A model generated the notes under the pieces. That model searched no databases and had not been told where the DNA came from. It saw nothing but the letters and a program-made list of their open reading frames with translations. From Marinicella algicola (GTDB taxonomy: Bacteria; Pseudomonadota; Gammaproteobacteria; Xanthomonadales; Marinicellaceae), in NCBI RefSeq assembly GCF_028401385.1, contig NZ_JAQOMR010000002.1, positions 124,001 to 188,000 on the forward strand: 64,000 nt of DNA. The letters are read 5' to 3'. Within the stretch, counting starts at the first letter, position 1; every line of letters begins with the position of its first letter. This document shows positions 1 through 64,000 of this stretch, in pieces. The position numbers were made by a program, and so were the translations under genes.

Positions 1-497
1 ATTTCAGAGCCAACGCCTGCGACATAGGACATGACGGCAACCTTGCCCTTTGTGCCCGCTTCCTTGATCATCCGCTGGGCGACCTGCTTGCCGGCCGCAC
101 AGTTGTCGGTGGAAAGGAAGGCCTGATAGCTGTCCTTATACTGGTCGGAAAGCGCGCTATCGATGATGACGACGGGGATGCCGCTCTGATAGGCGCGCTT
201 GACCACCGGGCCGAGCGCATCCGGGTCGGACGGCGCCAACACGATGCCGGCGACGCCGCGGTTGATGGCGTTCTCGACCAGGTTCACCTCGGCGGCGATG
301 TCGCTTTCGGCCGCCGGCCCGTCGAAGCTCATCGAGTGTTCCGACTGGTTTTCGGTGGCCGCCTCAGCGCCCTTGTTGACGTTCTGCCAGAAGTTGGAGT
401 TCGTGGTTTTCACGATGACGGCGATTTCGCCGGCATGCGCCATTCCCGCGGTCAGTGCAAACGCGGATGCTGCGATAAGGTATTTCAGGCTTTTCAT
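1..497 (-). CDS. Ribose-type sugar ABC transporter substrate-binding protein (3' end outside window)
   Basis: The visible N-terminal part (about 165 residues) starts MKSLKYLIAASAFALTAGMA, a signal peptide ending near AHA-GE. A periplasmic-binding-protein type 1 fold of the RbsB family follows: NSNFWQNVNKGAE, then a region about residues that are handled as sugar-binding sites (LAPSDPDALGPVV), then VVIIDSAL. The ATG at 497 has a strong GAGGAGGAAT ribosome site. It lies 41 bp downstream of a ribose-type permease on the same strand, so the two form one importer operon; the ATPase gene is not in view. The substrate cannot be told; a pentose or related sugar is typical of the family. The C-terminus lies beyond position 1. 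Confidence 0.85.
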   Translation of the reverse strand, partial: MKSLKYLIAASAFALTAGMAHAGEIAVIVKTTNSNFWQNVNKGAEAATENQSEHSMSFDGPAAESDIAAEVNLVENAINRGVAGIVLAPSDPDALGPVVKRAYQSGIPVVIIDSALSDQYKDSYQAFLSTDNCAAGKQVAQRMIKEAGTKGKVAVMSYVAGVGSE

Positions 498-538
498 CTC
501 ATTCCTCCTCTTTTGAGATGCAGAAAAAACAGTCAGGC

Positions 539-1570
539 TCAGTCGCTCTTGCGGCTTCGCACCTGGTCGATCCAGACAGCGCCGATGACGACGAAGCCGA
601 TCACGATCTGCTGGATAAAGGCGGAGACGCCCGCCATGTTGAGGCCGTTTCGAAGGATGCCGATGATAAAGGCGCCGATCATGGTGCCGGAGATCGTGCC
701 GACGCCGCCGGAGAGCGAGGCGCCGCCAATGACCGCGGCGGCAATCGCATCGAGCTCGTACATGACGCCTTCGCTGGGCTGGGCCGTAACGAGCCGTGAC
801 ATCAAAACGTTCCCGGCAATTCCGGCGAGAGCGCCCGACATGGTGTAGGCGAACAGCTTGGTGCGGTTGGTCCGCACGCCTGAAAGCCGCGCGGCTTCCT
901 CGTTGGACCCGGTCGCATAAATGTGACGGCCGACCTGACGGCGGTTCAGCAGATAGGCGGCGGCGATCGCCATCGCAAACATGAGGATCGCCGGATAGGG
1001 AATGCCCGGGAAGATCACCTTTGGAAAGCCGTTCGCCTGCATTTCGACGACGCGGAACAGCGCACCGTTGCCAAGCACGCCAAAAGCCTCGCCGAGCTGG
1101 GAAATGGGACGCGCGCCCGTCAGCTGCAGCGCCAGGCCGCGCGCAATCAGCATCATCCCAAGCGTTGCAACGAAGGGCGGAATACGCAGCCTTGTAATGA
1201 CGAACCCGTTGAACGCGCCGCAGAGCGCGCCGGCCACAACGCCCACCAGCATGGCCGGGGCGACGGGCAAGCCCGCCTTGACGGACATTGCGGTTATGAC
1301 GCCGGAAAGGGCAAGGACGGACCCGACGGACAGATCGATCCCGCCGGTGATGATAACCATCGTCATGCCGATGCCGAGAAGACCGATAACCGATGTCTGC
1401 AGTAGCACGGTCAAGCCATTATTGACCGAAAAGAAGGCCTGGTTCGCGAAGCCGAAACCGATGATCAGCAAGACGAGTGTTATAAGCGCCGATAGCCGGT
1501 GGAACTGGGCCTGCCCAAAGGACACGCCTTTCCAACTGCGGCCTTGCATCGGCCGACTCGCATCGAACAT
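539..1570 (-). CDS. Ribose-type sugar ABC transporter permease (RbsC family)
   Basis: A 343-residue inner-membrane permease with about eight to ten hydrophobic segments. It carries the RbsC-family signatures GGIDLSVGSVLALSGVITA and RIPPFVATLGMMLIARGLAL, and the late VIGGASLSGGVGTISGTMIG loop. I chose the ATG at 1570 because GGAGG lies just upstream; a longer reading from 1612 lacks a ribosome site. It is the first gene of a minus-strand operon, followed by the binding protein, and divergent from a GntR regulator, which probably controls it. The ATPase partner is not in the window. Confidence 0.88.
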   Translation of the reverse strand: MFDASRPMQGRSWKGVSFGQAQFHRLSALITLVLLIIGFGFANQAFFSVNNGLTVLLQTSVIGLLGIGMTMVIITGGIDLSVGSVLALSGVITAMSVKAGLPVAPAMLVGVVAGALCGAFNGFVITRLRIPPFVATLGMMLIARGLALQLTGARPISQLGEAFGVLGNGALFRVVEMQANGFPKVIFPGIPYPAILMFAMAIAAAYLLNRRQVGRHIYATGSNEEAARLSGVRTNRTKLFAYTMSGALAGIAGNVLMSRLVTAQPSEGVMYELDAIAAAVIGGASLSGGVGTISGTMIGAFIIGILRNGLNMAGVSAFIQQIVIGFVVIGAVWIDQVRSRKSD

Positions 1571-1703
1571 GAGGTCTCCTCCCTCGTTCTGCACGTAATA
1601 ATTTAATACCAAATAACTTTACGCTTGATGCGCGTCAATTGTTTTTTATAATTTAATACTATGATATTATGAACCGTACGCGCGAGATCGTGAGAATGAG
1701 GCA
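1571..1703. promoter_or_regulatory. Divergent promoter region with repeated AT-rich operator-like elements
   Basis: AT-rich intergenic region between the permease (minus) and the GntR gene (plus). The 12-mer ATAATTTAATAC occurs twice in direct orientation, at 1598-1609 and 1648-1659, 50 bp apart. An inverted repeat TAATA-N6-TATTA lies at 1654-1669. FadR-type GntR regulators usually bind short AT-rich palindromes near their own promoter, so these are candidate operators. Which element is bound is inference. Confidence 0.5.
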
Positions 1704-2606
1704 ATGGCAAGAAGCGACATCCGCTACAGAAATGCATATAACCGGCTGCTTGATTATTGTGAGACCTTGTCGGTCGGGGCGGCGATCCCGGCCGAAACCA
1801 TGTTGAGCGAGATCGCCGATGTCAGCCGGACGGTGGTGCGGCGTTGCCTGAGCCGAATGGAGGAACGCGGACTCATCTCATGGAAGGGGCGGGAAAAGTG
1901 CTTGCTGCGCGAGCCGGACGATGCCGACCGCCTCGAGATCGCTGAGCCGGGTGCTCCGAGCGACGATCTCGAACAGCGGTTTCTCGACTGGATTCTGCGC
2001 TTCGATGTCCCGGCCGACACGCCTTTATCCGTGGCTGATCTTTCACGGACGTTCGGCGTCCCCCAGCACGAAATCAAGGAATTCCTCGCAGGCCTCAGCC
2101 GGTTCGGCCTTGTGGCCCGCCGTCAGAAAGGCGGCTGGATGCTGCGCGGCTTCACGATGGACTTCGCAGTGGAACTGTCGGATTTCCGCTCGGTCCTGGA
2201 GATCAACGCGGTGAACCAGGCCGCCGAAGCGCCCGTTGGTCATCCCGTCTGGGCTAGGCTTTCCGAACTGCGGAGGCTCCACATCGCGCTTCGGCAAAGC
2301 ATCGAGACGGACTATCACGAGTTCTCCAAACTCGACGAAGCCTTCCACGCGGCGATCAATTCGGTCGTGAAAAACCGCTTTGTGGAGGAATTCCAGAAGG
2401 TCATCTCGCTGATTTTCCACTATCATTACATGTGGGACAAGACTGACGAGAAGACGCGCAACGCTGCCGCGATCGACGAGCATTTGGCGATCATCGATGC
2501 GCTTGAAAGACGTGACGCCGCTGCGGCGTGCGACGCGGCCTCACGCCATCTGCGAACCTCCAAAACGACGCTCCTCTCGTCGCTCCGCCACCACGAACTA
2601 GCCTAG
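1704..2606 (+). CDS. GntR-family transcriptional regulator with FCD ligand domain
   Basis: A 300-residue regulator. Residues about 1-75 form a winged helix (ETMLSEIADVSRTVVRRCLSRMEERGLI). A second helix-turn-helix-like segment follows (VADLSRTFGVPQHEIKEFLAGL). The C-terminal half is an all-helical FCD domain with the expected polar metal- or ligand-binding residues (FSKLDEAFHAAI, FHYHYMW, IDEHLAIIDALERRD). FCD regulators respond to sugar acids or other carboxylates. It is divergent from the ABC operon and convergent with the aldo/keto reductase, whose stop codon overlaps its 3' end. It probably controls the neighbouring operon; the ligand is unknown. Confidence 0.85.
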   Translation: MARSDIRYRNAYNRLLDYCETLSVGAAIPAETMLSEIADVSRTVVRRCLSRMEERGLISWKGREKCLLREPDDADRLEIAEPGAPSDDLEQRFLDWILRFDVPADTPLSVADLSRTFGVPQHEIKEFLAGLSRFGLVARRQKGGWMLRGFTMDFAVELSDFRSVLEINAVNQAAEAPVGHPVWARLSELRRLHIALRQSIETDYHEFSKLDEAFHAAINSVVKNRFVEEFQKVISLIFHYHYMWDKTDEKTRNAAAIDEHLAIIDALERRDAAAACDAASRHLRTSKTTLLSSLRHHELA

Positions 2607-3559
2607 AAAACGCTCTGCCCGTGCGGAAATCTCGGCCTGCAACGCCTCGAGGTTTCGCGCGAGCGTGGCGGGCCTGGCCGTGCCGATCAGAACCGAGGCA
2701 GATGCCGGGTGCCGCTTTGCAAACTGCAGCGCGGCGGTCGGAAGCGCCAGCCCGGCCCGTTCCGCCTCCGCCTGAAGCGCCGCCACCTTGTTCAGTACCG
2801 CTTTCGATGCAGGTTCGTAGTCGTAGGTCGCGCCATCGACAGGACCGGTTGCAAGAATGCCCGAGTTGAAGATGCCGCCGAGCACGAGGCTGGTTTCTTC
2901 GCTGAGACACCGCGGCACGAGTTTCGCCTCGGCCGAACGGTCGAGCAGTGTCAGCCTACCGGCCAGAAGGATGGCATCAATTGGCCCATGGTCCATCACG
3001 TCAAGACACACCTGGCATTCGTTCACGCCCAGCCCGAAGGCCCCGATCCTGCCAGCTTCCTTCAGCCTGACAAGACGGTCGTAGCCGGAGCCGAGAAAAT
3101 CCTCCATATTGGCCGCGTTGCCGGAACCGTGGGTGTATTCGCCAATATCATGCACATAGACGATGTCGATATGGGTGACGCCAAGCCGCCGAAAGCTCTG
3201 CTCGAGGCTCTCCTCGATACCGTCGCCGGAATAGTCGTAACGCACATCGTTTTGCGCCGGCTTCACGAAACTGTCAGCTTCCGCAATCGGTTCCATAGCC
3301 GGAGAGAGGACGCGGCCGACCTTGGTCGACACCACAAATCCGGCCCGCCCTTCGAGAAAACGCCCGAGCCGCATTTCCGAAAGCCCCTGCCATAATGCGG
3401 CGCGGTATCGAAATAGCGGATACCGCCCTTCCAGGCGGCCTGAAGCACGGCCTCGGCGTCGCCGTCCGTGATCTCCCGGTAGAGATTGCCGATGCTGGAA
3501 CAGCCGAAGGAAACGTCCGTTACCGCCACGGCGGTTCGGCCGATCCGGTTTGTCTTCAT
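2598..3559 (-). CDS. Aldo/keto reductase, frameshifted as sequenced
   Basis: Two overlapping reading frames make one aldo/keto reductase of about 320 residues, similar to L-fucose or D-threo-aldose 1-dehydrogenases. The N-terminal frame (start 3559) has MKTNRIGRTAVAVTDVSFG and IRYFDTAPHYGRG. The rest continues in another frame with FVVSTKVGRVL, DIVYVHDIGEY and FAKRHPASASVLIGTARP. One C appears to be missing near 3378 (GGGGC then TTTCGG where CCTTTCGG is expected), restoring RGLSEMRLGRFLEG. It would oxidise a sugar with NAD(P). The start overlaps the stop of the preceding remnant gene as ATGA, so both belonged to one operon. It could be a true null, but one-base indels recur across the window. 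Confidence 0.75.
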
Positions 3560-3835
3560 GTGTCTTCCTCCTTCAAGGCCTCCTCCAGCAATGGCTTTTC
3601 ACACCCGTCGCTATGCTGCCGGGCCCATTTGAGAAAAGCGCCGATCCCGCGCCGGAGCTTTGTATCCGCGGGCCAGCGCAGAGAGCCGATTCGCCCCGCC
3701 GCCGAGGCCACTCGTCTGGACCACCGTGATGCCGCCCAGCCTCGCGTCTCGCGCCGCTGCCGCGGAAACGAACAAGACCAGACGCGCCTGCAGGAAACGG
3801 CTCGTGCCGAACTGCAGGATCGGTGTTTTTGACAT
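3556..3835 (-). pseudogene. Internally deleted mannitol dehydrogenase-family (UxaB-like) gene
   Basis: The reading frame from ATG 3835 begins MSKTPILQFGTSRFLQARLV and continues with GGITVVQTS. This is the nucleotide-binding N-terminus of tagaturonate reductase or mannitol dehydrogenase-like enzymes, normally about 380-480 residues. After about 55 residues the match ends. The last bases, in another frame, read FLKWARQHSDGCEKPLLEEALKEEDT and stop exactly at the ATGA overlap with the aldo/keto reductase, as a native C-terminus would. The middle, roughly 1 kb, has been lost. The ancestral gene probably handled a sugar acid. Confidence 0.6.
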
Positions 3836-3840
3836 CCCAT

Positions 3841-4383
3841 TCCTCCGATGAATTGGTTTATTATTATTTAAAACACAACAATGCGCAAGGGCGAACGCTT
3901 TCCGCCGAACCAAAGAGATTTTTCTGGAAGCTCGCGAAGGATGGGTTCAGTGCTGTGGAAATCCGGATGGATGCAAGCCAATGCGCTGATTGCCGGGAGT
4001 AACCCTAGGTTTATCTTCTCTTCGACCTTAACGGGTCTCCCGGATGCAACAGTGAAGTGGCTCGGTTTGGCTGCACAGCTTCGGGGCTCTTTGCGAAGTG
4101 GATTTCCGCCTCGATTATGCCACCACCATCACTGGCGCCAGCGCGGGCCGATCCGTCTTCAGCACGGCCCCAAATATTGGCAAACGCTTCTGCGTGAATG
4201 GCAGAATTCGGGCTGGCCGGGTGGCAAGGGCCGGGCCTCATATCTCAGGGCCTGTTTTTCAATTATAGCCGGAGGCATCGCTCCCGACAGCGGCCACCTC
4301 GTCTTGATATCGCCAAAAACAACATAGGAGAGACCGCGGTACAAAAGTCAGCAGCGGGAGGCAGAGAGTCTCGCACACAGAAC
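3841..4383. other. Intergenic stretch with no supported gene
   Basis: Only short frames on both strands; none shows a recognisable domain or a good ribosome site. It starts with an AT-rich run (TTTATTATTATTTAAAAC) upstream of the broken dehydrogenase gene, which may have held that operon's promoter. The rest is probably decayed sequence. Confidence 0.5.
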
Positions 4384-4433
4384 ATGAAATTTTCTTTCAT
4401 ATTGAGAATATAATTTCATATTGCATAATGCAT
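4384..4433. promoter_or_regulatory. Operator copy 1 (LacI-type), upstream of dctP
   Basis: The 17-bp inverted repeat ATGAAATTTTCTTTCAT (4384-4400) is followed 19 bp later by a second TTTCAT half-site (4414-4419) and TTGCATAATGCAT. The same arrangement occurs at 6562 and 12181. It lies about 110 bp upstream of dctP and is the likely binding site of the LacI regulator encoded at 11125-12156. Confidence 0.75.
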
Positions 4434-4507
4434 TCCATCGCACTCGTTTGCATTTGCATTTCGAGCGCCATGGAAACTGAAAACAATGCGCTACAGGGAG
4501 TGAGACA

Positions 4508-5485
4508 ATGAAGAAAATGACATCTGCACTGGCTATATTGGCCGCAGGCATGACGCTTGCAGCCGGTTCGGCGAACGCCACCGTACGCCTGAAGCTGGCC
4601 GATGCGCTGGCGGCGGACCATCCGACAAGCATGGTGCTCGAACAGTTTGCCGAAGAGGTTGAGGAAAAGACCGACGGCGAAGTCAAGATAAGGCTCTATA
4701 TGAACGGCGTTCTCGGATCTGAACGCGAAGTTCTGGAGCAGGTACAGAACGGCGCCGTGGACATCACACGCGTCAGCGCTGCCAATCTCGAGAACTTCAA
4801 CCCGATCTACCAAGCCTTCACGCTTCCCTATCTGTTCAACAGTCAGGAGCACTTCTACGATGTCATGGACGGGCCGATTGTCGACCCGGTCTATCAGGCT
4901 TCGCTCGACAGCGGCTTCATGGGGTTGACCTATTTCGACAGCGGAGCCCGTTCGTTTTACACCAAATCAAAATGCGTCGAGACGCCGGATGACCTGAAAG
5001 GCCAGAAGCTGCGCGTCATAAATTCGCATACCTCCATCCGGATGGTTGAGCTGATGGGCGGCATTCCCACGCCCCTGCCCTACGGTGAAATCTACACCGC
5101 CTTGCAGCAGGGTGTCATCGATGGCGCCGAAAACAACCCGACAGCGCTGACGCTCGGCCGTCATGGCGAAGTGGTCAAATGCTATTCGCTGGACGAGCAT
5201 CTGCGCATTCCCGACTTCCTCGTGATCTCCAAAACGGCAATGGACAAGCTGACGGATGAGCAGCTTGCCATCATCAAGGAAGCCGCGGTCCATGCCACCC
5301 AGGAACAGAAGAAAGTCTGGAACGAAGCTGTCGACGAGGCCATGCAGCAGATCGAGGAAATGGGCGTCACCATCGTCCATCCCGACGAGGCGCCTTTCCA
5401 GGAAAAGGTCGCACCGCTGATCGAGGAATACAAGAAGGATCCGGCCGTCGGCCAGCTGGTCGACGCCATTCAGAACGCTCAGTAA
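4508..5485 (+). CDS. dctP: TRAP transporter solute-binding protein (DctP family)
   Basis: A 325-residue periplasmic protein. The signal peptide is MKKMTSALAILAAGMTLAAG, cut near SANA-TVRLK. DctP-family features include ADHPTSMVLEQFAEEVEEKT, MNGVLGSEREVLEQVQNGAVDI, LKGQKLRVINS (with the carboxylate-binding arginine region) and YTALQQGVIDGAENNP. The ribosome site CAGGGAG sits 5 bp upstream. It pairs with dctQ and dctM 7 kb away in the same regulon. With kduD, kduI and GH105 nearby, the cargo is probably an unsaturated uronate oligosaccharide or a 5-keto-4-deoxyuronate. The family assignment is firm; the substrate is inferred from context. Confidence 0.92.
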   Translation: MKKMTSALAILAAGMTLAAGSANATVRLKLADALAADHPTSMVLEQFAEEVEEKTDGEVKIRLYMNGVLGSEREVLEQVQNGAVDITRVSAANLENFNPIYQAFTLPYLFNSQEHFYDVMDGPIVDPVYQASLDSGFMGLTYFDSGARSFYTKSKCVETPDDLKGQKLRVINSHTSIRMVELMGGIPTPLPYGEIYTALQQGVIDGAENNPTALTLGRHGEVVKCYSLDEHLRIPDFLVISKTAMDKLTDEQLAIIKEAAVHATQEQKKVWNEAVDEAMQQIEEMGVTIVHPDEAPFQEKVAPLIEEYKKDPAVGQLVDAIQNAQ

Positions 5486-5505
5486 AGTCCTCCCGGACCT
5501 GACGG

Positions 5506-5548
5506 AAAAGGCGCTTCTTGTCTCATAAAACAGGAAGCGCCTTTTTAT
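5506..5548 (+). terminator. Rho-independent terminator after dctP
   Basis: AAAAGGCGCTTC pairs with GAAGCGCCTTTTT across a short loop, giving a stem of about 9 GC-rich pairs followed by a T run. It lies just after the dctP stop codon and should reduce read-through into kduD. Confidence 0.85.
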
Positions 5549-5659
5549 TTTCCCAAGCACCTCGCCGTCAGCTGCAATCAAGTGACGTCCGCGAAACGCG
5601 CTTCTGCTCTGTCAGATTTCCGCTCGCGATATCGCCCCCACCCAAAGATTGGAAGAACC

Positions 5660-6421
5660 ATGATCACCGATGATTTTCACCTTTCCGGAAAAACGGCAAT
5701 TGTAACCGGCTGCGATACCGGTCTCGGTCAGGGCATGGCCGTTGCGCTAGCCGAGGCCGGCGCGGACATTGTCGGCGTCAATATTGTCGAGCCGGCGGAT
5801 ACGATCGCCAAGGTCGAGGCGCTCGGACGCCGTTTCGTGTCGATCGAAGCCAATCTGATGAAGCAGGACGACATTCCGCGGATCGTGGAAAGGGCCGTCA
5901 GTGAATTCGGCAAGATCGACATTCTGGTCAACAATGCCGGCATCATTCGCCGCGAAGACGCCACCTCCTTCTCCGAGAAGGACTGGGATGACGTGATGAA
6001 CATCAACATCAAAAGCGTCTTCTTCCTATCTCAAGCCGTCGCCCGCCAGTTCATCGCGCAGGGCCATGGCGGCAAGATCGTCAATATCGCCTCGATGTTG
6101 TCGTTTCAGGGTGGAATCCGGGTGCCTTCCTATACAGCCTCGAAAAGCGGCGTCATGGGCATCACCAAACTGTTGGCGAATGAATGGGCGCACCATGGCA
6201 TCAACGTCAACGCCATCGCGCCCGGCTACATGGCGACCAACAATACCGCCGCGCTGAGAGCCGACGAGGAGCGCAGCAGCGAAATCCTCGGCAGGATTCC
6301 GGCCGCGCGCTGGGGCCTTCCGCGCGATCTCGCCGGACCTGTCGTCTTCCTCGCCAGCGAAGCCTCCTCTTATGTCAACGGCTATACCATCGCCGTCGAT
6401 GGCGGCTGGCTCGCCCGCTGA
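5660..6421 (+). CDS. kduD: 2-dehydro-3-deoxy-D-gluconate 5-dehydrogenase (KduD), SDR family
   Basis: A 253-residue short-chain dehydrogenase very close to E. coli KduD as I recall it: VTGCDTGLGQGM (cofactor loop), VNNAGIIRREDA, WDDVMNINIKSVFF, INIASMLSFQGGIRVPSYTA, SKSGVMG (catalytic Tyr-x3-Lys as YTASK), NVNAIAPGYMATNNT and YVNGYTIAVDGGWLAR. It interconverts 2,5-diketo-3-deoxygluconate and 2-keto-3-deoxygluconate with NAD(H), the step after KduI in breakdown of unsaturated uronates. I chose the ATG at 5660 (GGAAGA upstream) over a 26-residue longer reading. It lies 175 bp after dctP, with a terminator between them. Confidence 0.93.
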   Translation: MITDDFHLSGKTAIVTGCDTGLGQGMAVALAEAGADIVGVNIVEPADTIAKVEALGRRFVSIEANLMKQDDIPRIVERAVSEFGKIDILVNNAGIIRREDATSFSEKDWDDVMNINIKSVFFLSQAVARQFIAQGHGGKIVNIASMLSFQGGIRVPSYTASKSGVMGITKLLANEWAHHGINVNAIAPGYMATNNTAALRADEERSSEILGRIPAARWGLPRDLAGPVVFLASEASSYVNGYTIAVDGGWLAR

Positions 6422-6561
6422 GGCCATGCCTGCTTGCGGATCGCCGGTCAGGCGGTCCGCTGTAAACCCTATCATCCAGGAAAATTCGGCGGTGCGCGTC
6501 TGCGCAGCGGCTTCTGCGCGTTGCCGAACGCGACAGGGCATTGCCGCCACCACATCCTGAG

Positions 6562-6610
6562 ATGAAATAATATTTCATATTTCGCAATTAGTTTTCATGA
6601 TGCATCATAT
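6562..6610. promoter_or_regulatory. Operator copy 2 (LacI-type), upstream of the GH105-kduI operon
   Basis: The palindrome ATGAAATAATATTTCAT (6562-6578) is followed by TTCGCAATTAG and a second element TTTTCATGATGCATCATAT (6592-6610). The two TTTCAT half-sites are 20 bp apart, about two helical turns. It matches the sites at 4384 and 12181 and lies 33-81 bp before the GTG start at 6643. Confidence 0.8.
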
Positions 6611-6642
6611 TGCCATCATGATCCTGCATCGGAGGAAAACCC

Positions 6643-7734
6643 GTGCTTTCCAGAAATCAACTGAAACACAAGATCGAGCTGCTGGTTGATGGCCTGAAGT
6701 CATTGCGCGACGAAGGCAAGTTCAACGAACCAAATCTCGACGGTACGGCCGGCGACTATGTCAGCTTCAACGCCTGGGAATGGCCTCAGGGTGTCGGGCT
6801 TTACGGACTGGCACAGATGTGGCTGAAGACGGGCGATGCGGCGGTGAAGACCCTGCTCGAGGACTGGTATTCCGCGCATATCGAGAAGGGGTTGCCGCCG
6901 CAGAACGTCAACACCACCGCGCCGATGCTGGCGCTCTCCCTTCTGTGGCGCGAAACCCGCGATCCCCGCTTCGAAGCGCCGATGAAGGACTGGGCCAACA
7001 GGATATTGACCGAGATGCCGCGCACGCGCTGCGGCGGTTTTCAGCACAATGTGTCCGACAAGATCAACGATGATGAATTGTGGGACGACACACTGTTCAT
7101 GGTGGCGCTGTTTCTGGCGAGCTATGGGCAGGGCGCCGGCCGGCGCGATCTGGTGAGCGAAGCCGCCTTCCAGTTCCTGGTGCACACGCATTATCTGTCG
7201 GAGCCGGAAACCGGGCTCTGGTTCCATGGCTGGACCTTTGACGGCAACCACAACTTTGCCCGGGCCCGCTGGGCGCGCGGCAATTCCTGGATTTCCGCCG
7301 GCGTTCTCGACCTGCTCGAACTGGCCGAACTCGATGACGCCGCGACGCGCTATCTGACGGAAGTCGTCAAGGCGCAGCTTGAAACGCTGATCGGCTATCA
7401 GGCGGAAAGCGGCGCATGGCACACGCTGGTCGACGATTTGACGTCGTATGAGGAAATCTCTGCAACCGCCGCCATCGGCTACGCTCTGTTGAAGGGCGCG
7501 CGGCTTGGCATCGGCCCGGAAAGCTGGCGCGAAGCGGGCCTGAAAGCGCTTGCCGTCACGCTCGACAATATCGGCGAAGACGGCATCGTCGACAATGTCT
7601 CCTACGGCACCCGCATGGGTCACGATCTTCAGTTCTACAAGGACATTCCGATCCAGCCGACCGGCTACGGCCAGTCCATGGCCCTGCTGCTGCTGGTCGA
7701 AGCCCTTAATATTGCCAAAGCGGAGGAAGAATGA
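6643..7734 (+). CDS. Glycoside hydrolase family 88/105, unsaturated rhamnogalacturonyl hydrolase-like
   Basis: A 363-residue cytoplasmic (alpha/alpha)6-barrel enzyme of the GH88/GH105 group. Recognisable parts are WEWPQGVGLYGLAQMW, GLPPQNVNTTAPMLALSLLW, the ELWDDTLFMVALFLASYG block with the likely catalytic Asp (about residue 148-149), GLWFHGWTFDGNHNFA and RWARGNSWISAGVLDLLELA. No signal peptide, as usual for this family. These enzymes hydrate the 4,5-double bond of unsaturated uronyl oligosaccharides, releasing 5-keto-4-deoxyuronate, the KduI substrate. GTG start with GGAGGAAAAC upstream. Its TGA overlaps the ATG of kduI, so translation is coupled. Confidence 0.88.
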   Translation: MLSRNQLKHKIELLVDGLKSLRDEGKFNEPNLDGTAGDYVSFNAWEWPQGVGLYGLAQMWLKTGDAAVKTLLEDWYSAHIEKGLPPQNVNTTAPMLALSLLWRETRDPRFEAPMKDWANRILTEMPRTRCGGFQHNVSDKINDDELWDDTLFMVALFLASYGQGAGRRDLVSEAAFQFLVHTHYLSEPETGLWFHGWTFDGNHNFARARWARGNSWISAGVLDLLELAELDDAATRYLTEVVKAQLETLIGYQAESGAWHTLVDDLTSYEEISATAAIGYALLKGARLGIGPESWREAGLKALAVTLDNIGEDGIVDNVSYGTRMGHDLQFYKDIPIQPTGYGQSMALLLLVEALNIAKAEEE

Positions 7735-8569
7735 TGTTTGAAGACACACGCTATTCCGTCTCCCCAAAGACGTCAGCACATACAGCAATGAGCGTCTGCG
7801 CGAGGAATTCCTGCTCGATAACCTGTTTGTCGCCGACAAGCTGCAGATGGTCTACACCCATGTCGACCGGATGATCATCGGCGGCTTTCTGGCGGTCAAC
7901 GGGCACGCTGAAATCGCCGACGGTTCGGCCGTCGGAACGCCGGGCTTCTTCGATGCCCGCGAAATGGGCATCGTCAATCTCGGCGGAACGGGAGCCGTGA
8001 CGGTTGACGATGCGGTCTATACGGTCGAGCATCGCGACATCGTCTATGTCGGACGCGACACGAAATCCGTCCGCATGGCCTCTGAGGACCCGGCCAACCC
8101 TGCCGCATTTTACATGAACTCGGTTCCGGCCGGTTACGCCGTGCCGTCGGCGCTCATTCGCCAGGCCGACTCCAAGCCGGTCACCATGGGCGATGAGGCA
8201 CATGCCAACAAGCGCACGCTGCGCATGTATATTCACCCGGAAGTGTCGCCGAGCTGCCTGCTGTTGATGGGGATCACCGAGCCCGCGCCCGGCAGCATCT
8301 GGAACACCGAGCCGCCGCATGTGCACGAGCGGCGCATGGAAGCCTATGTCTATTTCAATATGGCGCCGGAAGACCGGGTCATGCATTTCATGGGCGAGCC
8401 CAACCAAGTGCGTAATATCGTGGTGGCCGACCGTCAGAGCATACTTTCGCCCGCATGGTCGATCCATATGGGGGCTGGCACCGGACCTTATTGCTTCGTC
8501 TGGGGTATGACCGGTGAAAACAAAGCCTATAACGATGTGACGCCCGTTGCCGTGAAAGATCTTCTGTGA
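7734..8569 (+). CDS. kduI: 5-keto-4-deoxyuronate isomerase (KduI), frameshifted near the N-terminus
   Basis: The main frame covers MVYTHVDRMIIGGFLAVNGH, IVNLGGTGAVTVDD, RRMEAYVYFNM and WSIHMGAGTGPYCFVWGMTG, the cupin-like KduI fold with metal-binding His/Glu in the PPHVHERRMEAY region. The native start is the ATG at 7734 (MFEDTRYSVSPK). One base is missing in CCCCAAAG near 7764; restoring it gives DVSTYSNERLREEFLLDNLF, which joins the main frame and yields about 278 residues, the normal KduI length. It isomerises 5-keto-4-deoxyuronate to 2,5-diketo-3-deoxygluconate, feeding KduD. It is coupled to the GH105 gene. Confidence 0.88.
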
Positions 8570-8670
8570 TGGCCCAACAAGCACAAAATGGCGCAATGCG
8601 TCGGCCGCTGCCGAATGCTGCGCCGATCTGCTACTGGCATGTATCCGCCATAGCCCAAGAGGAATACAAC

Positions 8671-11064
8671 GTGTCCGACACCACCATGTCGGGGAAAATG
8701 GATGCCCAATTCTTTCTCACCAAGGAGAAGAACTTCATCCCGCACGAATATCCCTGCCGCACGCAATTCGTCAGCGAGCGGCGCGGCAAACGCCCTGTGA
8801 TCGTCGAAAAACAGGGACCCGGGCGCATCTGGACGCCCTTCGGCTCGCCGCGAGTCGACCTTTCCGGTTTCTGGTTCCGCGCCACCGCGGTTTCCGCATG
8901 GGCGGAAACCCGTATTGAAGCTGAAACCTCCGGAACGGCAAAGTTGAAGCTCAGTTGCTGCGGAGGTGCAGTCCTGTTCGTCAACGGCGCGGAAGTGGGC
9001 TCCATGAGCGTCTATCAGCGTAATTTCGAGACCGATCAGGAATTCGAAGTCCAACTAAAGGCAGGCCTGAACGATATCGCAGTATTCTTCGACGATCTTG
9101 CTGAGCGCGATGCCCGCTACTTCTTCGAACTCGATTATTGCGAGGGCCCAGCGGCTTCCGTTTCTCTCAACGTTCCCTGCGAAAGCGGGCTTGCCGACGA
9201 AATCGAGAACATGCTCGAAACCATGCATTTCGAGCGCCCGGCCTACTCGTCGGGTGAGGTTGCCTTTCATTGCCCCGAAACCGTCAGTCAGGACCTTGAT
9301 GTCGAAATCATCGTCGCGGGCGATTTTCTGGCCGAAGAGCACGACACGTTTAACGCAAGCCTGCCCGCGGGTTCCTCGCGGCTTGTCGTCGGTGACGTAT
9401 CCGCATTCCACAGCGACTTTCGCCATTTCGACGTGCGCCTCGCCGCCTGTGGCCTGACCCTGTCGCGGCCATTCACGGTTGAAATCGCGCGCTGCGAGGA
9501 ACAGGGCGAACCGCCGGAGAGCTTTGACGACCGAATTGAGGAGGCGCTCCGGCATGTCGCCGACAATGGCTATGCCGATGCGATTTCTGCGCTGGCACGG
9601 CTCGGGCTCGGTCTTGGCGACGCTGAGACCGAGGCGATGATCGAGGTCTCGCTGCCGAAAATCGAAAACTGCCACGACTGCGCCGATTTTCATCTCGTTC
9701 CACTGCTGTTCGGCCGGATCCGCTATGGAGATCTTCTTTCGGAGGACATCCGCAAGCGGATCGATGCGGCAACACTCAACTTCCGTTACTGGATGGACGA
9801 GCCTGGCAATGACGTGCAGTGGTATTATTCGGAAAACCACGCGCTGTTGTTTCACACAGCCGCCTATCTGGCGGGGCATTTTCATGCCGACAAGCGTTTT
9901 GTCCGCGCCAATGTGACCGGCGATGAGCAGTCAAAACGCGGTGCAGCGCGGCTCATGGACTGGTTCGATCACTTCGAAAAATGGGAAATGGCCGAGTTCA
10001 ACTCGGTGCCCTATTTCCCGATCGACCTGAAGGGCCTGGCGACGCTCTATGCACTGGCACATGACGAGGATATCCGCGAGCGCGCCCGCAAGGCGATCCT
10101 GCGGCTGATTGCGGTCGTCGCCGCCTCGGCGCATCACGGCACGCTGACAGCCGCACAGGGGCGCTCCTACGAGCACACACTGATGGCAGCACGCACGAGC
10201 GAGCTTTCAGCAATTTCGCGTGTCCTCTGGTCGCGCGGATATTACGGACGCACCTTCCAGACGCTACCGCAATTCCTGCTATGCCTGCGAGATTTCGGCC
10301 TCGTGATCCCCGCGAGCGATCGCGACACCGCCCGCCTTACCGGTGCAAAGCGGCAGGAATGGACGTTCTCGCAAGGCGAGAACCGGTTCGCCCATCTCTA
10401 CCACTACAAGACTGCGGAAACGGCAATGGGATCGCTGGCCCGTTATCGCTGGGGCGAATGGGGCTATCAGGAAACCGTGCTGCAACTGAGGGTCGGGCGC
10501 AATCCCGATGCCCAGATCTGGGTGAACCATCCAGGCGAGGTCATTCATTGCGGTTTCGGCAGGCCATCCTACTGGGGTGGTTGCGGCGCACTGCCGCGTG
10601 TGCATCAGTATCGCAACCTAGCCGTGGTTCTCTTCGAAACCCACGAAGGGCAGCCGGATTTCAGCCATATCTGGTTCCCTGCCCAGGTTTTTGACAAAAC
10701 CATCGCCGGTACGCACTTTGCCTGCGCAAGCTCGGGGAACGGTTTCGTCATGGTGACCGGAACGACGCCTCTCGAACAGGTGACAACCGGACCGACGGCC
10801 GGCATGGAAATCCGCCAGAACGGCCGCAAGACTGCCTGGATGTTCCGGCTGGCCGACGGCGGGGAGGTTGACGGTGGACTTGCCGGTTTCCAGAAACGTT
10901 TCGAGGCCTGCGCCTTCACGCTTGCCGAAGACGGAACCGTCGCAGTCGTCGACCCGGATTATGGCCATGTCTCATTCGGTCCGGACGGCGCGATCGTGGC
11001 GGAGGGACGGAACCTGAACCCCGCCGACTGGACAATCGAGGGCACGATCCATCAGTTCGACTGA
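8671..11064 (+). CDS. Large uncharacterised protein of the uronate regulon (possible polysaccharide-active enzyme)
   Basis: About 797 residues from the GTG at 8671, which has AAGAGGA upstream; the frame also opens at 8569, overlapping the kduI stop, so a longer form is possible. I do not recognise the family. The first 300 residues look beta-rich (RIWTPFGSPRVDLSGFWF, AKLKLSCCGGAVLFVNGAEV), like a jelly-roll. The middle looks helical with toroid-like segments (NDVQWYYSENHALLFHTAAY, MAEFNSVPYFPIDLKGLATL). The C-terminal third is again beta-rich with QIWVNHPGEVIHCGFGRPSY. That beta/helical-toroid/beta layout resembles some lyases and hydrolases acting on uronic polysaccharides. No signal peptide is evident, so a cytoplasmic role on imported oligosaccharides fits. 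The function is an inference from context only. Confidence 0.7.
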   Translation: MSDTTMSGKMDAQFFLTKEKNFIPHEYPCRTQFVSERRGKRPVIVEKQGPGRIWTPFGSPRVDLSGFWFRATAVSAWAETRIEAETSGTAKLKLSCCGGAVLFVNGAEVGSMSVYQRNFETDQEFEVQLKAGLNDIAVFFDDLAERDARYFFELDYCEGPAASVSLNVPCESGLADEIENMLETMHFERPAYSSGEVAFHCPETVSQDLDVEIIVAGDFLAEEHDTFNASLPAGSSRLVVGDVSAFHSDFRHFDVRLAACGLTLSRPFTVEIARCEEQGEPPESFDDRIEEALRHVADNGYADAISALARLGLGLGDAETEAMIEVSLPKIENCHDCADFHLVPLLFGRIRYGDLLSEDIRKRIDAATLNFRYWMDEPGNDVQWYYSENHALLFHTAAYLAGHFHADKRFVRANVTGDEQSKRGAARLMDWFDHFEKWEMAEFNSVPYFPIDLKGLATLYALAHDEDIRERARKAILRLIAVVAASAHHGTLTAAQGRSYEHTLMAARTSELSAISRVLWSRGYYGRTFQTLPQFLLCLRDFGLVIPASDRDTARLTGAKRQEWTFSQGENRFAHLYHYKTAETAMGSLARYRWGEWGYQETVLQLRVGRNPDAQIWVNHPGEVIHCGFGRPSYWGGCGALPRVHQYRNLAVVLFETHEGQPDFSHIWFPAQVFDKTIAGTHFACASSGNGFVMVTGTTPLEQVTTGPTAGMEIRQNGRKTAWMFRLADGGEVDGGLAGFQKRFEACAFTLAEDGTVAVVDPDYGHVSFGPDGAIVAEGRNLNPADWTIEGTIHQFD

Positions 11065-11124
11065 GATCTGTTGCGAAGTCCGGCGGGCAATCTGTCCGCC
11101 GGTCTCCTGATTTCGGTTTATAGA

Positions 11125-12156
11125 TCAGCCCTTGCCGCCATTCACACCCGCCGTGGACCCACGCTCTATCAAAGCGCAAGACAGTTCCGTGCGGCGCGGG
11201 AGAAATGGCTCGTTGTCAACGAGATCGCGCATCATATCCAGGGCCGCAGCCCCGATCTCACGCATCAGGAATCTGGACGGTGGTCAACGGCGGATCCAGG
11301 AAATCGCTCTGCGGCAGGCCATCAATCCCCATAACCGAGACATCGCCGGGAACCGAAAGGCCGAGCGCGCGCAACCCGAAAATCGCACCCGCCGCAAGGC
11401 TGTCTCCGGCCGCCAGAACAGCCGTGAACGCACTTCCCTTTTCCTCGACATAGCGGCGCACAGCATCGATAGCTGCTTCGGGCGTCCAGTCCGTCGCGTC
11501 GACAACAAGGTCGCGCCAGTCAACACCTGAAGTGGGCTCGATCTCATCGCGCCATCCTTCCAGACGCCGCAGGATCGTGCGTCGACCGGGACGCGAAAGA
11601 AACAGGATCCGGGAGTGACCAAGCGATTTCAGGTGGCGGGTGGCAAGCGCTGCCGCCGCGCGGTTGTGCGGGGCGATGCTCGACAGCCGCATCAGCGGAT
11701 CGTCGCCATTGACCAGCAGGACCGGCTTATTGAAGGCGCGGGCCGGCACCAGCATCTCGTCTTCATCGATGGTGAGCATCAACACACCGGCGATTTCAGG
11801 ATCTCCGGCAGCATCCTCCAGCATCTGAATTTCGTCTTCGGCGCTGGAGATCGCTTTCGTCGTCAGCGACAGCCCGAGGACCTCCGCGCGCTCCCGCATG
11901 CCTTCCAGGACAAACGCCGTGAACTGATTGCGCTGATAGTCAATCATGGCACTGGCGCTGGCTGCGACAATGACCTTCATGCCCGCAATAGACATCGGAA
12001 CGTGGTAGTTCTGTGTCTTGGCAGCCTGCAAGATCTTTTCCCTGAGCTCCGGCCGCACGCCCGCTGTTCCAGAGAGCGCCCGCGAGGCCGTGGATGGCGA
12101 GACGCCGCAATAGCGCGCCAGATCGCTCAGCCGAAGACGTCGGCTTTCTTTTTCAT
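11125..12156 (-). CDS. LacI-family regulator of the uronate/TRAP regulon, frameshifted at both ends
   Basis: The main frame covers the effector domain (VIVAASASAMIDYQRNQFTA, LGHSRILFLSR, VSVMGIDGLPQSDFLDPPLT). The DNA-binding domain lies upstream in another frame: LSDLARYCGVSPSTASRALS. A missing C near 12132 (GTCTTCGG where GTCTTCCGG is expected) joins it to MKKKADVF. At the C-terminus an extra T near 11260 makes a premature stop; removing it restores PMREIGAAALDMMRDLV and a stop at 11125. I chose the ATG at 12156 (GGAG 8 bp upstream). It is divergent from dctQ with an operator between, and probably represses all three operons. Confidence 0.8.
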
Positions 12157-12180
12157 CTGCATCACTCCGTTTGACACAAT

Positions 12181-12228
12181 ATGAAATATTCTTTCATATG
12201 GCGCAATCTTTTTCATGATGCATGATAT
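12181..12228. promoter_or_regulatory. Operator copy 3 (LacI-type), between lacI-type regulator and dctQM
   Basis: The palindrome ATGAAATATTCTTTCAT (12181-12197), then GGCGCAATC, then TTTTCATGATGCATGATAT (12210-12228). The TTTCAT half-sites are 19 bp apart. It is nearly identical to the site at 6562-6610. Its place in the divergent gap suggests both autoregulation and control of dctQM. Confidence 0.8.
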
Positions 12229-12331
12229 CATCAGTAGCGACCGCCCAGGAGGGTACCTTCGCGGACGCGCCAAAAGAACAGTCCTGAAAGACGCCGTTCC
12301 GCCGCTGTCGTACGGGACATGGAGGACATCC

Positions 12332-12835
12332 ATGATAGACAAAACAAAACATGCTCTGGAAAGCGCCCTGCTTTACCTGACCTCCGCCATGCTTGCGGTG
12401 ATGGCCGGATTGATGCTGTGGCAGGTGTTCACCCGCTATGTGCTCGCCTCACCGGCACTCTACACCGAAGAACTTCTCCGCTTCATGATGATCTGGATGG
12501 CGTTCCTCGGATCCGCCTACGCCTTCGGCACGCGCCAGCACCTGTCGCTCGTCTTCGCGGTCGATGCGCTGTCCGGGCGGAAGAAACTGATCCTTATGCT
12601 GATCAACGATTCCGTCGTTCTGGTGTTTGCCGTGTTCATCATGTTCCTCGGAGGCATCAAGGCGGTCACATCGTCGATGACGCAGCTCTCCCCGATCATG
12701 CGTATTCCCATCGGTGACGTCTACCTGATCATGCCGATCGCCGCCGTGCTGATCTTCATCCTTCAGTCTCTGAACATGATCATCCTGGTGCGCGACAGCA
12801 ACCGGGCATCGCTCAAGCCGGTCGGGAGCCTCTGA
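12332..12835 (+). CDS. dctQ: TRAP transporter small permease subunit (DctQ family)
   Basis: A 167-residue membrane protein with four hydrophobic helices and the DctQ signature around LMLWQVFTRYVLASPALYTEELLRFMMIWM and GTRQHLSLVFAVDAL. A GGAGGACATCC ribosome site precedes ATG 12332. It is followed 1 bp later by dctM. With DctP (4508) it forms a sodium-driven uptake system in the inner membrane. Confidence 0.9.
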   Translation: MIDKTKHALESALLYLTSAMLAVMAGLMLWQVFTRYVLASPALYTEELLRFMMIWMAFLGSAYAFGTRQHLSLVFAVDALSGRKKLILMLINDSVVLVFAVFIMFLGGIKAVTSSMTQLSPIMRIPIGDVYLIMPIAAVLIFILQSLNMIILVRDSNRASLKPVGSL

Positions 12836-12836
12836 C

Positions 12837-14160
12837 ATGGACTTTATCTTCGACTACGTGGACGAGAACGGTTTTCGCGTCCATCCTGCTCTTCGGCCTG
12901 TTCTTCCTGATGCTGGCCCAGGGCATCGCCATTTCCGTGGCGATCGCGGTTTCATCCATCGTCACCGGCCTGTTCTTCATGCCGCCGAAGGTCGCCTTCT
13001 TCGTCGCCACGCAGAAGATGTTTGCCGGCGTCGATTCATTCACCCTGCTGGCGATTCCATTTTTCATCCTTGCCGGCAACATCATGAACAAGGGTGGCAT
13101 CGCCATCCGGCTGGTGAATTTTGCAAAGCTGCTCGGCGGCCGCCTGCCCGGCTCGCTCGCGCATACCAATGTGATCGCCAATATGCTGTTCGGGTCGATC
13201 TCCGGCTCGGCGATCGCAGCAGCCGCCGCCGTCGGCGGCACCATGGCGCCATTGCAGAAGAAAGAGGGTTATGACCCCACCTTTTCTGCTGCCGTCAACA
13301 TCGCTTCGGCGCCGTCCGGCATCCTGATCCCGCCAAGTGGCCCGCTGATCCTGTTCTCGCTGGTCTCCGGCGGCACCTCGATTTCCGCGCTGTTCATCGG
13401 CGGCTATGTGCCCGGTATGCTCATGGGGCTGTCTGTCATGATCGTGGCGGGCATCATCGCCAAGCGGCGGAATTTTCCGGTCTCGGAAATCCCCGGCCTC
13501 GGCGAAGCCGTGAAGATCGTCTGGCAGGCTCTCCCGCCGCTACTCATGGTCGTGGTCGTCATCGGCGGCATCGTGATCGGCGCCTTCACGGCAACGGAAG
13601 GTGCTGCTGTCGCCGTTCTCTATTCCTTCGTGCTCTCGCTGATCTACCGCCTTGCCACCTGGCGGGAATATATCGACGTGCTGAAAAGCTCGATGGTCAC
13701 CAGCACCGTCATCCTGTTCCTGATCGCCGCCTCCGGGGTGATGTCCTATGTGATGACGATCACCGGCATTCCGGACGCAATTGCGGATGCTCTGCTGACA
13801 TTCCAGAACCCGATCGTGATCCTGTTGATCATGAATATCTGCCTTTTGATCATCGGTTTCTTCATGGACCTCACGCCGGCAGTGCTGATATTCACCCCGA
13901 TCTTCCTGCCGATTGCGCGGGAAGTCGGCATGGACCCGGTGCAGTTCGGCCTGATGATGATCTTCAACCTCGGTATCGGGTCAATGACACCACCTGTGGG
14001 TTCCGTTCTTTTCGTCGGATGCAGCATCGGCGGCGTGAGCATCGAAAAGGTCGCAAAGCCTCTGTTGCCGTTCTTCATAACATTGGTGATTGCGCTTTTG
14101 ATGATCACCTATATCCCTGCGCTCACAACAGGCCTGCCGCGCCTTCTGGGACTGATGTAA
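12837..14160 (+). CDS. dctM: TRAP transporter large permease subunit (DctM family), frameshifted at the N-terminus
   Basis: About 440 residues with roughly 12 transmembrane helices. DctM features include LAIPFFILAGNIMNKGGIA, NVIANMLFGSISGSAIAAAA, ASAPSGILIPPSGPLILFSL, FTATEGAAVAVLYSF and GSMTPPVGSVLFVGCSIGG. The start ATG 12837 gives MDFIFDYVDENGF; one T too many in the TTTT run near 12871 shifts the frame. With three T residues it reads through to FASILLFGLFFLMLAQGIA. It is the ion-coupled translocation subunit and works with dctQ and dctP. Confidence 0.88.
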
Positions 14161-14331
14161 GCGCGCGCGTCTGTCAACACCGAAAAAGCCGCGGCGTCAT
14201 GCGCCGCGTCATGATTTACGGAAACGAGAAAACTCGGGTGTTTCACTCATCACGTGGATAGGCGCCAGACGGCTTGCCCGACGAAAATTGGCCAGTGATT
14301 TCAGGGCGCCCGATAGCTGACCTAATAGATT

Positions 14332-14505
14332 GAACAGGACCACCGCTTCATCAAGAAGCTGACGTGCCCTATGAATGGCTTTAAATCCTTTTCGTCAGCA
14401 TCAGCTGCATTGGACGGAATTGAGGTTGCCAATATGATCCGAAAGGGCCAACGCCCGGCAGCTGACCACTCCGCTTTTCAACAATTTGCGGCACTCGCTG
14501 GATAA
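14332..14505 (+). pseudogene. IS6-family transposase remnant (C-terminal part)
   Basis: The frame ending at TAA 14503-14505 reads DHRFIKKLTCPMNGFKSFSS, then LDGIEVANMIRKGQ, then FQQFAALAG. This is the C-terminus of IS6-family DDE transposases. The N-terminal DDE part is absent, so it is a dead fragment. The preceding 14161-14331 holds nothing I recognise. Confidence 0.65.
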
Positions 14506-14551
14506 CTGTGTCCGGCGATAGCTGTCCGTCATCGAATGATTTTGGGCAGGC

Positions 14552-15004
14552 ATGGCCAAGGCCTTCCGGGACCTCGATGCACAGCCGGAAACCCGCGCCC
14601 TCGAACATGGCAAATGGCTCGCCATCCTTCTTGAGCATAAAGCGACGCTGCGGCGGACGAAGCGCTTCGAGGCCCGCGCCCGGGCAGCCCGGCTGCTCCA
14701 TGCCGCGCAGGTCGAGGATACCGATATCCGTGCCGAACGCGGTCTCGACCGCACGATGTTCCTCAATCTCGCCACCTGCGACTGGATACGAAAGCGGCAC
14801 GGGCTCCTCATCACCGGTCCGGCCGGCGTCGGCAAGAGCTGGCTCACCTGCGCCCTGGGCCACAAGGCCTGCCGGGAGGACTTCTCCGTCGTCTACCACC
14901 GTGCGCCAAGGCTCTTTGCCGCACGTGCCCTGGCACGCGGCGATGGCCGGTACGCCAGGATGCTGAAGGCGATGGCGAGAACCCGAACCAAACATCCACA
15001 TTGA
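14552..15004 (+). pseudogene. IstB (IS21 helper ATPase) remnant
   Basis: MAKAFRDLDAQPETRALEHG, then a Walker A loop GPAGVGKSWLTCALGHKACR, then DFSVVYHRAPRLFAARALAR. This is the front half of an IS21 IstB AAA+ protein; the family usually runs about 250 residues with a Walker B and sensor region, which are missing here. The last residues (ARTRTKHPH) are junction sequence. No istA is adjacent, so the element is dead. Confidence 0.7.
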
Positions 15005-15045
15005 CCCAGGTTCAGCCCCAACGGTGGCCGGCTTCATCGGAATTC

Positions 15046-15218
15046 GCACTCAAACGTGCAAAAACGGAAGGCAAAGCCCTCGGACACCCCGCGACTCTCA
15101 ACGACAAACAGAAACAGGAGATGCGAGACGACCTCGCAACGGGGATGAGTCTTTCGGCGATCGCAGGAAATTTACGACTAGTCGTCAGATCATTATTCGG
15201 GTTCGCGACGACTGTTGA
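15046..15218 (+). pseudogene. Serine resolvase C-terminal remnant (Tn3-type)
   Basis: Reads KRAKTEGKALGHPATLNDKQ, then MRDDLATGMSLSAIA, then after a frameshift FTTSRQIIIRVRDDC. This matches the helix-turn-helix end of Tn3-type resolvases. The catalytic N-terminus is missing. It stops 14 bp before a Tn3-type terminal repeat at 15232, the usual order at a Tn3 end. Confidence 0.65.
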
Positions 15219-15231
15219 TGATCCGTTCGAC

Positions 15232-15269
15232 CTTAGCGTGTCTGCAGGAACAAATCTTGTTCTGACCCC
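15232..15269 (-). repeat. Tn3-family terminal inverted repeat (copy 1)
   Basis: Read on the minus strand it begins GGGGTCAGAACAAGATTTGT and continues TCCTGCAGACACGCTAA. It has the GGGG start and about 38-bp length of Tn3-family ends. A near-identical copy is at 37264-37301. Confidence 0.7.
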
Positions 15270-15447
15270 TTATCCGTTGAGCCAAATCTGTATCAAAGGC
15301 GTTGAGACGGAACAGAATATCTCACCGACAGTGCTCTCGCGGACGAGTTGGATGATGAAGGTAGACTGCTGCGGGAATCCATTACCCTTATACTGGACCC
15401 AGAAAAGTTCGAAGCATCGCAAGCGTCGCTAAGTCCCCTAGTTAACG

Positions 15448-15640
15448 ATGTTTGGGCATTGGGAGGCAGATCTCTTCATCTTCGAACGCCCTCTCGGCCA
15501 TGCCAATGTCACCACTTTCGTGGAGCGCAAGAGCCGCTACACGGTTCGCATCAAGAACCCAAGCCGGTACTCAAGGCCAGTCATGGACAAGATCATCAGA
15601 GCGTTTTCGCCTTTGCCGGTGTTCGCGCGTCAGAGCTTGC
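15448..15640 (+). pseudogene. IS30-family transposase remnant
   Basis: Reads GHWEADLFIFERPLGHANVT, TFVERKSRYTVRIKN, SRPVMDKIIRAFSPLP. The GHWEADL and ERKSRYT blocks are typical of the IS30 DDE domain around the first catalytic Asp. Only about 65 residues remain. Between the Tn3 end (15269) and this fragment no gene is supported. Confidence 0.65.
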
Positions 15641-15723
15641 CGAATGTCAACGGCGGCGATCAAGGGCGACAAGCTGGCGGCCAGGGTTCTGATCTCTGGT
15701 GCTGACGCGGGCATAGCCGATTT

Positions 15724-16040
15724 TCATTCGTTTGAGCCACGCATGATGGTGTCGTAGTCGCGACCACCATAAAACACGTTTACAATCTCTATGGTGCTGT
15801 CAGTGATGCGGTACAGAATGACAGCACTGCTTTCAAAGGAACCATCCGGAGACCCTCGTGCAGATCATCGCGCGCAACGCCGCCATATGGCGCGTTGCCG
15901 ATCTTCATGCATTGCCGCTCGATGCGAGCGGCAAAATCAAGAGCGACTTCCAGCGAGCTGCTGACTCACGCAACGTATTCTGCAATCTCGTCAATATCAT
16001 TCAGCGCCGATTCCAGAAGGTAAACGGGCAACTGTTTCAT
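15724..16040 (-). pseudogene. parE: ParE-type toxin, broken by an in-frame TGA and a frameshift
   Basis: From ATG 16040 the frame reads MKQLPVYLLESALNDIDEIA-EYVA, then an in-frame TGA at 15966-15968, and continues in the same frame as LEVALDFAARIERQCMKIGN and GGVARDDLHEGLRMVP. A one-base loss near 15838 shifts it to ESSAVILYRITDSTIEIVNV and FYGGRDYDTIM. This is the RelE/ParE fold, about 100 residues. The TGA probably replaced an Arg CGA codon. The ATG overlaps the parD stop as ATGA, so the pair was coupled. A toxin cut at 24 residues should be inactive. Confidence 0.75.
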
Positions 16041-16306
16041 TGATCTGAATGCCGCTCCATCAAGTTCTTACGGATACGGCCAAACGCTTCTTTGGCTGGA
16101 ACGGGCGGGCGAGGGTCATCGACCGATTGCGCGACACGTGCCCGAATGGCTTTAAGACGCTCTTCGCGCTCTTCCTCAGTCTTGAGCCACAGACGCATGG
16201 CCTCTCGCAAGACTTCACTGGTGGATGAAAAATGACCCGACGCCACCTGCGCCTTGATGGCGTCCAACATATTTGGGGGTAGGCTGATGCTAATCTTCTC
16301 GACCAT
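16037..16306 (-). CDS. parD: ParD-type antitoxin (ribbon-helix-helix)
   Basis: About 89 residues: VEKISISLPPNMLDAIKAQV (RHH beta strand and helix), SGHFSSTSEVLREAMRLWLK, then a flexible tail that would bind the toxin. I chose ATG 16306; a GTG two codons upstream (16312) is possible. It ends in an ATGA overlap with parE. It binds its own promoter as a dimer and neutralises ParE. It appears intact although the toxin is broken. Confidence 0.85.
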   Translation of the reverse strand: MVEKISISLPPNMLDAIKAQVASGHFSSTSEVLREAMRLWLKTEEEREERLKAIRARVAQSVDDPRPPVPAKEAFGRIRKNLMERHSDQ

Positions 16307-16341
16307 TTCCACTATTCCGTACTTTCTTTGTTCTCATAAAT

Positions 16342-16360
16342 GGTAGGATAAAATCCTACC
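16342..16360. promoter_or_regulatory. Palindromic operator of the parDE promoter
   Basis: A perfect inverted repeat GGTAGGAT-AAA-ATCCTACC, 36 bp upstream of the parD start. ParD autorepressors bind such palindromes at their own promoter, so this is the likely autoregulatory site. Confidence 0.7.
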
Positions 16361-16822
16361 TGACACAAGAAAAACCATACGGACTTTTACAAGCGACAAA
16401 GTGTTGAAATCATTGACGGGGACAGGATTTTGCAAAAGTCATGTTTTTTGCAACACCCTTTAGTCAAAGCAAAGGAGAGGATCCATCCGCCGAAATACCT
16501 CTACAGTCTACATTTGGGAAAACCCAGAATCTATAACAATAAGATGCACCGGAGAATTGATTTCTTCACTCCATCCTCTTTTCAACCAAATAGATTAGGG
16601 CGTCCGTGAGCTATTCGACCGTGAAGCCGCCACTTATCTGAATACCTACATATATTTGACTTACTGGAGATGTTTCGCTTGGGTGTTACACCCATTTGAA
16701 AGCCCTCATTCGGATCGCACGTTCTGTAACTTCTGGATCTGGTGTCTTAGCCATTTTTTCGGCGTTGTCAGGTTAACCTGCATGCGATTGCTTACATCTC
16801 GGGTTGGGTTTGGATTTCGGCG
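16361..16822. other. AT-rich stretch without a supported gene
   Basis: Lower GC than its surroundings, with only short unconvincing frames and no recognisable domain. It separates the parDE module from an IS6 remnant and is probably foreign decayed DNA. Confidence 0.45.
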
Positions 16823-17427
16823 ATGCAGAAACCAGATATCAATGTCACCGTTTTCCGCCACAAATCGTTGCCCATGCCGTCTGCCTTTACCTGCGGTTCA
16901 ATCTGAGCCTGCGTGAAGTTTAGGAAATGCTGCTCGAGCGTGGGATCGGCGTTTCCTATGAGACAATCCGCCGTTGGATCGACAAGCTCGGACCTCGGAT
17001 TGCCTGCAATCTGCGGCGACGGCAGGCGCGCTCTGGCGTAAAATGGATCAGTATGGCTTTGTTCCAAAGCGGATCATCACCGATAAACTGCGCTGGTACG
17101 GTGCGGCGAAGGCGGACGTGGTACCCGGACTTAACCATTGGTCGCACAAGGGCTCAACAATAGGCCGAGAACAGACACCTGCCGTTTCGAAAACGGGAAC
17201 GAACCATGCAAAGCCACCGGTCATCGGAAGCATTGCAACGGTTCGTCGCCATGCACTCCGTTAGCCGCAATTGCTTTTCAGTTCCAGCCCGCCGCCGCGC
17301 TGCGCAAACAACCCGCTACCATCGCTTCGAAGCGCTCGACGCAGGGGAAAGCGCGGCCTGCATCGCCCAAAGTTCCTGAACGTCCGGCCCTTCTAAACCT
17401 GCCAAACTTAACGTGACAACGCCGTCT
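16823..17427 (+). pseudogene. IS6-family transposase remnant with its right end
   Basis: Scattered frames spell an IS6 transposase: IVAHAVCLYLRFNLSLREV, an in-frame stop, EMLLERGIGVSYETIRRW, then IITDKLRWYGAAKADVVPGL (second catalytic Asp region), then NHWSHKGLNNR in another frame. The WHLDE block is deleted. The last ~100 bp (17325-17427), ending TTAACGTGACAACGCCGTCT, recur in reverse orientation at 26722-26823. It is inactive. Confidence 0.7.
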
Positions 17428-17529
17428 CAAGTCCTATTGTCGAGCTCGGCGGCTCGGCAAGTGGCCGATGCCGAAGCCAAGGGCGACAACCGCGCCTTTT
17501 CGCAAAGGTGAGCCGCAAAAACAGTCGCT

Positions 17530-18408
17530 TCAACCGCCGAAGCGTGGTTCGGGAAGTCCCTTGACCCCCAGCCCCGTGATTGCGAAGAGGCTGCCACGCA
17601 AGACGCCATCGCCGGGAAAACGCGGTAGCGGCGGCTTCGCCATCGATGTGACATAGAGCACATCGAGGTTGGGTCCACCGAACTGCACGCTGGTCACCTT
17701 TTTCACCGGCATCTCGATCTCGCGGTCGAGCGTGCCGTCCGGCGCGTAGCGGCAGAGCCGCCCATCATAGACCAGCGCCAGCCAGTAATAGCCTTCGGCA
17801 TCGACGGTTGCCCCATCCGCCGCGCCGCCGTTCGCTGTGTCGACCTTCGCAAAGGTCCGCCGGTTCGAAACCGCGCCGGTCTCGATATCGTAGTCATAGG
17901 CCCAGACCTCGCCGGTCCAGGTGTCGGTGAAATAGAAGGTCCGGTCATCCGGCGAAAAACACGGCCCGTTCGAGCAGATGATGCCGTCATCGACCTTGGT
18001 GACGCTGAGATCCGGATCGACCCGGTAGAGCGCGCCTTTCGGGCCCTCTTCCATCATGTCCATGGAGCCGGCGAAAAACCGTCCCCTGCGGTCGCATTTG
18101 CCGTCATTGAGACGGGTGGTATCCATCTCCGGCTCGGGGTCGTGCAGCAACTGGCAGTCGCCGCTTTCGAAGTCCAGCAGATGGAACCCCTTGTCCAGCG
18201 AAACGATCGCGCCGGAGCCGTCCTTGCGCAACGCCATGGAACCGATCTTGCCCGGCACGTCCCAGGCCCGCAACTCGGTGCCCTCGGCGGTGCAGCAGAA
18301 CACCCGTCCATCCATCGAGTCGATGAAATAGAGCCGCTGGCTCTCCACGTCCCAGACCGGGCCTTCGCCCAGCGTGGTCTTAACGTCCAGCAGAATGTCG
18401 ATCTTCAT
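17530..18408 (-). CDS. SMP-30/gluconolactonase-family sugar lactonase
   Basis: A 292-residue six-bladed beta-propeller. Family features: the metal-ligand Glu in TTLGEGPVWDVESQRLYFID, RLNDGKCDRRGRFFAGSMD (metal-ligand Asn), GIICSNGPCFSPDDRTFYFTD (metal-ligand Asn and Asp) and DAEGYYWLALVYDGRLCRY. These enzymes hydrolyse aldonolactones. ATG 18408 with GGAGGAAGAC upstream. It is the last gene of a seven-gene minus-strand cluster with BKACE, dehydrogenases and a sugar ABC transporter, so it may open a lactone formed by one of those dehydrogenases. Confidence 0.9.
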   Translation of the reverse strand: MKIDILLDVKTTLGEGPVWDVESQRLYFIDSMDGRVFCCTAEGTELRAWDVPGKIGSMALRKDGSGAIVSLDKGFHLLDFESGDCQLLHDPEPEMDTTRLNDGKCDRRGRFFAGSMDMMEEGPKGALYRVDPDLSVTKVDDGIICSNGPCFSPDDRTFYFTDTWTGEVWAYDYDIETGAVSNRRTFAKVDTANGGAADGATVDAEGYYWLALVYDGRLCRYAPDGTLDREIEMPVKKVTSVQFGGPNLDVLYVTSMAKPPLPRFPGDGVLRGSLFAITGLGVKGLPEPRFGG

Positions 18409-18425
18409 AACCGTCTTCCTCCCTG

Positions 18426-19352
18426 TCAGAAATTCACCGCGTCGCCGCCCTTGAGCGCCAGCATCGCGCGTGCCTCGTCCGGCGTGGCGATCTCGAGCCC
18501 CAGTCCCTCGACGAGGGCACGCGCCTTGACGACCTGCTGGGCATTGCTCTCCGCCAGTTTGCCACGCGCAATCCAGATGCTGTCCTCAAGCCCGACGCGG
18601 ATATTGCCGCCCATGCTGACCGCCTGAGCGGCGATTCGGAACTGGTCCTTGCCCGCGCCCAGCACCGACCAGCGGAAATCGCTGCCGAACAGCCGGTCGG
18701 CGGTGCGTTTCATGTGCATCACGTCCTCCGGGTGGGTGCCGATGCCTCCCAGAAGCCCGAACACCGACTGCACGAAGAATGGCGGCTTCACCAGCCCGCG
18801 ATCGGCGAAATGGGCGAGGTTGTAGAGATGCGAGATATCATAGCATTCGAACTCGAAACGCGTGCCGTTGCCGTAGCACGTCTCCAGCACATATTCGATG
18901 TCCTTGAACGAGTTGCGAAACACCAGGTCGCGCGAACCTTCGAGGTGTTCACGTTCCCATTCGTGCTTGAATTCCTTGTATTTCGCCAACAGCGGGAAGA
19001 AGCCGAAATTCATCGAGCCCATGTTGAGCGAGGCGACCTCGGGCGACCACTCAGCCGCCGGTTTAGTGCGCTCGTCCACAGTCATGTAGGGCGAACCGCC
19101 GGTGGTGATATTCACAACCGCGTTCGTCGACTGCTTGATGCGGCCGAGAAAGGGCGCGAAGGCTTCCGGCGACTGATCGGGCTTGCCGGTCTCAGGATCG
19201 CGCGCATGCAGATGCAGGATCGCAGCGCCGGCCTCGGCCGCACCGATGGCGGCCTCAGCGATCTCGTCGGGGGTGATCGGCAGATATTCCGACATGGTCG
19301 GAGTGTGGATGGCGCCGGTCACGGCGCAGGTAATGATTACTTTGTCAGGCAT
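18426..19352 (-). CDS. 3-keto-5-aminohexanoate cleavage enzyme-family protein (BKACE, DUF849)
   Basis: A 308-residue TIM-barrel protein: KVIITCAVTGAIHTPTMSEY, AGAAILHLHARDPETG (zinc-binding His pair), AVVNITTGGSPYMTVDERTK, ASLNMGSMNFG, FVQSVFGLLGGIG and SMGGNIRVGLEDSIWIARGK. BKACE enzymes condense a beta-keto acid with acetyl-CoA and cleave it to acetoacetate and a new CoA thioester. With a 3-hydroxyacyl-CoA-type dehydrogenase upstream, it probably cleaves the keto acid that enzyme makes, as in carnitine-type pathways. The exact beta-keto acid is unknown. It is 17 bp from the lactonase. Confidence 0.9.
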   Translation of the reverse strand: MPDKVIITCAVTGAIHTPTMSEYLPITPDEIAEAAIGAAEAGAAILHLHARDPETGKPDQSPEAFAPFLGRIKQSTNAVVNITTGGSPYMTVDERTKPAAEWSPEVASLNMGSMNFGFFPLLAKYKEFKHEWEREHLEGSRDLVFRNSFKDIEYVLETCYGNGTRFEFECYDISHLYNLAHFADRGLVKPPFFVQSVFGLLGGIGTHPEDVMHMKRTADRLFGSDFRWSVLGAGKDQFRIAAQAVSMGGNIRVGLEDSIWIARGKLAESNAQQVVKARALVEGLGLEIATPDEARAMLALKGGDAVNF

Positions 19353-19356
19353 GGTC

Positions 19357-20298
19357 TCAGTCTCCGATTTCGTCTGTGGCGCGCCGCTTGTGGGCGGCAA
19401 GTGCCATGAGCCGCCGGTCACGCCAGGCTTGCCGGTCGGCGATGTTTTCTGCGGGAAGCGCGGCGCGGCGCTCTGCCTCGATGCGGTCGAGCACCGCGCC
19501 GCGCCAGTCGGCGGGACGCTGCTCGGAAAGGCCGTCATAAATGCCGGCATAGCGCTCGACATATTGCCGCACGCCTTCCGGGGCATTGAGGTCAATGGTC
19601 TCGAACGGTCCGATGAACGACCAGCGCAGAGCAAGTCCCTCGCGCAGGCCGACGTCAACGTCCTCGGCGCTGGCATAGCCATCCGCAACCAGCCGGAAGG
19701 CCTCATGCAGCAGCGCGCCCTGCATCCGGTTCATGACGAAGCCATCGATCTCCTTTTGCATGACGATCGGGCGCATGCCGGCCGCGCGCAGCATGGCCGC
19801 CGTGCGCTCGATCAGCGCCGGATCGGTCCATGGCGCGGGCACCAGTTCCGCCGCCGGGACAAGATAGGCGGGATTGATCGGATGGTTCACCATCACCCGA
19901 TGACGCCCCGCAAGCTCCTCGGAGACCGCCGAGGGCAGCAGGGCGGAAGACGACGAGGCCAGCACCGTTTCGGGCCCCGCAATCGCATCGAGCCGCGCGA
20001 AGATGGCGCGCTTCACGCCGATCTCCTCGAATGTGCTTTCCTGCACGTGTTCCACTCCGTCCAGCGCTTCTTCCAGCGTGGCGGCGGGGCGGATGCGCGC
20101 AAGCGCCGCCTCGGGGTCGCAATCGATGAGACCAAGCCGGCTCAGCTCAGGCAGCATTTCGGCGGCAAAGGCGCGCGCGGCATGCGGCGCTTCGGCGTTC
20201 TCGTCCCAGAGCCGCACATCATGGCCGGCGCGGGCGAAAACGATGGACCAGGCACGGCCGATCAGGCCGGCGCCGACGCAAGCGACGGGAGAGGCCAT
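19357..20298 (-). CDS. 3-hydroxyacyl-CoA dehydrogenase-family (L-carnitine dehydrogenase-like) oxidoreductase
   Basis: A 313-residue NAD-dependent enzyme: VACVGAGLIGRAWSIVFARA (Rossmann loop), HVQESTFEEIGVKRAIFARL, ASSSSALLPS, HRVMVNHPINPAYLVPAAEL (catalytic His), QKEIDGFVMNRMQGALLHEA and a C-terminal helical domain. It is closest to L-carnitine dehydrogenase and lambda-crystallin types, which oxidise 3-hydroxy acids rather than CoA esters. Its ATG shares a base with the SDR stop (TGATG), so the genes are coupled. The product would be a 3-keto acid for the BKACE enzyme downstream. Confidence 0.87.
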   Translation of the reverse strand: MASPVACVGAGLIGRAWSIVFARAGHDVRLWDENAEAPHAARAFAAEMLPELSRLGLIDCDPEAALARIRPAATLEEALDGVEHVQESTFEEIGVKRAIFARLDAIAGPETVLASSSSALLPSAVSEELAGRHRVMVNHPINPAYLVPAAELVPAPWTDPALIERTAAMLRAAGMRPIVMQKEIDGFVMNRMQGALLHEAFRLVADGYASAEDVDVGLREGLALRWSFIGPFETIDLNAPEGVRQYVERYAGIYDGLSEQRPADWRGAVLDRIEAERRAALPAENIADRQAWRDRRLMALAAHKRRATDEIGD

Positions 20299-21074
20299 CA
20301 CAGCGCCTCCACATTGCCATCGACGGGAAAGCTCTGCCCCGACAGGTTGTGGCCGGTATCGGCGATCAGGAAGGCGGCCATATCTGCAACGTCCTCCGGC
20401 GGGGTCATACGCCGCAGCGAAACGTTGGAAAGATAGCGCTCGGTCATCGCCTCGTGGCTGAGACCGGTCTGCTCGGCGCGGGCGGCGATCACCTTTTCGA
20501 TGCGCGGTCCGGCGATGATGCCGGGAAGGATGGCATTGGCGCGGATATTGTTCGGCCCCAGTTCCTTGGCAAGGCTCTGGGTGAAGCCGACGACGCCCCA
20601 TTTGGCCGATGCATAAGGGGTGCGGAAGGCATAGCCGAACTTGCCCGCAGAAGACGAGATGTTGACGATGGCCCCGCCACCCGCCGCGCGCAGCATCGGC
20701 ACGCCATAATGGGTGCAAAGGAACTGCCCGGTCAGGCAGATATCGATGCAGCGTCGCCAGTCGGCGGTCGATATGGCATCGACGCCGCCGGTCGGGCCGG
20801 CGATCCCGGCATTGTTGACCAGCGCATCGAGCCCGCCCATACCGGTCTCGATGGCTTTGAAGAATGCCGCGACCTCGGTCTCGTCCGAGACGTCAGCCAG
20901 CATCGCGACCTCGGCGCCAAGTTCGGTGGCTGCAGCCTCAAGCGCGGAGGAATCCACGTCACAGATCGCCAGCCGGGCGCCCTGGCGGGCGAGTTCGCGC
21001 GCGATGCACAGGCCGATCCCGCCTGCGCCTGCGCTGATCGCGATGCGCTTTCCGGCAAGGCCGGGCAAAATCAT
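20298..21074 (-). CDS. Short-chain dehydrogenase/reductase
   Basis: A 258-residue classical SDR. The cofactor loop is the unusual SAGAGGIGLCIA instead of TGxxxGIG. It also has CDVD after beta 2 (suggesting NAD preference), LVNNAGIAGPTG, the serine in VNISSSAGKFGY, YASAKWGVVGFTQSLAKELG (catalytic Tyr-x3-Lys) and NLSGQSFPVDGNVEAL. It sits between the transporter and the other catabolic genes and probably oxidises the imported sugar or polyol, or an intermediate. The substrate is unknown. Confidence 0.87.
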   Translation of the reverse strand: MILPGLAGKRIAISAGAGGIGLCIARELARQGARLAICDVDSSALEAAATELGAEVAMLADVSDETEVAAFFKAIETGMGGLDALVNNAGIAGPTGGVDAISTADWRRCIDICLTGQFLCTHYGVPMLRAAGGGAIVNISSSAGKFGYAFRTPYASAKWGVVGFTQSLAKELGPNNIRANAILPGIIAGPRIEKVIAARAEQTGLSHEAMTERYLSNVSLRRMTPPEDVADMAAFLIADTGHNLSGQSFPVDGNVEAL

Positions 21075-21102
21075 GCGGGGGTGTCATTCATGGCAATCTC
21101 CT

Positions 21103-23160
21103 TCATTCGCGCAGGGCGATAACGGCCATCAGGATGACGAGGCCGAAGAATACGGATCGGAAGGCAAAGGGCAGCGCAGTGCCCGCAAGCAATGTCTGCA
21201 TCGCGGTGAGCAGCAACGCGCCACCCAGCATGCCGGCGTAATGCCCGCGTCCTCCGGTGATCAGCGCGCCGCCGACCACCACGACCGCGATCGAGGGCAG
21301 CAGATAGTCGTCGCCCATGCCCAGGCTCGCCTGTCCGGAAAAGCCTGCTAGCAATATGCCCACCAGAGCGGCGCAAAGCGCCGACAGTATGTAGACCGAG
21401 ACGATCACCCGCCCGCTTCGCACGCCCGACAGGCGCGCGGCCAGCGCACTGTTGCCGACGGCATAAACGTGGCGACCGAAGACGGTACGCCCCAGAAGCA
21501 GGATCGCCAGCGCGGCGAAGGCGATCATGAACAGGATAACCGGGGTCACGCCAAGGATCTTCCCGGTCATCAGCCAGCGCAGCGCGGGCGGGGCAAAGCC
21601 CGCCGGCGTGCCGCCTGACCAGATCAGCGCCGCGCCCTGCAGAATGCCGTTCATCGCCAGCGTGACCACGATCGGCGAAAGCCCCAGCGCCACCACGCCA
21701 AGCCCGTTCGCGAGCCCGATCAGCGCCGCCACGGCGAACACCACCGGCAACGCGACCAGAAGACCTGCGTCCTGACCGCCGACAAGCCCGGTCATCAGCA
21801 CGCCCGATAGCGCGATGCACCATGGCAGCGACAGATCGAGACCGCCGGTCAGGATCACCGCACCCTGTCCGAGCGCCAGGATGGCGAGGAAACTGGATAG
21901 CACCAGCAGCGCGTCCCAGTAGCGCCATCCGGTGAACACGCCACCGAGCACCAGTTGGGTCGCGATCAGCACCAGCACCAGGCAGAGCCAGGCGGGAAGC
22001 GCATGGCGCAGCGTCGCGCCATAGCGTTGCATGAAGGTGAGCTTCGGCGCGGTTCCGGAAGGCTGCGTGAAGGCAAGTCTGTGGTCCGCCGAAGCACGCT
22101 GCGATACCAGCCAGCCCTTGCGGCGGGCGGCGAACGCGTCCTTCAACTCGCCGAGGCGGTGCGAGAGGGGACTGTCTTTGCTCAGCGACCCCGCCAGCAC
22201 GGCAATCAGCAGCACGGCGCTTTCGGCGATGGTTGCGTAATAGGCCGAAACGTTGAGCGACAGCAGCAGGTTGACAACGATCATCAGGATATAGGCCCCG
22301 AGGATGGTGCCGGGAATACCGCCCTTGCCACCGCCGAGCCGGGTACCGCCAATGACAACGGCGGCGAAGGTTGGCAGCAGCAGCGCGTTGCCGGCGAGCG
22401 GATCGCCGCTGCCCGTCTGGGCGCTGACGAACACCCCGGCCAACCCGTAGAGCCCGCCTGCCAGCATGTAGGTGAAGAAGGTGACGGTCCGGGTTCTAAG
22501 CCCCGTCGCCCGCGCCGCCTCGGGATCGCTGCCCACCGCGAACAGCGCCACGCCGAATGCCGTGCGCTTGAGCCAGAGCCACGCCAGGATCAACACGCCA
22601 AGCAGGGTCAGCGGCGCGGGCAACAGGCCCGGCAGGGTGTCTCCGAGATAGACCGCTGCCATCGACGGCGCGACGAAGCCGCCAGGTGTCGCCATGATCA
22701 GCAGGGTCAGCCCCTGGACGATGAACATCACCGCCAGCGTCACCACGATCGGCTGAAGGCGCATGAAGGCGACGAAAAAGCCGTTCACCGCGCCGACGCC
22801 CATGCCGACGGCGATGCCAATCGCGGTCCAGAGCGGAACGGAAGCCTCCATGTTCGCCGGATCCATCGCGGTTGCCAGCACCGCGTTGACCAGCGACACC
22901 ACGGCGCCCGCCGAAAGGTCGAACCCGCCGGAAATGATCACCAGCGTCTGCCCGGCAGCGGCGATGGCGGTCGTGGCGCCGCCGCTGGCAAGAAAGGAGA
23001 TGTCGAAATAGCTCAGCGGGTACGGGCTGAGAAAGCTGTTCAGCAGCATCAGGCCGGCAAACACCAGGGCGGCGACAATCACGGCCTGGCTGCGTTTCAG
23101 GCTGCGCAGGGCTGTCAGGCCGCCGGCACGCGGTGTGGAGACAACAGTCTGGTCGGTCAT
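21103..23160 (-). CDS. Fused double permease of a ribose-type sugar ABC transporter
   Basis: A 685-residue protein containing two complete RbsC-type permeases in tandem. The first has GGFDLSAGAVVSLVNAVL, RLQPIVVTLAVMFIVQGLTL and VVIGGTRLGGGKGGIPGTIL. A charged linker of about 70 residues (HRLGELKDAFAARRKGWLVS) follows. The second has TGGLDLSLPWCIALSGVLM, GLSPIVVTLAMNGILQGAAL and VVVVGGALITGGRGHYAGML. Most such transporters use separate permease subunits; here the dimer is one chain, with no frameshift at the junction. It lies 3' of the ATPase with a 4-bp stop/start overlap. Confidence 0.9.
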   Translation of the reverse strand: MTDQTVVSTPRAGGLTALRSLKRSQAVIVAALVFAGLMLLNSFLSPYPLSYFDISFLASGGATTAIAAAGQTLVIISGGFDLSAGAVVSLVNAVLATAMDPANMEASVPLWTAIGIAVGMGVGAVNGFFVAFMRLQPIVVTLAVMFIVQGLTLLIMATPGGFVAPSMAAVYLGDTLPGLLPAPLTLLGVLILAWLWLKRTAFGVALFAVGSDPEAARATGLRTRTVTFFTYMLAGGLYGLAGVFVSAQTGSGDPLAGNALLLPTFAAVVIGGTRLGGGKGGIPGTILGAYILMIVVNLLLSLNVSAYYATIAESAVLLIAVLAGSLSKDSPLSHRLGELKDAFAARRKGWLVSQRASADHRLAFTQPSGTAPKLTFMQRYGATLRHALPAWLCLVLVLIATQLVLGGVFTGWRYWDALLVLSSFLAILALGQGAVILTGGLDLSLPWCIALSGVLMTGLVGGQDAGLLVALPVVFAVAALIGLANGLGVVALGLSPIVVTLAMNGILQGAALIWSGGTPAGFAPPALRWLMTGKILGVTPVILFMIAFAALAILLLGRTVFGRHVYAVGNSALAARLSGVRSGRVIVSVYILSALCAALVGILLAGFSGQASLGMGDDYLLPSIAVVVVGGALITGGRGHYAGMLGGALLLTAMQTLLAGTALPFAFRSVFFGLVILMAVIALRE

Positions 23161-24715
23161 GCCGGTATCTCCTGCCGGTCGCGGGGTGTCGAAATGTGGA
23201 GTGGATCGCTGCCGCCGAGCGTCGCTTCCATGATGGCGTTCTCGGTCAGGCCGTCGCCTTCAAGCCAGCGGCTCACGCGGCCCTCGTAGAGCACACCGAC
23301 CCGGTCGCACAGATGTACCAGTTCGGGGATTTCGGTTGAATGCAGCAGGACGGAGCCGCCCGCATCGGAATAGGCGCGCAGCAGCGCGTAGAGCTGTTCC
23401 TTGGTGCCAACATCGATGCCGCGCGTGGGATCGAAGAGCAGCAGGATACGGCTTTGCGCCACCAGCCATTTCGCCAGCACGATCTTCTGCTGATTGCCGC
23501 CCGAAAATGCACCGGCAGACAGATAATGCGCACGTCCATCGACCTCGACGGCGGCAAAGGCGCCCGCTGCGGCGCGCGCCTCCGCTTCATCATCCAGCAG
23601 CGGGCCGCGGCCAAACCGCTCCAGCACCGGAAGGCTGGCATTGTGCCGCCCGGAAAGCTTGAGAAACAGACCCTGCGTCTTGCGTTCTTCAGGCACAAGG
23701 CCAATGGCGACGGACGGATGCAGCGCGTCCGCGGGCGAGCGCAAATGCAGCGGCGTGCCATCCAGTTCGATGTGGCCTGCCTGCAGGTGTTCCTGGCCGA
23801 ACAGCGCGGAGAACAGCGCCTCCTGGCCCATGCCCTGAAGGCCGGCAATGCCGAGGATCTCGCCTTGGTGCAGCGCGATGTCGGCGTCCTTGAGCTTCGG
23901 CCCGGCTGACAGGGCGCGCGTGGCCAGCACCGGCGTTTCGCCATGCCTGTCGCGCGCGGCGCGCGGTGGCGGAAAAGCGTTTTCGACCGAGCGCCCGATG
24001 ATCATTTCGACCACCTCGTTATCGGTGACCTCGGATACCTTCGCCGAATGGACAGAGTGGCCGTTACGCAGGATCGTAAGCGTATCGCAGAAGGCGCGCA
24101 CCTCGGGCATGCGGTGCGAGATGAACAGCACCGTGATCCCTTGCGCGGCGGCATCTGCGATGATCCGGCCGAGCCAGTCGACATCGCTGCCCGACAGGGC
24201 CGAGGTCGGCTCATCCAGCAACAGGATCTGCGGCTTGCGATAGAGCGTCCGGGCGATCTCGATTTTCTGGCGGACCGCGAGGGTCAGTTCGCCGGCAAGC
24301 GCATCAAGGTCAACGGCGAGATCCAGTGCTTCGAAATGGGCCGATACGGCGCGGCGGGTGCGGGTACGGTTCAGCGTGCCGAGCGGCGTCCAGGGGCGCG
24401 CGGCAGAAGCATGTTGTCGAGCACCGTCAGGTCGGGCACCAGGGTGAGTTCCTGAAAGGCTGTCTGCACGCCCGCCGCATGGGCGTCGCGCGGCGAGCGC
24501 AACGCGGTCTCCCGACCGTCGATGCAGATGCTGCCGGCGTCGGGCTGCACGAGGCCCGACAACAGCTTCATCGTGGTCGACTTGCCTGCTCCGTTTTCGC
24601 CGAGCAACGCGTGAACGCGGCCCTTGGCAACGGAAAATTCGACTTGGTCGTTGGCCACGGTTGGCCCGTAAGCCTTGGTCAGGCCGGAGACCGCGACAGC
24701 GGGTGCGGATGACAT
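23157..24715 (-). CDS. Sugar ABC transporter ATP-binding protein (RbsA type, two ABC domains), frameshifted
   Basis: About 519 residues with tandem ABC domains. Domain 1 has LLGENGAGKSTTMKLLSGLV, the Q-loop FQELTLVPDLTVLDN, the degenerate signature LTLAVRQKIEIARTL and LLLDEPTSAL. Domain 2 has the degenerate Walker A usual for RbsA (GIAGLQGMGQEALFSALFG), FSGGNQQKIVLAKWL and LLFDPTRGIDVG. A C missing in the CCCC run near 24395 splits the frame; restoring it gives LLPRAPWTPLGTLNR. ATG 24715. It energises the fused permease and receives substrate from the binding protein at 24778. Confidence 0.87.
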
Positions 24716-24777
24716 GGCGTCCTCGAGAATGCTGTGAAGGTGTCCGGCGGCAGCCCGCCGCCGGATCGGGGCGCGGA

Positions 24778-25890
24778 TCAGCGCTCGGGCTGGCCCACAA
24801 GCGCGGCGCTCAAACCGAGCTGCGGCAGCTCTTCCGAGAAGATCGAGGCAAACCAGCCCGGGTTCGACACCAGACTTGGCTGGAACGCATTGCAGCCCGC
24901 CTTCTGTTCTTCCCAGCTACCGGTTTCGCACAGCTCAACCGTCTCGCTGGTGACCAGCGGCAGCGGCAGGGTGGTGTGCTGCGGGATATCCGCCCCATCG
25001 AGTTTATCGACCGCCAGCTTCAGCGCCAGCGCGCCGGAATAGGGCGGGGAAGCATAGGAAATCCGCGCTGCGCCCATCGGCGCGTAAGGTGAAGATGCGC
25101 CGTCAACTTCGGCATTGGCCGGCAGCATCTGGATACGCCCGCCGTTCGAGCCCTCGCCCGCGCAAGGCAGAAGGGCTTCAGGCGCCTGGCCCGCCTCGAG
25201 CTGCATGGCGTTGGCGGTGTAGCAGCCGACCTGCATCCACAGCCCGTCGATATCGGACCAGTCGCGGGTCGCCATCAGTTTGTTGAGCTCGGTCCGCGCC
25301 ACCGCCTGGCTCCACATGCCAACGGCCTCGCCGACGATATTGATGCCATCATGCTCGGCAAACACGTCCTTGGCTGCCGAGGTGCGGGCGGTGTCGACCG
25401 ATGTTCCGGGAACTCCGGTTACCATCACCACGTCGCCCTCGCCGCCCATTTCTTCGACCAGCCATTCGGCGGTCTTGCGACCCGCTTCGGCCTGATCGAT
25501 GGTGACGTTATAGGCGCAGGGCTCGGTGATCTCGGCATCGTAGGCGATGATCGTCACGCCGCGTGAGCAGGCGCTGCGCACCACGCTGTTCAGCGCGGTG
25601 GGCGAGATCGGATAGACTACGATCGCATCGGCGCCGGCCTGCACCATGGCATTGATCTGCTGGATCTGGCGTTGCGCATTGGGGCCGGCAACCTGCACCT
25701 CAAGGTCGACACGATCCTTGTAATCCTCGGATGCGGCCAGCGCCTTGATCATGTTCGAGGCTTCGGCCTGCCAGTCATTGCCGATGTAGCTCATCGACAA
25801 GAATACATTGTAAGGCTCGGCGTCCTGGGCCTGCGCTGCCCCGGCAAGGCCGATGGCGCAGGCTGCGCCTGCAAGTAAACGTCCAATCAT
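24778..25890 (-). CDS. Sugar ABC transporter substrate-binding protein (RbsB-like)
   Basis: A 370-residue periplasmic protein. The signal peptide MIGRLLAGAACAIGLAGAAQ is cut near AQA-QD. The type 1 binding-protein fold shows FLSMSYIGNDWQAEASNMIK, AQRQIQQINAMVQAGADAIV, VYPISPTALN, VTIIAYDAEI, GDVVMVTGVPGTSVDTARTS and SDIDGLWMQVGCYTA. Several cysteines may form disulfides. It is the first gene of the minus-strand cluster and is divergent from a GntR gene. The ligand is not determined. Confidence 0.88.
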   Translation of the reverse strand: MIGRLLAGAACAIGLAGAAQAQDAEPYNVFLSMSYIGNDWQAEASNMIKALAASEDYKDRVDLEVQVAGPNAQRQIQQINAMVQAGADAIVVYPISPTALNSVVRSACSRGVTIIAYDAEITEPCAYNVTIDQAEAGRKTAEWLVEEMGGEGDVVMVTGVPGTSVDTARTSAAKDVFAEHDGINIVGEAVGMWSQAVARTELNKLMATRDWSDIDGLWMQVGCYTANAMQLEAGQAPEALLPCAGEGSNGGRIQMLPANAEVDGASSPYAPMGAARISYASPPYSGALALKLAVDKLDGADIPQHTTLPLPLVTSETVELCETGSWEEQKAGCNAFQPSLVSNPGWFASIFSEELPQLGLSAALVGQPER

Positions 25891-26025
25891 GGCTTCCTCC
25901 CGTTAAAGGCGACACTCCCCGTCGCCGATGAGATTTAAGATTAAATATCTTTGATCAAAAGTCAAAAAATCTTTCTCTTTTCAGCGAAATTTCGTAGCTT
26001 GGCCTGCAGCAGAAGAGGATCCGCC
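25891..26025. promoter_or_regulatory. Divergent promoter region with GntR-type operator candidate
   Basis: AT-rich gap between the binding protein gene and the GntR gene. It contains the inverted repeat AAGAT-TAAAT-ATCTT (25938-25952), followed by TTGATCAA (25952-25959). Either could be the operator of the adjacent FadR-type regulator. Assignment is by position only. Confidence 0.5.
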
Positions 26026-26717
26026 ATGCTCGAAAACGTGACGCCATTGAAAAAGGAGACGCTTCAGGCCCTGGTTCACCAGCGCCTGTGTGATCTGATC
26101 CTTCAGGGCGAAATCGCTCCGGGGAATCAGTCACAGTGGCAAGCATCGCCAAAGCACTGAACGTCAGCCCGATGCCCGTCCGTGAGGCGATTTCACGGCT
26201 GATGGCGCTCGGAGCGCTGACGGTCGTCTCGGGGCGCTCCATCGGCGTGCCCCTGCTTGGCGCGCGACAGCTGGAGGACCTGCGCAAAGTGCGCTGCGAA
26301 GTCGAGGCGTCGGCCGTAACCTGGGCGGTCGCGAACCGAACGGCGAAGTTCGAGGCAAAACTCGAAACCCTGCTGAAACGCATGGAAGAGGCCGAATCTA
26401 CCGGACAGGTGCGGGAATTTATCCACCGCAATTACGAGTTCCACTTCGCAATCTACGCACAGGCTGGCTCCGAACTGCTGCTCGAAATCATCAGCACGCT
26501 CTGGCTCAGGATCAATCCGCAGTTCCACCTGCTGCAGCGACACGGCCACTACAAGGCCTCGAACCGTCAACACCGCGCACTTTACGAGCGGATCTGCGCG
26601 GGCGATGCTGAAGGCGCGGTGAAGACGCTGCGGGAGGATATCGACAGCGCGTATGAAGTGATCCTCAAGACACTGGAAGAACGCGGGTCGCCTTCCGATT
26701 ACATGCTGACGCGCTAG
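26026..26717 (+). CDS. GntR-family regulator with FCD domain, frameshifted
   Basis: About 230 residues. From ATG 26026 (AGAAGAGGA upstream) the frame starts ENVTPLKKETLQALVHQRLC, DLILQGEIAPG. A G missing from the GGGG run near 26125 shifts the frame; restoring it gives ESVTVASIAKALNVSPMPVR-EAISRLMALGALTVV, the winged helix. The FCD domain follows (EFIHRNYEFHFAIYAQAGSE, HRALYERICAGDAEGAVKTL). It is divergent from the ABC/BKACE cluster and probably represses it. The inducer may be a hydroxy acid or sugar acid. Confidence 0.82.
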
Positions 26718-26721
26718 GGTC

Positions 26722-26823
26722 AGACGGCGTTGTCACGTTAAGTTTGGCAGGTTTAGAAGGGCCGGGCGTTCAGGAATTTTGGGCAATGCAGGCCGCACTT
26801 TTCCATGCGTCGAGCGCTTCGAA
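26722..26823 (-). repeat. IS6-family end fragment, inverted copy of 17325-17427
   Basis: About 100 bp that match 17325-17427 in reverse complement with few mismatches, from AGACGGCGTTGTCACGTTAA to GAGCGCTTCGAAG. The fragment is cut at 26824 by the next IS6 element. Together the two ends bracket the 17.43-26.72 kb catabolic cluster. Confidence 0.75.
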
Positions 26824-26824
26824 G

Positions 26825-27631
26825 GGCATCGTCAACTTAACGGAATGTGGAACTTGATGTGCGAATGACGGGCCATGACAGACCGTGATCCACTATATCG
26901 TCGCCGTCGCTTCCCAGCTGAAGTCATTGCCCACGCCGTGTGGCTCTATTTCCGGTTTCCTCTGAGCCTGCGAATGGTCGAGGACTTGCTGGCTGCTCGC
27001 GGATCATTGTCTCGCACCAAACCGTCCGGGGTGGGCATAGAAATTCGGCCGCACCTTTGCCAACGACATCCGTCGTCGATTGTCCGGTCGGCTTGGGGAC
27101 AGGTGGCATCTCGATGAAGCCGTTTTTTCAATCCGTGGCAAGAAGCATTGGCTGTGGCGCGCCGTTGATCAGGACGGTTCTCGTCCTGGAGGTTCTCGTT
27201 CAAAGCCGCCGAAATGCCAAGGCGCCAAGCGCCTGATACGCAAACTGCTGAAGAGCCAGGGACGATCGTCGCAGGTAATGATCACAGACAAGCTGCGATC
27301 CTGCGGCGCGGCAAAGCGAGAAATCATGCCGGGTGTCGAGCATCGCTCCCACACAGGGTTGAATAATCGGGCGGAGAATTCTCACCCGCCAGTCCGGCGA
27401 CGCGCGCGGATCATGAAACGTTTCAAGTCACAGCGACATCTCCAACGCTTTGCCTCTATCCATGACCCGATCGCCAACCTGTTCCACATCCCGCGCCACG
27501 ACATCCCTTCCAAGCATCATCGCGAATTGCGTTCCGCGGCGATGAACCTGTGCACAAAAATCGCACGGGCATGATCGGCGAAACAGGCCGTTGTCATGGT
27601 CTGCCCTCGTTACCGTTAAGTTGACGACGCC
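26825..27631 (+). mobile_element. IS6-family insertion sequence, copy A (807 bp)
   Basis: Bounded by imperfect inverted repeats: GGCATCGTCAACTTAACGG on the left and, read inward, GGCGTCGTCAACTTAACGG on the right. A second copy in opposite orientation is at 42725-43532. No matching target duplication is seen at either copy. The right end interrupts an IS110 transposase gene, so copy A inserted after that element. Confidence 0.85.
26875..27574 (+). pseudogene. IS6-family transposase, copy A, frameshifted
   Basis: The parts in order are MTDRDPLYRRRRFPAEVIAH, LYFRFPLSLRMVEDLLAARG, then in another frame DRWHLDEAVFSIRGKKHWLW (first catalytic Asp), VMITDKLRSCGAAKREIMPG (second Asp), and LNNRAENSHPPVRRRARIMK (Glu in NRAEN). 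It ends MNLCTKIARA. At least three frame changes are present (near 27010-27050 and near 27180). As read it is inactive, though copy B shares part of the problem, so some shifts may be sequencing errors. Confidence 0.75.
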
Positions 27632-28232
27632 GCCTGGTCAAGCGGGCGAGCTCCTTCAGCATGACGCTGAGGATCGCAAGAAGCGGTTCGACCATCGCCA
27701 TCACTTGCGTCTCGGCGCCGGCCAACGCGCGCGCGCGGTCGGCAAAGGCGGTGCGCGACGGCGTGCCGAGCTTGACGCCGGCCTCGCGCAGCATTGCTCT
27801 CACCACGTTTTCGATCGAACGCATCTCGTTCAACATCGTGCGACGGGCGACCAGAAGAGAGCGCCAGAGGCGGCATTGCCGGCTCTTCACATGCACCTGC
27901 CTATACCAGCCCGTGCGCATGATCTGTGCAAGCGCGCGGGCGTCGTTGCGATCGGTCTTGTTGGGCATCGTCTTCATCGCCGCATTGGCAGCCCGCGTTT
28001 CGATGCAGATCGCCGACAGGCCTTGGTCGCGCAGCCCGTCGTGAAGCCAGGCTGTCAGCGAGCACGCTTCCAGTCCGATGCGCTCCAGCGGCAGATCGAC
28101 CTTCCGTAACGCATCCGACAAGGCCTGTGGTTCGCTCGCCGCTTGCGTTTCCTTCACGATCCGACCGCTCTCGTCGACAATGCAAATTGCGGTCTCTTCC
28201 AAAGACACGTCCAGTCCGGCAAAATACGTCAT
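27632..28232 (-). pseudogene. IS110-family transposase, N-terminal part, truncated by IS6 copy A
   Basis: ATG 28232 gives MTYFAGLDVSLEETAICIVD (first RuvC-like Asp), RIGLEACSLTAWLHDGL (Glu), MPNKTDRNDARALAQIMRTG (Asp pair), then LLVARRTMLNEMRSIENVVR. About 200 residues are native, ending at the IS6 boundary 27631/27632. The C-terminal serine-containing domain is lost. The fragment itself sits against a truncated MFS gene. Confidence 0.8.
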
Positions 28233-28317
28233 GGTTGCTCCTTCCCGATGCTTATGGCCATTCCAATCGACCACGTTTTAACATCCCGACAGGAGCAGCC
28301 GCCCGCATCTGGGCTCG

Positions 28318-28930
28318 GGCGAGACCCCAATCACCCCATCTGTTCCGGCGGCCGGTACTGACAGCATTGCTGCTGACCGTCGTTGGCGCGAGCGCCATGT
28401 TCACGGTCTTCACCTATATCGCGCCGATTCTGCAGGTCGAGACCGGCGCCGGCGCGACCTTCGTGACGGCGATGCTGGTGGTTTACGGCCTCGGACTGGC
28501 CGTCGGCAATGTGGTCGGCGGGCGGTTTGCCGATCGCTCGCTGGACGGTACGCTGATCGTCTCGCTGATCGCGGTCGTGGTCGTTCTGGTCCTGTTCGCG
28601 CTCGGCATGGGATCGGCGGTTCTTGCAGCGCCACTGATCTTTCTCTGGGGTGTCGCAAGCTTCGCGCTGGTGCCGCCGCTGCAGACCCGTGTGGTTCAGG
28701 AGGCATCCGATGCGCCCAATCTCGCCTCCGCGATGAATATCGGCGCCTTCAATCTCGGCAATGCGATCGGTGCTGCGCTCGGCGGCGCGGTGATCGATGT
28801 CGGTTTCGGCTATCGGGCCGTGGCGCTTGCGGGCGCGGCCACCGCCATTGCCGGCCTTGTGCTTGCAATGACCTTCCGGCAAGGAAACGCCGAAGGCGTT
28901 GCGGCCTGCCCCGACGGGGTCGGCCAATAG
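28318..28930 (+). pseudogene. MFS transporter, C-terminal half only
   Basis: The frame reads RRPVLTALLLTVVGASAMFT, VFTYIAPILQVETGAGATFV, VGNVVGGRFADRSLDGTLIV and ASAMNIGAFNLGNAIGAALG, with about six hydrophobic helices. This is the second half of a DHA1-type efflux transporter (AraJ or purine-efflux type, usually about 390 residues). The 5' half was removed when the IS110 element arrived. No start codon with a ribosome site is seen, so it is probably not expressed. Confidence 0.75.
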
Positions 28931-29084
28931 GCATCAAGCGCAAACAAGCCAGATCAAACAAGGGGCTGTCGCACGGCGTGCGGCGGCCCACCATATTTTG
29001 GCGGATGAAATTGTCACAAAAACCGGATTGACGCTTTGCCGACGAAGTGCAATTATCTCGGTGCGCAAACGATAAACCAGACAT

Positions 29085-29100
29085 GAACAAACGTTTGTTC
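29085..29100. promoter_or_regulatory. LacI-type palindromic operator
   Basis: A perfect 16-bp palindrome GAACAAACGTTTGTTC, centred on CG as usual for LacI-family sites, 36 bp before the start of the LacI-type gene at 29136. It suggests autoregulation. Confidence 0.7.
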
Positions 29101-29135
29101 AATGCATTATCGATTGCACAATGGGAGGATTATCG

Positions 29136-30211
29136 GTGACGGACAGGGCGGCAAAGCTGCAATCGGCAGGCGTTTACCAGCGCAGCACGATCCGCGACGT
29201 TGCGGCCAGAGCGAATGTCAGTGTGACGACCGCATCGCGCGCCCTCAACGGAACCGGCCGCATGTCGGAAGAAACCCGGGAGCGCGTCCGCACCGTTGCC
29301 GCCGAGCTTGATTACCGTCCGAATTCGATTGCGCGCGGTCTGGTCCAGCAGCGTTCCTCCACGCTTGGGCTTCTGACGAACGACACCTATGGCCGTTTCA
29401 CTCTGCCGTTGGCCTCCGGCCTGTCCTCTGCAATGGCCGATCGCGGCGTTTCCGTCTTTCTGAGCGCCGGCGAATACGAGCCTGAAAGCCTGACCCTCAA
29501 TCTGAGAGCGATGGAGGAAAAACGTGTCGATGGTCTGATCATCACCGGCAAGCGCATCGATCGTGGCCTGCCGATCGATCTGCCACCGCTCGGCATGCCG
29601 GTGGTCTATGTCTATGCCGCCGCGCCCGATGGGGCGGTGAGTTTCGTTCCCGATGACGAGAATGCGGCGCGGACTGCCGTTCAGCATCTCATCGGTCTCG
29701 GGCGCAATCGGATCGCGCATATCACCGGGCCGGAAGATTTCAAGGCTGCACGTTTGAGGGAAACGGGCTGGCGCTCGGCGCTCCGGGAAGCCGGGCTTTC
29801 GCCGCCTGGCCCGGCTGTCTTTTCCGCCTGGACGGAAGCGCATGGGTTCAAAACCGCCCACGCGATGATCGACGCTGGTGCAGTCCCCGATGCGATTTTT
29901 GCGGCAACGACCAGATCGCGCGCGGCGTGATCGATGCCTTCACGCTTGGCGGCGTGGGGGTGCCGGAAGATGTGGCAGTTGTCGGCTTTGACAACTGGGA
30001 AGTGTTTGCCCAGGCCACGCGGCCGCCGCTCACAACAATTGATATGGGGCTTCCGGGCCTCGGACGCAGCGCCGGGCTGGCGCTGCTCGATCTCATCGAT
30101 GGCAAGCCGGTGGAACCGGGTGTTCGGGAGACCCCTGCCAGCTTGTCGTTCGTGAGTCCTGCGGCGCAAACAGCGTTTGAATTTGCGCCGAAACTGATCC
30201 CTTCACGCTGA
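29136..30211 (+). CDS. LacI-family regulator of the GH127/ABC operon, frameshifted
   Basis: GTG 29136 with GGGAGG upstream. DNA-binding domain: STIRDVAARANVSVTTASRA-LNGTGRMSEETRERVRTVAA and YRPNSIARGLVQQ (hinge helix). The effector domain has LGLLTNDTYGRFTLPLASGL, FVPDDENAARTAVQHLIGLG and HITGPEDFKAARLRETGWRS. One T missing in the TTTTT run near 29898 ends the frame early; restoring it gives IFCGNDQIARGVIDAF and then VAVVGFDNWEVFAQATRPPL. About 358 residues. It is followed by the sugar-binding protein gene and probably represses that operon. Confidence 0.85.
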
Positions 30212-30245
30212 AGAACCAGATGGAAGGGGAGAAAATGCGCTGTTT

Positions 30246-30261
30246 GCGCAAACGTTGGCGC
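30246..30261. promoter_or_regulatory. Candidate LacI operator upstream of the sugar-binding protein gene
   Basis: GCGCAAACGTTGGCGC is a near-perfect palindrome centred on CG; its inner AAACGTT matches the core of the 29085-29100 site. It lies about 50 bp before the ABC operon start, a suitable position for repression. Confidence 0.5.
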
Positions 30262-30307
30262 AATGCGTTTGCTTCAACGGATGACACCAAAACGGGAGGT
30301 AATGGGA

Positions 30308-31561
30308 ATGAATATCAAGACTTTTCTCGGTGGCGTCGCCATCGCCGCGCTCGCGCTGCCTGGCCTTGCCCAGGCGGAGACGTTTTCGCTCTGGGTGCGC
30401 TCCGATGGTTCGGAGTTCATGCCGAAACTGGTCGAGGCCTTCAACGCCATGGGCGAGGACAAGGCCGAGCTGCAGATCGTGCCGGTTAATGAACTGGTGC
30501 AGAAATATGCGATCGCCGCCGCCGGCGGCTCGCAACCCGATGCGCTTTCGCTCGACCTGATCTACACGCCATCCTTCGCGCAGGCCGGTCAGTTGAAGGA
30601 TATGACTGCGTTTGCGCAATCGCTGCCCTATTACGATAGTCTGTCGAAGGCGCATCTGTCGGTCGGCACGTATGACGGTAAGATTTATGGCATGCCGTTC
30701 TCGGCCGATGCCTCGGTTCTGGTCTGGAACAAGAACCTGTTCAAGGAAGCGGGCATCGATCCGGACAAGGCGCCGGAAACATGGGCAGATATCCGTGCAG
30801 ACGCTGAAGCCGTTTCGGCGCTGGGGGACGATACCTACGGGTTCTATTTCTCCGGTAATTGCGGTGGCTGCAACATCTTCACCTTCACGCCGCTGATCTG
30901 GGCATCAGGCGGAAAACTGTTCGAGGATGAAGGCGCGAAGGCGACCGTCGAAACGCCGCAGATGAAGGAGGCAATCAATTTCTATCGCGGCATGGTTCAG
31001 GACGGCCTCATTCCGGCCGGATCGCAGACCGATGCTGGCTCCAATTTCTTTGCGGCGTTCGCCGGCGGCAATATCGGCATCACGCCGTCCGGTTCGTTCG
31101 CGATCGGCGCGCTCAACAACCAGTATCCGGATCTTGAATACGGCGTGACCTATCTGCCGGGCAAGGATGGCGACTGGTCGTCTTTTGCCGGCGGCGACAA
31201 TATCGTCGTGTCGGCGAAAACTGCGGACTCGAAAATGCCGGCGATCCAGGCCTTCATCGAATTCGCCTATTCGACCGAGGGGCAGAAGATCCTGGCGCAG
31301 AACGGCTCCTTGCCAGTGCGTGACGATGTCGCCGAACAGGCGCTTGAAGGTCTCGATGCACGATATCTGATCGCCGCGAAGGCGATGGCGAAGGGCAGAA
31401 CGCCTTACAGCCCGGTCTTCAACGACCTGGTCAACTCGCGCAACGGTCCCTGGATCACCATGCTCAACAAGGCCTTCTACGCCAGCAGCGAAGAAGAGGT
31501 CAGTGAGGCCATGGCCGAGGCGCAGCAAGAGATGCAGTCGATCATCGACTCCTCACGCTGA
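30308..31561 (+). CDS. Sugar ABC transporter substrate-binding protein (CUT1, MalE-like)
   Basis: A 417-residue periplasmic protein. The signal peptide MNIKTFLGGVAIAALALPGL is cut near AQA-ETF. Family 1 features: LWVRSDGSEFMPKLVEAFNA, LDLIYTPSFAQAGQLKDMTA, GKIYGMPFSADASVLVWNKN, LFKEAGIDPDKAPETWADIR, FFAAFAGGNIGITPSGSFAI and AIQAFIEFAYSTEGQKILAQ. I chose the ATG at 30308 over 30302 because GGGAGG lies 8 bp before it. With GH127 downstream the ligand is probably an arabinose-containing oligosaccharide (inference). Confidence 0.9.
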   Translation: MNIKTFLGGVAIAALALPGLAQAETFSLWVRSDGSEFMPKLVEAFNAMGEDKAELQIVPVNELVQKYAIAAAGGSQPDALSLDLIYTPSFAQAGQLKDMTAFAQSLPYYDSLSKAHLSVGTYDGKIYGMPFSADASVLVWNKNLFKEAGIDPDKAPETWADIRADAEAVSALGDDTYGFYFSGNCGGCNIFTFTPLIWASGGKLFEDEGAKATVETPQMKEAINFYRGMVQDGLIPAGSQTDAGSNFFAAFAGGNIGITPSGSFAIGALNNQYPDLEYGVTYLPGKDGDWSSFAGGDNIVVSAKTADSKMPAIQAFIEFAYSTEGQKILAQNGSLPVRDDVAEQALEGLDARYLIAAKAMAKGRTPYSPVFNDLVNSRNGPWITMLNKAFYASSEEEVSEAMAEAQQEMQSIIDSSR

Positions 31562-31586
31562 GACTTCAGACCGCATGACTTGAAAG

Positions 31587-31613
31587 GACTGCCGGCCGCA
31601 TCGGCCGGCAGTC
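31587..31613 (+). terminator. Intercistronic hairpin between binding protein and permease genes
   Basis: GACTGCCGGCCG-CAT-CGGCCGGCAGTC: a perfect 12-bp stem with a 3-nt loop and no T run. In such operons a hairpin at this place stabilises the upstream mRNA or attenuates transcription, giving more binding protein than permease. Confidence 0.7.
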
Positions 31614-31646
31614 GCTGCCCGATATTTGTTGCATGAGGAACCAGCC

Positions 31647-32587
31647 ATGTCCGACAGCACAATACCCGATGACGCGGTGACTGCAGCGGTGCGACCGGAA
31701 CCCACGCGCCGGCGACGGCGCCGATCCTCGCAATGGACCGGTCTGCTCTATGTTCTCCCCGCGCTTGCCCTGGTGACCGTATTCTTCCTTGTTCCGCTCG
31801 GCATGACGGTGTGGATGTCGCTGCACAAATGGCCGCTCATGGGCGTGCCGCGCTTTATCGGTCTCGACAATTACGAGAAGCTTATCTTCGACAAGAGCTT
31901 CTGGTCGTCGCTCTGGTTCACGATCGAATATACCGTTGTGGTGACGGTGGCACTGCTGGGCGTTGCCCTGGCGCTGGCTTTCATCGTTCAGGGGCAGGGA
32001 CGCGCGGTTTCAGCCTACAGAACCATCTATTTTCTGCCGGTGGTGACCGGCTTTGCTTCGGCGGCCCTGCTCTGGGTCTGGCTGTCGAATGTCGATACCG
32101 GCCTGTTCTCCCGCTCGCGCAGGATCTCGGGTTGACCGAGGGGCGCATTAATATTCTCGCCAACTTCACGCCTGCCTTCTGGTCGGTGATCGCCATGGTG
32201 GTCTGGAAGATGGCCGGCTTCTTCATGGTGATTTTGATGAGCGGACTTCAGTCGATCCCGGCCGACTATCAGGAGGCCGCCCGAATCGACGGCGCCAAAT
32301 GGCTCCAGCGTTTCCGCTACATCACCATGCCGCTGATCCGCAAGCCGTTCGCCTTGGCGCTGATCCTCTGCATTTCGGGTTCGATGCTGGCCTTTGACCA
32401 GTTCTATATCATCCTCAACGGCGGCCCCCAAAACAAGACCGTGACCGCCGTCTACAAGATCTTCAATGAAAGCTTCATCTCCTTCCGCCTCGGCTATGGC
32501 GCGGCCCTTTCCATGGTGCTGCTGCTCATTCTCCTGGCCCTGAGCGTGGTGCAGCTGACGCTTCTGAGCGACAGGAGGGAGAAATGA
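31647..32587 (+). CDS. Sugar ABC transporter permease 1 (CUT1, MalF-like), frameshifted
   Basis: About 313 residues with six transmembrane helices: WTGLLYVLPALALVTVFFLV, RTIYFLPVVTGFASAALLWV and the cytoplasmic EAA loop DYQEAARIDGAKWLQRFRYI-TMPLIRKPF. A C missing in the CCC run near 32112 interrupts the frame; restoring it gives GLFSPLAQDLGLTEGRINIL. ATG 31647 with GAGGAA upstream. It overlaps permease 2 by ATGA. Confidence 0.87.
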
Positions 32588-33474
32588 CCACCGACGCCTT
32601 GTCCCGTTTACGGACAGTGGCACCTGCCACCCGGCGGGGCCGGTTCCGCTATCACCGGGCGATCTTCCACGCGACAGCAACGCTGGTGGCTCTGCTGTTC
32701 CTCGCGCCGCTGGTCTGGGTCGTGCTTGCAAGCTTCCGCTCGCCGGCAGAAAGCACCAAGCCACCGTTGCCGCCGTGGCCGATGGAGGGTTTCAGCATCG
32801 CAAGCTATGAGCGGCTCGAAAATTTCGGCCAATCGGTCCTGCATTATTCGGGCAACTCTCTGTTCGTGGCGCTTGGCACGTCAGCGCTCACGATCGTCGT
32901 CGCCATTCTCGCCGGCTACGGGTTTTCGCGCCACCGCTTCCCGATGAAGGGTTTTGCCTTCATTCTGGTCCTTTCAACGATGATGATCCCGTTCCAGTCG
33001 ATCCTGACGCCGCTGTTTCTGCTGCTTGCGAAAATGGGTTTGCAGAACACGCTGATCGGCCTCGTCCTGATCTATTCGACGCTGCAATTGCCCTTCTCGG
33101 TCTTCATGATGCGCAATGCCTTCGATGCCGTGCCGAAGGAGATCGAGGAAGCCGCGCGCATGGATGGCGTCAAGGGCGTGCGCATGCTCGTGCAGGTCAT
33201 GGGGCCGCTGGTGCTGCCAGGCGTTGTCACGGTCGGGCTGTTTGCCTTCCTGAACGCCTGGAACGAGTTTCTGGCTGCCTTGGTGCTTTTGACGGACCAG
33301 TCGAAATTCACGCTTCCCGTTTTGATGACCGCCGTGCGTTACGGCCGCTACGGCTCGGTCGACTGGGGCGCGGTGCAGGCCGGCGTCACCTTAATGATGA
33401 TCCCCTGCATGATCCTCTTCCTCGTTCTCCAGCGCTCTTACATTCGCGGTCTGACGGCCGGCGCGGTCAAGTAA
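32584..33474 (+). CDS. Sugar ABC transporter permease 2 (CUT1, MalG-like)
   Basis: A 296-residue inner-membrane protein with six helices: ATLVALLFLAPLVWVVLASF, GNSLFVALGTSALTIVVAIL, FILVLSTMMIPFQSILTPLF, and the EAA loop PKEIEEAARMDGVKGVRMLV-QVMGPLVLPG. It starts in an ATGA overlap with permease 1. With permease 1, the binding protein and the ATPase at 35436 it forms a complete oligosaccharide importer. Confidence 0.92.
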   Translation: MTTDALSRLRTVAPATRRGRFRYHRAIFHATATLVALLFLAPLVWVVLASFRSPAESTKPPLPPWPMEGFSIASYERLENFGQSVLHYSGNSLFVALGTSALTIVVAILAGYGFSRHRFPMKGFAFILVLSTMMIPFQSILTPLFLLLAKMGLQNTLIGLVLIYSTLQLPFSVFMMRNAFDAVPKEIEEAARMDGVKGVRMLVQVMGPLVLPGVVTVGLFAFLNAWNEFLAALVLLTDQSKFTLPVLMTAVRYGRYGSVDWGAVQAGVTLMMIPCMILFLVLQRSYIRGLTAGAVK

Positions 33475-33500
33475 TTCAGAATTTCCGAAAGGACACAACC

Positions 33501-35433
33501 ATGAACGAAGCCAACCCCTTCAAGACTGCCGACGCGCTTCGGCCAAAATCGAAATTCAGGCCGCTGGCGGTCAATCAGGTCGAGGTCGGCGGTTTCTTCG
33601 GACGGCATGTCGATGTGATCGCGACAACGACGGCGAAGCTTCTGTTCGATCGCTGCATCGAGGCGCGGATGCTGGAGCAGGTCGATCCCGACCTTCCCAA
33701 TCCGGGCATCGTGATCCCCTACGACCACGGCAATACGGTTACGACCCAGATGTTCTGGGATTCCGATTTCGGCAAGAGCATAGAGACGGCGGCTTACGCG
33801 CTCTACCGCCGCCGCGATGCGGAACTTGAAGCCCGCGTCGACGCCGTGATCGACGCCTATGGCCGTCTTCAGGCAGAGGATGGCTACCTCAATTCCTGGT
33901 ATCTGCGCATCCAGCCCGGACAGCGCTGGACCAATCTGCGCGATCGTCACGAGCTTTATAATGCCGGTCATCTGATCGAAGGCGCGATCGCCTATTATCA
34001 TGCCACCGGCAAGCGCAAATTCCTCGACATCATGTGCCGCTATGCCGATTGCATCGAAGAGACGTTCGGGCACGGCGAGGGCAAGAAGCGCGGCTATCCC
34101 GGGCATCCGGAACTCGAGCTGGCGCTGGTCAAGCTCGGCCGGGTGACCGGCGAACAACGCTATCTCGATCTTGCCAGATACCTCGTCGATGAGCGCGGTC
34201 AGGTGCCGCTTTATTTTGACGTCGAGGCCGAGGCACGCGGCGAGAGCCCGGAAGCCTTCCACTTTGGAACGCTGCAATATTGCCAGGCCCACAAGCCGGT
34301 GCGCGCGCAGCGCGAAGTGGTCGGCCACGCCGTCCGCGCCGCCTATCTCTACGCCGGCATGGCCGATGTGGCGACTGAGTTTTCCGATGACAGCCTCGAT
34401 CCTGCACTTGAGGCGCTTTGGTCGCATCTGACCGACAAAAACCTTTATGTGACCGGCGGCTTCGGACCGTCCAAAGCCAATGAGGGACTGACCTTCGACT
34501 ATGACCTGCCGAACCAGACTGCCTATGCCGAGACCTGCGCCGCTGTCGCGCTCGTCTTCTGGTCAAGTCGCATGCTCGGGCGCGAACCGGATGCCCGCTT
34601 TGCCGATGTGATGGAACGCGCGCTCTATAACGGTGCGCTATCCGGCATATCCCGGGACGGGACCCACTTCTTTACGATAATCCGCTGGAAAGCTATGGCG
34701 GGCATCACCGCTGGCGCTGGCATCGCTGCCCCTGCTGCCCGCCGAACATTTCGCGGTTGGTGGCGTCGATCGGAACCTATTTTTACGGTGTCGCGGAAGA
34801 TGAGCTGGCGCTGCATCTCTATTGCGAGAACACCGCCGAGGTTGAAGTGGCCGGCACCAGGGTCGCTCTCCGGCAGGAAACGCAGTATCCGCGCGATGGG
34901 CAGATCGCCGTTACGCTGACGCCAGAAACGCCCGCTGAATTCACCGTGTCGCTGCGCGTTCCCGGATGGGCGAAGGGCTTTGCCGTATTGGTCAATGGCG
35001 AAACTCTGGCTGTGGGCCCCGAAAGGGATATCTCAGAATCAGACGGCAATGGTCGGCCGGCGACACGGTGAAGCTCGATCTCGCCATGGAGGTCGAAATG
35101 CTCTATGCGAACCCGAAGGTCGCGCCCGACCAGGGCCGAACGGCGATCCTGCGCGGCCCGTTGGTCTATTGCGTGGAGGAAACCGACAACAACGCGCCTC
35201 TGAACGCCTTTGTCGTCAAGGACGGCGCTTCGATCCGCATGTCCGATATCGATGACCTGCCGGAAGCTGTCGGCCTCGCGATCGAGGCCGTTGCCGAGAG
35301 CCAGCCTGACGACGCGCTCTACGTGACAACGCCGCCCATGCGTGCACCGGTGACACTGAAGGCGATCCCCTATTATCTCTGGGATAACCGCGCACCGGGC
35401 GAAATGCTGGTCTGGCTGCGCAGGGAGGCTTGA
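33501..35433 (+). CDS. Glycoside hydrolase family 127 (beta-L-arabinofuranosidase-like), two frameshifts
   Basis: About 645 residues (DUF1680). Blocks in order: VGGFFGRHVDVIATTTAKLL, LQAEDGYLNSWYLRIQPGQR, LYNAGHLIEGAIAYYHATGK, YVTGGFGPSKANEGLTFDYD and NQTAYAETCAAVALVFWSSR (the metal-coordinating Glu and Cys). Frame 2 has HRWRWHRCPCCPPNIS, whose Cys pair includes the catalytic nucleophile. Frame 3 ends IPYYLWDNRAPGEMLVWLRR. A T is missing near 34672 (CTTCTTTACG) and an A near 35025 (CGAAAGGG). It has no signal peptide, so it acts on imported arabino-oligosaccharides. Confidence 0.87.
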
Positions 35434-35435
35434 AG

Positions 35436-36539
35436 ATGGCGATGAGCGAATTGCAGAGTCTCAAACAGGATCACGCTCCTTCCGGCTTGACGCTTCGACG
35501 GGTTTCGAAATCGTTTGGCGCAGTTCAGGTTATCCATGATGTCGATCTCGAAATAGAAGGGGGCGAGTTTGTCGTCTTCGTCGGGCCTTCGGGGTGCGGC
35601 AAGTCGACATTGCTGCGCCTGATCGCAGGGCTGGAAGAGGTGACCAGTGGCGATGTGTTGATCTCCGGCAAGGATGTCACCGATGAGGACCCGTCGGATC
35701 GCGGCATAGCGATGGTGTTCCAGACCTATGCGCTTTATCCGCATATGAGCGTGGAGCAGAATATGGGTTTCGGCCTCAAGGTCGCCGGCCGGTCCAAGGC
35801 CGAGGTGGAGAGCAAGGTGCGGCAGGCTGCCGACATTCTAAAACTCACGGAATATCTTGATCGCCGCCCGGCCCAGCTTTCCGGTGGCCAGCGCCAGCGT
35901 GTCGCGATCGGGCGCGCAATCGTTCGTGATCCGGAAATCTTTCTGTTCGACGAGCCGCTCTCGAACCTCGATGCGGAACTTAGGGTCGGCATGCGGATCG
36001 AGATCGCACGGCTGCACCAGGAACTCGGCAATACGATGATCTATGTGACCCATGACCAGACCGAGGCGATGACGCTGGCAGACAAGATCGTGGTTCTGCG
36101 CGGCGGCCGCATTGAACAGGTCGGCTCTCCTGCGGCCCTTTACGATGACCCGGACAATATGTTCGTCGGCGGCTTTATAGGATCGCCAAAGATGAACTTC
36201 CTGCCGGGTGTCGTAAGGGGTTCGGGGGTGGAGGTGGCTGGTGCCGCACTGGCGCTGCCCGCTCTCGCGGACAGGCCCGGTGAGGGGGACCGGATCATGA
36301 TCGGCATCCGTCCCGAACACTGGAAGATTGCGCAAGAGGGCCAGCCTTCCGTGCCGTTCAAGGTCGATTTCTCAGAGTTTCTCGGTGGTGCGAGCTATCT
36401 TTACGGCACCATCGGCGAAACCAGCTGCACCGTGGAAGTCGAACGTTCGGCGATCGCAAGACCCGGCACGGTTCTCCACCTGACGGCGGACCCTGAGGCC
36501 ATGTGCATCTTCAATGCAGGCGAGCAGCGAGTCCGCTAG
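35436..36539 (+). CDS. Sugar ABC transporter ATP-binding protein (UgpC/MsmK-like)
   Basis: About 367 residues. Walker A GPSGCGKSTLLRLIAGLE, Q-loop FQTYALYPHMSVEQN, signature LSGGQRQRVAIGRAIV, Walker B and D-loop IFLFDEPLSNLDAELR, H-loop YVTHDQTEAMTLADK, then an OB-like regulatory domain (IGIRPEHWKIAQ, FLGGASYLYGTIGE). ATG 35436 with AGGGAGG upstream, 2 bp after the GH127 stop. It powers the CUT1 permeases at 31647-33474. Confidence 0.93.
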   Translation: MAMSELQSLKQDHAPSGLTLRRVSKSFGAVQVIHDVDLEIEGGEFVVFVGPSGCGKSTLLRLIAGLEEVTSGDVLISGKDVTDEDPSDRGIAMVFQTYALYPHMSVEQNMGFGLKVAGRSKAEVESKVRQAADILKLTEYLDRRPAQLSGGQRQRVAIGRAIVRDPEIFLFDEPLSNLDAELRVGMRIEIARLHQELGNTMIYVTHDQTEAMTLADKIVVLRGGRIEQVGSPAALYDDPDNMFVGGFIGSPKMNFLPGVVRGSGVEVAGAALALPALADRPGEGDRIMIGIRPEHWKIAQEGQPSVPFKVDFSEFLGGASYLYGTIGETSCTVEVERSAIARPGTVLHLTADPEAMCIFNAGEQRVR

Positions 36540-36547
36540 AGTAGCAG

Positions 36548-36565
36548 TCAGGTGGAATCACCTGA
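36548..36565. repeat. Short hairpin after the ABC ATPase gene
   Basis: TCAGGTG-GAAT-CACCTGA, a perfect 7-bp stem 9 bp after the stop codon. There is no T run, so a Rho-independent terminator is unlikely. It resembles the short palindromes often found at rhizobial gene ends. Confidence 0.4.
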
Positions 36566-36831
36566 CCTCCGCGAAATGCTTCGGAGCGCGGTGCGTCCGC
36601 TGGGATGCGATAGGACGGAGCCGCGTCCTTTCGGCAGATGAAAGCGCACGGGCGGAATGCAGCTCGGAGATACGTCACCGAACCGATATTTCGCGTCGTC
36701 CTATCCAGCCGACGCTTCCGGCACGGACTCAAGCAGTTTACGCACGTGAGCAGCTAGGTGGCTTTTCTGAACTTTGGAAGAGGCCGTCATTCCGATCATT
36801 TTGAAATCGTCCACGATCCAGACATATCGAG

Positions 36832-37111
36832 GGCATCGTAACATTAACCGGGCAGCGATTGGCCTGCGTGATTTTACGGCATGACCCAAACCGTTCGTGA
36901 TTCGCTTTATCGCCACCACCGGTTCCCGGCTGAAGTGATTGCCCCGTTGCCAATCTCTTCAACATCCAACGCCACGATATCCCGTCCCACCATCACCGCA
37001 ACCTGAGAACCGCAGCCATGCAAATGTGGAACGAGATCGCTCGCCTGCAAATCGCTTAACCGAAAGCGGAGGGCGAAACTCTTGATCGGTCTTCGTTAAG
37101 TTTACAGTGGC
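36832..37111 (+). mobile_element. Internally deleted IS6-family element (~280 bp)
   Basis: Starts GGCATCGTAACATTAACCGG and ends TTCGTTAAGTTTACAGTGGC, an imperfect inverted-repeat pair related to the IS6 copies at 26825 and 42725. Inside, the first codons of a transposase (TQTVRDSLYRHHRFPAEVI) are joined directly to the last ones (ISSTSNATISRPTI, which in another frame is NLFNIQRHDIPSHHHRNLRT then MQMWNEIARLQIA). The DDE core is gone. It could move only in trans. The bases 36566-36831 hold nothing recognisable. Confidence 0.65.
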
Positions 37112-37244
37112 GTTGAAACACATCTCGCCGCTCAGCTGGGAGCACATCAATCTCACCGGTATCTATACCTGGGATACCGAGCAACAGATGCACGACGGCT
37201 TCAGGCCCCTACGACTTTCCGGAAAAATCCACCAAGCCGCATGA
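37107..37244 (+). pseudogene. Tn3-family transposase (TnpA) C-terminal remnant
   Basis: Reads [35 protein letters not shown] and stops at TGA 37242-37244. The [12 protein letters not shown]...FRPLR ending is the Tn3 TnpA C-terminus. It lies 19 bp from a Tn3-type terminal repeat, the native arrangement. The rest of the gene (about 900 codons) is absent. Confidence 0.75.
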
Positions 37245-37263
37245 TGTTCACATTCCGTTCGGC

Positions 37264-37301
37264 TTTAGCGTGTCTGCGGGAACAAATCTTGTCCTGACCC
37301 C
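37264..37301 (-). repeat. Tn3-family terminal inverted repeat (copy 2)
   Basis: On the minus strand it begins GGGGTCAGGACAAGATTTGT and continues TCCCGCAGACACGCTAAA, a near copy of 15232-15269 in the same orientation. Confidence 0.75.
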
Positions 37302-37413
37302 AGATATGAAGGCGACATGTCGCATTGTCACAATCTTTCCACCCGCTAAAATGCTAAAGAGCGATTGTATGCATATGTCGGGGTGAAATCTCACCCGAAA
37401 TGGGGGTGGCAGA

Positions 37414-38483
37414 GTGCGGACAGGTTTGGGTAAATGGGTTGCGATCGTCGTCCTGGCGGCCGTTGCGGCCGGCGGTTATGCCGCATGGCGCAATCTCAAC
37501 GGCGACGCCCTTCCCGAAGGCATTGCCAGCGGGAACGGCCGTATCGAAGCGACGGAAATCGATATCTCCGCCAAGACGGCCGGGCGAATCAGTGAGATTT
37601 TCGTCAATGAGGGCGATTTCATCCAGGCCGGCGAGAAACTGGTGCAGATGGACACCAGGCAGCTGGAGGCGCAAAACGCGAGGCCGAGGCCAAGCTGCGC
37701 AGCGCCCGCACCGGCGTGGATGCCGCCAATGCGACGATAGAACAGGCGAAGGCGGAAAAACGCGCGGCCGAAGCCGTCGTCGAACAGCGCAAGGCCGTGC
37801 TCAATTCCGCCGAGGCCACTTTCGCGCGCTTTAAGAAGCTGGTGCAGACAAATGTCACCTCCAGGCAGGCGCTTGAGGATGCCGAGGCGAAGGCGTTGCA
37901 GGCGAAGGCCACCGTTGCCGCCGGCGAGGCCTCATCCGCCGCCGCAAGCGCGGCCATCAGCACCGCCGAGGCGCAGCTTACCAAGGCGGAAGCGGCGATC
38001 GATGCCGCCGAGGCGAGCATAGACTATATCCAGTCGATCATTGACGACAGCACACTGACCGCGCCGCGTCCCGGACGTGTCCAGTATCTTGTCGCCCAGC
38101 CGGGCGAGATCGTGGCGGCCGGCGGTCGTATTCTCAATATTGTCGATCTGACCGATGTCTATATGAACTTCTTCCTGCCGACCGAACAGGCGGGCCGGAC
38201 GGCAATTGGCGCCGAGACCCGGCTGGTGCTCGATGCCGCACCGCAATTCACCATTCCCGCCAGCATTTCCTATGTTTCCGACGTCGCCCAGTTCACGCCG
38301 AAGACCGTCGAGACGGAGGTGGAGCGCCAGAAGCTGATGTTTCGGGTCAAGGCCCGCATCGACCCGGCTCTGTTGCGCGAGCATATCGACCTCGTCAAGA
38401 CCGGCCTGCCTGGCGTCGCCTATGTGCGCTATGACCCCAATGCCGCTTGGCCTGACGCGCTTGAAGGAAATCTCGCCCAATGA
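37414..38483 (+). CDS. yhiI: HlyD-family periplasmic adaptor (YhiI-like), frameshifted
   Basis: About 356 residues. A single N-terminal membrane helix ([18 protein letters not shown]) is followed by a biotinyl-lipoyl-like half ([40 protein letters not shown]), a long Ala-rich coiled hairpin (residues about 95-200) and the second lipoyl half ([20 protein letters not shown]). An A is missing in the AAAA run near 37676; restoring it gives [20 protein letters not shown]. Start GTG 37414. It overlaps rbbA by 4 bp (ATGA). It links the inner-membrane exporter to the outside in a YhiI-RbbA-YhhJ system. Confidence 0.85.
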
Positions 38484-41252
38484 ATGTCGCGGATGAGCAG
38501 GGTGGCGCCGGCGCAGTCGCTCGCCTTGAAGGCGTCAGCCTGCTTTATCGCAAGACGGCGGCGCTGAACGACATATCGCTTGATATTCCCGCCGGCTGCA
38601 TGGCGGGCCTCATCGGCCCGGACGGCGTCGGCAAGTCAAGCCTGCTGTCGCTGATTGCCGGCGCGCGCAAGGTGCAGACCGGCGCTGTCAGCGTGCTTGG
38701 CGGCGACATCTCCGATGACGGGCACCGCCGCGCTGTCTGCCCGCGCATCGCCTATATGCCGCAGGGTCTCGGCCGCAATCTCTACGCCACGCTGTCGGTC
38801 TACGAGAATATCGATTTCTTCGGCCGGCTTTTCGGCCATGCCCATGCAGAGCGCCGGCGGCGCATCGAAACCCTGATGAAAAGTACAGGACTGCTGCCTT
38901 TCGCCGACAGGCCGGCCGGCAAGCTCTCGGGTGGCATGAAGCAGAAGCTCGGGCTTTGCTGCGCGCTGATCCATGATCCCGATCTCCTGGTTCTCGATGA
39001 ACCCACGACCGGCGTCGATCCCCTGTCCAGACGGCAGTTCTGGAGCCTGATCGACGATATCCGCGCCTCGCGCCCCGGCATGAGCGTCATTGTCGCAACC
39101 GCCTATATGGAAGAGGCCGCGCGCTTTGACTGGCTGGCTGCGATGAATGACGGCAATGTTCTTGCCACCGGCAGCCCGGCCGAGCTTTTGAGCGCGACCG
39201 CCACCGACAATCTCGACGACGCTTTCGTGGCGCTGCTGCCGGAAGCGACTGGCCGCGACCGACCGGCGTTGGACATTACCCCGCGCGCGGAGGGCGATGC
39301 CGGCGACTTTGCGATCGAAGCCGAGCATCTGAGCAAGCGTTTCGGCGATTTCACCGCCGTCGACGATGTCAGCTTCCGCATTCGCCGGGGCGAGATTTTC
39401 GGCTTTCTCGGCTCGAATGGCTGCGGCAAGACCACGACCATGAAAATGCTGACCGGGCTTCTGGATGTGAGCGACGGCACGGCAAAGCTGTTCGGCCAGC
39501 CGGTCGACCCCGGCAATCTCGACGTGCGCCGGCGAGTCGGCTATATGTCTCAGGCCTTTTCGCTCTATACCGAGCTGACCGTGCGGCAGAACCTGTCTTT
39601 GCACGCCCGGCTTTACCGGCTGCCGGCGGAAACGATCGGCCCGCGCGTTGCCGAAATGATTGCGCGTTTCGATCTCGCCGACGTCGCCGACAGCCTGCCG
39701 GATGCGCTGCCGCTCGGCATTCGCCAGCGCCTGTCGCTGGCGGTCGCGATGATCCACGGGCCGGATATCCTGATCCTGGACGAGACCGACCTCCGGCGTT
39801 GACCCGCTGGCGCGCGATGATTTCTGGCGCATGCTGATCGCGCTTTCGCGCAACGACAATGTCACGATTTTCGTCTCCACCCATTTCATGAACGAGGCGG
39901 CGCGCTGCGACCGGATTTCGCTGATGCATGCCGGCCGGGTGCTGGCGAGCGACAGCCCGGCCGCCATCATCGAGGCAAGCGGAAAGGCAACGCTCGAAGA
40001 GGCCTTCATCAGCCATCTGGAAGCGGTCACGGACGAAGCGCGGGAGGCTGAAGAGCCCGCGATCGCCGAAAATGCCGAAAAGGACGACGCCGACGGGCGA
40101 GCCGCCGAAAGGGCGCTGAAACACCGTTTCGACTTTCGCCGGATGATGGCCTATTCATGGCGCGAGGCGCTGGAACTGCGCCGCGACCCGATCCGCGCCA
40201 CCATGGCGATCATCGGCAGCGTCATTCTGCTGCTGGTGATCGGCTACGGCATCAATCTCGATATCGAAAACCTGAGCTATGCCACGCTTGACCGCGATCA
40301 GACCGTAACGAGCCGGGACCTGACGCTCGATATCTCCGGATCGCGCTATTTCGATGAAAAGGCTCCGCTTCTCGATTATGCCGATATGGACAGGCGCATG
40401 CGCGACGGGGAAATCAGTTTCGCTATTGAAATCCCGCCGCATTTCGCCGCCGATCTGGCGCGCGGGCGCGATGTCGAAATCGGCGTCTGGCTGGACGGAT
40501 CGATGCCGCAACGCGCATCGTCGGCTAGAGGCTATATTCAGGGCGTCTATGCCACATGGCTTACCCGCAAGATCGAAGAAGTCTACGGGGCTGGAGCAGC
40601 TGATCCGGCCTATTCGGTTGCCGCGCGCTATCGCTACAACCCGGATATCCGCAGCCTCGTCGCCATGGCGCCGGCAGTCATTCCTCTGCTGCTGCTGCTC
40701 ATTCCCGCCATTCTCACCACACTTTCCGTGGTGCGCGAGAAGGAGCTGGGCTCGATCGTCAATTTCTATGTCACGCCGACGACGAGACTCGAATTCCTGA
40801 TTGGCAAACAACTGCCCTATATCGTGCTTGCCATGTTCAATTTCGCCCTGCTGCTGGCAACCTCGCTGATGGTGTTTCAGGTGCCCTTTACCGGCAGCAT
40901 GCTCGCCTTTTCGCTGGCGGCCCTGCTGTTCGTCACCATTTCAACCGGCATGGGCCTGCTGGTGTCGACCTTTACCAGCAGTCAGATCGCAGCCCTGTTC
41001 GCCACCGCTCTTCTCACGCTCATTCCGGCAATCCAGTATTCCGGCCTCATCGATCCGGTCAGCGCGCTTCAGGGCTTTGGCGCCATGATCGGCGAGGTCT
41101 ATCCGGCCACTTATTTCGTGACGATATCGCGCGGAACCTTCACCAAGGCGCTCGGCCTTGCCGATCTTCACGCTGCCTTTGTGCCTCTTCTCATCGCCAT
41201 TCCGGTTCTGACGATCGCCAGCACGCTTCTGCTCGGCAAGCAGGCGAGGTAG
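38480..41252 (+). CDS. rbbA: RbbA-like fused double ABC ATPase/permease, frameshifted
   Basis: About 924 residues, like E. coli RbbA. ABC domain 1: [60 protein letters not shown]. Domain 2: [46 protein letters not shown]. An extra A near 39784 (GACGAGACCGACC) causes a stop; without it the frame continues [20 protein letters not shown]. The C-terminal half is an ABC-2 permease with six helices ([40 protein letters not shown]). In E. coli RbbA is ribosome-associated; here the genetic context is an exporter. Confidence 0.87.
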
Positions 41253-41255
41253 GTC

Positions 41256-42367
41256 ATGCGGTTTTCCAATATCCTCCAGCTCGGCATCAAGGAATTACGA
41301 GGGCTTGGCCGCGACACTCTGATGATCGTTCTCATCGTCTACGCCTTTTCGCTATCCATCTACATGGAATCCTCGGCGATGCCGGAAACGCTCAACCGCG
41401 CGGCGATCGCGGTTGTCGACGAGGATCGCTCGGCGCTGTCGCAACGCATTGTCGATGCCTTCTATCCCCCTATTTCATCGAGCCTGAAATCATCACCACC
41501 GCCGAGATGGACGCCCGCCTGGATACCGGAACATCGACCTTCGTGCTCGATATACCGACAAATTTCGAACGGGATGTATTGGCCGGACGAAAGCCGGAGC
41601 TGCAGCTCAATATCGATGCCACGCGCATGACCCAGGCGTTTACCGGCAACACCTACATCCAGCAGATCATCGACAATACAGTCAGCGAATATCTTAACCG
41701 TGCTCCAGGCGGCAGCAAAATTCCGGTCTCTCTCGATATCCGCGCCAGCTACAATCCGCAGCTTAGCCAGATGTGGTTCGGCTCGATCATCAACATCATC
41801 ACCAGCATCACCATGCTGTCGATGATCCTTTCCGGCGCGGCGTTGATCCGCGAGCGCGAGCATGGCACGATCGAGCACCTTCTGGTCATGCCGGTCACGG
41901 CGCTTGAAATCGTGGTCAGCAAGATCTGGTCGATCGGCCTCGTCGTCCTCGTTGCCTCGACGCTTTCCCTCGTGATCGTGGTTGAAGGCATTCTCGGCGT
42001 GCCCGTCAACGGCTCCATGCCGCTGTTCATGGCCGGCAGCGCGTTGATGTTGTTCGCGATGTGCTCGCTCGGCATTTTCCTGGCGACGATTGCGGGCTCG
42101 ATGCCGCAGTTCGGCCTGCTGCTGATGCTGGTGCTGCTGCCGCTGCAGGTGCTTTCCGGCGGACTGACGCCGCGTGAAAGCATGCCGCAATTCATTCAGG
42201 ACATCATGCTGCTGGCGCCCAATACCCATTACGTGACGATGTCGCAGGCCATTCTGTTTCGCGGCGCGGGCCTTGATGTCGTCTGGCCGCAATTCGTCTG
42301 GCTGGCAGTCCTCGGACTGGCGCTCTTTGCCATCGCGCTGCGCCGTTTCCGCGGGTTCCTGCAATAG
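41256..42367 (+). CDS. yhhJ: ABC-2 type permease (YhhJ-like), frameshifted
   Basis: About 370 residues. It starts MRFSNILQLGIKELRGLGRD, helix 1 near TLMIVLIVYAFSLSIYM, then a large periplasmic loop (FVLDIPTNFERDVLAGRKPE, TGNTYIQQIIDNTVSEYLNR) and five C-terminal helices with REREHGTIEHLLVMPVTALE and MLVLLPLQVLSGGLTPRESM. A C missing in the CCCCC run near 41471 interrupts the frame; restoring it gives YPPYFIEPEIITTAEMDARL. It lies 3 bp after rbbA and completes the exporter; the substrate is unknown. Confidence 0.86.
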
Positions 42368-42724
42368 GCCCGTATCCGACGCTCATTGTCGTTCCCGGAT
42401 ACAGCGCCCCAGTCCGGCCGAACCGTTCCATTCGCGGTGGACAACCTTGTGACCGCGATCCTGACCGTCCGACCGGATGCCGAGCCGTTGGCCTGGGCGA
42501 CGATGGCTGACATGATGATTGCAACCCAGCTCAAATGGAACGTAAGCGTCGTCTGCGCCGCACCGGTAATCAGCCCGACAGCTTGAAGTTCCATGGCAGG
42601 AGGTCATCGATGCGACTTCCCCAGGCGCGACTTGGCGGAGACGAGGGGTATCCGAAGACCGCCAGGCACCAACTCCTAGGGCCCGACAAAAGAATACCGC
42701 TCACAATGCCTCAAAGGGCAAAGG
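42368..42724. other. Intergenic debris with a possible IS66 C-terminal scrap
   Basis: No intact gene. On the minus strand at 42570-42614 a short frame reads RIDDLLPWNFKLSG before a stop, like the RIDDLLPW ending of IS66 TnpC proteins. That match is only about 14 residues. The rest is unrecognised and ends at IS6 copy B. Confidence 0.35.
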
Positions 42725-43532
42725 GGCGTCGTCAACTTAACGGTAACGAGGGCAGACCATGACAACGGCCTGTTTCGCCGATCATGCCCGTGCGATTTTT
42801 GTGCACAGGTTCATCGCCGCGGAACGCAATTCGCGATGATGCTTGGAAGGGATGTCGTGGCGCGGGATGTGGAACAGGTTGGCGATCGGGTCATGGATGG
42901 AGGCAAAGCGTTGGAGATGTCGCTGTGACTTGAAGCGCTTCATGATTCGTTCTCGGCGCCTGACTGGTTGGTGAGAATTCTCCGCCCGATTATTCAACCC
43001 TTTGTGGGAGCGATGCTCGACACAAGGCATGATCTCTCGCTTTGCTGCGCCGCAGGATCGCAGCTTGTCTGTGATCATCACCCGCGGCGATCGGCCATGG
43101 CCCTTCAAGAGCTTGCGCATCAGGCGCTTGGCGGCCTTGGCATTTCGGCGGCTTTGAACGAGAACCTCCAGGACGAAACCGTCCTGATCAACTGCGCGCC
43201 ACAGCCAATGCTTCTTGCCACGGATTGAAAAAACGGCTTCATCGAGATGCCACCTGTCCCCAAGCCGACCGGACAATCGACGACGGATGTCGTTGGCAAA
43301 GGTGCGGCCGAATTTCTATGCCCACCCCCGGACGGTTTGGTGCGAGACAATGATCCGCGAGCAGCCAGCAAGTCCTCGACCATTCGCAGGCTCAGAGGAA
43401 ACCGGAAATAGAGCCACACGGCGTGGGCAATGACTTCAGCTGGGAAGCGACGGCGACGATATAGTGGATCACGGTCTGTCATGGCCCGTCATTCGCACAT
43501 CAAGTTCCACATTCCGTTAAGTTGACGATGCC
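42725..43532 (-). mobile_element. IS6-family insertion sequence, copy B (808 bp)
   Basis: Same element as copy A in opposite orientation. The ends are GGCGTCGTCAACTTAACGG at 42725 and, read inward from 43532, GGCATCGTCAACTTAACGG. Copies A and B face each other across 15.1 kb that carries the MFS fragment, the GH127 operon and the yhiI-rbbA-yhhJ operon. Confidence 0.85.
42782..43482 (-). pseudogene. IS6-family transposase, copy B, frameshifted
   Basis: The N-terminal frame starts MTDRDPLYRRRRFPAEVIAH (ATG 43482) and the main frame runs SGRLGDRWHLDEAVFSIRGK, VLEVLVQSRRNAKAAKRLMR, VMITDKLRSCGAAKREIMPC, LNNRAENSHQPVRRRERIMK to MNLCTKIARA. The DDE residues (WHLDE, TDK, NRAEN) are present. A single shift near 43300-43330 separates the two frames; copy A breaks at the same place, so this region may need checking on reads before the element is called dead. 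Confidence 0.78.
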
Positions 43533-43534
43533 CC

Positions 43535-43666
43535 GATCGCCTGGCGGAAGTACAACGCTTAACATGGGCCTATCTGCGTAGCGCACTTTATCCTGAGGAC
43601 GACGCTTGGGAGACGGTGGTTGGAGACCTGCATGCCCGCGAGGTCGGACGGACGGAAACCAAATGA
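43535..43666 (+). pseudogene. 3' end of an unrecognised gene cut by IS6 copy B
   Basis: The open frame reads DRLAEVQRLTWAYLRSALYP, EDDAWETVVGDLHAREVGRT-ETK and stops. It looks like a native C-terminus, of the kind seen at the end of some alpha/beta hydrolases, but I cannot name the family. The gene body was lost on IS6 insertion. The bases 43667-43937 hold nothing clear. Confidence 0.4.
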
Positions 43667-43937
43667 GCTGGAAATGCGCTTACAATTGAGAGGATCGGTT
43701 CGACATCGTTTGTCGTTGACTTGAATATGTCGCAGCCGAACCGGCGCAATGTAAGGACGCTTGAGCACCGGGTCGGCCTATGAACAGCCAATCGCCCCCT
43801 CGTTGCCGAGCCCGCGAACCATCTTGGCATGGTACGGCGACTGGAAATCTGCCTGATATTTTCCGGTCTGAGGTTATATCAGAAGGTCTCGATCAGCGAG
43901 CGCCAGCATATCAATGGGAGTGGGAAAAAGCTGGGGT

Positions 43938-45292
43938 TCAAGCCGCAAGGGCAAACTTAGCTTGCTTGAGCCGACCATCGGCAATCGCTGCCCGAACCTG
44001 CAATACCCGATGGGCGCCGGCAGGAGACCAACGCATCTGCCGCTTTTTGTTCATCCGAGCGTTCACGAGGCTATTGGCGGCGCTTTCGGCCGGAGAACTC
44101 GATATCGGCTGACCCGACCGATATCGATGGCAGTAGTCGACAATCGACGTTGTGTTCTGGACCAGGTAGGACCGGAGATTGCTGATCAATACGGACAATC
44201 GCTTGAGCTTTTGGTTGGCCTCACGAAGCGTGGGGTGCTGCTCCAACTGGTAGAGCATATTCTTCACGGCTCTCGTCGCCTCCCTGACGTAGCCGCTCCA
44301 AAGCAGATGGCGAAGCCTCGGCACATCAGCCGCAACATCTCGAAGGTAAATGTTCAGATCGCCGATATGCTTGAGGCCTTGCCACGTCTGTTCGATGTGC
44401 CGAAGCCGCATCGACAGATGGAACCAGTCAAGAATATGCGTCACGGGCTGCCTTGTTGCACTGAGCACGATGCTTTGCAGCCCGACGTCACCGTCGCTGA
44501 AAACAGTGACGTCGCGGCCAGGCAGCCATCCTTGCGCTCGCATTGCGGAACGAACCGCATCGTGCTTGCCGGTAGCCACATGCGGTGCGGCCGCGAACTG
44601 ACGCGGTAGCCGCCCCGGTGAAACAACGCGTCCCATGGCGATCTCGAAATGCCGACTCTGATATCCAGGAACTGCACGGATATAGGCACCATCAATGAAG
44701 ACGGAAATGGAGGATCCGCCGGCCCGGCTCATGCGATAGGGGCTCGCGGCATCCCATTTTTCGATCTGATCGGCCACCTTGGCGAGCCGGTTGACGACAG
44801 TTCGATGATTGTGTGGCCGCGTGGTCGGTACAAAAGATCGAGTACACGAGCTGCTTCACGAAACGACAGGCGCGAACCGAGCTCAGCTTGTACGCGCTCC
44901 AATTCCGGCGTCGCTCTGCCCTTCAACAAGGTCTCGATGTTTCCGGTGTTCGACTTTGCCGGCTTTCCGCAGCTACAGCTGCGGAGCCGAGGCACCCGCA
45001 GGCGACAAATACCAAAGAGCGAATGGACCGTGCGAGATCGATAGTCATGAACCCCTTGAAGGCGGCCACAGTCGTGACATTTCCGATCGTGCTGGCTGGC
45101 TTGATCCACCTGAAACTGCGTAAGCTCTTCTTGCAGGCGGCGTTGTATCAACTTGCCTTCCTCAAGGGACAGGCCGAATTCATCGAATCGCGCTCCCTCG
45201 ACCATGCGTTCTACAACTGCGATTTCTCGGCGCTGACGAACGCCATCGGGCCCGACTAACTCGACAACAACATTCAGCTTCAATTGTGACAT
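43938..45292 (-). CDS. ISKra4-family transposase, frameshifted
   Basis: About 450 residues over two frames. The N-terminal frame (ATG 45292) reads MSQLKLNVVVELVGPDGVRQ, then a zinc-ribbon-like HDRKCHDCGRLQGVHDYRSR and LRVPRLRSCSCG. The C-terminal frame has SSISVFIDGAYIRAVPGYQS, WLPGRDVTVFSDGDVGLQSI, THILDWFHLSMRLRHIEQTW and RMNKKRQMRWSPAGAHRVLQ. The arrangement is that of ISKra4-type DDE transposases. A one-base shift near 44805 separates the frames (GGCCACACAATCATC). The element's ends were not identified. Confidence 0.75.
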
Positions 45293-45354
45293 CCACGAGT
45301 ACCCTTCTGAAAAGGGTTCTGGTTACGCTTTATTTCTTACCCCCACCTTTTTCC

Positions 45355-46257
45355 CGCTCCCTCGCCCCGGGCGGAGATGATCCAGCCCATGGGCGCTGGT
45401 CACGCACATAGGCCCAGATCCGGCCCTGTCTGACGCCTTTACCAAGCCCCTTTGCCGCGCAACGACCGGTCCAGGACACGGATCGGCGTGTCATCCGCAT
45501 GCAGCAGGTCGCTGCCCATGATGTCAGCCTCGATCCGTTCGATGAGCGGCGACAGTGTCTTCATCGCGCGTCCGCACCAACCGACAAGCGTGGTCTCGGG
45601 GATGTCTGCGCCCATGCGGGCGAAGATCTCGTGCTGGCGATACAAAGGAAGATGATCATCAAACTTCGCGACTAAAATATGAGCCAGCAGGTTCGGGCCG
45701 GCCATGCTGCCTGGGATCGGACGGCTGGGCGCAGGCTCCTGCACCATTCGCTCACAGCGCCGGCAGGACTTCTTGATGCGGGCGATCTGCACCACCTTCA
45801 TTTGGGCTGCAATCATGTCCAGCAGTTCGCTGACATCCTCGCCCACAACCCGCAGATCGCCGCCACAGTCAGCGCAGCATGTGCCGGGATCAAGCTCACG
45901 ACGCTCGCGTAGGGTCGCATCCGAGACACGTGGACGTCGACGCAGCGCGGGCGCATCGGCAGCCTCTGGAGACGGCTCATTGTGTCCTTCGTCGATGGGC
46001 GCTCCATCTTCCTCGGCTACGGCAACCAGCAGATCTTCGAGCGCCAGTTCCAGCTGCTCGATCTCGCGTTCGATTTTCTCAGAGGATTTGCCGAAAGCCA
46101 GCTTCTGCAACTTGGCGATCCGCAGGCGCAGGGCCTGAACCAGCTGGTCGTGGACCCGCAATGTCGCCGAGATCTTGGCATTCTCGGCCTGCAAAGCCGC
46201 AATCATCGCCTTCAATATGGCGGGATCATCTGGCAGATTTTGCGTTACATTTGACAT
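45355..46257 (-). pseudogene. tnpC: IS66-family TnpC, C-terminally truncated
   Basis: ATG 46257: SNVTQNLPDDPAILKAMIAA, leucine-zipper-like LRLRIAKLQKLAFGKSSEKI, DPGTCCADCGGDLRVVGEDV (zinc finger), ARIKKSCRRCERMVQEPAPS, MAGPNLLAHILVAKFDDHLP-LYRQHEIF and SDLLHADDTPIRVLDRSLRG (first catalytic Asp). A frameshift follows near 45440; the next frame reads GRIWAYVRDQRPWAG, then the match ends near 45355. The DDE core's second half is missing, so the element cannot move itself. Confidence 0.8.
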
Positions 46258-46319
46258 GCACATTTCTACCACAGGGCACGTGATAGCGCTATAAAAACAA
46301 AGCGTTTTGACTCATATAT

Positions 46320-46666
46320 TCAGCCCACACGGGCCGGCGGTGCGCCCCAATCCGGCCTGCGCCAGTCAATGCCTTCCCAGAGCATGGCGAGCTGCGCGGA
46401 CGTCAGCCGGACGGCACCCTCGGTCATCGCAGGCCAGGAAAGCGGCCGCGTTCCAGGACTTTATAGTAGAGGCAAAAGCCCTGACCGTCCCAATACAGAA
46501 GCTTGAGCCGGTCACCCTTGCGGCCGCGGAAAGCGAAGACTGCGCCGCCCGCAGGCTTCTGGCGCAGCACATCCTGGGTCAGCGCCGCCAGACCGGCGAT
46601 GCCTTTGCGCATATCTGTCACGCCGCAAGCCACGTAGACGCGAACGCCAGTGCCCGGACCAATCAT
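46320..46666 (-). CDS. tnpB: IS66-family accessory protein TnpB, frameshifted
   Basis: About 115 residues: VRVYVACGVTDMRKGIAGLA, AGGAVFAFRGRKGDRLKLLY, WDGQGFCLYYKVLERGRFP. A C missing near 46436 causes an early stop; restoring it gives WPAMTEGAVRLTSAQLAMLW and WEGIDWRRP. It starts in an ATGA overlap with tnpA. It is required with TnpA for IS66 transposition. Confidence 0.82.
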
Positions 46667-47037
46667 GCCGTTTCCACAGCACGGATCAGCTGCGTCAGCG
46701 CCACCGCAGCCATGCTGCTGTCGAAGTGCAGGCTGCGACCGTTGCGCAGGCGCAATTCGACTGCCATCGGGGCCGCTATGATGGGCGTGTCTGCGATGGC
46801 GGGCACGCCATGCGTCGGAATATCAAAAGGAAGGAAGAGTGCACCACCATCCGGTGACCACAGCCCCTTCTTCTTCATCTCGTGACGCCACGCATAAATC
46901 TGCTGTCGGGTGACCTCGTGGCGCTGCGCCACCTGCGTGACCGTCGCCTCATCGGTGCCCACCGACATGACAATCCCAAGCTTCTCCTCGTCGCTCCAGC
47001 GCCGACGACGTTCAAACCCCAGTATTTCACCACGCAT
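46663..47037 (-). CDS. tnpA: IS66-family accessory protein TnpA
   Basis: About 124 residues: RGEILGFERRRRWSDEEKLG, TVTQVAQRHEVTRQQIYAWR (helix-turn-helix), then VELRLRNGRSLHFDSSMAAV. ATG 47037 is preferred; a GTG 12 bases upstream is possible. It overlaps tnpB, giving the usual IS66 order tnpA-tnpB-tnpC on the minus strand. The intervening bases 47050-47141 hold the element's probable end. Confidence 0.82.
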   Translation of the reverse strand: MRGEILGFERRRRWSDEEKLGIVMSVGTDEATVTQVAQRHEVTRQQIYAWRHEMKKKGLWSPDGGALFLPFDIPTHGVPAIADTPIIAAPMAVELRLRNGRSLHFDSSMAAVALTQLIRAVETA

Positions 47038-47141
47038 CGCCAAACCCACCTAAGACACGTCGCTAACGACGTCGTTAAGCACGTATCTTAGCAAATCAGC
47101 CGGAAATCAGGCAGGCGGTCACAACGGAGTGGTTACCAGCA

Positions 47142-47369
47142 TCAAAATGGTTCTGAATGTCCGAAAAGGGCCGATCGCGTAGGGCAAGTTTTTTGCACTC
47201 GCAAAATGCTGCGGGAAAGCATTCGGTAAAGGGGGCTCAAACCGGGATTTCGCCGCGCTATCCACGAACGTCCGCTCTCATCTTCATGCAAGCTTTTAGC
47301 CAAAAGCTCGCATAAATTTAAAAGCTGACATTCCAGCCGGAACAAGTAAGTCGCAAAAGCGCCTTGCAT
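47142..47369 (-). CDS. Small open reading frame, doubtful
   Basis: A 75-residue frame (MQGAFATYLFRLECQLLNLC) just downstream of the interrupted membrane-protein gene. No ribosome site or known domain. It may be the 5' end of a lost gene or chance. Kept at low confidence because it is the only frame of size here. Confidence 0.2.
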   Translation of the reverse strand: MQGAFATYLFRLECQLLNLCELLAKSLHEDESGRSWIARRNPGLSPLYRMLSRSILRVQKTCPTRSALFGHSEPF

Positions 47370-47379
47370 GCTTTCATGT

Positions 47380-47640
47380 TTACATGAGGCGAAGTTGCCT
47401 TGCTGCGGGCTTGTGCTCGATCACCTTCATGACGGTTCGCTCTTTCTTGAGCCCCTTCGACGTCATTGATTGCCGTTCTCGCACTTCACAGATCAAATAG
47501 TCATTCTTCCCAAACGAGATTTCATCGTTGGCGATCTTATTAAGGAAATCGACATCTTCGATATCTGCTGTGAAGGGCTCGGCTCCATCTGTGAGACGCC
47601 ACTTGTTGTCTTCTTTGAAGCTCAGAGCCGGATTCAAAAG
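47380..47640 (-). pseudogene. C-terminal part of an unrecognised membrane-anchored protein, split by IS5
   Basis: The frame reads ELLNPALSFKEDNKWRLTDG, AEPFTADIEDVDFLNKIAND, EISFGKNDYLICEVRERQSM and ends EHKPAARQLRLM. Its 5' continuation lies on the far side of the IS5 element (48536-49049), in the same orientation. I do not recognise the family. The acidic/beta pattern (VDFLNKIAND, KNDYLICEVRERQ) looks like a small globular domain. Confidence 0.6.
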
Positions 47641-48540
47641 TTCATGATGGGAAACGATATCGTGCGAGGCGTCTGGTCATCACCCTGATGCTTGCGATGT
47701 TGACCCATGCTGTGGCGCTTGCGATGGACTTTTCCCAATCTTTGGCCAGTCGACGGCATCGACCGAACCAGCCGAAGGTGCGCTCGACCACCCATCGGCG
47801 TGGCAGAACCTCAAAGCCTTTCGCTGTGTCGGAACGCTTGATGATCTCAAGGTTCCATTGGCCGCATCCGCGCAGCGCTTTTCGCAACTTCTGCCCGGCA
47901 TAGCCGCCATCTGCGAAGACATGGCGCAACCAGGGGAAACGGTAGCGGATGGCTTTCAGGACATCGGGCGCACCGTCGCGGTCCTGGATATCGGCAGCAT
48001 GGACAAGCACGAACAGCATCAGCCCGATCGTATCGGTGATGATGTGGCGCTTGCGGCCCTTGATCTTCTTGCCGGCGTCGTAGCCCGAGACCCCGCCACT
48101 TTCGGTGGTCTTGACACTCTGGCTGTCGATCACACCGGCCGTGGGCGAGGCCTCACGCCCCTCCAGTTCGCGCGTAGCACAGACAAGCAGATGGTTGATG
48201 GTCTGCCAAAAGCCGATATCGCGCCAGCCATAGAAATAGCCTCGCACCGTGGAGACCGGAGGGAAGTCCTTCGGCAGTGCCCGCCATTGACTGCCACTGC
48301 CCGCAATATAAAGGATCGCGTTCACCACTTCCCTCATATTCGTTTTCCGTGGCCGCCCACCGGGCTTGGCCGGCGGTATCAGTGGAGCAATTACAGCCCA
48401 CTCACGATCCGTCAAATCGGTTGGATAGCGAAGGCGATCGCGGTTATGCTGCAGGCGGGTGATATCAGTCCAGGGCATGCAATCCTCCACGTTCTTGGCA
48501 GAGGTGGTTGAATCACATCCTTCTGATATCACTCAACAAC
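47641..48540 (-). mobile_element. IS5-family insertion sequence inserted in a gene
   Basis: About 0.9 kb carrying one transposase gene. The promoter-side end reads GAGCCCGATTTAAAAGTTGT inward from about 48557. The other end lies near 47641-47670 and its repeat is not clear to me. The host gene continues on both sides. A possible 3-bp TGA duplication (TCA on the plus strand) flanks it, but the exact borders need comparison with a related copy. Confidence 0.6.
47642..48479 (-). CDS. IS5-family transposase
   Basis: About 278 residues, a single open frame: DLTDREWAVIAPLIPPAKPG, MREVVNAILYIAGSGSQWRA, LPKDFPPVSTVRGYFYGWRD, GVIDSQSVKTTESGGVSGYD (catalytic Asp), KGRKRHIITDTIGLMLFVLV, HVFADGGYAGQKLRKALRGC (second Asp) and GFEVLPRRWVVERTFGWFGR (Glu). 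I chose ATG 48479 (GGAGG upstream); the frame stays open to 48532. It looks intact and may be active. Confidence 0.88.
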
Positions 48541-49049
48541 TTTTAAATCGGGCTCTCAGAGAGATGATCTGAAGAGTCATTTTCCGGGTTTCATCTTCGA
48601 TCTCTTCTTCTTCATTCTCTGGCACATCGAAAGATGGAATATCGCTCTTTTCTAAGACAAGCTCTTCGCCCCTGGTTGGCGTGCCGAGATGCTCTCGATT
48701 CCCTCTTTTCAAGGCTCGCGACCATCTTTCGCGCATGACTCCGCACATTGGCACTCTCTGCGAGTTTTATCGTTTGTAGATTGGTGATGAAATACGTGTC
48801 ACCGATGTGAACAATGACATCTCCACCTTTTTCTTCAATCCGATCGGGCTTGCGTCCCTTCATCCATTTGAGCAAAGCAAGCAGACCACCACCAGCAACA
48901 GTAACACCGCCAACGGCCGCACCGCCGATCTTGAAGACAAGATCGGCAAGCCCATTTGCAGCCGCGATTTCGTCTTTGTGGGCTTGTGCGTAGGTGAATA
49001 TGGATTCGATGATTGTAAATCGGCATAGGGGTTCGACGCCGATCGTCAC
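48536..49049 (-). pseudogene. N-terminal part of the same unrecognised membrane-anchored protein
   Basis: From about ATG 49049 the frame reads TIGVEPLCRFTIIESIFTYA, AQAHKDEIAAANGLADLVFK, then a hydrophobic helix GGAAVGGVTVAGGGLLALLK, a basic stop-transfer WMKGRKPDRIEEKGGDVIVH and YFITNLQTIKLAESANVRSH. A frameshift near 48690 leads to GTPTRGEELVLEKSDIPSFD and ENEEEEIEDETRKMTLQIIS, cut by IS5 at about 48540. The first residues come from the 83-bp repeat at 49014, so the true start may be lost. The whole protein would have been about 250-270 residues with one membrane span. Confidence 0.55.
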
Positions 49050-49096
49050 GATAAGCCTTTGAAATATTTAAAGCGTATGGGGTCCGGGTGCCGCGC
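49014..49096 (+). repeat. 83-bp direct repeat, copy 1
   Basis: TGTAAATCGGCATAGGGGTT through CCGGGTGCCGCGC. A second copy with about 7 mismatches is at 54331-54413 in the same orientation. Each copy abuts the broken end of a gene, so it is likely the end of a lost insertion sequence. Confidence 0.7.
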
Positions 49097-49134
49097 CGAA
49101 TGACATCTTCATGTCCACGAAACCGGCAGCAGCA

Positions 49135-49168
49135 CACATTTGCCGTACCGTCGGGTATGGCAAATGTG
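49135..49168. repeat. Strong hairpin downstream of the Old Yellow Enzyme gene
   Basis: CACATTTGCCGTACC pairs with GGGTATGGCAAATGTG across a 3-nt loop, about 15 pairs with one G-T. No T run follows on either strand. It may end the minus-strand Old Yellow Enzyme transcript. Confidence 0.5.
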
Positions 49169-49191
49169 CATCTGGCTGGGTACCGTTTGTA

Positions 49192-50255
49192 CTACGGCAG
49201 ATTGGGATAGTCAGTGTATCCGTTTTCGCCGCCGCTATAGTAAGTGTCATGATCCGAAGGTGCCAAAGTCGCTTTCCTGCGGAAGCGTTCCGGCAGATCC
49301 GGGTTGCTGATGAAGAGCCTTCCAAACGTGACGGCATCAGCCAGGCCCGATTCGATGGCCTGCTCCGCAGTCTGCTGATCATAGTCGACATTCACCACGA
49401 AAAGGCCTGAGAACCGCTTCCGGGCCTCTGGTGCGAATGGCTTCGCTCCCTCCGGCAGGTTCGCGGACTCCATGAAATGGAGGATGCCGACCTTTTTCTT
49501 TTCAAGTGCCTCAACAGCAAACAGATATGTTTGCTCGAGATTGAATCGCCCATGTCGTTATACGGAATACGCGGCGAAAGCCTGACCGAGACGCGCTCCG
49601 GCCCAAAGACGCTGATGGCGGCGTCCGTGGCTTCGAGCAGGAACCGCGCGCGGTTCTCGATCGGACCGCCATATTCGTCGGTCCTTTTGTTTGGGCCATC
49701 TTCCAGAAACTGTGCCGGCAAGTAGCCGTTGGCACCGTGGACTTCGACGCCATCGAAGCCTGCTTCCTTAGCGGCACGCGCCGCGGCTTCATAGTCTGCT
49801 ATCGTGGATTTGATCTCATCGATTGTAAGCTCTCTCGGCGTGACCGTCGGCTTGGGGCCTTCTGCAGTAAACACCTGGCTGTCAAGGGAATCGCGGACGG
49901 CGCTACAGGGAGTTCGCCGCCGTGAAAATCCGGATGGGACGCACGGCCTGTGTGCCAGAGCTGGGCGAAGATCAGGCCTCCAGCTTTGTGAACAGCCTCC
50001 GTGACTTTTTCCATCCCGCGATCTGCTCGGCGGTGTGGATTCCGGTGTGTTGGTCCAGCCGATTGCCTGGGAGCTGATCTGGGTTCCTTCGGTAAAAATC
50101 AGGCCGGCGGACGCACGCTGTGCGTAGTATGTCGCCGTCAATTCGTTGGCTACATGATCCTTGGATCGCGCTCTTGTCATCGGAGCCATGAAGACGCGAT
50201 TTTTAAATGTGAGTTCGGCGTTGCCTACGGCACTTAGAAGCTTAGATGTTGGCAT
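49192..50255 (-). CDS. Old Yellow Enzyme-family NADH:flavin oxidoreductase (NemA-like), three frameshifts
   Basis: About 355 residues pieced from several frames. ATG 50255: SKLLSAVGNAELTFKNRVFM, APMTRARSKDHVANELTATY, YAQRASAGLIFTEGTQISSQ-AIGW. Then in another frame VTEAVHKAGGLIFAQLWHTG and RASHPDFHGG. Then TIADYEAAARAAKEAGFDGV, EVHGANGYLPAQFLEDGPNK and RTDEYGGPIENRARFLLEA. Finally RFSGLFVVNVDYDQQTAEQA, DAVTFGRLFISNPDLPERF. Shifts near 50045, 49885 and 49550 each fit a one-base loss. It would bind FMN and reduce activated C=C bonds or nitro compounds. Expression may involve the HxlR gene at 53633. Confidence 0.8.
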
Positions 50256-51000
50256 GTTTTCTCTCTGATTCTGCTTTCTCGATTGGTTGAATATCTGAAT
50301 GAAGCCGGGGATCCCGAACGCGACCATTTGTGATGTACAGGCCTGCCAGGGCGACTGGCTGGCGCTGACTTTGAACCAATAGCCGAGGTCTCAAGTCGCA
50401 ATTCGGAAGTCACCATTTGCATTCATTCCTGGAAATGCTCAGATCCGCACGAAAGGTGCCCTGGAGCCCATTTCGGCAGCCTGAGCGAGATCTATCGACG
50501 ATTTGGAGACGGAATGTCTGTCTTGGATGAGGGTTCGTTGTGACATAAAATACTCCGTCTGCGTTGTCGACGAAGTAGTATATTAAATAAACCTAGCGTC
50601 AATTAGGCACTCGCAATACACTTGGTAGGTCTAGGGATACCTGGAGGCGAATAAGTTCTTCTCCGCCCTGTTTCCAATCGCAGTCCCCATTCACTATCTG
50701 TCATTCCAGCAGACGAAACGGCATAAACCTTCCTCGCATGCAGATCGTCGAAGGTGTTCTCCGAGCTGGCAAAACGAAGATGCAGGCGCTTGTCGATTGC
50801 ATCACCGATGGAGACCAGCAGGGCACATTTAGGACTGCGGTTCTCGAACCATCAGTGATGCGAGGCCATCAGTCTGCACCAGTTCGCACGCGGAGCGACC
50901 TGCCCAAAGCTCCCGTTCGGGTCTCGGATCTACGAAACCCGAAGGCGGGCTTTCCACTGGCGCAATTGCCAGCGAACGACGCGGCGAATAACGTGGCCGC
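50256..51000. other. Intergenic stretch without a supported gene
   Basis: Upstream region of the divergent Old Yellow Enzyme (minus) and AraC (plus) genes. It includes an AT-rich part around 50570-50600 (TATATTAAATAAACC) that may hold a promoter. A frame at 50738-51004 exists but has no domain or good ribosome site, and it overlaps the AraC start. Confidence 0.45.
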
Positions 51001-51813
51001 ATGAAAACAGAAATTATATTTCTTTCGCCAGAACGACAGGCGCTTATTGATGAGTATGAACGCGCTGATCGCAGTGTCGTCGGCTTCGCCATGGATTATC
51101 CACATGGGCTTTCCTCGGGGAGGCACAGCCATCCCAAAGCGCAACTTGTCTACGCGATCTCGGGGTTGATGCGCGTGGAAACCGCAAACGCTTTGTTCCT
51201 GCTTCCACCGACCAAGGCCTTGTTTCTGCCTGCGGACGAAGCGCATTCCATCTCCATGGAGGGCGATGTCGCGATGCGCGAATTGTTCATCGAACGAACC
51301 ATGGCTGTGGCTCTCGTCCAGGAACCGCGGGTGCTGACGGTCAATCCGCTGCTGCGGGAACTGATCCTTGCAATCTGTGCCGAACCGGTGGACTGGGCCC
51401 CTGACGGGCGATGCCCGCATATCATCGCCCTTATCATCGATGAAATCGGACGGGCCAAAACCCTGATGACACGCCTGCCGCAACTGCGGGAAGCGCGTTT
51501 GTCCAGGATCGCGCGGGCCATCGTCGAAAATCCTGCCGATCCACGAACGCTTGATGACTGGGCCGAAGTTTGCGGCGCATCGGCGCGGACACTGGCGCGG
51601 CTGTTCCTTCACGATACCGGGATGACCTTTGGGCAATGGCGGTTACAGGCGCGCCTGAACGCGGCGTTCGCCCTGCTGATGACCGACGGCGAAATAGACC
51701 GCATCGCCCAGAAGGTCGGCTTCAGCAGTCAATCCGCGCTCGGGGTCGCGTTCCGCCGAACCTTTGGCATGACCCCGGCACAAGCCCGGAAACTGCATCT
51801 TGACGGACCCTAG
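51001..51813 (+). CDS. AraC-family transcriptional regulator
   Basis: A 270-residue protein. The N-terminal half is a cupin-like sensor (GRHSHPKAQLVYAISGLMRV, FLPADEAHSISMEGDVAMRE). The C-terminal half has the two helix-turn-helix motifs of AraC/XylS proteins (LDDWAEVCGASARTLARLFL, DRIAQKVGFSSQSALGVAFR, RTFGMTPAQAR). It lies 95 bp upstream of a small cupin gene and probably controls it or the Old Yellow Enzyme gene. The ligand is unknown. Confidence 0.9.
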   Translation: MKTEIIFLSPERQALIDEYERADRSVVGFAMDYPHGLSSGRHSHPKAQLVYAISGLMRVETANALFLLPPTKALFLPADEAHSISMEGDVAMRELFIERTMAVALVQEPRVLTVNPLLRELILAICAEPVDWAPDGRCPHIIALIIDEIGRAKTLMTRLPQLREARLSRIARAIVENPADPRTLDDWAEVCGASARTLARLFLHDTGMTFGQWRLQARLNAAFALLMTDGEIDRIAQKVGFSSQSALGVAFRRTFGMTPAQARKLHLDGP

Positions 51814-51908
51814 TCTTTGTCCGTTTCGCAACAAGACTTGTCCTTCTGTTTTTCAGACGAACCGTCGATACTGCATGACAGACCATGACTGCATCGAGAG
51901 GAAGTCTT

Positions 51909-52301
51909 ATGGGCAAGGAACTGTTTTCCGAAATTGGCATCATCCGCGCGGCGGACCTTGAAGAGGGGCCGATCACGCCAGGGCAGATCCGGCGCAAGGC
52001 GCTGGAAGTTGGGGAGCTTTGGGTCGGCGAATGTCATGTTACTGCGCTGGATCAACCAAGCCAGTGGCACCACCACAATGACTTCGACAGCGTCATGTAT
52101 ATGCTCTCGGGCCGCATCCGCGTCGATCATGGCACGGGCGGGAAGCAGTCTTTCGAACTCGGAGCGGGTGACTACGCCTATTTCCCACGCCGTGTGATTC
52201 ATCGGGCGCAGATCCTGCAAGGCGGAGATGACGTACGGTATGTCTTCGTCAGGATCGGCCGGGGCGAGACGCTGGAAAATGTGGCCGGTCCTGAGGCCTG
52301 A
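51909..52301 (+). CDS. Cupin-domain protein
   Basis: About 130 residues. Conserved cupin motifs: QPSQWHHHNDFDSVMYMLSG (motif 1 with metal-binding His) and AGDYAYFPRRVIHRAQIL (motif 2 with the last His). The ATG at 51909 has GAGGAAG upstream; an ATG at 51885 lacks one. It may be a small dioxygenase, isomerase or sensor; the sequence does not say which. It follows the AraC gene and precedes the GNAT gene on the same strand. Confidence 0.8.
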   Translation: MGKELFSEIGIIRAADLEEGPITPGQIRRKALEVGELWVGECHVTALDQPSQWHHHNDFDSVMYMLSGRIRVDHGTGGKQSFELGAGDYAYFPRRVIHRAQILQGGDDVRYVFVRIGRGETLENVAGPEA

Positions 52302-52344
52302 GTATGCCGGTTAAGCCGGTCGAACATTCAAGAAGGAGCCTGAA

Positions 52345-53066
52345 ATGGCAGAAGACCTGTCCAGATGGACCCAGCGCCCCAAACCCCGAACCGAGCCGAT
52401 GAACGGACGGTTCGTCCGGCTGGAAAAGCTCGATCCGGCAAGGCATGCGGACGGCCTGTTCGATGCCTCGGCCCAACCGGATGGGGACGAGCGGTTCCGC
52501 TGGTTGCCCAATGTCTCGCCAACCGACCGCGACGTCTTTCGCACCTGGGTGGAGCAGTCGGCAGCAAGCGAGGATCCGCTATTCTTTGCTGTGATCGACA
52601 AAGCATCGGGCAAGGTTGCAGGGCGGCAGGCCTTCATGCGGATCGATGCGGACAACGGTGTGGCCGAGATCGGCCATATCTACTGGGGCCCATTGGTGTC
52701 ACGAAAGCCAGCGGCAACCGAGGCCCTGTTCCTGTTTGCCCATCACATCTTTGACGACCTCGGCTATCGCCGCTTCGAGTGGAAATGCGACAACGAAAAC
52801 CTGCCGTCCAAACGGGCAGCACACCGTTTCGGTTTCCAGCACGAGGGGTGTTTCACCAGCACCTGATCGTGAAGGGCCGGAACCGCGACACCGCATGGTT
52901 CGCGATGCTTGACAAAGATTGGACGAAGCTGCGGCCTGCCTATGAGGCTTGGCTTGCGCCGGAGAACTTTGATGCCGAGGGTGTACAAAGGAAGATGCTT
53001 GAGGATTTCCGCGCGGAGTTTTGCGTGCTTCCACCTCAGTCGAAGAGACCGCCCGCCGAGCGCTGA
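52345..53066 (+). CDS. GNAT-family N-acetyltransferase, frameshifted
   Basis: About 240 residues. The N-terminal frame: MNGRFVRLEKLDPARHADGL, FAVIDKASGKVAGRQAFMRI, AEIGHIYWGPLVSRKPAATE-ALFLFAHHIFDDLGYRRFEW (the acetyl-CoA site region), KCDNENLPSKRAAHRFGFQ. A G missing in the GGGG run near 52849 shifts the frame; restoring it gives HEGVFHQHLIVKGRNRDTAW. It resembles RimJ/RimL-type acetyltransferases that act on the N-terminus of a protein or on a small amine. It lies 43 bp after the cupin gene. Confidence 0.85.
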
Positions 53067-53142
53067 AATCCTGCTGCTTCCACTGGCAGCCGCGCATGAT
53101 GATCGGGAAATCTGGGCCCACCGCCCGGCACGGCGCTGACGA

Positions 53143-53553
53143 TCACCACCGCGAACGATCCTTGATCGTGAGGCCACCACAACGTTCGGCGCGCAGATTG
53201 GTACCCGCGCAAAAGAATTGGTCGATGAGATAACCGTGGGCACCGTGCATATCGGCGGTATCAAAGCCCAGCCGCTTGGCGTCCGCTGCAGCCTTGACAA
53301 AGGCCGCGACCGTATCGGCGATGACTTGCTCGTTCATGGCGACGCGGCGCGGTTCGCCCGGGGTGTCCAAACCGTCCCGCTGCTGATAGCAGGCTGCGCT
53401 GACTGGCCCCGGAATACCTTCAGGAGAGAACCGGCGCGTCATCGGCGCCAATGACGATGTGGCTTTTTCAGGTCGAGCGACCGGGCGGTAAACGGGTGGA
53501 ACAAGCTGCTGGAATCGGGATGGGGATGGGGATGACAGAGACTCCGTTTTCAA
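53143..53553 (-). pseudogene. Old Yellow Enzyme fragment, internally deleted
   Basis: The frame reads LAPMTRRFSPEGIPG (the start of an Old Yellow Enzyme), then jumps to DTPGEPRRVAMNEQVIADTV, AAFVKAAADAKRLGFDTADM and HGAHGYLIDQFF (FMN-site region). It ends after AGTNLRAERCGGLTIKDRSR. About 70 residues are missing in the middle and the last third is absent. It is a different paralogue from 49192-50255 and is divergent from the HxlR gene. Confidence 0.65.
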
Positions 53554-53632
53554 TTATCTAGCATGGTATACGTTGTAGACTTGGCGTCAGTCAGTCGCCT
53601 GAAGTCGCCTTGGAACATTGAAGGAAACAGCC

Positions 53633-54004
53633 ATGCTTGAACTTGAACCGATCTGTTTCTCGTCAGAATGTCCTAGCCGGGCATTGTTCGATCAGATCGC
53701 CGACAAATGGTCGATGATGGTCCTGGCCGTGCTCGACGACGGACCGCTGAGGTTCAACGCCATCCGTCGCAGGCTGCAAGGCGTCACCCAGAAGGCGCTT
53801 ACCCAGTGCCTTCGCCGGTTGGAACGCAACGGCTTGATCGCAAGAGAGGTTATTTCGCTTTCGCCGGTTGCGGTTCAGTATCAGATCACACCACTTGGGC
53901 GAACGCTGCAGCAGCCTTTTCGAGCCCTGCACGAGTGGACGCTCGAAAAGCTGCCCGAGGTTGATGCCGCACGGGACTCGTTCGACGCGGTGCACAGCAA
54001 GTAG
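53633..54004 (+). CDS. HxlR-family transcriptional regulator
   Basis: A 123-residue winged-helix protein: FDQIADKWSMMVLAVLDDGP, RFNAIRRRLQGVTQKALTQC, LRRLERNGLIAREVISLSPV-AVQYQITPLGRTL. The N-terminal cysteine (ICFSSECPSR) is typical of redox- or aldehyde-sensing members of the family. ATG 53633 has AAGGAAAC upstream. HxlR regulators often control an adjacent divergent oxidoreductase, here the broken Old Yellow Enzyme gene, so its native target may be gone. Confidence 0.9.
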   Translation: MLELEPICFSSECPSRALFDQIADKWSMMVLAVLDDGPLRFNAIRRRLQGVTQKALTQCLRRLERNGLIAREVISLSPVAVQYQITPLGRTLQQPFRALHEWTLEKLPEVDAARDSFDAVHSK

Positions 54005-54039
54005 ACGCGCCGCGATGGTGAAGCTGCAAAAGCTGCGGT

Positions 54040-54330
54040 GCAGTAAGAGGCGGGACTGGCCCGGTATCCCCAACCCTGCCAGCGCCACTGAGCGCCCCCC
54101 ATCGCTCATCTGGCCCTCACTGAGCAGCATGATGATCGGGCGCCCCTCGTCAGTGCGGAGCGCTTTCAGGTGCGTGGCGTCGATCATGATGCGCTGGGGC
54201 CTGGGAGCCTCACCGGCCAGCGCCGCGAAGATGCGGTCGAACACGCCAAGACGGCTCCAGCGAATGAAACGGTTATAGAGCGTTTTGTGTGGCCCGTAGC
54301 TGTTCGCATGGACTGCGATGACGAGATGAA
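54040..54330 (-). pseudogene. IS5-family transposase fragment
   Basis: Reads GPHKTLYNRFIRWSRLGVFD, RIFAALAGEAPRPQRIMIDA (first catalytic Asp), THLKALRTDEGRPIIMLLSE and GQMSDGGRSVALAGLG. The THLKA-to-RTDEGRPI junction skips the usual central part. The N-terminal side ends at the 83-bp repeat at 54331. Inactive. Confidence 0.65.
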
Positions 54331-54413
54331 TGTAAATCGGCATAGGGGTTCGACGCCGATCGGCACGATAAGTCTTTGAAAGATTTAAAGAGTGTGGGGT
54401 CCTGGTGCCGCGC
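54331..54413 (+). repeat. 83-bp direct repeat, copy 2
   Basis: TGTAAATCGGCATAGGGGTT through CCTGGTGCCGCGC; see copy at 49014-49096. Here it sits between an IS5 fragment and a truncated istA, marking a deletion or insertion junction. Confidence 0.7.
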
Positions 54414-54960
54414 TGAACTACAATCCGGTGACTATTCCGTGCCTGTCGCCTACGGTCATCAGGACGTTTGGGTTCGAGGCTATGTCGACAAGGTGGTGAT
54501 TGGTTGCCGCGGCGAGATCATCGCCCGCCATCCCAGGAGCTGGGATCGGGAAGATGTCATCTTCGACCCTGTTCATTACCTGCCGCTGATCGAACAGAAG
54601 ATCAATGCGCTGGATCAGGCGGCCCCTCTGCAGGGCTGGGCTCTGCCGGAGGAGTTTGCGACACTGTGCCGGCTGATGGAAGGCCGCATGGCAAAGCATG
54701 GCCGGCGAGAATACGTGCAGGTTCTTCGACTGCTGGAAAGCTTCGATATGGCTGACCTGCATGCGGCGATCAAGCAAGCCCTGCAACTCGGCGCGATTGG
54801 CTTCGACGCCGTCAAACATCTGATTCTTTGCCGGGTGGAGCGCCGGCCGCCGCGACTGGATCTGTCGATCTATCCCTACCTGCCGAGAGCAACCGTCGAG
54901 ACGACATCGGCGAAGGCGTACATGGGCCTCTTGTCATCGGGGAAGGGAGAAGCGGCATGA
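54414..54960 (+). pseudogene. istA: IS21-family IstA, C-terminal part
   Basis: About 180 residues: DYSVPVAYGHQDVWVRGYVD, KVVIGCRGEIIARHPRSWDR, FDPVHYLPLIEQKINALDQA, then AKHGRREYVQVLRLLESFDM and FDAVKHLILCRVERRPPRLD. This is the C-terminal beta-barrel and tail of an IS21 transposase; the helix-turn-helix and DDE domain (about 300 residues) are missing. The 3' end overlaps istB by ATGA, as in intact IS21 elements. Confidence 0.8.
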
Positions 54961-55715
54961 GCACCGAAGCACCCGAGATTCTGCTTGCCCACGACCTCAA
55001 GACCCTGAAGCTGCCGACCTTCCAGCGGGAGTATCAGAAACTGGCCCGGCTTTGCGCCACCGAGGGCGTCGACCACATCGGGTACCTCAGCCGGCTTGCC
55101 GAGCGGGAAATGGTCGAACGGGATCGTCGTAAGGTCGAGCGGCGTATCAAGGCAGCCAAATTCCCGGTCGTCAAAAGCCTCGACAGTTTCGACTTTGCCG
55201 CCATCCCGAAGCTCAACAAGATGCAGGTGCTGGAGCTGGCCCGCTGCGAATGGATCGAGCGTCGCGAGAACGTCATCGCTCTCGGCCCCAGCGGAACCGG
55301 GAAGACGCACATAGCGCTCGCCCTCGGCCTTTCAGCCTGCCAGAAGGGCCTGTCTGTTGGCTTCACCACAGCCGCAGCCATGGTCAGTGAGATGATGGAA
55401 GCCCGTGACGAGCGGCGTCTCTTGCGTTTCCAAAAGCAGATGGCAGGGTACAAGCTGCTGATCATCGACGAACTCGGCTTCGTGCCGCTCTCCAAGACTG
55501 GCGCGGAACTGCCGTTCGAGTTGATCTCGCAACGTTATGAGCGGGGCGCCACCCTGATCACCAGCAATTTGCCCTTTGACGAATGGACGGAAACTCTGGG
55601 TTCGGAGCGACTGACCGGCGCTCTGCTCGACCGCGTCACGCACCATGTCAACATTCTCGAAATGAATGGCGACAGCTATCGTCTCGCCCAAAGCCGTGCC
55701 CGAAAGGCCAGCTGA
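54957..55715 (+). CDS. istB: IS21-family IstB helper ATPase
   Basis: A 252-residue AAA+ protein: EILLAHDLKTLKLPTFQREY, NVIALGPSGTGKTHIALALG (Walker A), YKLLIIDELGFVPLSKTGAE (Walker B), TLITSNLPFDEWTETLGSER (sensor) and NILEMNGDSYRLAQSRARKA. It appears intact and starts in an ATGA overlap with istA. Without an intact IstA it cannot direct transposition of this copy. Confidence 0.9.
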   Translation: MSTEAPEILLAHDLKTLKLPTFQREYQKLARLCATEGVDHIGYLSRLAEREMVERDRRKVERRIKAAKFPVVKSLDSFDFAAIPKLNKMQVLELARCEWIERRENVIALGPSGTGKTHIALALGLSACQKGLSVGFTTAAAMVSEMMEARDERRLLRFQKQMAGYKLLIIDELGFVPLSKTGAELPFELISQRYERGATLITSNLPFDEWTETLGSERLTGALLDRVTHHVNILEMNGDSYRLAQSRARKAS

Positions 55716-55734
55716 AACCCTTCAAAATCGCTAC

Positions 55735-55787
55735 GCAGGTATGAGGCCCCCGCTCGGGCTACGCCCTCCCGCGGGCCTCATACCTGC
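55735..55787. terminator. Long hairpin at the 3' end of the IS21 remnant
   Basis: GCAGGTATGAGGCCC (55735-55749) pairs perfectly with GGGCCTCATACCTGC (55773-55787) across a 23-nt loop. No T run follows. It lies 20 bp after the istB stop and is probably part of the element. Confidence 0.6.
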
Positions 55788-55816
55788 GCCCGAGGTGGCC
55801 GACTTTGCTCCGCCCC

Positions 55817-55844
55817 GTGGCCGGTTTTTACGCCGCCGTTGACA
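55817..55844 (-). repeat. IS21-family right terminal repeat
   Basis: On the minus strand it begins TGTCAACGGCGGCGTAAAAA and continues CCGGCCAC. IS21-family ends start with TG and often carry this kind of motif; its position downstream of istB fits the right end. Confidence 0.6.
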
Positions 55845-55952
55845 GCTGGGTTGGTTGTTTTGGTGGCGCATTCGGCTGGGTATTGCGTTTGATGCGGGTG
55901 CTGACTTCGGTCGCCTGTGTTGGCCCTTGCTCTTTGGTGGCTGGGCGGCGGC

Positions 55953-57057
55953 CTATGCGGCGGCTTGTGCAAGAAGCTTCGGCAGTCTGACAAGGTTATA
56001 GGCCGCGATGGCGAATCCGAAGACGGCGGCGACTTTCGGCCTTCCCCGGACCTTTACTTTGGCGAAACCGGCCTGCGCCTTGACCCAGCCGAACACCTCT
56101 TCGATGCGCTTGCGGCAGCGCAGGCTTATGCCGTAGCCGGGATGGTGCGTCGTGCGCTTGTCGATGGCGGTTTTACGGAGCTTGCCGGTCCTGGAAATAC
56201 TGCCGTTGATGGCGATATGCGGTGTGACCTTGCGGGCGCGCAAGCTCCCGACAAAGGCTTCGACATCATAAGCCTTGTCGGCGGCAAGCGTGATGCGTCG
56301 GCTTTTGTGCTTCGCCGGTCGAGCATGGCAAGGGTTGCCTCGCGCTCGGCCAGCCCGGTCGCCAGCGTCAGTTCGGCATCGACGACAAGCCCGTTGCGGT
56401 TTTCCATCAGCGCGTGGCCCATGTAGCACAGCCGACTTTCCCGCCCATTGGCCTTGCGATAGAGCTGCGCATCGGGATCGGTTGTCGAGGCATGCGTCTC
56501 GTTTGAGCGTTTCTCGCCATGAAAGTCACGCTCGCCATTGCGTCCCGGTTGAGGCGGATCGCCCGAGCCATCCTTGGGACGAAAGCTCTTCATGCTCGCC
56601 CAGGCGTCAATCAGCGTGCCGTCCACCGAAAAATGTTCGCTCGACATCAACCGCTTGACCTTGGGCAGGGTCATCAGCGCGGACAGGAAATCCCGCGCCA
56701 CATCGGCTTCCAGAAGACGGTCACGATTGTGCGTGAAGCCGGTTGGATGCCAGACATCGGCATCCATCGACAGGCCGACGAACCAGCGAAACAAGAGATT
56801 GTAGTTGATCTGCTCCATCAGCATCCGCTCGGAGCGGATCGAGAAGAAAGCCTGCAAAAGCGTGGCCCGAAGCAGCATCTCGGGCGGGATCGAAGGTCGG
56901 CCGACGCGCGCATAAAGCACCTCAAGCCGACCGCTGAGCGACGCCAGAACCTCATCCGTCAGCGTCCGGATCGCCCGCAACGGATGATCCGCCGGAACGC
57001 GTTCCTCCAGCCGTACGAAACTAAAAGCTCATCCCCGTGATCCGATCGACCGCGCAT
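55953..57057 (-). pseudogene. IS5/IS1182-type transposase, frameshifted
   Basis: ATG 57057 gives RGRSDHGDELL, then after a shift FVRLEERVPADHPLRAIRTL, LRATLLQAFFSIRSERMLME, QINYNLLFRWFVGLSMDADV, EHFSVDGTLIDAWASMKSFR (first catalytic Asp) and ESRLCYMGHALMENRNGLVV. Another shift near 56300 leads to ITLAADKAYDVEAFVGSLRA (second Asp), HHPGYGISLRCRKRIEEVFG (Glu) and VRLPKLLAQAAA. At least two frameshifts, both of one base. Its 5' end lies against the NADAR-type gene; 55845-55952 is its 3' flank, cut by the IS21 end. Confidence 0.75.
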
Positions 57058-57133
57058 AAATCAACCCCCGCAAATCAATGCCGAAAGTGAATCACAAACT
57101 CTGCCCGCTGACGAGCAGTTTTGCAGCAGCCTG

Positions 57134-57806
57134 TTAGAACAGGCTGCCCTGCGCACTATCGTCTTGCCGTGCATTCGAGATCAAGACCTGATCAAGAGCA
57201 GCAAGGAACGCCTTTCTGTCTGTCGCCGCCCGCCGAAGCAATCCGCGAAGCGAAAGCGATACATAAAGTGCCGCCGAATAGGCTTGGCAGTTAATCGATT
57301 TTTCGGGGTTAAACTCGATATCCGTGAAGGCTGAATAGTCCAACAAACGTTCAGCCAATTGAGGCTGGCGAACAAGAGCACTGATGTAAAGCCAATCGTA
57401 AAAGCCAGTCTGTGGCTCGAGTGGCCAGTCTTCACCACCGAACCGAAAAGCCACCAATCGACCAGAGGACTTCAAGCGCGGGTCCCGCTTGGCTTCGCGC
57501 GGCGACACATTGAACAGATCCGTATAGGGGCCGCCCTCCTCAAAAACCTTGCTGCCCTGAAAAGCGCATTCGAGAGGCAGTGGGTTCCCAGTTTGCGGGT
57601 AATTTAGCTTCAAATTGAATGCGCTGAGTGCGATGCCGAGACTCTCTTCGGATTTACTCGATATTTCCAACACCGAATTGACCCCAACCGATTGCAGGCT
57701 GGCTTCGTGCAGTGAAGCGACTGACTTTTTTCTGAGCTGCGGACATCCCCGCAAACCATTTGAAGGTGACGAACTGGGTTTTTACATAGACTTTGCCGTC
57801 AGTCAC
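57134..57806 (-). CDS. NADAR-type antitoxin of a DarT1-like system, frameshifted
   Basis: About 223 residues. The start is probably GTG 57806, overlapping the darT-like stop (GGTGACTGA): TDGKVYVKTQFVTFKWFAGM. An extra A in the AAAAAA run near 57732 shifts the frame; with five A residues it reads AAQKKSVASLHEASLQSVGV. The body has LPLECAFQGSKVFEEGGPYT, DLFNVSPREAKRDPRLKSSG, FRFGGEDWPLEPQTGFYDWL-YISAL and LLDYSAFTDIEFNPEKSINC. I recognise this as the family found next to DarT1 toxins and described as DarT1-associated NADAR antitoxins, which remove ADP-ribose from guanosine in DNA. That name comes from memory and needs a profile search. Confidence 0.72.
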
Positions 57807-59076
57807 CGGAATAAAAATTGGTCGTGCGGCCATTGTTATTTTCCGTATTTTCGAGCGAACCTGCGTGATTCAAACAGGTTATCACCTTTGACAGAGAAGA
57901 AGGACTGGCGTCTAGAAACGATCCGCTCCTTTTGCCGACAGCCTGACTGTGGCGCTGCGCAGCTTCATCGCTTTCGAACACCACTCCGGTTATCTCTTCC
58001 GGCGGTATCGCACCGAAGACAAGCACTTCGGCCTGTGGGTCCGTCGGATCATAGCGCTCAAGGCGTTCAACCGAGCGGGCCGAGAGCGTATCGTCCTCAT
58101 TGAACATCGCCCTGAATGTGGCAGCACTCTTGAGATCGCCAATATCTGAATTGCGAATACGGCGATCAGCGGCATTATGTCGGCAGAATGCACAGCCCAG
58201 CTGCCACAAAATTCTGGGTTTCAGCAACAAGATGGCCCAATCGATATCCGGGTTAAGCTGGCGATATTTATAGAACATCTGGTAGTTGGGAAAACCAATC
58301 GAAAGGGACGTTGCATTGCGGTGCCTGTCCCAGCGGTTATGGTCATTCACCTCTTGGCGTATCCCCGATTGGCGGCCAGTCGACACCGGGATTAATCCGT
58401 ATTTCATGATAGAGGACAAATTCGAGCACCGCGTGAAATGCACGAGAAACGGGATGTCCAGCTCCAGAGCGGTTTCCTCAATATCCTCTCGTTCACGTCC
58501 GATCCAGGAATCGGCAAGATTGTGTGCACGATCGTCACTCTCGAAAAAGATGTCGAAGGGAGAACGCTGATCATGCGAAAAGGACTCTTCGATGAAAGCG
58601 GGACCTTCTTCTCGCATTCCCGGCGGCGGTGGTCCGGGGCTATCAGTGATAGCCCCCTTATCTTCAGCTCCATTCGGAGCCGCATTAACGTCTTCCAGAA
58701 TTGCTCTAAGAAAAGTATCACTTAGCGTTTCATTTTGAGCGGCTATGATGTCCGATTCTAGAACCTTAGAGTTCTCAATACTGGCCACGACGGCAAGAAA
58801 CAGCTCGGAACCACCCTTTGTGGAGGCCATCAAGTCAACAAATCGGGACAAGAGATCCTGATCGGCCTCTAGCCTACTCGCCATTTCCCTGAAACTTTTG
58901 GCTTGGTTTTCGACTTCGGCATAGAATGCGTCTGTGAGTGCCTGCTTCGTCTCCGCGTCATACGTATCAACCTGGGAGAGCGCTTCGCGGCGGTCGCGGT
59001 TGATTTTGAGCAAACTACCGGTAGATTTGTCGTCCTCAGGATTCTCATTGCGTTCCGCCTCAGCTTGACGCTCCAT
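57799..59076 (-). CDS. DarT-like ssDNA ADP-ribosyltransferase toxin with a long N-terminal extension
   Basis: A 425-residue protein. Residues about 207-375 are a DarT (DUF4433) domain: IPFLVHFTRCSNLSSIMKYG (NAD-site His 213), NDHNRWDRHRNATSLSIGFP, NYQMFYKYRQLNPDIDWAIL, LWQLGCAFCRHNAADRRIRN and DPQAEVLVFGAIPPEEITGV, where E350 matches the catalytic Glu of the QAEVLV motif. SFPNYKMFYKYR-type wording and the CAFC pair point to the DarT1 branch. DarT enzymes normally consist of about 200-230 residues; here residues 1-206 are an added, mostly helical acidic region (QALTDAFYAEVENQAKSFRE) with a proline linker (DSPGPPPPGMREEGP). ATG 59076 has TTAGGG upstream. It should be lethal without the antitoxin downstream. 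Confidence 0.83.
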   Translation of the reverse strand: MERQAEAERNENPEDDKSTGSLLKINRDRREALSQVDTYDAETKQALTDAFYAEVENQAKSFREMASRLEADQDLLSRFVDLMASTKGGSELFLAVVASIENSKVLESDIIAAQNETLSDTFLRAILEDVNAAPNGAEDKGAITDSPGPPPPGMREEGPAFIEESFSHDQRSPFDIFFESDDRAHNLADSWIGREREDIEETALELDIPFLVHFTRCSNLSSIMKYGLIPVSTGRQSGIRQEVNDHNRWDRHRNATSLSIGFPNYQMFYKYRQLNPDIDWAILLLKPRILWQLGCAFCRHNAADRRIRNSDIGDLKSAATFRAMFNEDDTLSARSVERLERYDPTDPQAEVLVFGAIPPEEITGVVFESDEAAQRHSQAVGKRSGSFLDASPSSLSKVITCLNHAGSLENTENNNGRTTNFYSGD

Positions 59077-59121
59077 TCGCGCCCTAAGTTCCTCGAGTGT
59101 GTCCGGAGACAGCGCGCGTTT

Positions 59122-59601
59122 TTAGCCTTCGAGATCTGTAGGAAAGTCCGCAAGTTTAAACTTTGTTTCGATTACCCTCGTCTGCACTTTGATCGGAGAA
59201 CAGATATTTAGCTTCCGGTTTGAGAGTCTGGTTGCCTCAAGAATATTTTCAAGTTCGCGATTAAATGAATTGAGGCTTCCGACGAACCCCTCATCCGCGC
59301 GCGCCTCCTCTTCCAAATCCTGTTTGCCCGCTTGCAACTTCGCGCGCGGGGTGTCTGACACAAGCTCTGGCGGTTGGCTGGGCCCGAGCAATGAGGGCGA
59401 GGTAAATTGATGTCTGGGCCTCAGTAGGAAATACGTTCCCCAAACGACGGCCAACTGCAGGAACAACAATGGTGGATAGAAAAGATTGATGACAGAAAAA
59501 GCCGTCCAACCCCAGGCGGCGGCCAAAAATAATTTTGAACGAAGTAGACGAACTCCAGTCAGCGTGAACACGATAACAAGCTGATATGCAATGACAGTCA
59601 T
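59122..59601 (-). CDS. Small membrane protein upstream of the DarT-like gene
   Basis: A 159-residue protein of unknown family. Three hydrophobic segments come first (YQLVIVFTLTGVRLL, LFLAAAWGWTAFSVINLF, PPLLFLQLAVVWGTYFLL), then a soluble tail with a likely coiled coil (KLQAGKQDLEEEARADEGFV, FNRELENILEATRLSNRKLN). Its TAA (59122-59124) is in the same frame as the DarT-like gene, and the 15 codons between the TAA and ATG 59076 are open. The two may be coupled or once fused. It may tether the toxin or sense phage at the membrane; that is speculation. Confidence 0.65.
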   Translation of the reverse strand: MTVIAYQLVIVFTLTGVRLLRSKLFLAAAWGWTAFSVINLFYPPLLFLQLAVVWGTYFLLRPRHQFTSPSLLGPSQPPELVSDTPRAKLQAGKQDLEEEARADEGFVGSLNSFNRELENILEATRLSNRKLNICSPIKVQTRVIETKFKLADFPTDLEG

Positions 59602-59734
59602 GACGCCCCCGAGAAGCCAATAGCATATTGGCTACAATCCAAGGGTTAACTGAAGGTTAGTAACAACTGAAATAGACTAGAAATTAGCTGCTTCCAAAGG
59701 AGGTCAGGAGTTTTGCCTGCTTCGGGTTGGAATG

Positions 59735-59821
59735 TCATTGTCGATGACACTTACGCAGTTTCAACCCACGACGGCGCACCTGTGCCTGCCAGCGCCCTCT
59801 GAGCTTGCGTATTGTCGCCAT
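59735..59821 (-). pseudogene. Tyrosine integrase N-terminal stub
   Basis: ATG 59821 gives MATIRKLRGRWQAQVRRRGL, then KLRKCHRQ and a stop. MATIRK..RWQAQVRR.G is the arm-binding start of phage-type site-specific integrases. Only 28 residues remain. It suggests that the defence genes came in on an integrative element. The other bases in 59602-59986 hold no supported gene. Confidence 0.55.
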
Positions 59822-59986
59822 CGTGATCTCCGAGTTAACTACTGTGATCACGCGTAGGATGCCGGTGATGAGGAGCCAAGGATTATCCCGGCGAACCTTG
59901 CGACATCCGCAACGGGCAGAAACAATTAAAGGCATTGGCTCCGGCGTGTCGGCCCTAGTTGGCCGAGGACGAGCAGCGTTCACGGT

Positions 59987-60605
59987 TCATGCTTCTTCAG
60001 CACTGTATCCACGAGATCTAACAAGCTGCAGCAAATCTTCGGCCAGAACATCTTCCAGAAGTCGCCCTTCCACCAGAGCACCACCTTTCATATATGCCAA
60101 CCCGGCCGGTGTCTTCAGATCGCCTACATCAACAAACCTCGAAAAAACGGCCACCAAGGCCGCGATTCTTCACGATTGCGAAGCAAATTTAGTTCTTCGA
60201 CGTTAACGTGCTTGAGCATGCCCCATAAAGTCGAGTCGATAGGCTTACGCAGCTCTTCCGGTCCACAATAGGCACGAATTCCAGCCGCCACGCCATAGTA
60301 GTTCGGATCGTCGAACTCAATTCTGACCGAGAGCTCAGATGGCCAGCCTTGACGCCGCCAGGAAATTCCAGCCCAACGCACCGCTTTTCTTGCAGCGTCG
60401 TTAGAAACCACAATTCCGTCCTCCATTGCGGCAATGCGCTGATCTAACCGATGGAGAAATTCCTTGATCTGAAGGTCGAGGATTTCAATCCATGTCTCGG
60501 AAACGGCAGCCGCCAGCTCTAGCTCTGACAAACTCCTTTCTGGGCGCTCGCAAGCAACCGCGCGCTGACAGCAGACTTCACCGCTTCAAACTCAGACCTA
60601 TTCAT
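59987..60605 (-). CDS. Unrecognised partner of the PD-(D/E)XK nuclease, two frameshifts
   Basis: ATG 60605 overlaps the nuclease stop (ATGAATAG). Pieces in order: NRSEFEAVKSAVSARLLASA, then ERSLSELELAAAVSETWIEI, LDLQIKEFLHRLDQRIAAME, KAVRWAGISWRRQGWPSELS, VRIEFDDPNYYGVAAGIRAY, LWGMLKHVNVEELNLLRNRE-ESRPWWPFF, then SRFVDVGDLKTPAGLAYMKG and LLQLVRSRGYSAEEA. A base is missing near 60553 and a T in the T run near 60151. About 205 residues. I do not recognise the family. The coupling says it works with the nuclease. Confidence 0.6.
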
Positions 60606-61296
60606 TCGATACCTCCTCCGATAAATCAGTGAAATTCTGCTCAACCCAGTCAGCGAAGTCAGACAGATAGACACGCACTTTCGGCGCTTTTGCTCGCGCT
60701 TCGCACGAGCGAAGCCAGGATGAAAGGCTCGGTCGGTCGCCTTGGCTCGTGTAGCAGATTGTTACATATCGCCCGCCAAATTCCTCAATTGTAGAGACAT
60801 TCATGGTCTGCGATTCGGTCCCACGACCAGAAAGATAGACCAGATGCCCACCCTCGCGCACATGAGCGCGCTTAATATAAGAGGCGTAACGTTCCATCTG
60901 ATCGGGTTGCTCGGAAGCATAGGGTTTGTTTTCGATAATCAGAAAATCCACCATCCGCAACTGAAGAACGATATCAATCTGTCCTTCCGATACCCGTTTT
61001 TCCCGCAGGACTCGTATATTCGTTATGTCGTCAGTCACCACGGCGGCGGTGAAATCACATAGCTTCAGAAACAGCTCCAAAAACACATCGCCTTGCCCAT
61101 GAACTCCATTGGGATCAAGGAGATCGGCAATCATGCGGGAGAGACCCAACTCGTCCGTGCGCATATAATCGAGTAGATTCAGGTCCGATCCTAGTTCATA
61201 GGCAAGCCTGCGCCCCAAAGTCGTCGCCGCCGACGCAACAGTTTCCATCGTTGTGAAAAAGTGGTCGACCCGCCTGTCAATTTCCATTTTCTCCAT
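60598..61296 (-). CDS. PD-(D/E)XK nuclease-superfamily protein (PDDEXK_4-like)
   Basis: A 232-residue protein. Helical start, then TDELGLSRMIADLLDPNGVH (with the first acidic residue), EKRVSEGQIDIVLQLR (Asp 108), DFLIIENKPYASEQPDQMER (Glu 122-x-Lys 124) and LVYLSGRGTESQ. The spacing Asp, then Glu-x-Lys, is that of PD-(D/E)XK nucleases. Proteins of this type with the ENKPYAxEQ motif are common in defence islands but poorly characterised. RBS GGAG before ATG 61296. It overlaps the next gene by 8 bp. Confidence 0.8.
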   Translation of the reverse strand: MEKMEIDRRVDHFFTTMETVASAATTLGRRLAYELGSDLNLLDYMRTDELGLSRMIADLLDPNGVHGQGDVFLELFLKLCDFTAAVVTDDITNIRVLREKRVSEGQIDIVLQLRMVDFLIIENKPYASEQPDQMERYASYIKRAHVREGGHLVYLSGRGTESQTMNVSTIEEFGGRYVTICYTSQGDRPSLSSWLRSCEARAKAPKVRVYLSDFADWVEQNFTDLSEEVSNE

Positions 61297-61305
61297 CCCC
61301 GCTCC

Positions 61306-61512
61306 TTATTGCGATTCAAAAACCGCAACGCGATTCCTCAATCGCTGTTCGATCTCGGGTATAGTTCGATCATGAAGTGAATAGCCCCGAGTTTTGTAGA
61401 CGCCAACCATAAGCGAAAAGGACGCATTTGCGACCGCATCGATCGTGTGACCTTGTATCGCCTGCGCCCCGGTCGTGGCGCTCGCGAGGAACGGCGCAAA
61501 TAAACACGCCAC
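61306..61512 (-). CDS. Small open reading frame before the nuclease gene
   Basis: A 68-residue frame from GTG 61512: VACLFAPFLASATTGAQAIQ, GHTIDAVANASFSLMVGVYK, TRGYSLHDRTIPEIEQRLRN-RVAVFESQ. It ends 9 bp before the nuclease start. It may be the 3' part of a truncated gene, since no ribosome site is seen. No family recognised. Confidence 0.35.
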   Translation of the reverse strand: MACLFAPFLASATTGAQAIQGHTIDAVANASFSLMVGVYKTRGYSLHDRTIPEIEQRLRNRVAVFESQ

Positions 61513-61738
61513 ATCCAGATCGAGACATGGACCAAGTTAAAAATAAAGAATTGATTTTCCGAAAAATCTGGCGGGCCGAAGACGGCGAAACCGAGAACTA
61601 CACCTACGCCATAGCCCTACAAATTGACTCGCCATGACATCCTTTCGCGTTTCACCAGCAAGTCAAATGCCGCACTGACGCGAGAGAGCCGCGAGCCATC
61701 CGTCGTCGCGAAACACGGGCATCATTCTTGAAATTCGG

Positions 61739-61764
61739 CCTTGACATTGACACTAATGTCAAGG
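61739..61764. promoter_or_regulatory. MerR-type operator/promoter
   Basis: Perfect inverted repeat CCTTGACATT-GACACT-AATGTCAAGG that includes a -35-like TTGACA at 61741. MerR regulators bind such a palindrome in the spacer of their target promoter. It lies 29 bp before the merR-type start, so it should control the regulator and the MFS gene behind it. Confidence 0.75.
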
Positions 61765-61792
61765 TGCTAGGGCAGCGTGGAAAGGGACCGAA

Positions 61793-62263
61793 ATGCAGAT
61801 CAAGGAAGCTGCCGAAAGGCTCGGGATCACGGAGCGCATGTTGCGCCATTATGAGAAGGCGGGCCTCATGGATGCCCAGCGCTCGAAGAATGGCTATCGC
61901 AGCTACAGCGAAACCGACCTGCGCCGGGCGGGACGCATCCGCGATCTCATTGCGACAGGCTTTTCTACACGCGAGGTCCGCGCCATGGCGGCCTGCCTCT
62001 CCGACGAGGGTGCAGGACCGTGTGAGGGCGGTATTCCGCAATTGCTGGAAAAACTGGAGCATATCGACCGGCTCAGAGCCGATCTTGATGCAAAGCGGGA
62101 AGCGGTACTCGACCGCCTCGCCATGTTTCGGGAGTCCCTTTCGACCCATCACGAAAGGAACGACCTACACCATGCTGCGCCTGATACTTCTCTTCTTGAT
62201 CGCCTTCCTCGTGGGGGCCGACGAATTCCTGTTGGGGCCGATCCTCACGCCGATAGGAACTGA
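61793..62263 (+). CDS. MerR-family transcriptional regulator
   Basis: Up to 156 residues. Winged helix: MQIKEAAERLGITERMLRHY, EKAGLMDAQRSKNGYRSYSE, TDLRRAGRIRDLIATGFSTR. A dimerisation helix follows (LLEKLEHIDRLRADLDAKRE). The last 30 residues overlap the MFS start by 92 bp and look unlike the family, so a frameshift near 62150 may have lengthened it. RBS AAAGGGA. It probably activates the MFS gene in response to a drug or toxic compound. Confidence 0.85.
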   Translation: MQIKEAAERLGITERMLRHYEKAGLMDAQRSKNGYRSYSETDLRRAGRIRDLIATGFSTREVRAMAACLSDEGAGPCEGGIPQLLEKLEHIDRLRADLDAKREAVLDRLAMFRESLSTHHERNDLHHAAPDTSLLDRLPRGGRRIPVGADPHADRN

Positions 62264-63334
62264 CCTTTCGGTTCCGGCCGAGCGCATCGCGCTATTCATC
62301 ACGGCCTACAGTCTGCCACTGGCGATCATGGCCCCTATCCTTGGCGGCGTTTCCGACCGATACGGGCGGCTCGCCGTCCTTGTCCCCTCAACGCTCGTGT
62401 TCGGCCTCGCGTCGATTGCCACGTCCTTCGTCCCTACATTCGAGACGGGCATTGCCACCCGCATCCTGACTGGGGCGGCGAGCGGCGGAATGCTCGGCAT
62501 CGCCATGGCGATGGCAGGCGACCTTGGCGAGAAGGCCGCGCCCAAGGCCATCGCCTTCGTCACTTCCGGCCTCACGCTCGGCATCATTCTCAGCCCCGGC
62601 ATCGGCGCGCTGTCGGCGGAGTTTTGGTCATGGCGGTTCGCCTTTGCGGCGCTCGGTGGAATGGCTCTAATCGTGGTTTTGATCGGCCTGCCGTCGTTGC
62701 GCACGACACCGGCACCAAATCATCGACCGAACGCCGATGCTGACAATGTGGTGGGGCCGCTTTCGTGCCGGGCGCATGGGGAAGCCTGATCGCCATGGCC
62801 TCTGGCCTCGGCGGCGCGGTCGGTTGCTTCGCGCTGGTGGGCGAGCGACTGCGTTCCCTTTACGAATGGGACACGGCAACAGTGGGCATGGTCTATGCCG
62901 GCTTTGGCATCCTCACGCTGGTCGGCAATTTCACCATGCCGATGGCGCTGGCCCGCATCGGCAGCGGTCGCGCGTTGATGCGGATCGCGCTGATCTTCGT
63001 GCTGGCAGCGATTGCCGTCACCTATGTCTTTGACAGCCTTGCTCCGGCTTTGGTTCTGCTTGCACTGGCGATGTGGGCGGTGCTTGGCGGCATCGGCGCT
63101 CCGGGCCTGCAAACCCATATCGCGCAACTCTCACCCACCCGCAGAGGCACGCTGATGGCATTGGCGGGAAGCAGTATGAACCTAGGTGTCGCAGGAGCGA
63201 CCGCGCTGGCGTCCAGCGTCTACCCGGCTGGCGCAGCATGGGTTGCCGTTGTAGCGCTGATTCTTATTGTCATCGCGATATTGGCTTTGCGCCCGGTTGA
63301 CGCAGGCGCTGCTGAAAGGGTCTCAAAAAGATAA
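62172..63334 (+). CDS. MFS transporter (DHA1-type drug efflux), frameshifted
   Basis: About 387 residues with 12 hydrophobic helices. Start ATG 62172: LRLILLFLIAFLVGADEFLL, GPILTPIGTDLSVPAERIAL, LAIMAPILGGVSDRYGRLAV (motif A), ATRILTGAASGGMLGIAMAM, GIILSPGIGALSAEFWSWRF (motif C-like). A one-base error in the GGGG run near 62753 shifts the frame; the second half has WGSLIAMASGLGGAVGCFAL and PGLQTHIAQLSPTRRGTLMA. It is controlled by the MerR gene and probably exports a small toxic compound. Confidence 0.85.
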
Positions 63335-63856
63335 CCCGCCATGTGCCGTTGACCCTTCCAATCGCGCCATATGGCGTGCGGTGATCGGCGGCACATAGGC
63401 TATTTTCGGCGTCAATCGGCGGTGTTTGGCGGACCGGGCCGGATCTCGAACTTATACGCTGAAGTGATCGCCTAGAACTCGGTTACGCCATATGCATTGT
63501 CTGCTTTCGGGCGATCGCAAGAGACAGTTGAACGGCCGGAATTGGGGCGCATTTTCGCCTGGCCGCTTTCCACCTTATTCTTGAACGTTCGCGGGTGAAT
63601 CCTGAGATCACGAAAGCCGTCAATGGAAGTGCTACTGAGTGACGACGTATCCGACAGAGTCTTCATCTTCCAGGCCGACCAGCAGCACCATAATCCGCTA
63701 GCCCCACACCTGGGCGGTCTCGGCTTGGTAGAATGCGACCTCCAGCGGCCACTTGTTGTGTCGAAGGCTCGCCAGCCATTTGGAACGGTAATCCCCCGAA
63801 AAATAATGGGCTTCAAAAGTAGAATTTTCTCGGGTTTTATGACTGAGGAGATTTTG
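63335..63856. other. Intergenic stretch without a supported gene
   Basis: Between the MFS gene and the IS3 element. Frames on the minus strand (63472-63897) have no recognisable domain and run into the IS3 start. The left end of the IS3 element probably lies near 63810 (GCTTCAAAAGTAGAATTTTC). Confidence 0.45.
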
Positions 63857-64000
63857 ATGAAAAAGACGAGATTTAGCGAAGCACAGATTATTGGCATTCT
63901 GCGTCAGGCAGAAGGTGGCGTTCCTGTGCCTGAACTTTGCCGGGAGCACGGGATGAGTTCAGCGAGTTTTTATAAATGGCGGGCCAAATATGGCGGCATG
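63857..64000 (+). CDS. IS3-family transposase OrfA (3' end outside window)
   Basis: The 48 visible residues read MKKTRFSEAQIIGILRQAEG, GVPVPELCREHGMSSASFYK, WRAKYGGM. This is the helix-turn-helix OrfA of an IS3-family (IS407-like) element. ATG 63857 has TGAGGAG upstream. OrfB, with the DDE domain, should follow beyond the window. Confidence 0.88.
   Translation, partial: MKKTRFSEAQIIGILRQAEGGVPVPELCREHGMSSASFYKWRAKYGGM

What the first reader, a model, noticed from the sequence alone, without database searches (positions are those of the whole stretch)
57134..59601. DarT1-like toxin with a ~200-residue N-terminal extension, a NADAR-type antitoxin and a membrane protein in one operon
Seen: three minus-strand genes in tight order (membrane protein, DarT-domain protein, NADAR-like protein). 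The DarT domain (residues ~207-375) keeps the NAD-site His 213 and the catalytic Glu 350. Known: DarT enzymes ADP-ribosylate bases in single-stranded DNA, and DarTG systems block phage. Inferred: the extra helical region and the three-helix membrane protein could place the toxin at the membrane or tie its activation to a membrane event. That arrangement is not one I know.
Basis: partly seen in the sequence, partly recalled or inferred. Interest (0 to 1): 0.85.

Follow-up and report, generated by a model that had tools for sequence, protein, structure and literature searches.

The report
Broken membrane-anchored DNA-ADP-ribosylating toxin with antitoxin
The window holds a damaged copy of a toxin-antitoxin pair whose toxin, in intact relatives, is one protein tying a DNA-modifying enzyme to the cell membrane through a small module that is also found on other DNA-attacking enzymes, which suggests bacteria may use it to attack DNA at the membrane.

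Summary
The DarT1-type toxin and NADAR antitoxin are real (PF14487 E 8.7e-19; PF22397 E 3.4e-79); this pair (DarTG1) is known. What changes is the membrane "gene". In Martelella radicis (L002, 86% identical) the membrane part, helical region and DarT1 domain are one 588-residue protein followed by an intact NADAR. In the window an in-frame TAA (59122-59124) splits that frame, the toxin's C-terminus and the antitoxin each change frame, and the upstream gene is broken too, so this copy is probably dead. A Rhizobium leguminosarum plasmid encodes a second intact fusion. The membrane part is a ~65-residue, probably three-helix module without a family in the libraries scanned. It also precedes a restriction-type, a PLD and an exonuclease VII-like nuclease domain in other alphaproteobacteria. 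Held-out profile tests and profile-profile comparison support common descent, and it has the lowest dN/dS of the pieces compared (0.05). Best reading: an exchangeable inner-membrane anchor or sensor that places DNA-attacking enzymes where foreign DNA enters, like SNIPE in logic but not in domains. Anatomy is shown; mechanism is inferred. Structure prediction never ran.

The parts
59407..59601 (-). Membrane module, probably three helices (first 65 residues of the 159-aa ORF 59122-59601)
   Evidence: Hydropathy peaks and charge pattern; 64 of 65 residues identical to M. radicis, dN/dS 0.05; profile hits fused to DarT1, restriction-type, PLD and exonuclease VII-like domains
59125..59406 (-). Post-membrane linker
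   Evidence: 83 of 94 residues identical to M. radicis, dN/dS 0.41
59122..59124 (-). In-frame TAA that splits the toxin reading frame; both sides are in the same frame
   Evidence: no stop at this place in M. radicis
58492..59121 (-). Helical extension between membrane part and DarT domain; the window ORF restarts at the ATG at 59076
   Evidence: 155 of 195 residues after the ATG identical to M. radicis, dN/dS 0.60; fastest-evolving of the long pieces
57940..58491 (-). DarT1 ADP-ribosyltransferase domain
   Evidence: PF14487 E 8.7e-19; PDB 8BAQ (E. coli C7 DarT1) E 2.8e-29; dN/dS 0.16
57799..57939 (-). C-terminal tail of the window DarT ORF, out of frame relative to M. radicis
   Evidence: frame change near 57933
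57725..57833 (-). First ~37 codons of the NADAR antitoxin, in a different frame from the rest
   Evidence: PF22397 positions 1-37, E 8.8e-08
57134..57724 (-). Rest of the NADAR antitoxin, including the conserved catalytic motifs
   Evidence: PF22397 positions 33-210, E 3.4e-79; 186 of 196 residues identical to M. radicis, dN/dS 0.17; the intact M. radicis copy matches PDB 8BAT at E 1.9e-83
60598..61296 (-). PD-(D/E)XK nuclease gene (PDDEXK_4; PADLOC candidate family PDC-S26), first gene of a pair upstream of the toxin in both genomes
59987..60600 (-). Second gene of that pair, changing frame near 60535 and near 60147
   Evidence: one open frame in M. radicis, pieces in the window
59760..59894 (-). 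Copy of the start region of a tyrosine integrase gene, a repeat that bounds the DarT1-NADAR cassette in M. radicis
   Evidence: integrase PF00589
55953..56980 (-). IS5-type transposase in two frames directly downstream of the antitoxin
   Evidence: ORFs; DUF772 transposase domain in the first frame, second frame judged by eye; matches to IS5-family transposases

Best explanation
The locus is a decayed copy of a two-gene DarTG1-type toxin-antitoxin pair with a new toxin architecture: an inner-membrane module of probably three helices, a fast-evolving helical linker and a DarT1 guanine-type DNA ADP-ribosyltransferase domain in one polypeptide, followed by a NADAR antitoxin. In the intact form the enzyme sits on the cytoplasmic face of the inner membrane. 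DNA that enters or replicates there (phage DNA or other incoming DNA) is ADP-ribosylated while the chromosome is largely spared, and NADAR removes stray marks from host DNA. The membrane module is an exchangeable anchor or sensor, because the same module precedes other DNA-attacking domains. SHOWN here: the parts, the single reading frame in M. radicis and R. leguminosarum, the breaks in the window, the shared module, its constraint, and a charge pattern that predicts the enzyme on the cytoplasmic side. INFERRED: membrane location, action on entering DNA, defence role, and that the window copy is inactive.
For: Families. One ORF in M. radicis and in R. leguminosarum OyaliB plasmid p2, where the record calls it a DarT family protein; the next gene is NADAR-DarT1, E 5.9e-83. 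Novosphingobium MBES04 has the module in frame with the linker, a frame change inside DarT, and a NADAR next, E 3e-87. Catalytic residues: those essential in PMC11543638 (R52, D54, M71, N104, E152) correspond to R248, D250, M267, N301 and E350 in the window, and the guanine-reading K74/Y75 to K270/Y271 (alignment, positions, passages of the paper; I set the paper's numbers one below the PDB chain's, which fits its H17, F18, N48 and D49). Module family: held-out scores 23.6-73.6 bits against at most 15.8 for the best of 2000 shuffles each and at most 8.6 for 911 other ORF N-termini; hhalign probability 96%, E 4.3e-9, between DarT1/REase-type and PLD-type modules. Charges: loop 1 has 2-4 K/R, loop 2 none, the stretch after segment 3 has 1-5, in 9 of 9 sequences. 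Constraint: module dN/dS 0.05, DarT 0.16, NADAR 0.17, linker 0.41, extension 0.60. Context: a candidate-defence nuclease gene and, about 8-13 kb on, type I restriction-modification genes accompany the M. radicis copy; the PLD and restriction-type partners match PADLOC models (MkoB/MkoC, DrmC, PDC-S37, Hhe). Precedent: SNIPE, a membrane-bound nuclease that cuts phage DNA during injection (PMC13190303: abstract, passages and Discussion section seen).
Against: No experiment, no structure and no membrane predictor was available; helices rest on hydropathy and conservation, and only two peaks pass the threshold in the two sequences of the PLD genus tested, while the exonuclease VII-like carrier has a fourth. 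The loops were fixed residue ranges, off register in Salipiger; net charge after segment 3 is zero in 2 of 9. Only two intact fusions to DarT1 were found. DarT1 without the module is more common (12 of the 21 other NADAR loci examined), so anchoring is not needed for DarTG1 function. Six of seven PLD fusions come from one genus, and the restriction-type and exonuclease VII-like partners rest on one sequence each (the latter just over its cut-off, 37.3 against 35.9 bits; it has no PADLOC match). The R. leguminosarum module was weak in the first search (E 0.5, no better than two hits that I set aside at E 0.4). DarT1 acts on single-stranded DNA, whereas tailed phages inject double-stranded DNA (recalled). 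In three of the six carrier genomes of the PLD genus the gene lies beside a SRAP-type gene, not an evident defence island (by eye).
Confidence: 0.55

Rival explanations
1. Two separate proteins: the membrane protein and the DarT1 toxin are distinct genes in the window lineage (translation restarting at the ATG at 59076), and the M. radicis fusion is a secondary read-through.
For: The window as read has a stop and a downstream ATG.
Against: The module is N-terminally fused in R. leguminosarum, and in frame with the linker in Novosphingobium, at 30-32% identity to M. radicis; the 15 codons between stop and ATG still match the fused protein in the same frame at 13 of 15; the neighbouring genes are broken too; in the nine carriers with other partners the module is fused to its partner.
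Confidence: 0.07
2. Assembly or read errors: the window copy is intact in the real organism and the apparent breaks are indel errors, so it encodes a working membrane-anchored DarT1-NADAR pair.
For: Two of the frame changes lie in or beside runs of A (sequence); the frame changes are one- or two-base events. Five of 150 ABC-transporter domains in the genome are also cut short, so breaks elsewhere are not absent.
Against: At least five breaks in about 4.2 kb, one of them an in-frame stop among several base differences, against 5 of 150 domains (about 64 kb; 150 of 340 candidates were scored) covering 105 or fewer of 137 positions, one of these with a stop inside.
Confidence: 0.2
3. The module serves against incoming single-stranded DNA (conjugation or natural transformation) rather than phage: DarT1, exonuclease VII and NucT-like PLD nucleases are all known for single-strand DNA.
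For: DarT1 acts on ssDNA (PMC11543638, passages); exonuclease VII-like and NucT/DrmC-type matches; three carriers lie on plasmids. That exonuclease VII and NucT act on ssDNA is recalled.
Against: The restriction-type partner is expected to act on duplex DNA (recalled); the DarTG1 precedent is phage defence (PMC11543638, passages); no direct evidence.
Confidence: 0.2
4. The module is only a generic anchor that keeps a dangerous enzyme away from the nucleoid, with no sensing and no entry-site role.
For: SNIPE without its membrane segment is highly toxic (PMC13190303, passages).
Against: A plain anchor need not keep sequence: Q7, W32 and Q49 (M. radicis numbering) are invariant in 8 aligned sequences and the module has the lowest dN/dS of the pieces compared.
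Confidence: 0.25

Closest known systems
DarTG1 (DarT1-NADAR) toxin-antitoxin system, E. coli C7 / Geobacter lovleyi (PMC11543638)
   Same: Same toxin domain with the five essential residues and the guanine-reading K/Y, same NADAR family with its conserved motifs, same gene order
   Different: The E. coli C7 toxin chain in the PDB is 208 residues and lacks the membrane module and helical extension; 'transmembrane' does not occur in that paper's text and its two uses of 'membrane' are unrelated
SNIPE (PMC13190303)
   Same: N-terminal membrane segment, middle region and C-terminal DNA-attacking domain in one protein; variable N-terminal regions (passages)
   Different: SNIPE has a single-pass segment, DUF4041 and GIY-YIG; here a probable three-helix module and DarT1, no DUF4041 or GIY-YIG match, and a NADAR antitoxin
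PLD nucleases of the PADLOC models MkoB/MkoC (Mokosh, name recalled) and DrmC (DISARM)
   Same: The PLD domain of two of the module's PLD carriers (G617, G667) matches these models
   Different: The proteins here are short (243-255 residues from the start codon) with only the membrane module and the PLD domain

Membership tests
DarT1 (guanine-type DarT) | DarT fold by profile | tested here: met
   PF14487 68.5 bits, cut-off 22.5; PDB 8BAQ E 2.8e-29. The NCBIfam equivalog for DarT is not met (17.2 of 150 bits); I take that model to describe DarT2-type toxins (recalled)
DarT1 (guanine-type DarT) | R52, D54, M71, N104, E152 and K74/Y75 of E. coli C7 DarT1 | tested here: met
   Alignment (E152 is A in the solved mutant chain), positions, residues named
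DarT1 (guanine-type DarT) | ADP-ribosylates guanine in single-stranded DNA | not testable with these tools
   Needs biochemistry
DarTG1 toxin-antitoxin system | NADAR-DarT1 antitoxin directly downstream | tested here: met
   PF22397 in the window, there changing frame; intact in M. radicis, R. leguminosarum and Novosphingobium
DarTG1 toxin-antitoxin system | NADAR residues E88, K95, K115, D171 | tested here: met
   LECAFQGSKVF, SPREAKRDP and FTDIEF motifs are in the window ORF 57134-57754; assignment to the residue numbers of PMC11543638 section 12 is mine, by motif and spacing
DarTG1 toxin-antitoxin system | Toxicity relieved by the antitoxin | not testable with these tools
   Needs an expression test
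DarTG2 | Macrodomain DarG antitoxin | tested here: not met
   The downstream gene is NADAR; no macrodomain match
[quoted passage not shown]
   Pfam scan of the 588-residue M. radicis protein gives only DarT above cut-off
Kiwa, Zorya | Their membrane and partner proteins | tested here: inconclusive
   No PADLOC match other than DarT for the full M. radicis and R. leguminosarum toxins; that PADLOC holds these models is recalled, and neighbours were scanned only in part
Unnamed membrane-module family (defined here) | Held-out profile score above shuffles and above other ORF N-termini | tested here: met

The most novel reading that the evidence does not exclude
An unrecognised plug-in membrane module of alphaproteobacteria converts unrelated DNA-attacking enzymes (DNA ADP-ribosyltransferase, restriction-type nuclease, PLD nuclease, exonuclease VII-like nuclease) into guards at the inner membrane that mark or cut DNA as it enters the cell, telling self from non-self by place rather than by sequence; the DarT1 form would be a location-based immune system that chemically marks entering DNA instead of cutting it.
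Probability: 0.4. Interest if true: 0.88.

Novelty: new variant of a known kind. Interest (0 to 1): 0.7.

Why it matters
How DarTG1 toxins are triggered during infection is, as far as I know, open. A covalently membrane-anchored DarT1 suggests a location-based trigger, and a module shared by four kinds of DNA-attacking enzymes gives a handle (profile A4) to find more such systems. It also makes testable whether acting on DNA at its point of entry, as shown for SNIPE, is a wider strategy that includes chemical marking of DNA.

Tried and rejected
Separate membrane partner for the toxin: rejected, because relatives show one protein. Prophage cargo: the M. radicis cassette is in an IMG/VR contig (L014) that also holds Mu-like phage genes (portal, terminase, MuA/MuB-type, 7 of 18 ORFs of L064 and 3 of 10 of L065 scanned), but an integrase and restriction genes lie on its other side, so I call it island-borne next to a Mu-like prophage. 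Programmed frameshift in the antitoxin: not favoured, because M. radicis, R. leguminosarum and Novosphingobium need none. Module hits set aside as chance: G427, G432 and G626 (partial coverage, short frame or stop inside; L037 read, the other two judged from the table), G791 (inside a transporter, L045 read), G775, G843, G886 and G897 (table only), G1141 (L052 read), H49 and H50 (E 0.4), although R. leguminosarum, kept, had E 0.5 there: it is kept because the hit is the start of its DarT protein and it scores E 4e-3 and 51.9 bits held out. No Rfam match in 56000-64000, no tRNA in the window. Structure prediction, and hence fold search, never ran: the queue was full at 13 attempts. Searches that gave nothing new: phages; the exonuclease VII-type module in plasmids; IMG/VR with the R. 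leguminosarum, Salipiger and G617 proteins, and with M. radicis toxin queries and A1 only the M. radicis contig itself; 398 relatives with the M. radicis N-terminus (own genome only). Void or replaced: the 'decoys' included family members, so only its shuffles count; family members were removed by motif patterns; the NADAR pieces were cut out of frame and one search replaces them. Literature: listings in the held open library (titles and abstract starts; several capped) showed no membrane-anchored DarT; subscription papers are mostly not held, and the original DarTG phage paper is not held. PMC11543638: passages and section 12; PMC11125620: passages only.
Full report
WHAT IS IN THE WINDOW. Three minus-strand ORFs lie at 59122-59601 (159 aa), 57799-59076 (425 aa) and 57134-57754 (206 aa). 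The 425-aa ORF matches PF14487 DarT at residues 213-383 (E 8.7e-19) and the 206-aa ORF matches PF22397, the DarT1-associated NADAR antitoxin (E 3.4e-79). The one solved chain found for the toxin is E. coli C7 DarT1 (8BAQ, E 2.8e-29). The residue names come from passages seen, the alignment, positions; the one-residue offset between paper and PDB chain is my reading.

THE MEMBRANE 'GENE' IS PART OF THE TOXIN. One pattern scan of 84,980 species genomes, which reaches close relatives only, found four relatives of the window DarT ORF. The closest, in Martelella radicis (86% identity), is a single open frame (4446-6239 of L002; 588 residues from the ATG at 4476) containing the membrane part, the helical extension and DarT1, followed at 6245-6946 by an intact NADAR. 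In the window the membrane ORF and the DarT ORF are in the same frame, parted by one TAA at 59122-59124, and the 15 codons between that stop and the next ATG still match the M. radicis protein at 13 of 15 positions. A second, diverged fusion is encoded on R. leguminosarum OyaliB plasmid p2 (387 residues), with a NADAR-DarT1 gene next (E 5.9e-83). A third, on Novosphingobium MBES04 plasmid p2, has the module and linker in one frame (no gene is annotated over the module), a frame change inside the DarT domain, and a NADAR next (E 3e-87).

THE WINDOW COPY IS BROKEN. Besides the stop, the window DarT ORF leaves the M. radicis frame near 57933, the NADAR changes frame near 57729 (its first 37 residues match PF22397 1-37 in the frame of 57654-57833), and the second gene of the upstream nuclease pair changes frame near 60535 and near 60147. 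An IS5-type transposase, itself in two frames, follows the antitoxin. As a control on assembly quality, 150 ABC-transporter domain matches in the same genome (about 64 kb; 150 of 340 candidates scored) include 5 that cover 105 or fewer of 137 positions, one of them with a stop inside, against at least five breaks in about 4.2 kb here. Local decay is therefore likelier than a poor assembly, though indel errors are not excluded. Intact copies exist in M. radicis and R. leguminosarum. From the window copy I expect no working system (inference).

A SHARED MEMBRANE MODULE. The first ~65 residues form three hydrophobic segments in 7 of 9 sequences tested; in the two from the PLD genus only two peaks pass the threshold, and the exonuclease VII-like carrier has a fourth further on. 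Loop 1 carries 2-4 Lys/Arg, loop 2 none, and the stretch after segment 3 carries 1-5, in 9 of 9 (fixed residue ranges, off register in Salipiger; net charge of the last stretch is zero in Novosphingobium and G617). By the positive-inside rule (recalled) this puts the N-terminus outside and the enzyme inside the cell. A tblastn search with the M. radicis N-terminus in 72,556 plasmid records gave 5 records at E <= 1: Salipiger CCB-MM3 (1e-4) ahead of a restriction-type domain (MTES_1575 E 3.6e-13 and DUF559), Novosphingobium (4e-3) and R. leguminosarum (0.5) ahead of DarT1, and two hits at 0.4 set aside. Searches from the Salipiger and Novosphingobium modules each returned exactly those three carriers, R. 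leguminosarum at E 0.9 and 4e-3; the G617 module returned two of them, the G451 module none. For Salipiger I used the ATG at L033:4986, upstream of the annotated start.

PROFILE SEARCHES OF GENOMES. 7 of 369 class genomes at E <= 0.01: own (in the profile), and new G617, G451 and G667, plus three set aside. 8 of 398 phylum genomes: own and G667 (in the profile), new G1093, five set aside. Three follow-up sets at E <= 0.001 (sets overlap with the earlier ones): 3 of 113 (G617 and G451, both in the profile, and one set aside), 1 of 114 (G451), 6 of 107 (G667 and G1093 in the profile, four new, all one genus; 6 of the 10 genomes of that genus listed). Partner domains: G617 PLDc_2 (E 3.7e-07), G667 PLDc_2 (2.8e-13), G451 exonuclease VII large subunit (3e-09, just over the cut-off); G1093, G1148, G1152 and G1153 PLDc_2 (E 1.1e-14 to 6.7e-13); G1147 PLD by eye. 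In all, 13 loci carry the module: DarT1 in 4 (window included), PLD in 7, restriction-type in 1, exonuclease VII-like in 1.

IS THE MODULE FAMILY REAL? Hydrophobic stretches can look alike by chance. With each of 8 sequences held out (the two same-genus PLD ones together), the profile of the rest scored it at 23.6-73.6 bits; the best of 2000 shuffles of each scored 15.8 at most; the best of 911 unrelated ORF N-termini from the loci in hand, 47 of them hydrophobic, scored 8.6 at most (family members had been removed by motif patterns). The weakest are the PLD-genus pair, 23.6 and 23.8 bits against 13.2 and 11.8 for shuffles. A profile of the DarT1 and restriction-type modules against a profile of six PLD-type modules gives probability 96%, E 4.3e-9. 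Q7, W32 and Q49 (M. radicis numbering) are invariant in the 8-sequence alignments. Between the window and M. radicis the module has the lowest dN/dS of seven pieces: 0.05 (64 of 65 residues, so one amino-acid change), DarT 0.16, NADAR 0.17, upstream nuclease 0.34, linker 0.41, helical extension 0.60, and 0.76 for the 15 codons after the stop, too few to weigh.

HOW COMMON IS IT AMONG DarT1 SYSTEMS? I examined 22 loci with a NADAR-DarT1 antitoxin, window included (L014 and L015 left out as repeats of L002): 4 have the module (window, L002, L029, L032); 12 have DarT1 without it (L003, L004, L011, L012, L016, L017, L024, L030 without long extensions; L005 and L010 with other N-terminal extensions; L018 and L023 with long C-terminal ones); 5 have a short toxin of another HFT type (L006, L019-L022; of these only L022 matched DarT, weakly, E 2.8e-05); 1 runs off the contig (L013). 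Of 27 plasmid records with a DarT-like match, 2 carry a module match next to it. NADAR-DarT1 itself is uncommon: 2 of 101 relatives and 5 of 369 class genomes, own included.

MECHANISM. DarT1 with NADAR is an established toxin-antitoxin pair that ADP-ribosylates guanine in single-stranded DNA; phage infection triggers DarT (PMC11543638, passages). Fusing DarT1 to an inner-membrane module would hold it where DNA enters. The closest demonstrated logic is SNIPE, which sits in the membrane and cuts phage DNA during injection (PMC13190303: abstract, passages, Discussion section). That four unrelated DNA-acting domains share one module argues that the module, not the enzyme, defines the system. In M. 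radicis the cassette stands beside a candidate-defence nuclease gene, with type I restriction genes about 8-13 kb on one side and Mu-like prophage genes on the other. Whether the module senses an event or only anchors is open; conservation of polar and aromatic residues argues for more than anchoring. Because DarT1, exonuclease VII and NucT-like PLD enzymes act on single strands (the last two recalled), incoming single-stranded DNA of conjugation or transformation is a serious alternative target.

WHAT IS KNOWN AND NEW. Known: the DarT1-NADAR pair. Not seen in the searches made here (open papers, listings only): a membrane-anchored DarT1, and the shared module. In the proteins scanned against Pfam, NCBIfam, PHROGs and PADLOC no listed match covers the module as a whole; some weak matches below their cut-offs overlap part of it. 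I rate it a new variant of a known kind; the wider module reading would be more.

Noticed in passing
L002:4185-4317, 6975-7110, 9281-9416; window 59760-59894: The start region of a tyrosine integrase (L002:9256-10347) is present three times in M. radicis, all here, bounding the DarT1-NADAR cassette and a GGDEF-EAL gene; it looks like a cassette array next to an integrase. The window has one copy, and three shorter matches lie on the chromosome.
   Followed up: partly
window 60598-61296 and 59987-60600: PDDEXK_4 nuclease (candidate family PDC-S26) with an overlapping second gene, kept upstream of the toxin in M. radicis; the second gene is broken in the window.
   Followed up: partly
L018:2181-3998, L023:2241-3998: DarT1 toxins with a long C-terminal extension (roughly 350 residues, leucine-rich look by eye), next to NADAR.
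   Followed up: no
L006:2123-2656(-), L019:538-1095, L020:3299-3841, L021:3456-3998, L022:3425-3997: NADAR-DarT1 antitoxins paired with a short (~180-residue) toxin of another HFT type; four of the five gave no match to the window DarT domain at E 1e-3.
   Followed up: no
L005:4434-5675, L010:283-1398: DarT1 toxins with other, apparently soluble N-terminal extensions of ~160-200 residues.
   Followed up: no
L044:1767-2492, L053, L057: In three genomes of one genus the membrane-PLD gene stands beside a gene that looks like SRAP (YedK-like; by eye), a possible link to DNA damage.
   Followed up: no
window 55953-56980 and 54828-55715: IS5-type transposase in two frames and an IstB-like ATPase gene (the latter by eye): the cassette's downstream side is rebuilt by insertion elements.
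   Followed up: no
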